From Utricularia gibba (taxonomy: Eukaryota; Streptophyta; Magnoliopsida; Lamiales; Lentibulariaceae), in the NCBI GenBank assembly GCA_002189035.1, contig CM007991.1, positions 372,001-436,000 on the forward strand: 64,000 nt of DNA, read 5' to 3'. A program made the position numbers and the translations under genes. Below the pieces are notes generated by a model. It saw only the letters and a program-made list of their open reading frames with translations. It made no database searches and was not told the origin of the DNA. The number at the start of each line of letters is the position of its first letter. Positions within the stretch are counted from its first letter, which is position 1. Below, one piece after another: positions 1 to 64,000 of this stretch.

Positions 1-65
1 TGTACAACTTCATCTCAAGACGCCCAAGGAAAAATATATCCTGGGTGTTGTCTGCTTGTACTAGA

Positions 66-3000
66 CTAGCTGCAGATAGCCTCCACCGATAGCTTTTTCA
101 TGACACTGGGGCAGGGGTCACCGCCAAAGATCTCTGGTGTGATCGGCACCGTGCAGGATCTTGACCGACACAGTACTGTGGAAGGCGGGAGGAGTCTATG
201 AGCTCGAGTTCCATTTAAGTAGAGGAAATAGGATGAGATGGCTACGTACCCTCTGGAAAACATCGTAGGAGTGGAAGGCATGGCAGCTTCCCTCTCTGTA
301 GTTCTGGCAGCTCCCCTCAGGTGTTCCAAAGCTGGCGAATTTGATGGAGGAAATCTTTTGGCCTGCAGAGCACGAGAGGTGCGCTTTGGGCCTCAATGGC
401 TTGTTCACTTTCCCTGATGAGAGTAACTGCCAGTTCACCAAAGTTGGTTGCCACTCGTGTATGTCAGCGCACACACTTGACACTCCTCTTTTCACCAAGG
501 AAATGCCGCTGGGATCACCTCCCCACTCTTCGAACACGGCCAGAAGATTCCCTGTTGGGTAAAGCCACGAGCGAGGAACATGGTACCTGAGAGTTGAGTG
601 TGTGCCATAGATATCAGATATGAAAATGTAGAATCCGGTGTAGAAATCAAAGACATGACTGTGAGGTGAGCATTACCATCTCTGTGAAGCTTCACCACAG
701 TTCCTGAGGCATTTTTTCTCATCAAACCAACCAGCGTAGTTGCAGGGTGCACAGTTTCCGGATGCTTTGTACTCATTCCAGTAGCGCCCAATGCTCTGGC
801 CATTGATCCAGATTTGGCCTTTGCTCATGGTATTCATATCTAGAGCCAATGGCTCATCTCCATCAGGGGCATTGAAAGTGGTCTGCACACGGATAGTTTA
901 ACAAAACATGAATGAGTACTTTCATGGACATTCCCTTAAGTTCACATGCATTTAAGCATGCTTACCTTGTACCAAGTCAGTGGCTGTCTACGACTGACGT
1001 AAGAACCCTCCATCCACTCCACGGAACTGCTTCCAGTTACTGTGTGTAGACTCAAGAATTCTCCCTTCAGACCAATCTGCCGAAGAGAACAAGAAACTGG
1101 GTTAGTGATATTAGAGGATGATTCCAAGAGAAGCATCTTGAGCTCTAAAGACAAACCTGGTAAGTCCATTTCTGCCATGTCAAGTCTCTTTTCCCTTCAT
1201 TCAGACCGGTGAGGGAAACAGGACCAAGCACACCAGCATTCCATGTTTCGAAATGTGTGCCAACATTCTGCAAAAACAATGCTTGGAAATGAAAGACTTC
1301 CTCATGTTTAAGGAGAAAAGTGAAGAACATTTAAGGACACTGCATAGAGTTTTTTGTTGAAGAAAAGAAAGGAAGACGAACCGGGAGGCCAACTGCAATG
1401 CTTAGAAGCTCAATTTGGTTTACTCCAGCTTTGAGATTCACACCGTTACTGAAGGTTAGTCTAGGCTCTTCCAGCCTTCCATAAGCAGTTCCTGCAAAAT
1501 TTTGACAACTGATGTGAAGCCAACAATGGGATATCCAGAAAACCCATGGTCAAGATGGGATCACGTCAATGACATCTCCGGGTTATTGAATAGTTGTCTT
1601 ACCAGCTAGTTCTCCATTGACAAAGACATGCAGAGCATGGCCTGCGGAGAGCACTGTAAGAACAGGCCACTTCCCATTTTTGAGAAAATTTTCACTAGAG
1701 TCTATGACCACCCTGCGTAATGTATATGAAGGTAAGAATACTGTTAGAAAAAGAATGGAAACTTTATTCAATGGATGTTCTAAAGTCAATGGTAACTTAC
1801 TCTGTGCTATACCACAGATAATCTGTGTTGTCTCTGGTGATGTTAACCTGTTCAACTAACCCAACAACCGAAAACAAATTGCCATGATGCAACGCAGTCT
1901 CTTCGAAGTATGAGTTCCAACTGAAGTCCTTGATTACAGTATCCATCTTCATTTGTGCGGTTTGAGAACCAATCTACATAGGAAAATTCATAATTACTTG
2001 ATATGAACACTCACACTTTCATAAATTTTTATGCAAGTTTCATACCATTGCAGTATTATAAATAACGTTCTTGCAATCAGGGAGTATGCTGATAGACCAT
2101 GGGGGCAAATTATGCTTGCTATTCCAAAAAGACAAGGTTGCATATGACTTTTCATCATAGTTTGCAAGAAAAGCAGCACAAGACCCGGTTTTGGTTTGGT
2201 AGACATGAGCCTGCACGGTGGAAAGCTTGTTTACATTTTGTTATCACGAAACATAGTGAAACAATACACAAGGGAAAACAGAGATGCATCAAACCTCCTG
2301 TGAACTTCCAAGCGTAATAACCTTGTGATCTCCATATAGTAAAGCAGGCTCACAGAGTTTAATTGCCCGGTGCAAGTCTCTTAGATGACCCCATTTAGGC
2401 TGCCTTAAGAGCCCTGCGCACAAAAAACAAAAAGTTCATGGCTAATCATTTATTTTAACACCTTTTATTCCTCCTATCCACGTGATAAAATCTTATAAAG
2501 GTAGTTCAGTGAGTGTGGAGTATAAACACATCATATACAGGAGTGCTAGTAGCTACAGTGGAACCATTCTCTTCATAATATTGTCATTTTTCCTTTTAAG
2601 TTATGCCGACATACATTCCACCTCAGGCTTCATGAAAACAAAAAAAAAAAACAAAAACAGGATAATGCTTACCAAATTCATCAATCGGTGCATCATAGTC
2701 ATAACTGGTAGCTATAAATGGGCCACCAGCAGTCCTTCCAAAGTTTGTCCCACCATGATACTACCAACAAGGAAACATTGGATGAGCTGACTGCATCAAA
2801 AATTATGTGCAAAAACAGCTTTCAGTATACTATCTTCTACCATATAGTAGTTGACGTAAGAGCCCCCAGTCTGAAAAAATCTAGCAACTGAAAAAGCCAT
2901 ATCCTCTACCGGGCGATAAGGAACTGCACCACCAAACTCAGTGAACCTACAGAAATATAGCGCATAAGTGGATCTAGTATTTAATGATATTCTCCTTGAT

Positions 3001-4547
3001 GGAAGTTGGATGAATTGTGTCCCCAGGAAAAACATAAAGCATTTACCAGCCAGTCCATGCTTCAGTCCAAATTTTTGGCTTGTAGGGCTTATTAGGATAG
3101 AAATAATCACAGTAGAAACCATTGCATGTATTGATCTGCATGACAGGGAAAAAATTATGCGTTAACTTCAGGTCAAGTTGGTTCCAGGACATAGAAACTG
3201 TGATAGAAACACACAGGATAAAAGAAGAAAAATGTGAAATTTGTAATGCAATAGCCAGAAGGGGGTTGTCTATATTCAATCCATGGGGAAAGCAAATAAA
3301 ACCAAGAAGGAGAAAAGAGAAGAAAGTCAGAAACCAGTAAAATCCGCATGAGATAAGGTGAAGTAACATACCACAGGATCTGGAGCATCATCTTGTTTGC
3401 ACATGATCCATGGAACACCGGTACCAAGATCGACAGCCATTTTTGCAGCCCATTGAATATAATTCTTGGCAGGGTCACCGAGCTCCCATTCAATTGGTCC
3501 ATATTCATTCTCAATCTAACAAGTTGTGAATGCTTTTTCTTAGTTTCATCCTTTCCAATATATTATTAAAGGGAGAATGATGACACAAAATATACCTGGG
3601 ATAATATAATTGGGCCACCTTGTGTTGCGTACAACTTTTCAGCTTTCATCATACTCACAATCTTGGTGGTGAACTTTTGCATGGCATCCTGTGAATTGCA
3701 GAAACGAAAACAGGAAAGAGAGTCAGTTCTGCAGGATAATAACTTTACAGTGATCAAAAGATCGTTTCCCTAACCTTAAAAGGACCATTATCTGTCCTGA
3801 AGCTAATTCCAGGAACATACTTGAGCCAAATTGGGAAAGCCCTGAAATTGCAAACACCAAGAACTCAATAAGGCATGAATTATCTACCGAACAGCGTGAA
3901 AAATGAAAACTATCTCGATGGAAATGCGAGTCACAAAAGAAGTTCTATATGCCAGGTTCAAGTATTACCCAAAGTTCCATTCAGCACAGGCATAAGGCCC
4001 AACTCTGAGATGGACATAGAGGCCAGCTTGTTGAACCAGCTTAATGAACTTCACCAAATCGTATCTTCCCTCGAAATAATACTGCAATTGTTCAAAAAAA
4101 AAAAAAATTAACGTCACATCTGCAACTGGATACTATCACCATCAAACAAGGAGAAGAGAACCCGTAAAAAAAAAAAGAAAAAAAAGAATCAACAATCAGC
4201 ACCCACATTCTCAGGTTCAGGTTCATGGCCGTTCCAGAAAACGTATGTTTGAATAACATCTACTCCGCCATCTTTAGCTTTCTGAATGAGATCCGGCCAC
4301 ATCTGTATAATCCAGAAGCAGATACAACAATCAGCATTCAAAAAACAAGAAAAATAACCAGAAATACAATTGCTGTAAAAGTGGGTACCTCAGGAGTACT
4401 CCTTGGATAATGAATGGATCCAGAAATAAGAATTTTCTTTTGCCCATTTATAGAAATACCTCTGGAGTCATATGAAACATACGCTTCACAGAAAAGCAGC
4501 GAGCTCAATAACACCACCGCCGCTACAAAAACAATTTTACTCCACAT
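66..4547 (-). CDS. BGAL: Beta-galactosidase (GH35, SUEL-lectin tail), last exon frameshifted
   Basis: Secreted glycosidase that removes terminal beta-galactose from cell-wall polysaccharides. Exons (minus strand): 4389-4547, 4207-4302, 3969-4081, 3775-3841, 3596-3688, 3372-3515, 3047-3135, 2841-2946, 2673-2760, 2295-2413, 2046-2210, 1801-1973, 1603-1712, 1382-1491, 1157-1267, 966-1076, 677-882, 250-586, 66-175. A hydrophobic signal peptide covers residues 1-22. The acid/base Glu lies in IENEYG (about E180) and the nucleophile in WTEAWTGW (about E249). A SUEL/galactose-binding lectin domain ends the protein. The intact frame would give about 835 aa, normal for plant BGALs. In the last exon the frame entering from the splice site reads YCVGQ and then leaves the family frame, stopping at position 98. 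The family ending ([13 protein letters not shown]...) lies in the neighbouring frame down to the stop at 66. One base is missing near 158. Family certain; whether the gene is functional is open. Confidence 0.93.
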
Positions 4548-6689
4548 TGCTTCTCTCTGCAGACACACCACGCAAAACCCAGCTGAAGATTTCCAAGAAA
4601 AAAAACACCTTCCTCGTTTTTTTTTTACCCAAGAAAATTATTCTCTCCCGTGATACCCAGCTTTATTCCAATACGTAAAAGGAGTACATGGGCATAAAAA
4701 AAAAGTCTTCAAGAAACCGGCAAGAATGTTGGACAAGAAGCTCTTGTGCAGCACCCCTGTTGTAGTGCGCCTTCAAGAACTCGGTATTCTCGCCCAGTGA
4801 GAAATGGAGACGAAAACGAGACAGGACGGACACAGTGGGGGTGGGGGGCGCGTAGTTGGTGTTTGCGCAAAAGGGCTTGTCTCTCCCCTCAGTTGTTATG
4901 GCAGGCTACTGCGTACGACCGCGTTTCATTTTTATACACGAAAGAATGGGAATACAGACAACCCTTTTCCCCAAAAACAACACACGAAAAAGAAAATGAG
5001 TGGTCATGGAGGGAGGAGGAGGGAGGAGGAGGCGCGGGTCCCACCCTCAGCTGGGAGCCTCCCTTTTGACCTATCTCCTCTAATTTCACCAGCCCTTCCC
5101 TCCCTCCCCCTAAATTATTGCAGATTTGAGGTTTATTGGTTGGCACGAATGTTTTAAAATGTAATAAATTTATTTTTTTGTGTCCAAATTACCTTCAATT
5201 CAATAAATGGTGGAAATTCGAATTAATACAAAATTGAATATATATATATATGATTTTAAGAATATACGATCAACATAAAAAAAATTTCAAAAAAGGATTG
5301 GGATGAATGAAATTTTGAATCGAATGGAAAACGTTGTTTGTAATTTAAACAAACCCATTTCCGTAATTAAATACGAAACCCCGACTAATCATAGAATGCC
5401 AGCTCATCGACACGGTAATTATTATTTTTACCGTCTCTCTCTCTATCCACCCAAACGCGGCAGGAAAACTTGGTCAGATGTTTATTTCGTAATTAATAAA
5501 TATATTTAAAATACGCTTGATTATGAAAACTCACATCATTATTGGAATTACACATGTATAAAAAAATACATTTTATACAAGGGTAGACGTATGGTGACAG
5601 TGACCATATTGATTAAAAGAAGTATCTTCTTAAAAGTATAAAAATTATTTTTTTAAATAAACATTATCTTATCAAGCCATTGTGGGTTATGGCATTTTAT
5701 GTTACTCTTTTCTTTTCATAACGGAGAGTAGGCCGCTGCCCAGCCCTCCGATCCCTAAATATCCCAACCTATGAGTATGTTCCGGTCCGCACGGCATCTA
5801 CACCACTCGTCACTCGTCACTCTCCTGCCTGCCTATGTCCCGTATTTAATAAATACAAAATGTATTTTTTTTAAATAAAAGAAAGATAAAGTGTGGGGAT
5901 TTAATGGGGCCCGCGGGGACACACCGCTCTCATGAGGCGACTTGGTGAAAATCAAGATATTGGGCCGGTTTAATATAATCCCAATCCAATCAAATCAAAT
6001 CAAATCAATTCCCTACGGTTATTAGTCCCTTTTACGCCTTTAGTATAAAGATAAATCCCTTTTGTGTTAATGCACATTTACTCTGTATCAAAATGCTTAA
6101 TGAACTTCAAATCTCAAGATTCTTCTCCATCGGGAAAATCGCTCCCTCTCTCTCTCCTCCAGCTCTGTATATACTGTTTCACTGTTTTTGAAATAAAATA
6201 TTATTACCCACTTTCCCCTTATAATCTATTTTTTACCTTGCGCAAAGTACATTAATAAAATTTTATACCAAATATATAAAATATAATCTATATTTATTCA
6301 AATCTGTCCAAACTGATCAACCAAACATGGAATTACAGTGCTGCAAGAAAAAAGAATGATTGGTTTAGAATGAGTCCCATATAAAATACCAGAATAAAAA
6401 ATATCCCCTTGAAGGACCCGGGCCCACCGTTGATTATACATCACATAAACTATCCATCTATCTATTTCCTATTTTTTTTTACTTGGAAATAGTAAAAATG
6501 GGATGGCAGGCATTTACCCGCTCGCGCAAGGCGCAACATCATGAGCTGGACCAATCTCATAACTCCATGTCTTTAGGCCCACCGGTGAAAGAAAGAAAAG
6601 AAAAGAAAAGAAAGGTGAATGAAAAGCCATCTTCCACTCTTTTATGGGTTTGAATTTTTTTTACAAAAAAGAAAGAGAAGAGAGAGTAA

Positions 6690-6855
6690 GAGCATTTTTA
6701 GTGATTTTCTTAAATAGTTAGTTACATATCTTTTTTAAAATCATTTTTATTTTTACGGAAATTATTTGAGTAAATTTCTATGCTGAGAAAATCACTTTCA
6801 GAAAATTTAGTTTACTCATGGAAACTATCATTTCTAAAAATTACTAAAAATGATG
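6690..6855. mobile_element. Tourist/PIF-Harbinger-like MITE, 166 bp
   Basis: The left end reads GAGCATTTTTAGTGATTTT. The right end, reverse-complemented, reads CATCATTTTTAGTAATTTT, a 16/19 match as terminal inverted repeats. Both ends are flanked by TAA (6687-6689 and 6856-6858), the three-base target duplication expected of PIF/Harbinger MITEs. The interior is AT-rich and has no coding potential. Confidence 0.72.
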
Positions 6856-9094
6856 TAATGGTGAATCGGATAGATAGAGGTCCAGGGGCGGGGTGACGGG
6901 GTTCCACGCAAGCCGGAGGCTCACAAATCCGGCGCGGCCACATGGTCCAAATCCACAAATCCGATATCGTTTTTTTCGTGTGTAAGAAAAATACTAGATA
7001 CAGATGAGTCAGTCAGTCCGAGACGTAGAAAGGAAGAGGGGGGAGGGGGCCCACCGCCACCTTTGTCAAATGGCGTGTTGAATTATTGTAACGTGGAGGT
7101 TGGGAGGCTGGATGGACAGTGGACACTCTCTTGTGCCTGTGGGGTACCCCCCCACAAGCCCATACACTTTGAGCTTCATAATAATTAATATATACGATTC
7201 ACATTTCACTCAACCGGTATACAGTTAGTTTCAAACGGTTTAATTCAATATTATTTTAATAATAGAATAAAGTCACGATGATATGTAATTTAAAAGTGTT
7301 TTTGTCAGGAAACAGGTGAACAGATTTCAAAATCATCCGGGGTTTAGGCATCCACCCTCTCTATCTATGGAGTTTGGTTGCCCCCCAATGTTGTTGTAGT
7401 AAACTGTTTAGGTATGGAATAATTCTGAAAAACACGATATCTTGTTCAAAGCCATGGCTCCTGTATTTTCAAATGTTAAATTTAAGGTTAAAGTAACATT
7501 TGGGGTTACTAGAATCAATTTTATTTTACAACGTATATCAAATTTTATTCTACAAAAATTAATTTTGATGATCATTTCAATTATATGATAAACATGATAT
7601 AATAGCTTTTTTATAAAAAATTATTTTAAAATTGAAAGTAGAGTTTATATTTTCTTTTTAATATTGTCATAAATAATTTAGTTACTTTGATTATATTTTA
7701 ATATAAATATATTAATTTAAAATAATATAAATTATAATTCAACAACCGTATAATATTTTTATGATACAAATGATATATAAAATATATTTTTACACTTTAA
7801 ACATGAATGCATTTTGTAATAATTGTAATTTTAAATATATATCAATTTTTATTCTATTAAAAATTTCAACTTTAGAATAATTTTTCAAAAAATAAGTTAA
7901 ATCTAATTCAATCTGAATTCATAAGTTTAGGTTTCGTTCAATAATTTTAATAAAAAATTTATTCGTAATGTTTTCATGATAGATGAAATCCGATATCACA
8001 ATTTTACAAATATCCGATATGATGATATTATATATTGTTATCACCAAATTTACGATTAAGACGTGTTATTTAAAATAAATGCTTGCGTGAGCAAATATTT
8101 AATTGGAAAAATGTGGTGATGAATGGATGACATAGTAGGGGCATTAGCCGTGTAGCAGTAGAGAGAATAATGATAAGTGCATTTGATTTGGTTGGAGAAT
8201 AATGAATCAGGGGCACATACGGCATGTGAGGAGTTTGGCGTTAGTTGAAGTGGGCTTTTCCCGCAGCTGGCGTCACTGTCTATCGGTATTGGAAAAAGGA
8301 AGAGTCCAGAAGGTAGAGAGTTAGTTGTGCGTGGCGAGGGGCTGCTGGATCAGGATTGGCAGCCACACACTCCCAAGGTAGCCACATACACTTGTGGGGC
8401 GGGGCTCCCATGGTTCCGTGGGAGGATGGGAAACCGCTCCAATCATCCAATGTCGTGCCTTAATATATCCATAGAAAAGTAGATTGGATACAACTACAAT
8501 ACTTTCTTACCACAACAACCAAGATATGAGTCTGACAACCAAAACATACATACATACTTGATAAGTTGGCATGATCCATACTCATTTTGCACGTTATTGT
8601 CCATTTTAGACATTTAATCCTTATAGTTTTAGGTTTTGATAATCCATCCTAAAATTAACCCTAATCAAGAATACTAAATTTTGGAGTTCTGATGAAGAAT
8701 CTTCTATCGTGATTGGGAAAAGACCTTATACAATTTTTTACATAATCATTTTACTTAATCTCATCATTCTCCGTTCACAAACGATGTGGGATTCACCTAA
8801 AGTGATTCTGCCTCCCTTACTTGGATAGTACCTTACATAAGCATAGCTACTTGTGGACATATATTATCATCAATCTTATAAATATAGTAATATTTTAAAT
8901 ATCAGCATCATATACGAGGAGATGTATATACGAAGATAGCATCATGATATTCGGGTAGATTTTTAAATAAATCCTTTTGAAATATATTTAAAAAGAAACT
9001 TAATTTCTATATTTCTACGTGATTTGTATTTGTATTACGATCTTATTCTGATCGTCTTAATATAATAATTGGATCAATTGTGTCATATGTTGAG

Positions 9095-9505
9095 CATCCC
9101 CATTTTTCATGTGGACACCAAAATTTGCGTCTTTGTGTTAATCACGACCAGTATACACAGAGATGGTAAAAGATGAGGAAGTGGGGAAGAGCCGCATGGA
9201 TGAATTGACTGACTACTGGATAAGCATACGAATAGCGGATGCCGTATCCGACGCATCGACACGTCCGTGCCAATCCCCATTTTTCCTTTGGACACCAAAA
9301 TTCGTGTCTTGATCATGGTATACGTATATGCACAGAGTGTAAGAGATAAGCAAATGGAGGAAGAGGCGCATCCGCACGCATGGATGAATGAATGAATTGA
9401 CTAGTTACTGGATAAGAATGAGAAGGGGATTGGGTGGTGGAGCAGAGCATAAAAAATAGTGGATGCCGTATCTGACGCCTCGACACGTCTGCGCCAATCC
9501 CAGGA
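9095..9505. repeat. Diverged tandem duplication, about 180-230 bp unit
   Basis: Two head-to-tail copies, about 9095-9270 and 9271-9505. Both carry, in order, CATTTTTC..TGGACACCAAAATT, a CACAGAG box, a GGATGAATTGACT box, TACTGGATAAG, and GGATGCCGTATC followed by GACACGTC and GCCAATCCC. The second copy has extra bases in its middle. No coding potential; origin unknown. Confidence 0.75.
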
Positions 9506-11016
9506 TGGATGTCGAGCTCATCAGCCCACTGCGGATAACTGGGGGTTCTCCTTATCAACACACGTTGATCTCACGTAGGATTTTTTCACACACAAGACGT
9601 GTCACTCTGTGCCTTCATTCTGCACCACGGGATTTCATTCTGTCATCATCACCCATACTTCTGGGCGCCATCTTAATCCCAATCCCATCATCTTTTGTAT
9701 TTATATTTGACTTATAAAAAAATACAATACAACAAAAGATAAATCTTCTTCATGGGACGTTTGGATGGAATTTTGCAATTGCAAAAGAACGGGACACAAG
9801 CGTTTGGGCCGAGGGGCGGTTCGGGCATCATGGGCATGGGTTGGACATATTAATCCAGCCCTGCCTTCAAATCCAGATTTGGAGACAAGAATTATTGGGT
9901 GAGAATGGATTTAGTAAAATAATTTAATTAATATGATATTATGTAATTATAATTAAAAATATATTCGATACGTCGATTTTGTAAATACATGTTTGATAAA
10001 TATTGTAATTAAATTTTTATGTTATATAATATATAATCAGTTTTGAAATTATGTGATTAAAATTAATTTTAGAATTATAAATTGTTTTATGGAATATCAT
10101 AAAATCATATTATAAAATTTAATAAAATGAATTATATATTACAAAAACTATTATATAATTTAATGTTATGATATAAATGTATTTTTAAAATAGATTAAAA
10201 AAATAATGTAATATTTCTAATTAAATTGTTTAATCACTAAAATAAAAATTTATTAAATTCAATATTTTATGAAGTTAGCCACATAATATAATTTTTTTAT
10301 TTTAATAAATAATGATTAAAGACTATAATTTTTAAAAATTTAATAGAATTATTTTAGAAATTATATACACATAACAAGCCTCTAAGTTAGAGTAAAAAGT
10401 GTCTAGAAAAAGATCATCCAGTATTATGAATACTCCGAAAGAAAGTGTTGCTCATATAAAAAGATACACATATAAAAAATATCTGAAAAATCAATATTCA
10501 AGAAGAAATAGAGGTAGACATGAATATAAGTCAATTCGAGAGTCTCGTTGATAATAGATAAATATGAATTTGACTCACGAGTCAAAATAAATCAAACCTA
10601 TAAATCGATCAACTAAAAAATTAATAAATATATTATAATACAAGTTCGAGATCTTAGTCAAGTCAAGGATTTTGTTGGGTAGACCAAAGATATCTGGTGA
10701 GTTATCATTTGAAAAAGATGGATTAAAATACTAATTATATAAATACCTATTTTGATTAAAAATAAAAAATGTCTAGTGATTAAAAAAATCATTGTAATAA
10801 AAATTAAATATATATGATTTTCAAATAATATAAATAAATAATACATTTTTGAATGCTAGCCAGACAGTTGTACAAACAGGGAAAAAGAGTAACGTTGACG
10901 ATCTTCTTGAGAGCTCCGCAAAATCTGGAACCTGGGGAATCTTGATGTTTTTTCTGTGCTTTGCTATGGTTTCAAGGGAGCGTTTCGATCCGTGAGTTGC
11001 AGCGTATTTCTGGGAA

Positions 11017-14000
11017 ATGAGTGTGCTTGAGGAGAACGAAGGGATTGTTTTCGAAATTGCAGTAGCCATTACCAAGTTCGAGGGTAATAATAGTTGTGTT
11101 GAGGTTCTTGTTGAGGAACTGAAGAGGAGAGGGCTCATTATCGAAAGAGTAGTTGGAGTTCAAAACGATTTCATTAAGGTAATGAAACCCTGTCTTCACT
11201 TGACTTTACATGTACGCATTGTCACTTAAATTATGGAAATGGGATGGCAGTTAGCAGCGCCGCTAAAGGTTTTGGGGAAGGCTGCGGCGGAGTTAAAATT
11301 CAGAAAAAGAACACGTATAGGTAAAAAGATTTAGGCTTGTGCATATTCCTATTCCGTCGCTGATCTTGGATGCCACTTTATATTGTTTCCAGGGCTGGTT
11401 TTTCCATTTGAATGGGACGAGGCTGATGCTTTTGTTAGGTTACCAGATGGCTCGTTGTTCAGTTGGTCTGAGCGTTATTGTTGCTACAGTCATATACTTT
11501 ACGGAATTGTGAGCTGTTTCTGGCTTCTATCACTTTCTGTTATATAGATACCGAGTGATTTGCCCAATGTATCAGATTTTGTGCAATAATGATGTTTAAA
11601 CAGTATAGTGTGTATGATAATGAAGAAAATAATGACTGAAAAATCGGCAAGGTATAACATTGATCTCATTAAGGATAGGGGCGCAATCACCATGTTTGAG
11701 ATATTATAGTTGCATATTTCTGATTATGTGGACTTTGCAGGTGAATGAAGATAAATCTGTTCAAGTATTACATCATTATTCTGGGGAAATCGAATGGGAA
11801 CCAGGAGAATCATTAATATGTGTGTTGGAAAAAGGAGGGGTTGTCAAAGAAGTGTTTCCATTACATGGTGGTAGTCCTTGCCTTCATCGTTGTGGAGTTC
11901 ATGTAGCACCACTGAGATTAATCATCTTTCTCCTTCTTTGTTACTAGATGAGAAAAAGAGGAAGCAACTTTTGCGGATTTGGGCAATGAATTGGCTAGGT
12001 TTCACATCACAACCAATTGATGATATATGTTTATATTACGGGATGAGGGTAAAGTTGTATTCAGTCATTGTTTCTTCTGAAATCCATAAAGTTTCATCTT
12101 CTTCCTCTCTCTGGTTCAAAATAAACGATGTAGTGACTTTCTTTAACTTTTGCTGGTTTTGTTGCAGATTGCCACTTATTTTGAATTTCTTGGAATGTAC
12201 ACTAAGTGGATGTTATTCCCTGCTGCATTGGGGCTTGTGGTGCACCTTATTGATTTCGGGTAAGATTTGAGTTTGTATTTGTTCCACGTGTCAATTTCTT
12301 TCACATCTTTGCATTGCTGAAGTCAGATTAATAAGTTTTTTTTTTCTCAGACCATTGCAGCTGCTGGTTCTACCTTTCTTTTTTGTATGCTTAATATTGT
12401 GGTCGGCTGTGTTTTTCCAGTTCTGGAAACGTAAAAACTCAGCCCTTTCTGCAAGGTATATTTGTTTGAAGTATGCATTTGCTTGCATAATATTTTGACT
12501 TAGGTGCTGTGTTTGATTTGCGATTTTGTTTTTTCTTTCCTGGATTGTAAGGTTTCAAACTTGCGAAGCTGCTGATCCTCGTCTGCGGACCGAGAATATA
12601 TCATTTCGGTCACATGCAGAACTCATTAGGAAGCAAAATGCTGATCGGATAGACGAAAAAGCAAATTTCCAGAGGGAAGAGTGGCTTAATTGGATGATGA
12701 GACTAAGAAATGATTTTATTATCATCATGTGCATCATTTGCCTCCAGCTGCCTTTTGAATTAGCCTATGCTCATCTGTTTGAAGTGTTGCAATGGGATAT
12801 TTTGAAGTAAGTTACGTATAGTTCAAACATTTCTTAATGACTCTGACTCTTGAAGTTTAAGTTTTTTCTTTTCGTATTTTCCAGGTTTTTTTTGACAGCA
12901 GTTTACCTCTTCGCCATTCAGTACTTAACAAGAATAGGAGGCAAGATATCTGTAAATCTTATTAAATACGAAAACAATGAGAATGTGGAAAATCGAGCGA
13001 ACAGCTTGGTGTACAAGGTAAAAATAGGATGTCTTTTTTTCAATAGTTTCACAAATATATTTATCTTTTGTTTTTTTGTGCGAATCCAGGTTTTTGGTCT
13101 TTATTTCATGCAGTCATATATTGGAATATTTTATCATGCTTTAATTCACCGTAATATCAAGTCCCTGCGTCAAGTTTTGATTCAACGACTCATCGTTTCG
13201 GAGGTTGTATTCTCAGAAATACCTTTTTTTTTTTTGCATATGTTACCTCCATCTATGCATCTTTGCTGATAAATCCTTTCTCAGGTCATCGAGAATCTAC
13301 TGGAAAATTCGATACCTTGTCTCTCATACAGCTTCAAGAAATATAGGACTATTAGGTAGGTACTTGTGTTTGGTGGAGGCCATTTCTCTTCAACCTACCC
13401 GTTAATCTGTTGCTCAATTTGAAGGACAAAACGAAGGCTGGAATCAGCGTCATCAACATCAAATGATCGTTCCATTCCTAGAGTTGAGAAAGACTACCTT
13501 AAACCTGCTTATGCTCCCAGTATTGGACAAGGAATTGAGGATGGATTGTTTAATGGTGAGGGATGCTTATGCATCTATGATATTTTTAGTTTTTGTTAAT
13601 CTGCACTCTTAGAATTGGAAACACTTTCTTTTGCAGATTTCTTGGAATTAGTCTTGCAGTTTGGGATGATCATGATGTTTGCTTGTGCATTCCCGCTAGC
13701 ATTTGCCTTTGCAGTGGTGGTAATAATATGACCTTTTATTTGTAGTGAATGTGATGGAAACCTTTACACCTTTCTGAAGTCATGGTTAGCTTGTTTCTTA
13801 CGCACGTTTATTTGTTCCAGAACAATCTCACCGAAATTCGAGCAGATGCATTGAAGTTGCTTACCATGATGAGAAGGCCTGTGCCCCGTGCAGAGGCATC
13901 TATTGGAGCTTGGCTTAATATTTTTCAGGTTAGCACGCATTCTGTATTGCTAATCCATTTGTTTTGCTAATTCATTCCGCCTGATGTGCCCTTTTTCCAA

Positions 14001-14376
14001 ATTGCAGTTTTTGATAGTAATATCAATTTGTACAAACAGTGCACTCCTTGTATGCTTATATGATCGTGAAGGAACTTGGAGTTTATCTCCTGGACTTGCA
14101 GTCATTCTCGTCTTGGAGCATCTGCTTTTATTCATAAAATTCGGATTCTCCCGCCTTGTTCCCGAGGTACAATTAAAATTCAGAAAGATGATGAATTAGC
14201 TGATTATATTAAACTACAAACTAGAAATGTTTTATTTTTGTATTTTCCAGGAGCCAGCATGGGTGAAAGCCATACGAAGGAAAAATGCAACTCAAGCTGA
14301 AGAAATATGCTCAAGACAATTGCTGCGGAGCATATCGGGTCATGAATGCCTCAGTGAGATGAAGAAGACCAACTAG
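11017..14376 (+). CDS. Anoctamin-like (TMEM16) membrane protein, At1g73020 type
   Basis: Plant member of the anoctamin/TMEM16 family; animal and fungal relatives are Ca2+-activated chloride channels, phospholipid scramblases or ER tethers. The plant function is poorly known. Exons: 11017-11178, 11251-11320, 11393-11508, 11741-11867, 11948-12048, 12168-12259, 12351-12455, 12552-12806, 12885-13017, 13090-13203, 13285-13355, 13425-13555, 13637-13719, 13821-13928, 14008-14166, 14251-14376. They sum to 651 codons (650 aa) with continuous phase. An N-terminal cytosolic domain ([15 protein letters not shown]) comes first, then hydrophobic segments such as [52 protein letters not shown] and [19 protein letters not shown]. 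The family-typical signatures [14 protein letters not shown] and LLRSISG are present. Start chosen because it gives the family-like N-terminus VFEIAVAI. Confidence 0.93.
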
Positions 14377-15291
14377 GAAGGTTAGTTTGCTTAGTATTGT
14401 GTTGTGTCAGTAGGACTAAATGCGTTTATTCTTGATTGGGATGTTTGAAAATTGCAAATCTTAATTTGATTAATGTGGTTGAATGCATTCTGAATTTCGA
14501 CAAAGCTTGTACAGGATAGGAGGCAGTGATTCCATTCTTTGTTCTTACTCTGCTGACCAACCGTTCTGATGCGGGGAGAAGTTTAGAGCTGGACTTTGTG
14601 AAACTGCCGTAGCCCACTTAATGATCGGTTACACAAGCACAACATTTTCCACCGTTGAAGCAATCTTAGTGAGCTGAGAAACAACATACATACACAAAAT
14701 TTTGTAGTGATGCAGACAGGACAGGACAGCACAAATGGTACCCCTCCATGGTGCTAGTCCATATCCCAATTACCGTAATGTTTTACACTATCACACGAAC
14801 CATTAGTTCTCGCACAATGAACTTTGAGACTAGAGCACACGAGCCTGAGTATGGGCTGTCTGAACTCCAGAGATAGCACAGAGTTCTTGGCGTTCCTTGT
14901 GCAAAATGGTCTGCTTGAATCGAAGGATGATAATGGCGCGCATGGGCACTGTGGTCGCTTTTGGCTCCTGCCGCTTTCACAGTCCATCTTCAGGTATCCA
15001 TTATTTATTCATTATTTTACTTCTGCCTCGCGCTCCACGGGCCTCTTTTCTTGGCCTCAGCTCCCTCAAACTCAAACTCGAAATTTCCTTGCAAAAAGGC
15101 AACCGGAGCTGCATCCTGAGAAGTCCAAGGGTTAGATTTTCCTTGGTCTTCTTTATTGCCATGGAAGGGAACTTGTAACTGCTGGGCGGCGGTGAATTCG
15201 ATCGGCTAAAACCGGCTGCGTGCCTGAGCTGAAGCCCCAGTAGTCGTAAAATAACTGCGGATAGAAACGCAACAGCTGAACACAACTCGAC
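14377..15291. other. Intergenic between same-strand genes
   Basis: Anoctamin 3' UTR (probably to about 14.7 kb) followed by the upstream region and leader of the isomerase gene. No convincing ORF. The region just before 15292 is GC-richer than the surroundings, as expected for a 5' leader. Confidence 0.5.
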
Positions 15292-17445
<2,154 letters not shown>

Positions 17446-17966
17446 ACCAGCAACATTTCCTCCACCATGGATGAGCATTTCTGCTCCATGCTAAAGTTAC
17501 TCTACTTCACCGCACTGTGTGATACTCTGTTGCTGCTGCGATAGCATTCATACGTTCCTAATACCCTGATAAGATGCTTGCTTCCAAGGGGGGGCGAGCT
17601 CACTTCGAAGAAAGATGGTGGGATCACTGTAAATGAATTCTGCATCAGTAAGTTGGATCCAATTAATCTTCTGCAAGATCAGATCTTTGACTGTTTTAAG
17701 AATGGACTGCGGCTGCACCAAGGTGATCATGTGGTCAGCGCAGGAGTAGCTGCTAATAGCTGAACAAATGTCAATCGATGTTATGGTAATTAATGATCTG
17801 GACCAAGGGTGCCTACAGTGATAGATGGGCGACTAGAGTATCTTGTTCGCTTTCTGCTCAAGAATCGCATCTCCACAGCTTCCCATATCTCCAGAATCTT
17901 TCGATTCTTATTGCTGGGACTCGATTTGAACACAAGGGGTTTCTTGGTTGCTATGATAAGGGCGCA
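17446..17966. other. IDI 3' UTR and upstream region of the next gene
   Basis: About 520 bases between two same-strand genes. An in-frame ORF continues upstream of the chosen start at 17967 (to an ATG at 17793). Those residues do not look like the family N-terminus, so I treat them as leader. Confidence 0.5.
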
Positions 17967-20878
17967 ATGGAATGCCCATCGCATGCCTTCCGCTACAATG
18001 GCACCCAGTGCTGTTGCAATCCTGGGTATCTCTACAATACGACCCAGAACAGTTGCAAGCTCTTAGAGGTGGCTGATTCCAGCTTGGAGATGAGCAGCGG
18101 CGTGCATTACGACTCCCCCTTTACCTTCCCACAGACGATACTCCCTTTGAATTCGATTTCTAGGTTCACCGCGTCGCAGGCAGTGTTACTTGAAGCAACG
18201 CTTGTGTTGCTGGTTATTTGGTTGTGTTTCTGCTTCTTTCTTCGTTTCGTTCCTCTGGGTTCCGATGGCCGCTCTCGCTGGTTCAAAATCCGTTGGTGGG
18301 TTAGCCGTCTTGACATCTCCTTTGCGACACGGCACTGGCTTGATGACCAGAAACCAGTTACCAAACGCAAAACCGAGCTTGGTGGTTGCTTGTCTGTTGC
18401 CAGTTGGATACTCTTCATCGGATTGATTGCAGCGTGCGTGTCGGAACGACCCAAATAATTCAGTTTTCATGATGCTCAGTTTGTTTCTGAACTTAACCAT
18501 TTCCACCCTTCTGCAGGTTGCTGTACCAAACGATATCGAAGCAGAGAGTAGAAGTGGGTAATGTTAGAGCCACTAATTCCCCTGATTTGGCGTCTTTTGT
18601 GAACGATTTCGCGGTTAATATCACCACGATTTCCGGCATGAATTGTGCCCATTTGCGTGGCCTTGGGACTCTTGTCACTGGGAATCCAATGTCCATTGAT
18701 AGCAGAGTCATGCCTCTTTCAAGGTTTGCAAACTTCTCGTGCATCAACACCACTCTTGGGCCAACAATTGCGCTGCATTGCCACAGCTGCCAGCCTATGT
18801 CAGACGTTGCCTACATCTCATGGCAGTTCGTGGATCTTCCCAATAGTCCTGCAACTGCTGTGGGCTTCCAGTTTAACCTCACCGCAGCGAACCCTGCCAG
18901 AAATAGGATTAAGAGTTTTGTGAGTGGCACTCTAAGAAATGTCAGCTATCAACGAGGACCAGTTACATATAGAGGAGTACTTCCTAATATGTTCAAATTC
19001 AACCTTTTCCCCGTGATGTACCGTAATTTACATGACTTGAAGCTCATCCAACCTCTGTTTCATGAGTTCATCCCTGGTTCTTACTATGATGAAATAAGTC
19101 AGCTGCAAGCATCCGTAGGGGAACCAAAAGCTGGACTGATCAACAATACATTGTCACTGAATTTCCTCTCTTCCTACATCATTGAGATTGCGAATCAGAA
19201 TACCTTTCGACCTGGTGAGTCAATCCTCAAACTCATATTTTAACTCTTTTTTTGTTGTCTTGACTTCTTTAGTAACTACATTCTGCATGTGGTTTAATAT
19301 GTGGTACAAAGCTTTGCTTTGGAATTCAACTTTTTGGTTATCAGTGTATGGGAAGGTAAAGAGGCGTATTGTATAAATGATGGAGGTTATGAACATTTAC
19401 TGTTATTGTTGTATATTTAAGTGTAGAATACAGATAGGGGTTGCTTGGTTGCGGCATGGAATGCGAAGCATGTAGTTTGAACCTTCGACTGTCACTCCAC
19501 AAATGGAGTTGTTTGTTGCTTGTGCAATACTATCGTTTGTTAAATTTGCTGTACAAGAAGGAAAAGAACGTTCGTAGTATATAGTACGTGACAATGCCAT
19601 ACTGCATTATTCATTTGAAATATCTGACAAATGATACGCTTTATCTTATTTTGTCAAATCAGTGAGCTTCCTTGCTGATCTGGGAGGTCTCTATTGCATT
19701 AGTATTGGAATATTTTTTTACTTACTGGTGCAGGTATGCTTTTTTCTTTCTGTCCATCTTATTCTGTTCTCTTTGGACCTGAAACTTATGCATCATGAAA
19801 CATGTGCATCTATTCAAAAAAAAAAAAAAACAATGCAGTACTTTGACATATGCACTTAATGTTAGGCAGCAGCTACCCTGCAAGATTTGAGAGTTTTGGT
19901 CTTTTTTTTTTTTTAACTAAAGGTATTCATAAAGTTCCTAGTTTAAAGTGTGAATACAGGTTCAGGAGTCTCCGCAACGAGGACAGTATCATGAGGAATA
20001 TAAAAAATCGAAGAAGAGCCAAAGACAACTGGGAAAAAGTACTTCTTCATCCGTTTTGTCAGCAAGACTGATACCACACACCTGCACATTTCTTTGGTTT
20101 GCCCTCTTCGTATGTGCCCAGACGGGGTTGCAGCCTTCGTTCTCTTGTTTGAGCGTATGCGCATCTCTATGTAGTTAAGAAAGTACGTGCAGTACACCTG
20201 GGGAGCTAACTTTTTGGAGGCAGACAGGAGCGAGAGAGATGATGAATGTTGTGCTTGTGTTACCAGGAAGTCATTGCATCAGCATCGTTCATCACCTAGG
20301 TCGAAGTTGCACCGAACTGGTGCTGCCACATTCAGAAAAAAGGTAGTGGTGATGCCCTTCACAATTTCTGCTATGTTGTAGATCAGCTGTATTTTATCTT
20401 TAGTTTCATGATCTTCACAGAAGGCCGTTTCAGAGAACGTTGACTCTGCTGATACTGCGACAGGAGAACTGAACTTAATGAAGATGGCATCTTCTTTTGA
20501 CAGAAAACCTGTAAGCCTTCCTTGCTTTGTGTTGAACTCTGCCAAACTTTGCTGGGGATGATCTTTTTCTCCTTGCGTAGGCAAATGAATGTGAGATAAA
20601 ACCAGTGACTCAGATCTCTCAACGCTGTCCATCTATCGATACTGCTGATGTACCACCACTCCCACCATTAGGTACGGTACAGCAAACTCCCTTTTACTGG
20701 ATTGTATTCACCTTTGCTTACTCTCTGTGGCCGTGCAGAGTTCAGTGCTGGTGATGAGATCAGCGCAGGCGCTCTTCAAGAAAACCTCAAAAAGTTGTAT
20801 GACTACAATGTACAGCTGAGAATGATGCTAGTAGCACGACAGATAAACGATTCGGTTAGAAGGGATAGACCATACTGA
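17967..20878 (+). CDS. Plant-conserved transmembrane glycoprotein of unknown function
   Basis: Exons: 17967-18433, 18517-19214, 19663-19733, 19949-20038, 20184-20342, 20421-20510, 20581-20671, 20739-20878; 602 codons, 601 aa, continuous phase. The N-terminus (MECPSHAFRYNGTQCCCNPGYL) is a Cys-rich EGF-like start without a classical signal peptide. Hydrophobic helices follow (AVLLEATLVLLVIWLCFCFFL and LSVASWILFIGLIAAL). Next comes a long, probably luminal or extracellular region with many N-glycosylation sequons (NITT, NFSC, NLTA, NVSY, NNTL) and paired Cys (LHCHSCQ). A late helix (LYCISIGIFFYLLVQ) precedes a basic cytosolic segment (IMRNIKNRRRAKDNW) and a Ser/Pro-rich tail ending RRDRPY. I recall uncharacterised plant orthologues with this layout but no assigned function. 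Start chosen for the MECPS motif. Confidence 0.82.
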
Positions 20879-21219
20879 AGGGTAAACTCATAGAAACGTC
20901 AAGCATGCTCTTGCATTTTACACATATTGCAGACCTTCATTATTTATTCATATGAATCGTATCGGAATTTTCATTGGTTCAGCTGAAAATAGAAAAAGAG
21001 ATCCTCATAATATGGAGATATTAAAACAAAATTTCCATGATACGATAAAAAAAAAAAAAAGGTGACAACTCTTGGTGCGAGTTTGTTTTTGAAAGCTCCT
21101 TGATGGCTCAGCTTATTGACATTCCATTCTACTGCAGAGGGAGGTTTCCTCCATTGGAAAGTCCAAAGCCCTAAATTGAAAATGAAACATTGAGAATAAA
21201 AAAAAAAAATTACCGTTTA
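20879..21219. terminator. Convergent 3'-end region
   Basis: About 340 bases between the converging transmembrane-protein and small-protein genes. It is AT-rich with poly(A) runs near 21047 and 21198 and should contain both 3' UTRs. No ORF of note. Confidence 0.4.
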
Positions 21220-21944
21220 TCATCTGAGTTTCTCCCTTGCAGCAGATTTGCGTGCTGCTTCACTGATCTTCTCAGCATACCCTTCAATGGGAGGCGTTAG
21301 TGTGGCCATAAATCGGTTCACTGGAAAAGGGGTCAAATCTGGGACCAAAGCAGCTGCCTTGAGGTCCTCTGGCAACGCCTCGATAGCCTCCTTCTTCAAG
21401 CGCAACAGAGTTGATTCAGCTGCCTGTCTTGCTCTATGCTTCCGCATCAGAACACGGCTGTACTCCTTGGCCAATCTTCGTCCATCTTCGATGGTCAGCT
21501 CATACTTTGGAATCTTATCTGCATCAACTAGACCTAAACTGATGAGATCCAAACCAGGGGTCCCATCATAAAAGGGGAGGAAAACTCATCCCCCTTTTTC
21601 CTTAGTTTCTGTTTTGCCTCTTCACTAGCCTTGCTAACTAGCCCCATTTTCTCCCGCTCGGCCTCCCTCTGCTTTTCCCTTGGCTTCAAGAATCTGATGG
21701 GTGCAGAAGCAGACAAGCATTGATCAACCATTTCATCAAACTCATTTCTCCTTCTTGGCCCTTCCTTGGAAGAAGAATCTGGGGATGAACCCTTGTTTGT
21801 AGTTAGTTTAGACCGCTTCAGTGTCTGCCCAGCCTTGATCTTCGCTTTCCCCTTGGCTGTTCCACTCACAGAGCATCTCTGCAATAGCTGGTAACCCAAA
21901 CAACTCAAGGGCCTTGATTTCTTCAAAACGGCTGAACCCATCAT
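21220..21944 (-). CDS. Small basic plant-conserved protein, one-base frameshift
   Basis: Intronless coding region split over two frames. The first frame runs from the tandem ATGs at 21944/21941 (MGSAVLKKSRPLSCLGYQLL) through NEFDEMVDQCLSASAPIRFL to KKGDEFSSPF. The second frame resumes at about 21572 with YDGTPGLDLISLGLVDADK and ends EAARKSAAREKLR at 21220. The junction lies in a run of four A on the plus strand (21570-21573); one extra A would join the frames into about 241 aa. The charged, Lys/Arg-rich helical C-terminus and the N-terminus, which resembles an organelle-targeting sequence, fit a mitochondrial ribosome-associated or RNA-binding protein. I do not recognise the family by name, so that is only a guess. 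An acceptor-like ACAAG directly before the ATG suggests a 5' UTR intron. Confidence 0.75.
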
Positions 21945-22837
21945 CTTGTAGAAACCTAAAAGCATAGACCATGAGTTTTCATTTTCCCCCAGCACAAACA
22001 ACCTCAATGGCACAACTATCACTGCATATAATAGATCTTGCCTCACTACCATTAAGGAGCATCAAATAGAGTAATACAGCCGTCAATTTAAATAAGAAAA
22101 ACCGTTGCCTAACAATTACAAAGTCGAAGAACCCCAGCTAGACAGCCCCATTTCAAAAAAGGCATACCGTTTATTGAAGCAGGAAAAGAACTCAAAACTA
22201 TCAAAAGACTTCAGCCTCGAGCTATCTCGAAACAATACCCAACTCTTCAGAATCCAAGTTTAACTGCAGAATAAAGCTCCGGTTCCCGTTAAAAGATCCG
22301 GGAAGACGAAACCTCCCTGTTTCTCGCTTCCCCGAAGCCCTAGGTAGAAAATGCGACGCCTCTGTTTTTCCTGAACATGCGTAGAAGCCCCAGTTTGTGA
22401 AAATGGGCTTCTCCTAAATGGGCTAGGCTACGCTCTTTAGCCCATTAATCGATTAACGGTTAATTAAACCTGCCCATTCAAACTTATTGGTTTACCGATT
22501 TCGATGATCGATTTTTATTTTAAACACTGTCGAAGTTTGGTTGCCCTTCCAGTTTGTGTGTTTCGTTGTGCTGGTGCATTTTAGTGCAATGTTTTGCAGT
22601 GGTTGGAATTCTGGGGGATGCAAAGAACATCATGCTTTCTTAAATCCTGGGATTTCTGGCCAGAAGATGGGTGATGCCCTGTGAGTTTCTTGGCTTATCT
22701 GCGTAAAAATACATGAGCTTTGGAAGTTGATGTTGTACTCAAGTCATGGTCTACGATTGTAGCTCTTCCGCTGTGATGATCCTGCGGAGTCTGTACAAAT
22801 CCACTGCTGTTATCACAGTGCCTTCTGCAAATTGGCA
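21945..22837. other. Leader and promoter of the 21.2-kb gene, 3' end of the kinase gene
   Basis: Likely holds the 5' UTR intron and first non-coding exon of the minus-strand gene at 21220-21944 (a leader-like segment sits near 22.3 kb). Beyond it lies the 3' UTR of the minus-strand kinase gene. No coding ORF is supported. Confidence 0.5.
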
Positions 22838-24977
22838 TCAAATATACTCATGAAGAATCATTTCTTGTCCATGACCGATCTCTGGTTTCTCGTACAGGCT
22901 ACGTTCTTCTTCCTCAATCACTGCCAAGGGGTTTGCTCTCTTGAGGGCCGGCCGCTTCTGGAACTTCTTCTTGTTGTTCTCTTGGATCCCTTCGTCTCCC
23001 TTTAGCATCCTCACAACCTTCATAACACAGCATAAGAAAAGAATATCTGTGATGTTCAAAAAACCAGCTGCAACAGCAACGTACTTGGCTCATTTGCGGC
23101 CTTTCTGAACAGTCATGGTGGATGCACAGGGTGGCCACATGAACGACGTGATGCAGCTGATCAACATTGTAGTTCCCGTTGAGGGCCGGATCAATGATCT
23201 TCCCTAAATCATGGGTTTGCAGGATGGGTTTGGCCTGTAATTTCCATCAAGCTTTTATCAGTCAGTATGCTGAACTTGATCTCATGAATATTTTCAGATA
23301 AGGTGGGTTACCCATATCAGAACGCTGTTTCCTGATTCATCTATGGCTGGCCGGCTGCTCACAAGCTCCAACAACAGAACCCCATATGCATAAACATCTG
23401 TCTTTTCATCAACTATTCCATGCATGAAGAACTCCGGAGGGAGATAACTGAGGTGAAAAAAAAAAGAGAGAGAAATAGATCTTATGGCTGAGGTAGAAGA
23501 AGCAAGAGAAGGGATACTGAAATTATTTGTTCAAAACATAGAAAGCCACCCAAATGTGCCTTCAATATGTGAAACAGTGAGGTGAGTCCATTGATCTGGA
23601 AGCCATTTTGCAAGTCCAAAATCTGAAATCTGCACATGTAATGTAGAGACAGAAGGGACTAGAATTTAGGGTTGCTCAAAGTAATCTAGAAAAAAGGTCT
23701 CTGCTTGCCTGTGGTTCAAAATCTGCAGTGAGCAAAATATTAGCAGACTTGATGTCTCTATGGATGATTCTTCTTTGGCAACCCTCATGGAGATAGGAGA
23801 GACCCGAGGCAATGCCTAGAGCAATGTTGTATCTGAGTTGCCATGTCAACTTTCCCTTCTCCCCTGAGCAGTTGAAACCAGTAAAATGACAGAAACAACT
23901 GTTTATTTTGAGGAGCCAAAACGAACCTTTTAGCAGAGAAGACAAGCTTCCGTTGGGAGATAGTGGAAGGACAAGATGCATCCCTCCTTCAACCCCATAC
24001 CCAACTACTCCCGAAATATTTGGATGATTAACGTGCACCAGAATTCCGAGCTCCGACAAGTAATCCGACGTCATTTCCTCTTGTGTTCCTCTAATAAGCC
24101 TTTTCACAGCTATGAGTTGTCCATCTTCCAAGTGCCCTTTGTATACCTCAGAATACCCACCTTCTCCAATCAAGTTCTCTAACCAAGATCCAAAAGAGTT
24201 GGTTTCATTGGAACACAGAATACAGAAACATGTCTTGTCCAAATTGCTGTACCTTGGCTGAAGTCATTAGTAGCTTCTTGAAGGTCAGAAAGTGTAAAAT
24301 TTTTCCAGGAAGTCTCAAAGCAGTAATACAAGTCGGCTTCTATGTGAGGAGGAAGAGATGGCAAACTCTGTGAACTCCTCGTAGTCTTCTTCTTTGAAAG
24401 CTTCTTTATGGAGGGAAGATGAGGTATGCTGGGATGAAACGAAGGCCCCTTTTTCAGCTTCCGAAGAAATCCCTTCCATTGTGAGCCAGCGCCTTCACTG
24501 TCGTCTTTCTCATTCGTCTTGGTGTCTTCCAAACTTACTGTTGATCCTACCTCTATTGCTACTATTGCCGAATTTCCCTTGTCTTCCTCTTTTCTAGACG
24601 AGGATTCGTCTTCTGTTGCGGCGAGCTCGAGGTCCAAGTTGCTTAAATCTACAGAAAACTTGATGATCGATCGTGACTCCTTTGAATACGCTGAACAATA
24701 CAAATTCTTGCTGGTTACCTTCCGGAGACAAGGTGATGGAGGTGGAGAAGAGTAATTTCTTCCCAACTATAAAGAATTGTCCATCAGAGCTCTCATCAGC
24801 AACTTCGCTTGCATCATCGGTTTCCCTTCGCAGACACCCAGCATAATCAAGCAACAGAAGCCATTCAATCAAGGTAACAAATTTGGATTTTCAATCAGCA
24901 AACATGATCATTCATCATTAACATGAAAAACTGTCTGGTTATGGTTTTTGTTACCTGTTCTGGGCTTCATTTTCCAT
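22838..24977 (-). CDS. Receptor-like cytoplasmic kinase, RLCK-VI / ROP-binding kinase type
   Basis: Soluble Ser/Thr kinase; the RLCK-VI family includes the ROP-GTPase-binding RBK1/RBK2. Exons (minus): 24955-24977, 24719-24825, 24253-24648, 23927-24178, 23709-23863, 23550-23629, 23312-23447, 23085-23234, 22838-23017; 493 codons, 492 aa. The N-terminal region is acidic and basic (SQWKGFLRKLKKG). The kinase domain begins SWKNFTLSDLQEATNDFSQ, with Gly-rich loop GEGGYSEV, Lys201 in AVKRL, catalytic HRDIKSAN (D296; an RD kinase) and SDFGLAKW (D314). The signature LCIHHDCSERPQMSQVVRML is typical of this subfamily. The intron after 23709 starts with GC (CAG|GCAAGC). The first two exons (a 23-base MENEAQN exon and ETDDASEVADESSDG) are my best phase-consistent model and are less certain. 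Confidence 0.9.
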
Positions 24978-27034
24978 GGCGCCCTGGAAACGAGGAAGGG
25001 GGAGAGAGAAAGAGAGCAAGAAGCAAAAATGGAAGAAATCGTCTGGTGCGTTGGGTTACATCTCATTGCATGCAATCAATCCATCTGGTGGCTTTCATCA
25101 ATTTCTTACCTCCTTAAAAACATCCAAACCTTGAACTGCGGGTTTTATTTGCCATTTTGAGAATGATCCATTTTTCTTACATTAAATAAATACATCCATA
25201 AAAAAAATAAAACAAAACTAACCCGAAAACCCATCCTAAGTCATGCCATAAAATGTTATTTTGTGTTAAATAATATATATTTGATTGCATCTGCTATGAG
25301 TAATTAATACACGAAATGCATAAAATCAACTCGATGTGCTTTGATTGAATGTCAATCAAACTAAATAATATATAGTTTTTTTGAAATAGTTTGAAAAAAT
25401 AGTAATGATAGTAGATTACGTCTTCAATGGAATCAATGGAAAAATTGGGAGTGGCAACAAATTTTTACATAAAGAATGTCAACGAAAAAAAAAAAGTTGT
25501 ATGAAACGTTTTTATAATATATGATATTTAGTACGAATATTCTGCTAATTTTTTAAATATAAATTCAACTTGATATCAAACATATGATAGTTGCTCCTTT
25601 TAATATTCCAAACTTCTTTCTCTTCCAACAGAACACCATTAGAATTTGAAATATCTGAGTGGCACACCAGTAGTAGTTGGGTTTCTGAACTTTCAAAATG
25701 TAAGAATTACCGATATTCAGAACCTTATTTTCGATCAGTGTTTTAAAGTAACGAATTCAATTTAAATCTGATAAAAATGATTCAATCCAAATTCATACTA
25801 ACAAAATCTAAAAATGAATTCAACCCGTTTTTAAAACACTGGTTCTCGTTTTAGGTTTACTCGTTAGCATATTGCCATCGATTTCAATTTTTGACAAATA
25901 CGGATTAAACGAAAATCTAATACCCTAAATCGTGTGTCGTGTTTGATAGATTTGTTTATTTTTTTCGAATTACGTTTATTTAATAGATGTGTTCTCTAAT
26001 ACACATGATTTGCAAAACATTTTTAGTAATGTTTTCTAAATTCTTTGCTTGTGGGAGTTTTCTCAATCAATGAAGATTTAGTTTTCTTAATTAAACAAGA
26101 TTTTATCAAACATAATATTATTTTAAATAGATATTTATAAAGCTGACTTAGTAAACATACTTTCAATGCTAACTATTACTAATTTACTTAAAATGAAACT
26201 AGTCTACCGAACATCCATTTTTGAATTTTTATGGATGATGTTTATAATAATATCCATAAAAAAAGTCAAAGTGACTTAAATCGGGTTTATGGGTTGGAAA
26301 TTGGAATGGGCATCTCGTGGTATTCTTTGGTTTTTAATTTTTAAATACAATTTATTATCCAAATTGTCAACGTTTACTTAAACCAAATTGCAACATGCTT
26401 GGAGCACCATGCTTTCTTGCCCTAAAGAGGAAAAATTACAATGAAAAGTAATCGGCACCACTTCTGGGGTTTACGTACTCGGAAAGAAACGAACACCCAA
26501 CACAAATGACCAACGGTGTGAAACTTCGAGTGGGTCACCTGAGTCCACGTGCGGAAAATAAAAGTATCAGACCAATGCCACGTGATGAAACAAAATCCAA
26601 GTACCCGCATGCAGGAAAACCGTTTGTACGAATTACGTAATTATAAATATCTCCAGGGGTCCCACACCCTGCTGCGACTCAAGTTGTTGAAAGTATACTT
26701 CATAAAGAAACGTGGACCGTATGTTTTTAGATCACGGTTCACATTAATCTTGAACCTTATTTTCAAGTAGGTAATTTACTGTGGTTTGAGAAGTGGTTAA
26801 GGGTATTTATAGCCTTAATTTGTAGTAAAAAGATGAAAAAGAACCGATGTGGGATGCATATCCATTACAGTAGTAAACCAACAGTTGAAGAGTACGCTTG
26901 AAATTTCTCTGAGTTACCATTCCATCAAGCAACTCCCATCTCGTTCCAATCTCCTTCGCTTCTTCCCATCTCTCTGTCTCTCCCTCTATATATATGCATC
27001 CACAGGACAAGGCATCGTCTCAGTTTGAAAGTTG
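24978..27034. other. Intergenic, divergent promoters
   Basis: About 2 kb between the minus-strand kinase and the plus-strand DMP fusion gene. It is AT-rich and non-coding, with scattered diverged copies of low-complexity segments. The last about 150 bases include a TATATATA box near 26989, about 45 bases upstream of the DMP ATG, where a core promoter would be expected. Confidence 0.5.
26985..26996 (+). promoter_or_regulatory. Candidate TATA box of the DMP-RRM gene
   Basis: A CTATATATATG stretch sits about 40-50 bases upstream of the ATG at 27035, after a CT-rich tract (TCTCTCTGTCTCTCCCTC). The position is close for a TATA box, so the transcript would have a very short leader. Inferred from sequence only. 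Confidence 0.35.
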
Positions 27035-28156
27035 ATGGCCACCGGTGGAAGCCAGGCGGCGTTCAAGGGTCTGAGCAGTCTCTTCACGCATCTTCCGACA
27101 GGAACGGTGTTCCTGTTCCAGTTTCTCAGCCCGGTCCTGACCAACAACGGAGAATGCCGACCGTTTAACAAGATCTTATCCAGCTCTCTGATCATCCTGT
27201 GCAGCATATCCTGCTTGCTCTTCTCCATCTCCGATAGCTACACCGACCCCCAGGGGAATAAGATTTTCGGCGTAGCCACGCGGACCGGGATGTGGCTCGG
27301 CTCCGGCAGTGTAGCCGCGGAGGAGCTGTACGAATATAGACTTAAAATAGGGGATCTGGTGCATGCCATCTTCTCTTTGATTATTTTTGCTACTATCGCG
27401 CTCTTGGACACCAACATGGTGAATTGCTTCTACCCGGGGTTCAAGTCGACGCAGAGCATGCTCGTCGTCGTCATCCCTACCCTCATCGGAGCCATCTCCG
27501 GTGTAGTGTTCGTCATGTTTCCGAACAAGCGCCATCGCCTAAGGTATGTTTCATATTTCGCCGTAGGGTTTCCCCTTTACCTCTGCTTATCAGAAGTATG
27601 CTCTTGATTACCAGTTAAAGTACTTGGAAATGCCCTTTTCAGATTGAAGCCAAGAGCTGGGGGTGTATGGACAGTCGAAAGCGAGGACTTGCCGTCACAA
27701 ATTAGCCCCAAAAAGGAAGAACCTGCACCAGGGCAATGCTTAGGGTTTCTGCAACCAGAGGAAGAAATCACAAGCATCTCATACTTCGTCACGAACTTCC
27801 CCGATCACTTGACTGCCAAGGATCTCTGGATCGTCTTCAGTAGAAACGTCGGTCCCGTCGTGGATGTAACCATCCCCGGAGCCCGGACACGGAGAGGGAC
27901 ACGCTTCGCCTACATTCGGTTCTATGTACGGTCATTAGAAGATGAGCTTGAATGCGCCCGCCGGATTTCCAGTGTGTGGTGGGGGAACTACAAGTTGGTA
28001 GTATATCCGGCGCGTTCACGGGGATCCACTGATCACTATCATCCGTCGTTCATTGCTGCAAGCATGCCTCCGGCGCAGGTGGACGCGGCGACCGGCGGCA
28101 ATGGGAGGTTACTGGAGGGGCCGCTCCAACTGAACGAGCTTCGAGTTGAAAGATGA
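27035..28156 (+). CDS. DUF679 (DMP) membrane protein fused by splicing to an RRM domain
   Basis: Exons 27035-27543 and 27643-28156 (99-bp GT-AG intron), 341 codons, 340 aa. Residues 1-169 are a complete DMP protein with four hydrophobic segments (about 20-35, 46-65, 106-126, 143-165), the family motifs HLPTGTVFLFQFLSPVL and CFYPGF, and the usual end region (VVFVMFPNKRH). DMPs are small ER/vacuole membrane proteins; DMP8/9 act in gamete fusion. The second exon continues in phase (CTA AG|A TTG). It encodes an RRM: an RNP2-like strand YFVTNF, helix AKDLWIVFS, an RNP1-like strand GTRFAYIRF and WWGNYKLVVYPAR. This style is seen in RRMs of plant LINE-related proteins. No ATG precedes the RRM in its frame, so it can be translated only as a fusion. 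Intron retention would give a normal 190-aa DMP ending at 27607. Fusion expression is inferred. Confidence 0.82.
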
Positions 28157-28395
28157 TGTTCATTTTTCAGAACAGCTGGAGATTGAAGTCGCCATTACAC
28201 CAATCCTCTAACCACTTCCCACCATTCGTTCATTTGCATTGTTTATTCTTTGTGTGGTGTTATCTTGAACTTGGGTTAGTTGTACAATTTTCTTCTTACT
28301 TAACACAAGATATGTATATATTTTTTATAATGATAAACATTCATTTTCTTCTTACTTAAGACAAGAACTTAATTGAATCGAGACTAGATTTTTAT

Positions 28396-28505
28396 GCAAT
28401 CCATGTCACAAAAAGTCAAAAGAATTATAAAGATCATATCATATATCGCAATCCATGTCATAAAAAATCAAAAGAATTATAAATATCATATCATATATCA
28501 CAATC
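28396..28505. repeat. Tandem repeat, 52-bp period, two copies
   Basis: GCAATCCATGTCA begins copies at 28396 and 28448, each continuing through a CAAAAGAATTATAAA segment and ending ATCATATCATATATC. The copies differ at a few positions, and a truncated third start (CACAATCA) follows. Confidence 0.85.
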
Positions 28506-29113
28506 AATATTATTTAGAATTGAATAAATAATAAAATATTCACTACATGTTTTAAAAAATTGTATACTTTTTTTTTCTCAAATTTTGTAATTATGACTAG
28601 ATATATCAAATTTTATTTAAAAAAAGTTTTTGCTAATAAAAAATAGTAAATTGTTCAAGTAAATTGAATACCAATCATTGAAATTATTAAATAATGTATG
28701 ATGTATAAACTATCAATTGATATGAATGTAAGGATACAGTATATTTTATGATTTAAATTAATATAAGTGGTTAGTTAGTACAACATAAACTATGACAATT
28801 TGTGTCAGATGGAAAATATTACTAGGTATATTACGATCCTATATTTACTAAGCAGGAGAATATTTATAAAGAATTGAGAGTAAGATTTAACACTGATTCC
28901 TCGCACTCTTATTTATTAATAATTCATAAATGGTACTTTGTCGAGTAGTTCTATTGAAGAACATCTAATTTATTTGAAACGTTTTTCGATTCCAAATTGT
29001 CCCGAATGCGACATATGATATGACATTTACATCTCTTTTTTTATTACTTTTGTTGATAATCTTTTTGTAAAAACATATGATCACTTCTATTCTCTTGTTG
29101 ATTACATTGGGGA

Positions 29114-29700
29114 TAGACCTGGGCACGGGTCTCAACTTGCCAAATAATGAGTCGGACTTGTCGAGTCATGGCTGTATTATGGGTTCACAAGTTGACAGAT
29201 TGATAGTTTTTGATCTCCAATTCATATCATACCCGAGTTTGACTTGTTATCCGTTGACTCGTCGAGTTGATTTGAGTATGAACTCGTCAACTTGCATTTT
29301 ATCTTATTTTTTAAAATAATTATTCTGTTTTTAAGTTACTATTTTACTATATATTAATGTTTTTATTTGTATATAATCTATTTAATTATTAAATATTCGA
29401 TTTCAAAAAATATAATAAAATTTTTCTTCATCTTTTATGATATTTGAGACTAGCGTTATATAATATAAATGAAATTAATATCAAATTATTAATATTAAAT
29501 GAAAATGATATAAAATTTAAATTAAGAAATGAATAATCTGAACTACAAATCATTCATTTTTTTATGAGTTACTTGTCGTCGAGTTGAAAATCAATAATTT
29601 GATTTATATTTGTTTTTCACAAGTATGAATAACTCGTATCCATTCCATATGGATCGATTTGTGGTTAACCCAAGTTGACCCGTACCTATGCCCAAATCTA
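29114..29700. mobile_element. hAT-like non-autonomous DNA transposon, 587 bp
   Basis: The left end is TAGACCTGGGCACGGGT. The right end, reverse-complemented, begins TAGATTTGGGCATAGGT, so the termini are inverted repeats of roughly 25 bases with a few mismatches. Outside them lie ATTGGGGA (29106-29113) and ATTAGGGA (29701-29708), an 8-bp target duplication with one difference, as hAT elements produce. The interior has repeated TCGAGT/ACTCG motifs and AT-rich sequence, with no transposase. Confidence 0.75.
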
Positions 29701-30599
29701 ATTAGGGACGTAGTATATCGCTATACCAACTTTCTAAACTCTTCCAAAAAAAAAAAGAAACTCAATCTCCTTACTATTTTATATATCAATCAAACATATT
29801 TCATATCATCCATATATTTTTTTATTTTATCTATATATTTCTATTAAAAAATTAATAATATATGAAACTAAATGAACCCCTGGCTCCCAACCAATGAACG
29901 TGGCCGTTTTGATTTCGTGGCTGTGAATAACGCAGAAAATCAATTTTAGGCTACATGAAATTGTGTTAACTTAAAGGTGAGGTCCTCGGTCCCCCACAAC
30001 TTTTCCCAAACCTGCATCTCTACGGACTCGCCACGATGATTGATGCGTGTCCGTGTCTAAGACTCTACGTCCGTGTCGAAGCCTCTGGGATGCTGCTTGT
30101 TTAGTGTCAATCATACCCTCTTTTCTTACCAAGAAAAGTTTTGGGTGGACTCCAAGGGTAGCAAGAATCCAGACCCCCACGTCTCTGTCTAGATTATCAT
30201 ACTTGGTAACTGAAGGATGTTTTGAACCCGGAGCAGCCGCGTATCCCGGGTTGCAGCGCCGGGTAAAGATCCGATCACACCCAGTTTGCTTATCCAGCTA
30301 TGGTTAATGCGTCGAGTGTGGTGTAAGAAACAACCCTGAGTTGCTGTTGTTTTAGTGGAAATCACCTGGTATCTGGTCTGGTCTGCTTGTCTGATGCACG
30401 GAAGCTCATGTAGTCTGCCTGTCACGCATTCCCATTCCGCTCCTGTTGGGCCGACATGCGGCGGTCAAGTTACTGGTTGAGGCTGATGAAGAACCAGGCT
30501 CCCAGTTGACGTGGTTTTTTGAAAGAAAGAGTAGACGGCGTGGCCTCCCCACCAACCAAATTGAAATATGTTTGAATACACAATATCACATTTAAAAAT

Positions 30600-30975
30600 T
30601 AAATTAAAATAATTAAATGTATAAAAAATTATAAATTATTAATAATTGATTGAATTTATTTTTTCTATTATAATATATGTTAATTATGTACTTAAAATTT
30701 CACATGTACTCGTTCGATCCATTGGATACTGAATTTCAACAATAAGATAGAATTAGGGTTAAAGGGTTTAAGATTCACTCAACCCATACTTTTTGCAAAT
30801 TATATGAGAACAATCAATTTAACATGTGTAAAATAAATGTGATTAAAATAGTTAAATATATAAAAAAAATTATGAATTATTATTAATTGAATAGATTTAA
30901 TTTCTTCTAATATGATATATATATTTCTTACATAATTAAATTTTAGGTATCCTTATTCGACCCACTAGATTTTTA
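30600..30975. repeat. Diverged tandem duplication, period about 240 bp
   Basis: The segment near 30600-30730 (from ATTAAAATAATTAAATGTAT to TTCGATCCATTGGAT) recurs near 30840-30970 (from ATTAAAATAGTTAAATATAT to TTCGACCCACTAGAT) with substitutions and small indels. No coding content. Confidence 0.65.
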
Positions 30976-31624
30976 ATTTAAATAAACTAGAGAATTCGAC
31001 CCATTGTAAAATTCATGAGTGCACCCATATTTGTTGACGTGCGAAAAGAAAGTCAAAAAAGGTGCGAGTTGAGAGAGCAAAGCCGCCAAGCAGATTACTG
31101 CTGTGTCTTGTTTCGCGTCCACCGATCGGGTCGTCGTAAGTACCCATTGGCCGATTCTATGGAACCCAGTCCACCGTTCACACCCATCCTAAAAAACACA
31201 CAGGCAGCCGCTCATGAAATGTCAACCACCAATCGCATTAGGGTTTCAACATCACCCTTCATTCATCATTCATAATAACGATTTTATTAAATTTAAATTA
31301 TTTTAAAATATATAACAATAAATCATAATTCGAAAATAATTAAGTTTGATGTAATTGGACAAATTTTATTTTTTATAAAAAAATTATAAAATATTTTTTA
31401 TAAAAAAATGATTAAATCATATTTTTAACCACGAACAAACCACCCGAATTTCATCTGGTTGCCACATGATTTGATAAATTTATTTTTTTGGGCCATTTTT
31501 GCAAATAAACACAAACAGCGGGTTCCTTTTATAATAACCAATATTACATTCACAGGATACGTCTGCAATGCAGGACGGCCCCCATGGAACAGGAGGACTC
31601 GTTGCATTATTCATCCCTGCTTCT

Positions 31625-34600
31625 TCAAGCCGCGGCTTGGGCTGCAGCTAGCCTTGCGATTGGCACCCTGGTATTTCAAAGATCAGATTTTGCGGCGGAG
31701 AGACAAAAGGGTAGTTTGGGGTCGAGTCTTTCTTGTACCTGAACGGGGAGCAGGACACGTAGTCCAGCCCGGCTTCAGCGAAAAAGGCGACCGATGACGG
31801 CTCCCCGCCGTGCTCCCCGCATATGCCGATCTGCCATTTTGCTTCATTAGTTGAATGGATGCCTGTGCAAGTTATGAGCTGAGGGATAACGCACCTTGAG
31901 GTCTGGCCTGGCGGCACGGCCTCGCTCTGCAGCCAACTTGATGAGCTGACCCACTCCTTTCTGATCCAGCACCTGATGATGCATTTCATTTCACCCAGTT
32001 AGCATTTTTCATGTAAGCATGAGTTGAATGGTTTTCGGAGAAGACGAGCCTCAAATGGATCATGCTGGAGGATTCCCTTCGCAAGGTATATGGGAAGAAA
32101 TTTTCCAACATCATCTCTGCTGTATCCAAAGGTCATCTGAGTGAGATCATTCGTCCCGAAGGAGAAGAACTCTGCTTCCTTGGCGATCTGCGCAGGTGGT
32201 TAGATGTAAGCTTCACCCAGAAATCATGATGCTGTGTGTGTGCTAGTTTACCTCATCGGCAACTAAAGCAGCTCTGGGAATTTCAATCATGGTTCCCACT
32301 TTGTAGGTGATGGTCACCCCTGTTTCGGAGAATACCTTCTTGGCAACCTCATGAATCAGGCTCACCTGGTGACTTAGTTCCTGGAAACAGAGCATTTACC
32401 AGATTAATTTGGAAGCGAAAAGAGAGTGTGATTCTAGGAAGACATGCCTGAGGAGTTCCGATGAGAGGAACCATGATCTCTGGAAGGACGGTGATCCCCT
32501 GCTGAGTCAAAGAGATGGCTGCCTGGAATATAGCCAGGACCTGCATTTGTGTGAGTTCCGGGTATGATATTCCGAGGCGGCAGCCGCGGAAACCGAGCAT
32601 CGGATTCACTTCGGAAAGTTTTTCGATTCTCATGTATACATCATCCTCGTTCATTCCGGTATCCTCTGTCACTTGTTTCACGATCTGTTCGATGTCTCCC
32701 TCCGGAAGAAATTCGTGAAGCGGCGGATCGAGGAGTCGAATCGTTACCGGAAGGCCATCCATGGCCCGAAAAATGCCTTCGAAGTCTGTTCGTTGGTAAG
32801 GGAGGAGCAAATCTAGGGCTTTTTTCCGCTGCTCTGTGGTGACCGCCATGATCATCTTTCGCACGGCCTTGATCCTCTCATCCGACGCAAAGAACTGAAA
32901 TTCAAAAATGAATACGTTGCATCGAAATTCATTGATTGATGATATTTACGGAAAGGACTTGCCATGTGCTCTGTTCTGCATAATCCGATCCCCTGAGCGC
33001 CATTGCTCCGAGCGATCAGTGCATCTTCAGGGGTATCTGCGTTGGCCATGACTTTGATGCGCCGTATCTCGTCGGCAAACGACATGAAAACCTCAAGGTC
33101 GCCGCTAAGAAGCGGCGGCGACAGAGCTTGTTGCCCGAGGATCACTTCGCCGGTGGAGCCGTTTAGGGAAATCCAGTCACCTTCAGCAATCCTAGTCTGC
33201 GCGACATACGCCACCTTTTCATCCTCGTTGACACGGAGATCCGAGCAACCAGAAACGCAGCATTTTCCCCATCCCCGAGCTACCACCGCCGCGTGGGACG
33301 TCATTCCGCCTCTCGCGGTTAGGATTCCGGCGGCTGCGTGCATCCCTCCGACGTCCTCTGGGCTCGTCTCCGTTCTCACCAAGATCACACTTTTCCCTTG
33401 TGCGTGCCATGCCTCTGCATCTTCAGCGCTGAAAACAACCACTCCCACAGCTGCTCCTGGGGATGCTGGAAGGCCCTTGGCGAGTACAGCATCTTTATAC
33501 GCGGATGGATCTTCGAACTACATGATCAAGTTAAACTCTTACCTTGAACAAACAGGTGTTTTTCTTTAATAAACTAATTAAAGTTTCACTTCACCTGAGG
33601 ATGAAGAAGCTGGTCCAGATGCTGAGGCTCAACCATCTTCACGGCGGAGCGCCGGTCCACCAGCCCTTCGTTAACCATGTCGACAGCAATCTTCACCGCG
33701 CCTTTTCCTGTTCGCTTTCCAGTTCTGCATTGCAGCATATACAGCCTGTTTTCTTGCACCGTGAACTCAATGTCCTGGTTTAGGAAAGCCCAAACGCAGG
33801 TGTGAAACATTTTGCAGTTCTCATTTTTTATGTATTGGGACTCTATGTTTAGACCTTACCATCATCTCTTTGTAGTGTTTCTCTAGAATCACACAGTTCT
33901 CCACCAGTTCCTTGTAGGCTTCCGGCATAGCATCCTTCATTGCTTCCAGTTCCAGCGGCGTCCGGATTCCGGCAACAACATCTTCTCCCTGGAATCATAT
34001 GGAGTTTCTCATCAGGGATGCACAAACTTGGGTTTGAAGAAGAATGACGAAGATGAAAGGACCTGAGCATTGATAAGGAACTCCCCATAGAGCTTCTTCT
34101 CACCAGTGCTGGGATCTCTAGTGAAGAGAACCCCTGTTCCTGAAGAATTCCCCATGTTCCCAAACACCATGGTCTGAATGTTGACAGCAGTTCCCTTCAG
34201 ACCAGTGATTTGGTTTATGCTTCTGTACTTTATCGCCCTGGGACTGTCCCATGAATCAAACACAGCCTTCACTGAGAGTTCTAACTGCTTTTTTGGATCT
34301 ACAAGCAGGATCCACAAATAAGAACGACTGATACAATACCAGTGAAGGGGAGGATCATCTGTAACAGTTACCGGATGGGAACTCTTGACCCGTTGCTTGA
34401 AGATAGACGGCCTTGTATTCTTCCACGAGTTGCTTTAGATCACTGGCTGTGAGTTCAGTGTCCTGCTTCAATCCCAGTGTGATCTTCCTCTTCTCCAGCT
34501 TCTCCTCGAACAGAGAATGAGAAATCCCCATCACCTTCAAAGAAAGGCCATTTGTCAGCTATCACAGATTCCAGCTATTCCATGGCTCATATTTTATGCA

Positions 34601-36597
34601 CTGATCAACTGACCACATCTCCAAACATGTCCAAGAATCGTCTGTAGGAGTCGTAGGCGAACCTCTCGCCGCTCTTCTTTGCCAATCCGTAGACAACTTC
34701 ATCGTTGAGCCCGAGATTGAGGACCGTGTCCATCATTCCTGGCATAGAAATCTGCATTCCATCCATCAGATAAACCATGTTTGTTTTCCTTGGGATAAGG
34801 TGGTCGAGAACTCACCGCCGCGCCGGATCTTACAGACAGGAGCAAAGGGTTGTTGGGGTCACCGAGCGAAGCTCCCATCTCTTCCTCAACCAACTTCAGA
34901 GCATCCATTATCTCCTCCCACAGTCCATCAGGCAGCTGTTTTCCAGCAAGCTGATAGTCCTGGCAAGCCTCTGTGGATATCGTCAGCCCCGGCGGCACTG
35001 ATAATCCAATGCTTGACATCTCAGCGAGATTCGCTCCCTTTCCTCCCAACTAATCAAAAAACAAAAGGTAAACCTATTCATTGCAGTAGAATACCAGAGA
35101 GATGAAAACTAACAAGAATCTAGCTATGATGTATGATCACTCACCAGGGCTTTCATGCCCTTGTTCCCCTCGCTTCTTCCCTTGACGAAAGTGAAAACCC
35201 TCTACATAGAGAAAGAAATGCAGGGAGTCAGCTCAATACTCACATTCATAGCATAGACTATCGAAATTGGTAAACCTTCATCTCGTGCTTGGAATCCCCC
35301 ATTTTGGAGCACAACAGCAACAGAAGGGAAGAGATTTAAAGCCGGGAGTGAAGGATAATACATCAGACAGAACCAAGAACTTTAGCAGGCTGAGACCATG
35401 ATGCCAAGTGTCAAGAATCATGGCCTCTGCTAATGGCGGTGCAATTGTTTATTACAGCAGAGAAACATGATTTTGCGTTGTCTTGTGTGAGTTCAGGGGC
35501 GGTGGAGGGGGAGTGCGCACATCGGAAACTGGGAAACAACCTCGTAGTTATCTGAAAACATATACCTATCTATAGTCCCGCCGCCCATTGACAAACATCA
35601 AACATATCCATGACCGCATGAAATCATCTTCTTCTTTCCTAAAACTGTCATCCACCCCCCATTATCAAGTTTCCAGAAAAAAACGTTGGTACCGCAAATG
35701 AAATGAACTCCCTCATCTGTGGGATTAGCAGCTACTAGAAATGGATTATCTCGTAACTCGGTCTTTCACCTGCACTAAACACACCCCATGTGACAACGAA
35801 TCTGTTGCTTCGGGGTTGGGCCCTTTTGAATGACAATGTGAGAGCGACGAGGCGTCGTCGCTCGTTTGGAAGGCATGAGAGTAGTAGACAAGAAGAGAGC
35901 AGTGGTGACCCTCACAGAACAGACGATACTGGCTGATCTTCCAGATAGATCATGCATCATCTCCGATTCTACAAAGCTGGGCTAAATTATTGAAGAATGG
36001 GTGTGTCTCCTCCCACATCACAGATAACAAAAACAGGTTTTTAGAACACATTACTTGACTGAACCGTAGATCAGGATAGACAAATGGGAAGCCGAAATAG
36101 GACTAAGTGAGAGGCAGGGTGGAACTGGAGACAATGGAATCCCTGGAACTGTGGCTCGAGTCCATACTTATGGGAATGGAAACCTATCACTTTGTAACAC
36201 GGGGAAGGGAAAAAAGAGAGTGCTATTAACATATTTTAACTTAGAGGGGTGTTCTAACACGAGTTGCTAACACGAATGAATAAACTTTTTGTGATCAAAC
36301 CAGAGAAGGAAGCTGAATATGGAATCAGGAATATGCGGTGGTGCTCACCTTTTTTGTGGTGGGTGTGGGCTCGGGATGAGCCACAGGAGGTGCGAGGGTG
36401 GCTCGAGCCGAGAGGCCGCATGGTTTGATGGCTTCGTGGCTCAAAGTCCGGGTGGACAACCAGGTCGCCCTCCTGGTGCTGCACCATGGCAGCACCCTGA
36501 GATGATGACTATTCTTGTTGTTGGTTCTGAGGCCGAGAGTTCTTGCCAGGAGTTCCTCTCCTCTCACAGAGACGTCCCTTACTAGAGACGACGACAT
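31625..36597 (-). CDS. PPDK: Pyruvate, phosphate dikinase with plastid and cytosolic first exons
   Basis: Interconverts pyruvate + ATP + Pi and PEP + AMP + PPi; the plastid form is the C4/CAM PEP regenerator, the cytosolic form acts in seeds and senescing leaves. Exons (minus): 36349-36597 (plastid) or 35276-35302 (cytosolic, MGDSKHEMK), then 35145-35201, 34816-35049, 34614-34751, 34372-34534, 34063-34298, 33860-33988, 33595-33774, 32963-33517, 32448-32894, 32252-32380, 32050-32187, 31895-31972, 31739-31830, 31625-31667. Predicted 955 aa (plastid) and 881 aa (cytosolic). Catalytic His (about H537) and regulatory Thr (about T535) lie in [16 protein letters not shown]. The catalytic Cys lies in [11 protein letters not shown]. 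The nucleotide-binding domain starts [11 protein letters not shown]. The plastid exon is Ser/Arg-rich and ends TPTTKK, a typical transit peptide. Introns after 32963, 32448 and 32050 begin with GC instead of GT. Confidence 0.96.
35303..36348 (-). promoter_or_regulatory. PPDK intron 1 containing the probable cytosolic-isoform promoter
   Basis: The 1-kb intron between the plastid transit-peptide exon and the shared second exon also contains the alternative first coding exon (35276-35302) at its downstream end. By analogy with maize and Arabidopsis PPDK, a second promoter inside this intron drives the cytosolic transcript. The exon layout is seen directly; the promoter is inferred and no core element was pinned down. 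Confidence 0.6.
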
Positions 36598-37678
36598 CTT
36601 CCTCCTGAATCGGAAGCAGAGCTCACACAAGGCTTTCTTTCTGTAGGATCACAGAGAGCAAGATGATTGGTGAGGAAAATTAGCCACCAACCAGTGATCC
36701 AAGGACCTGGGGAAGTGGGAAGAAAATTCAAAGCTCCTTTCTACACATTGAGTGATCCTTGGAGATCTGGTGAATACATCTCTTTTGTCTTCATTTTCAA
36801 GCTCTCTCCTACAACACAAAAGAAATACTTCCCAGGGAGATGGTTTTCATTAAAGAAAAAAAGTGGTTTGGGTCAATCAATGAGAATTGTGTTTGTCTGT
36901 TGGTGATGACCATTGGGTCGATTTAAGCCACACAAACAGAGGATGGAAACCTTATCACATAACTCAACAACTTCAAGCTTACATTTTTCTTTTTTAGGTG
37001 AACAAGAGGGCAAGTACTTTTCTTAAAAATCATGCAGAAAACTAATAAAATTAATTTTCTTCTTCTTTCTGAGAATAGGAGGTTATTTCAAAAGTATCTT
37101 ACCATGGTTTTGCAGACAAATTAACAATGTAAATGTATGGAAATGAGCTGCAACCTCAAAACCCGGTTCTGTAGTTTCCCTGTGTAGAGATGTGCATTCA
37201 ATGATCACAGAATGAAGATATGGTCCTAAAATTCTTCCCTTATAAGGAATTCAAATTCAATTAGGAAACTGAATGAAAATGGATGAGAGGAACTGCCAAG
37301 AGTCACTCTTGCCACCTTTTGTTTGTCTGCAAAATGATAAGAGAATATGAATGAATGTTCTGTTGTCACTTCAGAAGTATTATTAAACTATGCAAATTGA
37401 AATGATTACAAGAGAGGAAGCGAAATGCAGTAACTGTTCAAACAAAATACATCACTGAAATCCAATATGAATGAGAAGCTTGCACATGAAGTAGTGACGG
37501 CTCAGAACTTAAAACTCTTGAGACATTTCAATGCACTATTCTTTGATGGACAACGCATTTAAAAAGAATATTGAAACAGCACAGAGGTAAGGGAACCATT
37601 TCTCAGGAATGAGCAAGCAGCATCAAGAATGACAACTCCATTACTGGCAAGAATGGAAGGTACATATATATGATCGAT
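36598..37678. other. PPDK plastid promoter and PP2C 3' region
   Basis: About 1.1 kb between two minus-strand genes. The part next to 36598 should carry the leader and promoter of the plastid PPDK transcript. The part next to 37678 should be PP2C 3' UTR. No ORF resembles a known protein. Confidence 0.5.
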
Positions 37679-38938
37679 CTATGCACCACTCTCGTTTTTA
37701 ATATGCACAAGAATGATGGTTTGATCATCTGTCCGGCTTTCATTTTGCATCCACAGTTTGTACGATTCTTTGGCAATCGCTGAACATGCATCCCTTGGAT
37801 CCGAGTACTTGTTAACCTGCACGAGGAATTGAATACGAATTCAGAAGGGAATGTTTAACTTTGATCCAAATGGGAAAGAGCAATTCATTGCTCATTATGC
37901 GACTCAGTCAAGAAAAATGGAAGGAGAGGTCATAGCAGTAGCCTTTCAAATAATGTGTAACAGAGAACAGCGTGATCTGAAAGAAGGAAAGAACATGCCA
38001 GAGTTGATAAAATAACTGACCATGTCTACAACAGTTTGGCTGGATAGGAACTCAAAAATGCCATCACTTGCAACGACAAAGAACAAGTGACTGGATGTAA
38101 GTTGCACCCTAGACACTTCTGGATCGGCGATGACACCAATGGTTTCAGCCAGGCTATCTCCGACGCTTCGAGTAAATGCAGTTCCGGGATACATTGCATT
38201 TTGGACCCACAACCTAGGGGGATCACTTCCCTCGCTCTCTTCATTCCCCCATGACTGGATACTTGGATCCTTAGTCCCTTCAACTTGATCCAAACTCAGA
38301 ACTCTTGCCCCGGAAACCTTAACTCTCTCACATTCATCTTCTCTAAATGGTGTCTGATCAAAAGACAAGTCTTGCGCAAGAACTCTATTCCCATCCTTGA
38401 CAGCTAAAACTGCCCTTGAATCTCCAACATTGGCCACATAAAGCATGTCCCCAACCATGAGAACCGTAATAGCGGTAGTCCCACTCATAGAATCATCTAT
38501 ATCATTGCTCTTATGAAGTTCATCATTAGTTGCCAAAAATGCAGAATTATAAGCCTTTACCGGATCATCCAATAATGCCGCATCATTCTCCAAGATCTCA
38601 ACGAGTTTATCCTTTGCAAAGTTAGAGCATTGTGTTCCGGTAACACCATGCCCATCAAACACACCAAAGAAATGAACATTTGGGTTGCCCTGGAGAACAG
38701 TTTTGACGCAATAAGTATCTTGATTCTCCTTATCAAGAGATTCAGGGTAGTGACCTCGCTGGCTTAGCACACAGTAAGATAAAATGAAGTTGTGAGAAGG
38801 AACATCAACATAGTCTAAGGTGGGAGTTGCAAAAACAGGAGGATTATGTAAGCCCAAATGTTCTTCCTTTTCATCATCATCATCATCAATGGAAGATGGT
38901 GGATATTTTCTGCAGCACTTACTGTGAATGCAGCCCAT
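37679..38938 (-). CDS. PP2C35: Myristoylated protein phosphatase 2C (AT3G06270/PP2C35-like)
   Basis: Mg2+/Mn2+-dependent Ser/Thr phosphatase. Exons (minus): 38021-38938 and 37679-37816; 352 codons, 351 aa, against about 348 in the Arabidopsis relative as I recall it. The start MGCIHSKCC is a consensus N-myristoylation site with adjacent palmitoylatable Cys, implying membrane attachment. It was chosen over the in-frame upstream ATG at 39046 for that reason. PP2C motifs in order: [27 protein letters not shown] (metal-binding Asp), [59 protein letters not shown] and [12 protein letters not shown]. The last reads DDQT where most relatives have DDIT, a mild change. The upstream non-coding exon was not resolved. 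Confidence 0.93.
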
Positions 38939-40686
38939 TAACGATTTGAATCTCAACAACTTGGGGAAAAGCTTCGGACTTGTACACCAGTTAGAAAGCA
39001 CAAGCCTCGAAAAACACTTAGCCATGAAAAGAGAAACTACCCCCACATCAAAATGTGATTCCTGAAGATCTTGGCCAAAAGGGCTTTCCTGGATCCTCCA
39101 TTTCCAACTTCTGATGAGGAAATTTTATCAAAATTGTTTTCCCATTTAAAAACAGGATGAAACATTTGTTGTCAGAATCTGATTCGCTACAATGAAATCA
39201 AGAAAAAAAAAAAAAAGAAAAGACAGCTCCCATAATCACATGAACAAACCCCAAACTAATAATGAATTAATTATATTTTTGTTCTGGTGATCATTGCAAA
39301 ACAGTGGCGGAGATACCGTGGCTCATAGTCCCGGGTAAACGGAAGCTTTTAATCTTCCCCTGGCGCCTGCAGCTTGCCCCAGAAATAAACCCACGAATCC
39401 AATTTGGGCGCTCAAATCCAAACCATCCGCGTCAATCAAACTACGGAGAAAATAGCTTCAACGCCCATCATTGCAGGAGGAACTTGTTCAATATTCCGTA
39501 GAAAGGCAAAAAGAATACAGATTCCAGACTCCGCCTGTCTTCTTGCGACGCAGTAGCTCCTCGATCCCAGAATCTTTCAGGCAACCACCCGGAAAGTTGA
39601 TAGCGTTCTTTCCGGGTGCGGGCACACACAAGAAACACTTCCAAAATTTAAAAATGAGGACAACAAAAGGACGTTAGTTTTACACCTCTGGATGCTGGAA
39701 TTTCAACTTCCCTGTATTTTTGGAGGAAATTCAATAAAATCCCCCTATTTTAGTCATTAAAATTTCATATTTAATAAAACAGAAAATGCATTTATTCACA
39801 ATTAAATCATGTTTTTTTATTCTATTTATATCTAATAAATCAACACAACCGGCCAGCATAGTTTTGAATTGTTCCGGGTTACCTCAAAACTGTTGAAGTA
39901 AATGTTGAAAATAGATAATATTATATTTATATGAATTTATATTTAAAACAATCATAAAAATTGAATCTTTGAAATAAATAATAATATATAAAAATAATAT
40001 GAACTGTAATATTTATTATCATAATGAAACTTAAAAATTCAACGATGATGATGAGTGACTAAAATAAAAAATGATGTAAGATCTAAGTTGTATCATTAAT
40101 ATAACATTAATTATGATATTTATATATAAAAATCTATATAATTTTATAGGATTCTTTTTCAAAAAAGCGTAAAATTTAAAACTTTAAAAATTAAGTATCT
40201 AGAATAAATAATATTGATTATGATTAAGACAGATAGATGGATCTTTTTAATTTTATATAGTTCTTGTGTTTGAATATAATTTCTTGCAGTATTTTTTTGT
40301 AGGTTTTCGCTTCTTCCAATTTTGATCGGTTTCAATCGATCAAACTCAACCATGGTGAGAAATCGATAATTAAAAAACATGATATGAAGTCGGTTGGGGT
40401 ATAAATGGTATTTTACATTAGCAGGGGGGGACAGTTGCAAGCGTGGGTAACTGTAAATTGGACTCTGAATTGATGAGGCCCTGGATAGTTTATGCACAGT
40501 CAACCCGGGGGAGGCGAAGCGCACGTGGCACTTCTCTTGCCGTCCATCGGTGGCACCGCTATCCATTTTAGACGGACGGGGCAACTCTCCGGCCGTTGGA
40601 TCGCATTGAATCTTGCCCCTCAGGGAATTTTTCTCCGATTTCTACTCTTTCCCGTATGAAAGAAATCTCACACCTTTGAAGCCTCC
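38939..40686. other. Intergenic, divergent promoters
   Basis: About 1.7 kb between PP2C (-) and the BSD gene (+). The first 700 bases probably hold PP2C 5' UTR exons. The middle (39.7-40.3 kb) is AT-rich and non-coding. The part near 40.45-40.68 kb is GC-richer and probably the BSD-gene promoter and leader. Confidence 0.5.
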
Positions 40687-41931
40687 ATGAATTTCTTGAA
40701 ATCAGTCTTGTCGGAGCCCTCGTCCTCGTCTCCTCCTGCTTCTGAACCTCCGGATTCCGATCCTGAAGACCCCACTTCCTCATGGCCGTTTGGATCGAGT
40801 ATTTTCAAGTCTATAGCTTCAAAATCCGAATCTTTTCTTGGAAACTATTACCAAGATATCCAAGATTTCACCTCCGGTTTGAGGGACGAAACGTCGGTTA
40901 TTCGTGAAGCTGCTAGTCGGGCGTTGCGGGATCTTCCTGCCCGGTTGGACTCCGGCGCCGCCATCGCGCAGGAATCGCTTGAAGCGGTGGGTCAATCTAT
41001 TGATAACGTTGCGGAGTTTATCGGTAAGGAGTTGAATCTTGCAAGTGGTGATGGGTTTACAAGTCTTCTAGGTGATGGAAATTCGGGAAGCGGCAGTGAA
41101 ACCAAGTTGAATGTGATTGGTAGGCCGTACAGTAGGTTGGAGGCGGTGATTGGCGGATTGCAGGGCGATGCTGCTACGTACTGTGATGAAATTGATGGCA
41201 GTAGTTTTGGTGAATGGAAATTGGAGTTCAGAATTGAGGAGAAAAGCGAGGAGATTGGTAGGTTGCTGAAGGAAAATCGGGTGATTGGTGAGATTCATGA
41301 TGAAGTTGTTCCTGAGAAAGTTGATGATGAGACGTTCTGGTGCCGGTACTTTTACAGGGTGGAAATGGCTGTTAAAGCTGAAGAAGCGAGGGCATCAATA
41401 GTGAAACGTGCTATTTCTGGAGATGAAGATGAGGATTTCAGTTGGGATGTTGATGATGATACTGAAACCGATGGTGGTAACGGTGATAGCAATAATGAGG
41501 TGAAGGATGGGTTGAACATTGGCATCCAAGAGAAAGGAAAAAGAGTGCTGAGTTCTGAGGTTGTAAGTGGGGCATCGTCAGCAGAAAGGGATGAAAAAAT
41601 TGGGGGTGAATTGCAGATGAAGGGTGCTGTTTCGGCTGATGAGGAGAATGCAGGTGGCAAATTAGAAACATGTAGTGAGAAGGAAGGATCAGATGGAAAA
41701 CTTGGAAGCGATATTTCCATTATTTCGAGCCAAAGAACTTCCCACGCGGAAGATGACATGGGATGGGATGAGATTGAGCATATTCCTAGTGGTGATGAGA
41801 ACAAAGCAGAGAGCCAAAAGGATTCTAGTCTTAATGTGAATGATTTGAGAAAGAGGTTGAATTCTGCAGAGGAAGATGAGGAACTGACATGGGATATTGA
41901 GGGGGAGGAGGATGAACATCCTGTCAATTAG
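40687..41931 (+). CDS. BSD-domain protein with acidic C-terminal tail
   Basis: Single-exon gene, 414 aa. The N-terminal third is Ser/Pro-rich then helical (IFKSIASKSESFLGNYYQDIQDF, ALRDLPARLDSGAAIAQESLEAV), as in SYAP1/BSDC1-like proteins. A BSD domain follows at about residues 155-235 (RLEAVIGGLQGDAATY ... EIHDEVVPEKVDDETFW CRYFYRV) with its hallmark Phe-Trp pair. The tail is strongly acidic and carries three spaced Trp-Asp motifs (DFSWDVDDD, DMGWDEIEH, ELTWDIEGE). Plant relatives are uncharacterised; BSD proteins elsewhere act in transcription/TFIIH or in TORC2/AKT signalling. Function here is not inferred. Confidence 0.9.
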   Translation: MNFLKSVLSEPSSSSPPASEPPDSDPEDPTSSWPFGSSIFKSIASKSESFLGNYYQDIQDFTSGLRDETSVIREAASRALRDLPARLDSGAAIAQESLEAVGQSIDNVAEFIGKELNLASGDGFTSLLGDGNSGSGSETKLNVIGRPYSRLEAVIGGLQGDAATYCDEIDGSSFGEWKLEFRIEEKSEEIGRLLKENRVIGEIHDEVVPEKVDDETFWCRYFYRVEMAVKAEEARASIVKRAISGDEDEDFSWDVDDDTETDGGNGDSNNEVKDGLNIGIQEKGKRVLSSEVVSGASSAERDEKIGGELQMKGAVSADEENAGGKLETCSEKEGSDGKLGSDISIISSQRTSHAEDDMGWDEIEHIPSGDENKAESQKDSSLNVNDLRKRLNSAEEDEELTWDIEGEEDEHPVN

Positions 41932-43914
41932 ACTATCAAGTTGAAACATCATTGGCTCCCTCTTTGTACACAAACAAAGATTGTTTCTTAATCCTTTTTT
42001 TTTCTTTCAGATAACAGCAGTTATTCCTTATCAAATTGTTATTCTGTGCTGTACCGCAATTACGAACATGCAACTCTTTTACCTTCAATGCATAACCACT
42101 TCTAGTTGTTGCTCAAAGACATGCTATTTTTCTAGTTGTTAAGACTTCAGTTTATGGGGTTTCTTGTTGGTGATTCCATTCGAATAGTTATAGTCACATC
42201 TCCAATAATGTTATGCTGCTTGGGTTTCAGATCCGAAATCTTCTTGGAGCAGATTAAAGAGCATCGAGTGGGCCACTGTGATTTGTATTGTATAGGAGGC
42301 ACAAATTCCAGGGATGGGACGGTTGAGAAGCACTGGAACCTTGTTTTTTTGGCTCAAGAATAGAGAAAAGGTGTGGAGGGAGGATACAGAATACGGGGTA
42401 AGAGTGAAGCTCTTCATCCCATTCTTTGAGCCGTGTGAAAGCGAGTGCTGATTCTCAAAATCAGTTTTCTTTGGAAACACAACCACTGAGAGGCACAAGA
42501 AAGCTTGCACCAAGACCCCTCTAGGAACTAAGGCTCAGTTCATGGAGAAGGTATTTATTCTTCAAGAAGTCCACGGGCCGTATGATGGAGGGAAGGGTGC
42601 AAACGGACTCATTTGGCTGGGGATTCAATTGCTGCTAAGATGCTTGAAATTAGCTTCCATTTATGTCACATGACAGCTTCCAGATGTGAAGGAAGTAGTT
42701 TATCTTTCAACCTTGATCGCAAATATGAAGTCATTTCTGAAAAAAAAAGAGAAACAGAGAAATGAAAGCAAGAGGAAGGTCAACTTATGGTTGATTGCCG
42801 AAGTTGAGAGGTTGTAAGAAGATGTCAACCTTACAGTTGATCGAAGTTGACACGACAAGTAAAGTAAACTAAAAGTCAATGGGTTGGTTGTCGACCATCT
42901 GCATTCGAAACTTGACAAAGGGATGGCCACACGAAGACAACATGGGTTGGTTCACCTCCATGTAAGTCCAACCTGGATGGATGGATTCATGGGTCTCTTT
43001 TTTCCACACTCCGACGCGGTGTCCACACCAACCCCATCTTTCTGAGATTCTCTTGACTCTCCCAACACTGTAGCGAAGTTGAAACCTGCTTGTGGTTGAG
43101 GATGGGAGAAATATTTTTCGCATAACATGGAGCGCTCGTGTGACGGTGAAATGTGTGAAACCTGGGGTCTTTGAATTTTCGATCACTTGATAGGTATGCA
43201 TGTCAGGGGCATTGTTCAATTCAATCTCATCTTTTTTTGTTACAACCATTTGTTCTTTAGTTGTTGGGAAGTAAGAGCATCATCCATGGTGGCCCTCTGC
43301 GGAAGAAATGGAGCAGGTGAATGAATGCCCACTATTTAAAGAAAAGCGCGACCCAGCTGTGCTGCTGTCTGTCGCCATCTCTTACCAACCCCGATCCACA
43401 TTCCCGGCTCATTATAAGAATGCTCTTTCTCCCTTTTCTTTATTAGCAAGAACTACTAATATAGAGGTAGATCGTCGTCCGCACCTCATGCGCTGGTTCT
43501 TTTTTTTTTTTTAACAAGGTGGTGTAATATACCTACTTTCAACTACTGATCCAATCATAACGGCTGTTCCTTTCTCCACCGTGCACAAGTGGTATGGATT
43601 CACACCCAAGTTACCGCAAGTGGTGGTTGAAGGCGTCAATTTCAAGAATCGCTTCTCACCCAATATACATACATGTCATTTTATGAGGAGTCGCGTAATG
43701 ATTTTCCAAGGTAAGCTCTAGCAACCTTCATCACCAGATTTCCTTCTCAAAGCTGAAAGCTTTTTGTGTTTTTGATAGTGGAAGAGGGGACCCATCTCAC
43801 AGAATCCAACTTAATCTGCGGCTCCGAGGATTTCTGCAGAAACTGTGTGTTTTGGAATCAATTCTGTGTTAGTGAAGCTAGGCACTGGAAGGCGGTGATG
43901 AAACTTGGGCTGCA
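41932..43914. other. Intergenic; nothing convincing
   Basis: About 2 kb between two plus-strand genes. Includes the BSD gene 3' UTR and the MED33 upstream region. The longest ORFs (about 100-126 codons) have no recognisable domains or codon pattern. A run of 11 or more T lies near 43500. Confidence 0.5.
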
Positions 43915-46900
43915 ATGGAGTTGTGCGGCAAGTTGTATGATGATTTGCTGAGCCAAACCAAAGTCGCAATTGAGAAGGGCAGCGACTCTTTGTGGGTCGC
44001 GGTGCAAGTTTCTTCATATTTGAGCTCTTATGGTGTAACTTTACCTAGTGTTGAATTGGCTTCGAGGTTGGTTTCCTACGTTTGTTGGGAAAACAATGTG
44101 TCGAGTTCTTGGAAGTTTTTAGAGAAGGCGATGGCTCTCAAGATTGTGCCTCCATTACTTGTTCTTGGCCTTCTCTCCAAAAGGTCCTTCCTTTTTAATC
44201 TTGCTCTCTTGTTGGTTTCTGCATTCATATGTTCATTCATGTGGCGTATATTCTTATTGTTGCTTTCTGATTTCAATCTTCGACATCCCCTGTTTCACTG
44301 ACAAATTTCCATTGGTTTGATGAATGCAACATATCTGGTGATCTACTACAGCAATTTCAGATCTCTTATTATTCTGAACTTCTTGACTGCTACCAGGGTG
44401 ATTCCTCATCGGCATTCTTGTCCAGCAGCATTTAGACTCTACATGGAACTCCTTAAACGACACGTGTTCTGTCTGAAAGAGAATATGAGTTTGCCAAACC
44501 ATCAAAAGTGAGTAACTGGAATATTGCTTTTTAAAAGTTGCCTTCTGAAACTTCGGTTAAAAACCAATTATTTGTGTGCAGTACCATGAAAAGTATAGAT
44601 GAAGTCCTTCACTTGTCTCAGATACTTGGCGCAGAACAAAACGAAGATTGGGTTCTCTTAGTTCTGTTTATCTTCACCATCACTTGGCAGTTAGTCGATG
44701 CAGCAGTTGATGATGAAGGATTGTTCCTGACAAACGAGCCCATCCACAAATGGTCAGTTAGAAATCAAGAAATGGAAGTAGATGATAATATGTATCGAGA
44801 AGAGATGGAGAGCTACAGATACAGAATGCAAAGGCACAATACCAGCATGGCCATTGAGCTGATAGGGCAGATTGCAGAGAATAAAGTGACTTCCAGGATT
44901 CTTTTCTTGGCCCGGGAAAACATGTTAGAACCTGTCTCCGCATTTTTCCTCGAATAAATTTTGTTTTTGCACACAATGCATGATCATACAAGGATGGATA
45001 TATTTCAGGGGTATCCACTGGCAAAGCTTTGTCCACAGAGTTGAGCTGCTTGTAGAAAATTCATCAGCTTTGAGAAAAGCAAAATCTGGATCAGTTGATA
45101 TGTTTATGAAGTTAATATCATCTCCGGAGAAGATGGAACCAAGTTTTTATCCAGCAATATCAAGATCAAGTCCCCTCATCAATTCTGCTGGTCTTTGTGT
45201 TGGTGTTAATCAGTCTGCTCTTTGGATTCCACTTGACATGCTGCTTGAAGATGCGATCGATGGTAGCCAAGTCAATGCAATGAGTGCAGTTGAAATCATC
45301 AAAAGTAAAATCAAAACTTCTTCTAGATGGCTTCATAAATTCCATTTTGAAGCTTAAGAGGGAAAGTCAGTTCCTCTCACTATTAAAGGTGGCTATGTTT
45401 TGCAGGTATGGTGAAGTCCCTTCGAGCGATTAATGACTCTTCTTGGCATGAGACATTTCTTGTGCTGTGGGTGGCTGCTCTTCGGCTTGTTCAGAGGGTT
45501 AGAAAATAACCTTGCAGCTTTATTTGCTAAGAAAAACAATGCTCCTTCTGTTCTTCATATACAACTCATGGTTTCCCTGTGCCTTGTCCATGATATGGTA
45601 TTCTTCAAGTTTTAACAGTCTGCACATTCATATCATGACTAGGAGAGGGATCACATTGAAGGGCCTGTGCCCTGCCTTGAAACCCGGCTCAGCCTACTCT
45701 TATCAATCATCCCGCTTGTAGTTGCTGATATAGTAGAGGAGGCCGAAAGTTGTTCACAAGATAAACATGGTACAGAAAGGAACAACGAGCATCGACATGA
45801 ACGAAATGAGCAGGTTTCTGAAAAGCATCGTGCAGCTCTGATATGCAGTCTCCAGAAATTACAAGACTATCAAAGCTTGCTCACCCCACCTATGCCGATA
45901 AAATCTGATGCTAATCAGGCAGCTGTGAAAGCAATGATGCTTGTATCCACAACGAATGTTGACACAGCTAACCTTGATGGCATTAGATCAATGGATATGC
46001 CAGTCAACTGTGGTAAGAACTTTTCCCTCAGCAAGATTTAGTAGAAATATATTCAAGCTTGGATCGTGTGCCTATAAAACCTGCTGACTGAGGTTTTTTC
46101 ATGGGTGACATTAAGAAAGCTGCTCATACTTGGTTACAGTTTATCAGCATAATCATCTTCCCAATTCATTGCAGCTGGAAGCCTACATCATTTAATCGTT
46201 GAGTCCTGCATAGCCAGGAATCTCCTGGACACATCTGCTTATCATTGGTCAGGCTACATAAACAGGCATATCAGCAAACTGCCGCATGACTTCCCAGCAC
46301 TGGTTCCTGGATGGTCAGCGTTTATGAAGGGAGAACCTCTTACGCCGGCTATGGTTGATGCTTTAGTCTCGACCCCAGCATGTAGGTATGGTGTTATCTA
46401 ACTCACGCTTGCAGAGAAATGGTTTTTTTTTTTTTTTTTCTCTCCGAAGGAGCTTTGCAAAGAAACTGAACTTTAGGTCATGGATTTAATGGAAGCTATG
46501 CAGAGATAGAGAGAGTGTTTCAGCTTGCTGTTGGGGGATCACTTGAAGAAAGAAAAGCTGCTGCAACTATTCTTTGTGGTGCTTCATTCATTCATGGATG
46601 GAATGTTCAGGTAGCACGAATGGACCAAAAAAAAAAAGTGATCTCCATGCCTGTACATTGGAGTTCTTCCAGATAGATGATATTAAGTTGCACATGCAGG
46701 AACACACTGCGTATTATATAACCAGGTTACTGTCACCACCAGTTCCAATGGAAGATACAGACAGTCACGGCCATTTGATAAGCTATGCGCCAACAATCAA
46801 TATTCTACTTGTTGGGATTGCTCCAGTGGATTCCGTGCAGATCTTCTCCTTACATGGCCTTGTAAGTTAGCCAAAGAAAGGGAAATAACATGATGATATG

Positions 46901-49329
46901 TGGAATCCTCCCCTGTATGCTTCTTTCATTCGCACAGCACCATTATCTAGATCTATGCTTATCTGGAGATCTTCAAATAAAATTGTTTGACAGGTCCCTG
47001 AGCTTGCCGCTTCACTTATGACTATATGCGAGGTCTTTGGTTCATCTTCGCCAGATATCTCCGGGGGTGTCAGTACAGGAGAAGAAATTTCTTCACATGC
47101 AGTGTTTTCAAATGCATTTGCTCTTCTGCTGAAGTTATGGAGATTCAACCATCCTCCATTGGAGTATGGATTTGGAGATTTACCTCCTGTAGGATCCCGA
47201 CTTACATTGGAATACCTCTTAATGGTACGTAATTCACACCTAGCAGCATCAGAGAACCAGCCAAGGAACCTAAGTAGAAGGAGACCTGCAATAGCTGCAA
47301 ATTCTTCACCCTCTAAACCAATATTCTTAGATTCTTTTCCCAAGCTGAAAGTTTGGTATAGGCAGCATTTAGCTTGTATCGCCTCCCCACTGACCGGACT
47401 TGTAAATGGAACTACTGTCCATCATACAGTCGATGCATTACTTGGCACCATGTTCACAAAAATTAGCAGAGGGAATCTTTCATCAAAAAGCTCTTCTTCC
47501 TTGGTGAGCGATAGCAGTCATCCAAGGCCAAATTTACCTGCTTGGGATATCCTTGAAGCCGTTCCTTTTGTGGCAGCAGCTGCTCTTACGGGATGTGCTC
47601 ATGGAAGATTGTCTCCTCGTGAACTCTGTACAGGTCCGAGCATGTGATAGGAGACATCTCTTGAACTTCATTATTCATGTAATGAAATGCTTTAAGTAGT
47701 CTCCTGCTGTGCAACAGGGCTAAAGGATTTGGCTGATTACCTTCCGGCTACTCTGGTCACTATTGTAAGTTACCTCTCAGCTGAAGTTACTCGTGGTGTG
47801 TGGAAGTCGGTTTTCATGAATGGAACAGATTGGCCAAGTCCAGCTGCGAACCTGTCAAATGTCGAGGAAAAAATCAAGAAAATTTTAGCTGCAACCGGAG
47901 TAGATGTTCCTAGCCTTGCAGCAGGTTCACCCCTTGTCATAATCAAGGCTTCTGGGAAAAGTGCAATTGACCTCGTTCTGTTTCAGCAATGCACCAAATT
48001 TTTTTCACAGATTTAATATGCATTTCTTAGTATAATCAGTACAAAAGCGAACAAGGGTGGAAGCTGTGACAGAGCAAGGTCAATGCCAAGTTTTTCCCAG
48101 AGAGTTATTGTATACATAAATCATTCTTGCCTCACGCAATCTTGTATTTCTCTCTGTAGGAGAAACTTCCCCTGCAGTTCTTCCACTTCCCTTAGCTGCA
48201 TTTGTGAGCCTCACAATAACCTACAAGCTTGACAAAGCTTCACAGCGGTTTCTTGATCTGGCTGGTCCAGCATTGGAGTCACTTGCTGCCGGCTGTCCAT
48301 GGCCGTGCATGCCGATAGTCGCATCTCTGTGGACCCAAAAAGCAAAACGTTGGGGTGACTATTTGATCTTTTCAGCTTCCCGAACAGTCTTCCTCCACAG
48401 TCAAGATACTGTTGTTCAGCTTCTAAGAAGCTGCTTCAACGTCACCCTTGGTTTGCACAACAGCTGCAGCATCAGAAGCAATGGTGGCATTGGAGCACTT
48501 CTTGGCCATGGATTTGGATCTCATTTCAAAGGTGGCATCTCTCCAATTGCACCGGGGGTCCTCTATTTACGAGTCTATCGGTCCATCACAGATATCATGT
48601 TCTTGAGAGACGCAGTACTTTCACTCCTCATACAGGCTGTGTATGACATAGCCACGAAAGCTGCCCCTGCTAATCAAAAGCCCCAAACTGGCTTGAAAAA
48701 TGGACATTTTTCTCTTGCTGAAGCTCTAACAAAGGTGAAACTGGCAGCTTCTCTTGGAGCTTCCATTCTGTCGTTAACTGGTGGACTCCAACTCCTGCAA
48801 CCGTTGCTGAAGGAAACTCTTCCTTCATGGTTCATATCTAATCACCAGTCACCAGGTAACTCGAACCTTCAACCTCCAAAGTCTATCCTGCAAAGTTCTT
48901 ACTCATCTCTAACCAGGTAACACAAGAGGGATGCTCCGGACACTCACAGGATATGCACTTGCTTCCCTAGTAGTACAATGCGGGGCTTTTGTATGGGGCA
49001 TCGATGACTCATCAACATCCGCAGCTTCGAAACGACGTCCGAAGATCATGGAAAGTCACTTGGATTTCATATCCAATGCCTTGAATGGGAAGATAACTCT
49101 AGGGTGCGATGACTCCATTTGGCATGCTTACTACTCTGGTTTGCTGAGCTTGATGCTAAAGCTGGCGCCTAGTTGGATACCTGAGTTGAACAGAGAGACA
49201 CTGACAAGTCTAAGCCAGGGACTGCGAAGATGCAAGGAAGAGGAGCTTGCTCTTGCCCTGCTACGAGTTGGTGGAATAGCCACTTTGGGATCTGCTGCTC
49301 AACTGATTGTAGAAACTACCGATTTCTGA
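43915..49329 (+). CDS. MED33: Mediator tail subunit 33 (REF4/RFR1 family)
   Basis: Plant-specific Mediator subunit; in Arabidopsis MED33A/RFR1 and MED33B/REF4 restrain phenylpropanoid/lignin gene expression. Exons: 43915-44183, 44397-44507, 44582-44923, 45009-45304, 45406-45497, 45643-46012, 46175-46385, 46496-46610, 46700-46861, 46994-47633, 47718-47924, 48160-48855, 48917-49329. These give 1308 codons, 1307 aa, nearly the Arabidopsis length, with unbroken phase. Family signatures: VSSYLSSYGVTLPSVELASRL near the N-terminus, VPCLETRLSLLLSIIPLVVADI, ATILCGASFIHGWNVQEHTAYYI, FNHPPLEYGFGD, LAAGCPWPCMPIV and the C-terminal LRTLTGYALASLVVQCGAFVWG. The protein is helical-repeat-like and Leu-rich with no catalytic motif. 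The acceptor at 46495/46496 was preferred over a nearby one that causes a stop. Confidence 0.96.
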
Positions 49330-49442
49330 TTACATGGAAATTTACAAGGTGAAAATCATGTACATCACAACAAGCCGAGTACTACAAACTGATCAAACAA
49401 AGCCAAGTATCAAACCACAAGATATCCCCTGGATCCATGGCA

Positions 49443-51493
49443 TTAAAAGAATTCACGGTCAGGAAAAACGATAGGAGCAATGAGGGTCCAGATGTAGAGG
49501 GCGGCTGTCACCCACTCTGAACAGATTTTAACCCACACGGATGTCCAGCCAACATCAATGAGAACTGGATTCTCAGAGCTGCTCGTCCACCCCGAAAGAA
49601 GCATAGCCGAGTACATCGTTGCAAGTGCAAAGATAAGATGGAAGAATGAGTAAGAGTAACTCACTGCTTCTGCTTCTGTTCCTTTCTTCTCTTTCCCTGA
49701 TTCGACGTCATTTGCAAGTAGAGGTTTCGTGTCTCCTGTCATGTAGAAAACAAGCATTCTTGAAATTTACTACAGATAAATGGATCCCATTAAACAGAAC
49801 ACACAAACATAGCATAAAAAGAGGAAGGCATCCCATTGCAAAACTAGACAAACACGTCCGAAGAATCTTGTGGTAATGGTTGAACATTTGGATATACCTG
49901 CTCTAGGAGATGAAGGTGGAGATAGAAAACTGGTTGAAGATCCAGCCCGGAAGGCAGAATACAACACTGAACAAACAGTCGTGAGCAAGCCAATGACAAG
50001 TGTGGTGATGGTCAAAGCCTTTGATTTGTTGTGGAGGCCATTACAGACATAATCTCGTGGTTCGCTTGAGAGCCCGGTGTAGCACACATAAGCACAATAA
50101 ATTGAAATCACAGAAGCAGGCATAAGGCTTCCGTGAACCTGATGAAATCAGCATAAAAATGGGCTTCAAACAGAACAAGCGTGGAGGAAAAGTATGAAGT
50201 CTACCTGTGGGTGTAAGGCCACAACTGCAAAAATGAAACCAAGAATGATGGTTGTCACAAGGAAAAAGACATTCAGATCACAATTATGGCCAGCAGGATT
50301 GAACCAGATGAAAAGAAGCCCAGAGAAAGTGAATGCCCCAAGATAGCATGCCACTGTCACAACAAGCAAGGCAATATCCCTGTCGATTCAAATATAATCA
50401 CTGCGTGGAAGTGGACCCATGTGAAGAAATAATGCATGTGTCTGTTTCAACAACTTACCATTTTTGGTCATCTTTTTCGACCCATGACTCATTCCAGGAA
50501 TTCACTGCATCTAATAACAAGATCATTTGAACCAGCAAGAACAAACCAGCCCCAACCTTAGAGAGTACCCCTGCTTAGACAGCAAATTTTCTGTTATGGG
50601 ATTTAGGAAATTTGTAGACTCAGATAGCAGGATACTGGAACGCAATGCATATACCAAAACAACAAACAAAAAGAGCCATATCTAACCAAAAGATATGACA
50701 GTGTATCAAACCAATTTCATTGTTTCTATTTATTCCAAAATGGATAATACGCTTGTTGTACACCTGATACCTCTGTTAGTTTAAGTCTACAAAACCTTTT
50801 GAGGAGAAAATGGCCAACTAGTAAGAAACTAATCAAAGCACTAGGTATCTCATACACTAAGAGGAGCCAATGGAGCAAGTCTCACCGTATACGTTTATGA
50901 CAGCATTTGGGAGGAAAAACATGAGAATGATTAACAAAACCCAGATAAGAATCTTAAAGATCCATCCTCCATGATGCAAAGAATCACGTCTGTCATTTCG
51001 ATCTTTCACCCCGATCATAATGAGAGAAAGGATCCCAAAGAACAAGAAGTTCCCCATGGTAACCCGTAGAACAGATTGCATTTGAAACCATTCCTTTGGA
51101 AGGTCATTTGAAGTGTTTATCCCTGTTGATCAAATCCAGAACAAGGATTTTTATTTCAGTAATCAATCAATTTTCATTTTTAACTATCATCATAACAAAT
51201 TAAAAACCAACAGATAAAGCTGCAGGTAGACTAGAAGAAAGAACGCTATATCCAACAAAAAGTGAGAAAGGATCTCCAAAGAGACCAAAGAACGCTCAAA
51301 TCCTCAGTAACTTACAGGATATGTGCCGGAGAAGCGGTTCGCCGACTTCCCTAAAAATCCAAGCGACTATCAACGAAAGACCGAACAGGCCACAGTAAGC
51401 GATCCTAGCAGAGCGCCTAGTTATCCCTGATACCACCGACGAGCAGACCCCACACGTCAAAGACGCAAAACACGACCCCAAACAAGAAGCCAT
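49443..51493 (-). CDS. Serine incorporator (SERINC/TDE1) membrane protein
   Basis: Multi-pass protein of the SERINC family; animal members affect serine-derived lipids and scramble phospholipids, the plant role is unclear. Exons (minus): 51316-51493, 50886-51122, 50459-50570, 50205-50379, 49898-50138, 49443-49735; 412 codons, 411 aa. It starts MASCLGSCFASLTCGVCSSV, the Cys-rich N-terminus typical of the family. About ten hydrophobic helices follow. Conserved segments are LSKVGAGLFLLVQMILLLD, SVISIYCAYVCYTGLSSEP and the C-terminal YSYSFFHLIFALATMYSAMLLSGW with WTSVWVKI. It lies head-to-head with the LUL gene; the CDS starts are 813 bases apart. Confidence 0.94.
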
Positions 51494-52306
51494 CCCTTAC
51501 GCGAACTTCAAAATTATGAGTCCAACCTACAGTTCCTTCCTCAATCAACCCAATATTCTAACAGAAGAATATATATATCAGCGGGAAAACAAAATCGACA
51601 GTAGCATCTTCTGAATTCTATCATTACGGTTCAAACTCTCATCAAAACATAAGTATTCTCACCTGAACTGCTTCCAACTTTCTACGAAATGGGAATCCGA
51701 TCACCACCGGCAACACGATTGCGACGAAGGAAAATATGAAAAGCAACCCACGCCCCGAGCGGCGCCACGTGGATATCAAATCAAAAGCATGGTGCTTAAA
51801 CCCGGTTCAACCGGCCAACCGATTCATCAGGTTTCCTATTCTGTAACGAAAGCATGGTTCGCCCTAGAGGAAGACTACTCCGGCCGCTGCCCCTCCGTCG
51901 TCTCAACTCTCCACTCCACCCCTAAAAAACACAGACGCTCGGATTCGAGCGTGGACCCAGAACTTCAGCACCCATTAGTTCTAGACGTGGGGGTTGGATA
52001 TTTTGCAATTCATGTAAAGCATGTTTAAAGGTGACTAACATCACTAATTTACGTCAGTTAAAGATTCCCACCAAAACTGTAAGCACCCAAGATGGAGGGA
52101 GTACATGGGTCTGTGCTACAGTCTACGTCCATCTCTTCTACAGAAAAATGACTTCTTTAAAGTAAAATTCATCAGTCAGGAGTAGGGAATGGGAACCCGG
52201 AATTTGGGGAGACTTGTCTCCTTTTCGCTGGGGTAGTTGGGAAGTGAAGAATAAAGACAGATTGACATATTGAGTTGGGAGTCTCCAAAATCTCAGATCG
52301 GAAGAG
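51494..52306. promoter_or_regulatory. Shared divergent promoter region (SERINC / LUL)
   Basis: An 812-base gap separates two divergent ATGs, so both promoters and leaders must fit here. There is no ORF with support. An internal GC-richer block (about 51.75-51.98 kb) is bounded by AT-richer sequence. Confidence 0.5.
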
Positions 52307-54003
52307 ATGGGCGTCTCGCACAGCACCACCACGTCGAGAAGAAGAGGCTTCTCCCATCCCTACCCATTTCCTCCCCACTCTTACCCGCTTGATTGCTACC
52401 ATTCTTCTTACTTGAATCCGGACACCCTTGGTTATGGTCATGGAAACTCCTCTTCTTCGCCCCCTCTTTACTTCCCTCCTCATCATACTACCTCTGCCTA
52501 TCCTTGCAGTCAACCTCACTTTGGTTCCTTTGACTCACATCAGCAGACCCCAGTAGAGTCGCCCCCTGGTGGTGAACAGAAACCGGCCAAAGTGGTGAAT
52601 AGTGATATAAATGTGCATAAGGATTCTTTGAAACTTGAGATTGATGAAATGAATTCAGATCATTATTTGGTTTCCTTTGTTTTCGATGCTCTGCTAGATG
52701 GATGGTAAGTTTCTTGAATAATTTTTTGTTTTGATTTCCTTCGTCTTTTATGTCAGAGACCGATGGATTCTTTGTTTCTTTTTCTTTCGTTTACTAGTTT
52801 GATCTTGCTTTTAAATGTGCTGTTGGCCGTCTTATTTCTTCGGTTTTTTAAAACTTAGCAAGTTTTGCTGAAGGATTCTCCTGACACCGCTGCATAAACT
52901 GTTCTTCCCTGTTCTTTTTCATCCATAACTATCCTACGCACCATTATATTAAATTCAGCCTAATTATGAACATTTTGAAGCTATGAATTCTTTAAAGTTC
53001 TAGTGTTTCTCCTTGTCTTCTTGTTGATTATAAAACCCATTTCTGTAACATAGCATTTAGGCCAGTCACATTTCAGTGTGTATATATGATGCTCTGGAAA
53101 TTAGGAGAAATGAACTTCTCTGAAACATGTGAGGGTGTTAACAAAGTAGTGATTCTTTTGACTGCATCATTAGTTCTATGGTTGTGTTGATACTTTTGTA
53201 GCAGTGTTGTTGAATGCACAAACTGGCTTCTTTATCCACTCCCTGATATTGTGCAGCTTCACCGTTTACTACTTTGCAAGAGAGGTGCCTGATCGCAGAG
53301 TTGTTCCATTTATTCCTGAAGTATATGTGCCCATAAAAGTTCCTTTCAGGAAAGGGCTTCACCAAGAGTTTCGACAGCCACCAGGCACCGGCATTGCATG
53401 GCATCTTTTTGCTCCTGGTGATCTTTCGAGATCATCATTATCCAGAGATGATGTGTTTCCAATTATAATATCTGCTGAAACCAGTTCAAATCCCTACATG
53501 GTCAATGGTGGAAGCTACTATTTGTCAAATGACTTGCCCCAGGTGCAGATTACTATGGTCATTCTTGATAGCGGACAGAATGGAAATTTTGATCCCAAAG
53601 TAGTGAAGCAGTTGCTATGGACAGATGATACGTGCTACGAGTTGAGAGAAATATATGGTTTAGGAAAACCTGGTCCCAGCTACAACGAGAATGACAATGA
53701 CAATGGGAAAGAATGTGTTATTTGTATGACAGAACCAAAATATGTAGCTGTTCTTCCTTGCAGACATATGGTAGGGGTGATTCTTCTCTTTATTTCTCTC
53801 CACACAGTCATTTCCATTTGATGTCCTTCCTTTTTCTTGTGCAATGCTTTGAATCTGTAATTTTTTCATGAAAGCATTCTTCTTTCCAGTGTATGTGCAG
53901 CGGATGTGCCAAAGAACTCAGAAACCAGTCAAATAAATGCCCCATATGCCGAGAAACAATTGAATCTCTCTTGGAAATCAAGATGGGAAATGGTCACCGG
54001 TGA
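52307..54003 (+). CDS. RING-type E3 ubiquitin ligase, LOG2/LUL family
   Basis: E3 ligase of the LOSS OF GDU2 (LOG2)/LUL family; LOG2 ubiquitinates GDU1 in amino-acid export control. Exons: 52307-52704, 53257-53770, 53890-54003; 342 codons, 341 aa. The start MGVSHS is a consensus N-myristoylation signal. A low-complexity Ser/Pro/Tyr/His-rich stretch follows (residues 10-70). The DAR2-like region includes [36 protein letters not shown] and YPPVQITMV-like [10 protein letters not shown]. The C3HC4 RING is ECVICM ... [17 protein letters not shown] ... CPICRE, with all eight ligands present. It ends [10 protein letters not shown]. The intron after 53770 falls inside the RING, between the RHM and CMCSGC codons. 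Confidence 0.94.
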
Positions 54004-54944
54004 TAATATTTTGACTCCCCAGTGAATCATCCTTCAGCTGTTCTTCTGCGTTGTTTTGTTTGGTACATTGTCAGCTACATCCAGGATTGGTGTTCGTTGC
54101 TGTGGTGATGCTAGGCTAGAAATCCGTATGTCTTTATTCATGATTATCTGTGTATATTAGTTTCTAATATGGCTTTGCTATACTTGATGGACGAGTGATG
54201 CGTGCATGAAATAGGGACTTCCCAACCAAACATCTGTATCTTGTAAAGGGCATTTGGCTTGCTTTTATCCTGTGTAAAGATATGACATTGTCCTTGTTCA
54301 AGCTGAGAACCGAACTTCCAACCTCATCCTTGTAGATGAGTAGTTGGAGATGCACACAGAGAGACAGATGATGCTGGACAATGCAGAAAAAAAGGTGGAA
54401 CTTTTGAGCAATCATGTCATGGCAAGTACAAGCACAATGGCAATACACCAACCCAAGTACATGCTTAATGTCTCCTCTGAACTTTCATATCGTGACTGAA
54501 GCACCATCTGCTCATTGTGCCAGGGGCCACAGCTACTTATCTTGGGCAGATTCCTCCCTGGCACATTTGCATTTGTGTTCCTTGTTTCCAGTTGGCTCTG
54601 ATCTACACCTCGGCTTATCAGTTCCTGGTTTGCACTGATTGAAAACTTGTGATTAGCCAACTACACATATCTGCCGGTTTACAACAGTGGAGAACGCGAG
54701 CGCCCACCGTCGGAATGCCGTCCGGTAGTAGGGTCCTTTCATGACTCCTATGGCACATGTGATGGATCAAGTCCGGCGAGGGTCACCGTCAATCTCAATT
54801 GACTCGCTACGCCGCCGGGTGCTTGGCCGGCCTAAATTCAATGATTCTTGATGGATAATCATGTTTAATTATTGTCGCCTGCCTCCCCCTTGGTGCATAA
54901 ATTGAATGCTTTCTTGGCAATGTTGGCTGGTCCTTTTCGAGGGG
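54004..54944. other. LUL 3' UTR and TSC10-like upstream region
   Basis: About 940 bases. The first half is AT-rich 3' UTR. The stretch near 54.67-54.83 kb is GC-richer with no ORF of interest. The promoter of the next gene ends in a short leader. Confidence 0.5.
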
Positions 54945-56254
54945 ATGGCGGAGCTTCTCTCTCTCGGTCTCATCCTCCTACTCCCACTCTCACTACTGCT
55001 CCTCCTCCTCCTCGTCCTCCTCCTCCTCTACTTCATCGTACGCCCTAAGCCTGTCAGAGTCGAAATCAAAGACAGGCACGTTTTGATAACCGGAGGCTCC
55101 AGTGGCATTGGCCTCGCCCTCGCGCATCTCTGCGCCAAGGGCGGCGCCCACGTGACCCTCCTCGCCCGCGACGTCGGAAAACTTGAAGAGGCAAAAAAGA
55201 ATGTGCTCGAAGCCGCCGGAGGCGAATGCGGCGTGGTCAGGATTCTGGCCGTCGACGTCAGGGACGCGGATTCGGTGAAACGGGCCATCGATTCGGTTCC
55301 CGCGATCGACGTGCTGGTATGCAATCACGGCGTGTACTCGGCCCTGGAGTTGGAGCATCAGGATCTGGAGAAAATGAAGTTCACAATCGATGTGAACCTG
55401 ATCGGAACCCTCAACCTCATCAAGGCGGCGCTGCCGGGGATGAAGGCCAGAGCGGCGCAGGCGGGGCCCTGCGCCATTGCCCTCATGTCGTCACAGGCTG
55501 GACAGGTACCTCCGTAGCACATTCCTTCTTTACTTCGCATCAATATGGGTGGTTGAAGCATCCCGATACATCAATTTCAATTTTTTTAAATATAAAATAA
55601 TTAAAATTTTAAATTAATTTTAATAGTAGTATCTCCTTTTTATGCACCACTGGTGGCTGAATCATGAATGATCCCTAAATATTTTATTTTTCTTTTGTCG
55701 CAACAATTTTCGAAAAGAAAAAACAAATAATAAAAAAGAATCCTTGGCCTCTTCCTGTCTGCTTGATGTCACTGATACCTGGTGGATGTTGGGTGGTTCA
55801 GATAGGAATCTATGGATATGCAGCGTATTCGGCGAGCAAATTTGGGCTGAGGGGATTAGCAGAGGTGTTGCAGCAGGAGCTCATACCCTACAACATTCAG
55901 ACGTCCATCATCTTCCCCCCGGTTACAGATACCCCTGGTTATGTCCCTGAGAGAGCATCCAGGCCTTATCTAACCGGCGTCATATCGTCTGCTTCGCCTG
56001 AGATGACAGCTGAAGACGTCGCCTGGAAGTCCCTTCGAGGAATCCAAGCCGGAAAGTTCATGGTACCGTGTAGCTTCGAGGGTTTCATGATCTCAGTTGC
56101 CACTGCCGGATTTGCACCGCAGGGATATTTCTTTTTGGCCTTCCTCGAGGTGGTGTTTGCTAGCTTTATGCGCCTTAATGGGCTGCTTTACCAGTGGGGT
56201 TGGTTCAACAAGATTCACAACTGGCATGCTGAACTGAAGAAGAAGTCCTGCTAA
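54945..56254 (+). CDS. TSC10: 3-ketodihydrosphingosine reductase (TSC10/KDSR-like SDR)
   Basis: Short-chain dehydrogenase/reductase that reduces 3-ketosphinganine to sphinganine with NADPH at the ER, the second step of sphingoid base synthesis. Exons 54945-55505 and 55802-56254; 338 codons, 337 aa. The N-terminus is a very Leu-rich transmembrane anchor (residues 5-30) followed by a basic linker. The Rossmann motif TGGSSGIG lies at about 49-56, VLVCNHGV is the SDR NAG-like motif, and the catalytic Tyr196 and Lys200 lie in YAAYSASKFG. PPVTDTPGY follows the catalytic site as in KDSR. A C-terminal hydrophobic segment (GYFFLAFLEVVFASF) fits ER membrane attachment. The first exon is markedly GC-rich relative to the second. 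An upstream in-frame ATG (54906) adds 13 residues and was not chosen. Confidence 0.92.
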
Positions 56255-56890
56255 GGAGATGATGGTCTACTGCATCTCTGCCAATATCCATCACCTCTTG
56301 TTTTCCTGAGGTTTAAATAAACAGTAATTGGATTGAATCGTGTGTTTTTTTTTACCTCAACAAGAACTTTCAAGATCTCAATGTAATTGTTCTTCAAGGT
56401 GTCTTTTGGTCATGATTCTCTCTGAATCATAGAAACAAAGCTATGGAACAGGTATTTTGTATCACAGAGATGGTAGAGCTTTTCAGAATTGATGTTATTA
56501 ATACCTGATCTATGTAGAAATCTTCTGATCATCGCTGAGCTTCTTGTACCCCCTGAAACAGAGGAAGTTTTCATGCTCTCTAGAGTATTAAACCGTCCTC
56601 CCTGTGACAGACAGTGCCATCCAAACCAAGCTTAGAATGAAAGCAGTTTTGAGTTACTTATCTAAAGGGACATGAATCGATCAAATTCTTATGTGTAATG
56701 CCATTTCTACTTTCTCAGTCCGCCACTCTTTCGTCCTTTCCCTGTCACTGCTCACCTTTTTCCCACTTGACATCTCTGCCACCTCTTCTCCTTGCACAAA
56801 CCATAAAATACTCTCCTTGACACAATACTAGATATAAACAATAAATATTGTGTGGATACAGAGTTAGCCCATTATTGCCTTCCATCTGCA
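56255..56890. other. Intergenic between same-strand genes
   Basis: TSC10-like 3' UTR, then the amine oxidase promoter. A CATAAAATA-type box near 56801 and the leader lie just upstream of the ATG at 56891. Confidence 0.45.
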
Positions 56891-59347
56891 ATGTTTCCTT
56901 CACTAGTCCTGATCATCCTCTTCCTCTTCCTTGGGTTGTTCCTGGTCTCATCTCAAGATCATCATCACCCGCTTGATTCTCTAACCTCAGCAGAACTTAC
57001 ACGAGTCCAATCCATCATCAATAGTCATTTCAAAGCCAACATCAGCTACCACTATGCTGGCTTACAGGACCCTGACAAGTCCTTGATTCTTTCCTGGGAA
57101 TCAAACTCCGTTGATCTCCCGCCCCGCCAAGCATCCGCCACGGTACGGGTCGATCGGCAAAGCCATGACCTCACCGTCGACCTGTCGACCGGCACGGCGG
57201 TCTCCGATCACGTGTACACGGGAACTGGATACCCTATTCAGAATTTCGCCGAGCAAATATCCGCGAATCTGCTTCCCATGGGTATCCTCCCTTCGTATCA
57301 TCCATTGAGAAAAGAGGGCTAAATTTAACTAAGGTTGTCTGCGGAGCCGGAACGGCTGGATGGTTCGGAGAAGCCGACAATCGAAGGCTAGTTAAATCCA
57401 CTTGCTATTATTCGGAAGGGACTATAAACTTCTTCATGAGACCAATTGAGGGGATCACCATTACCATTGATCTCGACGAGATGAAGATCGTCGGTTATCG
57501 CGACCGCGCGATCGTTCCGGTGCCGAAAGCCGAAGGAACCGACTTCCGTACGCCGTCGGACTCAACCTCCACCGGCGGCAGACGAATTTTAGAGCCACTA
57601 GACGGAGGTTTCACTTTAGATGGGAATACTGTCAGGTATGATGCTCTAATTAAATTATTTTTAATAGATTTGTAAATTATAAATATAAAATCTAAAATGA
57701 TTTTATTTAATTTAGATATTAGTATTCTCAAATTAACTCTTCAATTGATGGCTAGTTCTTTTATACCATATTAATGCACATTTTATAATTGTTTATCATT
57801 CCAAATTTACCCTCGCAAATTGAAATTTAACTTCGAAGGTAATTTTAGGGTTTTTTTTACTTAATTTTTTCAAGCATATCATATTTGTGCCAATAATTTG
57901 GTCAGTTGGGAGGGCTGGAAGTTCCACGTGGCGTTCGACATGAGGGTGGGGCTTGTGATATCGCTCGCGTCGATTTACGATCCGGAAAAGGATGAGTTCC
58001 GGCGAGTTCTGTACAGGGGATTCATGTCGGAGCTGTTTGTGCCGTACATGGACATGTCCCAGGGTTGGTACTTCAGAACATTCTTCGACGCAGGCGAATA
58101 CGGGGTAGGGTTGTTTGCATCCTCCCTCGCACCCTCGCGAGACTGCCCTCTCGGGGCTGTTTTCTTGGACGGTTACGTCGCCTCCGCGAATGGAACGCCG
58201 GTGCACAGGCCCAACGTTCTGTGCATATTCGAGAGGTACTCCGGCGACATTCTATCGCGTCACACGGATTTCAAGGTTAGTTTCCGAAGCAGTAGTTTCA
58301 ACATCAAGTCGAATTAGGTTTTCTCCAGACTAAATCATTTTGGTATATCTTTAATAGCGTAACTACATTGTGTGATAGATAGTGGAGTCTAATCCACAAA
58401 TCAGTTTGGTTGTGAGAATGGTGGCTACTGTGGGGAACTACGACTACATCGTTGACTGGGAATTCCAGAAAACAGGGGTCATCCAAGTGACAGTAAGTGA
58501 CTGCAGAAGAAGCATTTCATTCAAGACATGGTTTTGTTTTGATATCCCAACCTTGGCAACGCAGGTGGGGCTGACAGGCTTGCTTGCAGTTAGGGGAACA
58601 GCGTATGTGCACAATGATGAGATACAGGAGGAAGCCTATGGCACCTTGTTAGCTGAAAACACAATAGGCTCCAACCATGATCACTTCTTCATGTTCCATC
58701 TTGATGTAGATGTGGATGGCCAAGCTAACTCTTTCGTGAAGACGAGGCTAGAGAAAGTTCAGAACATGGATGCTAGTGTGCCGAGGCGAAGCTACTGGAG
58801 GGCTGTTTCGGAAACATTGAAAACGGAGGTGGATGCAAGAATGAACCTGGGTGCAGAAGCAATGGAGATGTGGTTCATTAACCCGAATAAGAGGACTAAA
58901 GTTGGGAATAACATAGGGTACAAATTGTTACCTGGACATGCGATCAAATCATTGTTATCTTATGATGATTATCCTCAAGTGCGTGCTGCCTTTACTAACT
59001 ACAATGTGTGGGTTACTGCTTATAACCGATCCGAAAAATGGGCCGGAGGGTCGTACGTGGACCGGAGCCATGGCGATGATGGACTAGCAACATGGAGCGA
59101 AAAGTAAGGTGTCATTTGATTCAGCTGTTACTGAGCAAAGAAACTGAGTGCACCTTTTTATTGCAGGAATAGAGGCATTGAGAATACGGATATTGTGCTA
59201 TGGTATATGTTGGGAGTTCATCACATACCATGTCAAGAGGATTTCCCCCTAATGCCGACCTTGAGCGAGTCATTCCAACTCCGACCTCACAATTTTTTTG
59301 AGCGGAATCCTACACTCCTGCAAAGGAATTTAAAAGTGGCTGGTTGA
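56891..59347 (+). CDS. CuAO: Copper amine oxidase, secreted, one-base frameshift in exon 1
   Basis: Oxidises putrescine and other primary amines to aldehyde, NH3 and H2O2 using copper and topaquinone. Exons 56891-57635, 57906-58275, 58379-58492, 58565-59103, 59167-59347. The intact frame would give about 649 aa. A signal peptide ([20 protein letters not shown]) suggests an apoplastic enzyme; there is no PTS1 (it ends KVAG). The TPQ precursor Tyr (about 393) lies in GNYDYI, copper His in NHDHF (about 448/450), the third His in [12 protein letters not shown], and the catalytic-base Asp in FFDAGEYG. At 57280-57282 the frame breaks: upstream reads [11 protein letters not shown], downstream [15 protein letters not shown] lies in another frame, and the upstream frame stops at 57322. 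One extra G in the GGG run would repair it. All downstream exons are intact in phase. Confidence 0.93.
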
Positions 59348-60130
59348 TCATGGAAAACATTGTAGCATGGGGAAAATGAAGAACTATGGTTATTTTCTTT
59401 CAAGAAATTTTCGTTGTATATCATGGAGTATATAATCCAAAAATATGTTTCTAACAAGAATCTCTCATATGCATGACCTTGGCCATACCATTAGAGGAGT
59501 TTCACCCTGATATGGCATTCTCCTCTCGGTTATTGTTGCCCTGCATGGAAAAATAAGCACAAGATTTTTAACTAGGAACTACAAACCTTTTGATTGCAAG
59601 AAAGAATTCATCATAACCATCCATTAGAAGTAATTATGCTGCATTGAGAGGAAGAATCCCATACTTTTGATAGTTCAAAATGATAGATTATGAACAAACA
59701 TCACCTTCCAACTTCAAAGTAACATTCTAGCTATTAGAGATCTTATATCTCGAATGCCATGTGAATAAGGATATGTTGAAAATAAACTTAACATTCTAGC
59801 TATTACTAGTCATTCGGTTTTAGAGAAAATTGTGACTGCTATGCAGTTACTTAAACAGCTATTTATCTTGATGTATAAGTAGAAAACTTTACCTCGGGAA
59901 AAAGAATGAAGCACCTCTGTTGGCTGCATTTAATCGAGCATTTGGTGTGTGAATCTCGTCAACTTTTTTCTATCCACCCACATTCCCTTTCCTGCAACAG
60001 ATCAAAGCAATAAACACTAAAAGAATCCAACAGGACTTCGTTGAGCAAAGTGAAGAGCTTTAGTGTCAATCATGATACCAGCACAATCAACAGGCCCCCC
60101 TGGGACGCCACAGGGCAATGCAAGTATTTG
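59348..60130. other. Amine oxidase 3' region and intergenic
   Basis: AT-rich, no ORF with support. Probably amine oxidase 3' UTR for the first 150 bases or so. Confidence 0.5.
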
Positions 60131-60131
60131 T

Positions 60132-60262
60132 TCTAGTTATTCATTTCGATAATGCATCAAGTAGAAATGAAATTCTGTTACATACCTCCAAACTACCCTA
60201 TATAGAAGTTTGGCCGGTGGGGCATCTAACATTCCTTCGTCAGCCGGAAACTGGCCTGATGG
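60132..60262. repeat. Direct-repeat copy A of the STP upstream flank
   Basis: Contains TCTAGTTATTCATTTCGATAA, AATGCATCAAGTAGAAATGA, TAGAAGTTTGGCCGG and AACATTCCTTCGT. The same pieces occur upstream of the STP gene at 62736-62756 and 63263-63366, in the same orientation and order. Confidence 0.75.
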
Positions 60263-60345
60263 AATCGGCATACATTTGGAGCACTATGGTCGAAGGATGA
60301 AACCCAATTCCGGCGTTTCTGTCGTTGCTCTGCCGTCTCAGGTAC

Positions 60346-60534
60346 GGAATTTTCCTGCTTTTCTCCGCCTGAGTTTTGGTGATGTCCCTCTTCGTCCTCT
60401 TCCTCGTGCCCCAGACCAAGAACACGCCCCTTGATCAGATGAAGGAACGTGTGTGGAAGCGCCATTGGCTGTGGAACCGATTCATGGACCACGACGATGG
60501 CCAGTCCTACACCAACGCCGTTACAGAGCCCTAA
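60346..60534 (+). pseudogene. Relic of a second STP hexose transporter (C-terminus only)
   Basis: About 63 codons on the plus strand read LLFSA, a TGA stop (60370-60372) where STPs have Trp, then VLVMSLFVLFLVPQTKNTPL, DQMKERVWKRHWLWNRFM and a normal-looking end TNAVTEP before TAA at 60532-60534. This matches the last transmembrane helix and cytosolic tail of STP family proteins. The rest of the transporter is absent nearby. It lies on the opposite strand to the intact STP 0.3 kb away and differs from it clearly in sequence, so it derives from another family member. Confidence 0.82.
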
Positions 60535-60820
60535 GGTTGCCTTTTGTTTTCGATAATTATTTTATAATTATTCGTATTCATTTTTATAAAAAAAAAAAAA
60601 ACTAATGGCATTATTATAATAAAATAATAATATATAATTTATTATTTGATTTTATATTAATTAAATTAAATCAACATAAAATAGACTGAAGAGCCTCAAC
60701 GACTTAAGATACAAGAGCGTTCATCGGGAGGGATTTGACCCGACCCGATCGGCGACTCCTTTTTCGGAGCCCCGAAATGAAATGCGAGTTCTTATTCAAA
60801 TTTCAAACGAGGAAGAAGAC

Positions 60821-62555
60821 TCAAGCCGCCGGTGCGGCTTTGTCGTTTTCATTGGGCATGAACTTGCTCCAGAAGACGTGCTTCTTCCACACCCTGTCAT
60901 TCATGGCGTCGATCGGAACCCCCTTCGTCTCCGGTATGAAGAACATGGCGAAAAGGCCCATGATTAGAATCCACGCGGCGAAGAAGACGAAGGAGTATGC
61001 CTTCATGAGGCACAGCATGGAGAGGAATCCTTGAGCGATGATGAAGGTGAAGAGCATGTTGGTGCTGACCGCGACGGCGAACCCGGCGGTCCTGGTCTCC
61101 ACGGGGAAGATCTCGCTCGGGATCAGCCACCCCATCGGACCCCATGACCAGGCGAAGGACATCACGAACAGGCAGACGAAGACTACAACTCCCATGGCGA
61201 GGCCTTTGTTCAGTGAGCCGGTTGGCTTCAGGAAGAGAATGAGGATCACCGCCACCACAGACTGAGGGATCATCAGTCACTCTTGTTAGTTGCAGGAGCA
61301 TGGTGATTAAGATTAAAATAGCTGCACAGTTGGGTTTTTGTTAATCGTACCATGCTGATGAACATCTGGACGCTGGCTTGGAGGAGCAGCTTCCGGCGGC
61401 CGACCTTGTCGACGAGGAGGACGGATACCATGGTGCTCAGAACGTTGATCAGTCCGGTGATGACGGAGGAGAGCAGCGATGCGTTGCTCTTGAATCCTAC
61501 GGTCTGGAACAGGATCGGGGCGTAGAACATCACGGCGTTGATTCCGGTGAACTGCTGGAAGATCTGAATAATGATGCTGATTATCACCATAGGCATGCTG
61601 GAGGTTTTCATCAGTTCCGCGTACGGATGCTCTATTTGCTTAGCGGTTTCGCAGGCCTGTTTGATCTGTGAGAACTCGTCTTCCACATCACTGACTCCCC
61701 TTAGTCTCTTCAAGGATCGTCTCCCATCCTCTTCCCGTCCTCTTTCGACCAGGCTGGTCGGAGTTTCCACGATGATGAACGAGCCGATGAAGAGCACCAG
61801 CGCCGGCGCACCGGCGAGGCCGAGTGCGATGCGCCATCCGTAAGGATGCACCCTCGAAACAAAGTAGTTGACGATATTCGCAATCAGGATCCCCACCGTG
61901 ACCAGGAGCTGAAACAAGATGTTCACGCCACCTCGGTATTGCACCGGCGCAACTTCCGACAAGAAGAGCGGCACAGACTGCAACCACACACAGACACATA
62001 CACATGAATATGAGAAATTCCCGAAAACCAATCACATGGGGACAAGTTTATACCTCATTCCCGAATCCAACTCCGATCCCGAACAAGATCCGTCCGAGGA
62101 TCAGGACGCCGAGATTGGGAGCGGCGCCGCTGATGACAGCTGCGATTATGAAAAGCGAGGAGGCGGCCCGAATGGTGAGACGACGGCCGAGGACGGTGCA
62201 GGCCTTCCCAGCTCCAAAGCTGGCGAAGAGCGCAGCCAGGTACAATGAAGATGTGAAGAGCTGAAGAAACTGATCATCATATTTGCAGTAGTTATCTTCC
62301 CTGGCCACAAGCTTCCTCCTGTAAACACCAGGGAAGAATTTCTCCAGGAAATCATCCATGGCCGTAACTCCACCTGCAGCAGAAATCCACACATTCATTT
62401 CGAATCATTCCAATTCACAGCACGCAATGAATCCACTCCCAGTTACCAGATATCCCAATGTCGTATCCGAACATGAGGCCTCCACAGGCTGCAAGGCACC
62501 AGCTGGTGACGACATAAGGTGTGACCTTGGAATAGAAATTCTGCTGTGACGCCAT
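60821..62555 (-). CDS. STP: Sugar transport protein (hexose/H+ symporter, STP family)
   Basis: Plasma-membrane monosaccharide/proton symporter of the MFS. Exons (minus): 62447-62555, 62054-62373, 61351-61977, 60821-61261; 499 codons, 498 aa. The protein starts MASQQNFYSKVTPYVVTSW with TM1 (CLAACGGLMFGYDIGISGGV). The STP loop SLYLAALFASFGAGKACTVLGRR carries the MFS GRR motif. GRILFGIGVGFGNESVPLFLSE, the sugar-site QQFTGINAVMFYAPILFQTVG and PSEIFPVETRTAGFAVAVSTN are all present. It ends FIPETKGVPIDAM ... VWKKHVFWSKFM. Twelve hydrophobic helices are expected. The upstream flank is a repeated segment also found next to the relic STP. Confidence 0.95.
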
Positions 62556-62811
62556 CGGAAGCTCTCTGTGCAGCCTATGGAGTGTTGGATTCGGACATGA
62601 CTGGAAAAGGAGTGCTATATAAAAGGCAGCCAAGTAGAATATCAAGGGGAAGTTAGATCTCTCTTTGACTCATTACTCAGATAAATTCTTACTCACAAAT
62701 TCTCTCTCTTACAGACTCTCTCTCCTTTGATTTGGTCTAGTTATTCAATTCGATAACTTTTTTTATGATTTTTTTTATTTTTTAAATTCAAAATAATTAA
62801 ATAAATAAATA

Positions 62812-62815
<4 letters not shown>

Positions 62816-62845
<30 letters not shown>
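62816..62845. repeat. (AT)15 microsatellite
   Basis: Uninterrupted AT dinucleotide run within an AT-rich block preceded by (AAAT) units. Confidence 0.95.
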
Positions 62846-62847
<2 letters not shown>

Positions 62848-63262
62848 ATTTATAATTATAAAATTTAAAATGAAAAATTTAAATATATAATAAATTAATC
62901 ATCTATTTATACTAATTTAGTTTTTCAAAAACATTGATTTTTTGTATTCGTATATATTGATAGTTTGTCTTACATACTTGTTAGTTATTCGATATCATAT
63001 AGTTTAAAATGGAATCTACGAAATAAACTTTATATTTATTTTTATTTTTATTGACATTCTTTATGTAATAACTTACGAACATAATTTGTCGTTATATACC
63101 ATCCATTTTAAACTAATCTAAAAAGATTATATTTCCTTACACTCAATTGAAGTATGAAGGATTAATTTAACGCATTTCTATATTCTTCACATATAGCAAA
63201 TGCAAATATATTTTATTGATTCAATTTCTCTACGACGGATAATACGTTATTAAGATTTAGAT

Positions 63263-63366
63263 AATGCATCAAGTAGAAATGAAAATTAGGATAAATTTCT
63301 CATATCTAGAAGTTTGGCCGGCGTGGCATCAAACATTCCTTCGTACGCCGGAAAATGCGCCTAATT
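63263..63366. repeat. Direct-repeat copy B of the STP upstream flank
   Basis: AATGCATCAAGTAGAAATGA, then TAGAAGTTTGGCCGG and AACATTCCTTCGT, matching 60151-60262 with substitutions and one internal length difference. The companion 21-base piece lies at 62736-62756. About 500 bases separate the two pieces here, whereas they adjoin in copy A. Confidence 0.75.
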
Positions 63367-63722
63367 GCATTCCCCCAACTAGGTTATTGAATTAGGGATT
63401 GTTGTGTTAATGGGGATTTTCATGATTAACACTGTCTTAACATTCCTAACAGGGCATTAAGAATCTTATTAAATTAAATAGCATTCACAATATTTGTGAT
63501 ACTAAAGGGACATTGAATTCAGAATGTTTTAAATACAAAGGAAAATGAAGCGCTGTTGCAAACTTGAATTTGAAGATACTCCTTGATTTCCTCCACAAAT
63601 CTTGAACACAAAAGCATCTATTTTTGGAATTCTCTGTCTCTCTGATGCTTCTCCATTTTCCATTGAATCAAAAAGCTTCAACCAAAGAAAGCAGACTTCT
63701 CTGGCATTCATCTCTTGACAGG

Positions 63723-64000
63723 ATGGCCTGCCGGAGCTCCTCTTTCTCCTCCTTCCTCTGCCTGCTCGGCCTCCTGTCCCTCAATCTCCTCCACCCCTAC
63801 ACCGCAACATCCGCCGTGCGCCTCCATGCGACCTTCATGATCACCCCTTCTTTCCGTGAAGCCCCGGCATTTCGCAATGGTCACCAATGCAAGTCCTCCA
63901 ACAATCAGACCATCCACATTGTCATGCCTCTGGACGTGAACTACATCAGAGGAACAATGGCTGCTGTTTTGTCGATTTTGCAACATTCGACCTGTCCTGA
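63723..64000 (+). CDS. GATL: Galacturonosyltransferase-like (GATL, GT8), 5' part only
   Basis: Golgi GT8 glycosyltransferase of the GATL clade, involved in pectin/xylan synthesis. Only the first 92 codons are in the window. A signal anchor (SSFLCLLGLLSLNLLH) is followed by the GATL hallmark FREAPAFRNG and C..., then IHIVMPLDVNYIRGTMAAVL and SILQHSTCPE, the start of the GT8 domain. The GC-rich, intronless beginning is typical; GATL genes usually have one exon. It runs off the right edge in frame. Confidence 0.93.
   Translation, partial: MACRSSSFSSFLCLLGLLSLNLLHPYTATSAVRLHATFMITPSFREAPAFRNGHQCKSSNNQTIHIVMPLDVNYIRGTMAAVLSILQHSTCP

Follow-up and report, generated by a model that had tools for sequence, protein, structure and literature searches.

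Can a membrane protein of the DMP (DUF679) family carry an RNA-recognition motif (RRM) as part of its normal product? The question arises at positions 27035-28156 of the window, by which we mean the whole 64,000-nucleotide stretch of Utricularia gibba DNA analysed here. DMPs are important in haploid induction, gamete fusion and senescence, and the family has also been implicated in membrane remodelling and cell death. Most plant DMPs are intronless, and in a survey of 24 species DUF679 was the only domain in every DMP (PMC11477165). A preliminary description of this locus had proposed a DMP joined in frame to an RRM and had stated that no such architecture was known. In agreement with that statement, no paper treating DUF679 together with the term ‘RNA recognition motif’ was found in the open-access literature, a scope which leaves out most subscription papers. 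The combination is probably a new domain architecture built from known parts, unreported as far as we have seen.

Structure of the gene

The coding sequence opens with the ATG at 27035 and reaches the donor CCTAAG/GTATGT (the slash marks the splice junction). After an intron ending in TTTTCAG, exon 2 completes the split codon AG/A and adds 170 more residues up to the TGA. The spliced frame encodes 340 aa and the unspliced frame 190 aa. On checking, the coordinates, phase and lengths first given for the DMP and RRM exons proved exact (Table 1).

Table 1. Features of the DMP-RRM gene in the window and exons of its second copy
Feature	Position	Strand	Details and basis
Candidate promoter/5′ leader, block kept in the second copy, TATATATA box near 26986	26881-27034	+	blastn and alignment
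Exon 1, complete DMP/DUF679 domain, residues 1-169 and two bases of codon 170	27035-27543	+	509 nt; Pfam PF05078
Putative former position of the GIG[FY] ER-export motif, CAT CGC CTA AG/G TAT GT	27533-27549	+	3′ DNA of this genome’s other DMPs
Intron, GT-AG, T-rich (38% T)	27544-27642	+	99 bases; unlike the 209-base intron of the second copy except at the splice sites
Exon 2, linker, RRM, low-constraint tail and stop codon TGA	27643-28156	+	514 nt
RRM core of LINE-ORF1 type (SISYFVTNF...TRFAYIRF...NYKLVVYPAR)	27773-28021	+	PF00076, AF2, Foldseek, dN/dS
Second copy, exon 1	L018:3396-3901		reading of the C414 locus
Second copy, exon 2	L018:4111-4624		reading of the C414 locus; preceded by a 209-base intron

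In the spliced protein, Pfam places DUF679 at residues 12-168 (E 5.4e-54, positions 2-160 of a profile of 163) and RRM_1 at residues 218-263 (E 7.9e-5, 22.9 bits). The RRM of the second copy reaches 26.2 bits (E 7.4e-6), and both copies exceed the Pfam gathering cut-off for RRM_1 of 20.7 bits. Hydropathy plots give three strong segments per copy; four helices are expected in a DMP, and the first of them is weak.

A second copy of the fusion

The assembly searched comprises 100 Mb and may be partial, and the number of DMP-RRM copies is accordingly at least two. A protein search with exon 2 against this assembly recovered one strong, stop-free second copy at C414:2455111-2455620, and a DUF679 search located a DMP domain directly 5′ of it (C414:2454425-2454898). 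The complete second gene (C414:2454395-2455623) lies inside a collinear block. It carries the donor G/GTATG and the acceptor TTTCAG/ATTGAAGC, keeps the splice phase of the window copy and encodes a spliced product of 339 aa with the C-terminus LNEVRVER (LNELRVER in the window copy). A second locus thus repeats the exon pair, its boundaries and its phase, which bears out the in-frame fusion that had been proposed.

Flanking ORFs also agree in order and orientation: a BSD-domain gene, an ORF at 63606 and, on the minus strand, a pyruvate phosphate dikinase-like gene. The dS values of these neighbour pairs (0.25-0.76) bracket those of the fusion pair (0.65-0.69). Collinear neighbours of similar dS identify the two loci as ohnologues or segmental duplicates, and the presence of one architecture in both duplicates indicates that the DMP-RRM fusion predates this whole-genome or segmental duplication. 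The comparison is one between two loci of a single plant assembly. In a tree of the DMPs sampled from this genome, the two fused copies group together (100/99), with the unfused L010 and L014 next to them (97/97), which indicates that the fusion was a single event on that branch.

Conservation of splicing and selection on the product

Similarity between the copies, as detected by blastn, extends over 26881-27551, which covers the candidate promoter, exon 1 and the first 8 intron bases. It returns at 27637, 6 bases 5′ of exon 2, and continues through 28156, where the stop codon ends. Neither blastn nor alignment reveals similarity between the two intron bodies beyond the splice sites. As these introns are unrelated and their lengths of 99 and 209 bases leave different remainders on division by 3, splicing alone keeps the RRM in the DMP frame in both genes. 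The RRM had been described as lacking an in-frame ATG of its own and as meaningful only within the fusion. The first point holds for the window copy, in which the sole in-frame ATG of exon 2 (28064) lies 3′ of the RRM and none lies 5′ of it. It does not hold for the ohnologue, in which exon 2 carries an in-frame Met 5′ of the RRM (EMKKEEH). This weakens the argument when taken alone; the lack of conserved sequence between donor and acceptor takes its place, and with it the second point stands.

The exon 1 pair shares 80.5% amino acid identity (dN 0.117, dS 0.647). The exon 2 pair shares 64.5%, with every gap a multiple of 3 (dN 0.232, dS 0.694). Constraint within exon 2 is uneven. The RRMs are 79% identical and their dN and dS (0.12 and 0.66) give a ratio of about 0.18, the same as that of the DMP part, and the values for the linker are 0.30 and 1.09. 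The Pro/Gly-rich tail reported earlier is real, and it is weakly constrained (dN 0.40, dS 0.52, close to neutral). Substitutions in the RRM fall on codon positions 1, 2 and 3 in the numbers 10, 8 and 28, a third-position excess (p 4e-4). When random histories of 131 substitutions were simulated, the frame stayed open in 1.2% of them. These patterns indicate that the spliced DMP-RRM form is under purifying selection in both of its domains.

A real two-exon gene with a conserved DMP-RRM fusion protein as its normal product is, in our judgement, very probable. The other readings of the locus differ in what they take the exons to be. An ordinary DMP ending within the ‘intron’, followed by a separate RRM gene with its first exon elsewhere, would suit the intronless habit of most plant DMPs (PMC11477165) and the existence of the unspliced 190-aa frame. 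Yet the interval between donor and acceptor, unconserved between the copies, holds no common promoter or first exon, the two splice sites are themselves conserved, the unspliced tails bear no resemblance to each other and the fused DMP is without the GIGY end of other DMPs, which together make two genes highly unlikely. Equally hard to credit, or slightly more so, is a decaying or neutral read-through fusion with a functionless RRM. It would account for the near-neutral C-terminal tail, but the low RRM ratio at a dS of about 0.66, the in-frame nature of all indels and the retention of LNE[LV]RVER before the stop codon in both copies speak against it.

The preliminary description had also envisaged a switch, in which splicing yields the 340-aa fusion and intron retention a functional 190-aa DMP. 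The sequence permits both forms, and a retained-intron transcript would still encode the entire DMP core. However, the retained tails, YVSYFAVGFPLYLCLSEVCS in the window copy and YALYYWYLYSFYNTHKTRVPRHETLFYVNPYGISECEL in the ohnologue, are unrelated in sequence, differ in length (20 vs 38 aa beyond the junction codon) and bear no sign of constraint, whereas the spliced form is constrained. A conserved switch between splicing and retention is therefore unsupported, and we consider a regulated switch improbable, although the intron may be retained intermittently. The separate-gene, decay and switch readings were all rejected on comparison of the two copies.

The DMP part and the proposed birth of the splice donor

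By profile the fused DMP is a DMP, and its C-terminus is derived. It resembles other DMP/DUF679 proteins (PF05078; AtDMP1-10) in its complete DUF679 domain and expected four-helix layout, and differs from them in that the GIG[FY] end is gone and an intron and RRM exon stand in its place. Both fused copies end their DMP part in KRHRLR, where L006, L007, L008, L010 and L015 have R[HR]GIG[FY]. GIG is retained in the other DMPs of this genome that were examined, except L014, and is missing from both fused copies. The common C-terminus reads FPxRRHGIG[FY]P, encoded for instance in L015 by CGC CAT GGA ATA GGG TAT CCC. At the corresponding site, the window fusion has CGC CAT CGC CTA AG/G TAT GTT and the ohnologue CGC CAC CGA CTA CG/G TAT GCT. 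We infer from this codon-level correspondence that the donor GTATG(T/C) occupies the codons that once specified the G-Y of GIGY.

In AtDMP1 both the N- and the C-terminus are cytosolic, and replacement of GIGY by AAAA impaired ER export (PMC5383025). By analogy with this topology and this role of GIGY, the RRM of the fusion likely faces the cytosol and the protein likely leaves the ER poorly.

Two further DMP loci of this genome are of note. In L014 (G000:C413:4614096-4617566) the DMP reading frame closes with FPKQGMG, short of a complete GIG[FY] terminus, and the gene is possibly truncated. A tandem DMP gene pair lies at G000:C4:3297147-3302213 (L010, L015 and L016). L010 is intact, and the second DMP of the pair reads as one ORF of 120 aa and another of 111 aa that lie in separate frames, owing to a frameshift or an intron.

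The RRM domain

The AF2 model of the RRM, built on a two-row alignment (mean pLDDT 56), adopts the order β-α-β-β-α-β, with a core pLDDT of about 75-88 and a disordered linker and tail. In the numbering of the model, strands span residues 44-50, 72-76, 87-94 and 119-122 and helices residues 58-68 and 98-108. A Foldseek comparison of the model with the PDB returned RRMs as the best matches. By sequence, the best PDB matches are ZCRB1 and Prp24, the former being weak (E 8e-4). Three aromatic residues are invariant in both copies: one F in RNP2 (YFVTNF) and an F and a Y in RNP1 (RFAYIRF). The aromatics of RNP2 and RNP1 are the stacking positions of RRMs. RNP1 (TRFAYIRF) has an R where a G is usual. 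The domain is thus like those of canonical cellular RRM proteins (PF00076) in its fold and RNP aromatics, and unlike them in its weak sequence match and its membrane anchor. On these sequence features, RNA binding by the fusion RRM is likely.

Origin of the RRM

Plant LINEs of the BNR type form a clade whose ORF1 contains an RRM (Heitkam & Schmidt 2009, as cited in PMC5348765). The preliminary description had likened the fusion RRM to such domains, and genome searches and a LINE profile agree with it. In protein searches of the genome, the best scored matches past the fused pair are the RRMs of decayed LINE-like elements and an orphan RRM of like pattern at C2:1997065. The genome contains at least 150 RRM_1 matches, but the leading places in these searches went to the RRM-bearing LINE-type loci or the LINE-like orphan. 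Two of the LINE-type loci (L044 and L045) carry a reverse transcriptase (RVT_1) 3′ of the RRM and on its strand. Under a profile built from seven fragments of LINE RRMs, the fusion RRMs reach 27.7 and 29.4 bits, and 20 cellular RRMs, picked among strong RRM_1 matches of the same genome, at most 16.1 bits; the link to LINEs is to be read as such a profile preference. Conversely, a profile of the fused pair scores the orphan at 30.1 bits, one LINE copy at 29.0 and the best cellular RRM (L055) at 14.4. Profile scores therefore place the fusion RRM nearer to this genome’s LINE ORF1 RRMs than to the sampled cellular RRMs.

With the ORF1 RRM of plant LINEs (the RRM-bearing L1 clade) the fusion shares the pattern FVTxFP...L...F...G..VDV.[IV]...R...G.RF.[FY][IL]RF. 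It differs from ORF1 in that no endonuclease or reverse transcriptase lies downstream and in that its RRM is joined to a membrane domain, occurs as one copy per ohnologous locus and is under purifying selection. No LINE remnant and no reverse transcriptase motif were found in the window. The orphan RRM (L004, G000:C2:1997065-1997286, minus strand) is of LINE type, with DQEYFFHNIPKD preceding RRRYGFVRF and GSYKMRASVSRSKS following in another frame; the fusion-RRM profile gives it the highest score of any single match (30 bits). Exon 2 had no match in prokaryote and viral collections, as expected, a result which is uninformative on other plants.

These comparisons make a LINE origin of the fusion RRM the somewhat favoured account. 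Derivation from an ordinary cellular RRM gene, with the LINE likeness due to convergence or a long branch, would fit the weak affinity to both groups (32-38% identity over ~65 residues), the cellular L055, which outscores some decayed LINE copies under the fused-pair profile, and the window free of LINE remnants. Against it stand the LINE-type top matches past the pair and the LINE profile, under which each fusion RRM outscores every one of the 20 cellular controls, and we hold a cellular source to be rather doubtful. The earlier proposal that a retroelement-like exon was captured downstream of a DMP gene is plausible, and the event would be old, as it predates the duplication; the window itself offers no remnant in its favour.

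Proposed mechanism and implications

In the scheme that we propose, DNA that encodes an RRM and stems from a LINE ORF1-like source would have arrived behind a DMP gene that had no intron. The GIGY codons would have given rise to a splice donor (GGG TAT CC to AGG TAT GT), and the RRM exon would have taken the place of the DMP C-terminus and the GIGY export motif before the whole-genome or segmental duplication. The DMP part would put the fusion in endomembranes, with ER exit slowed or blocked through the loss of GIGY, and the cytosol-facing RRM would retain particular RNAs at that endomembrane. We regard such membrane tethering of RNA as moderately probable. The full account appears evenly balanced: a LINE ORF1 RNA-binding domain domesticated as the cytosolic tail of a DMP, giving an ER- or endomembrane-tethered RNA-binding protein, kept in two copies after genome duplication and linking the DMP family to RNA localisation.

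A DMP-RRM fusion kept by selection hints that, in at least one lineage, RNA and the membranes that bear DMPs can have a functional connection. If the scheme is true, it describes a datable case in which a host membrane protein recruited an RNA-binding domain of retrotransposon type and in which the birth of a splice donor can be read at the level of codons.

Flanking sequences

About 150 bp 5′ of the ATG (Table 1) are well conserved between the copies and form a candidate shared promoter. Protein kinase exons (PK_Tyr_Ser-Thr) adjoin the DMP-RRM gene on the opposite strand (23676-24766, minus strand), with no counterpart seen in the ohnologous 68 kb. The pyruvate phosphate dikinase-like gene of the window (31651-35569, minus strand) has multiple exons with matches to PEP-utilizers, PEP-utilizers_C and PPDK_N, and its best exons are 91-94% identical to the collinear copy beside the second DMP-RRM gene.
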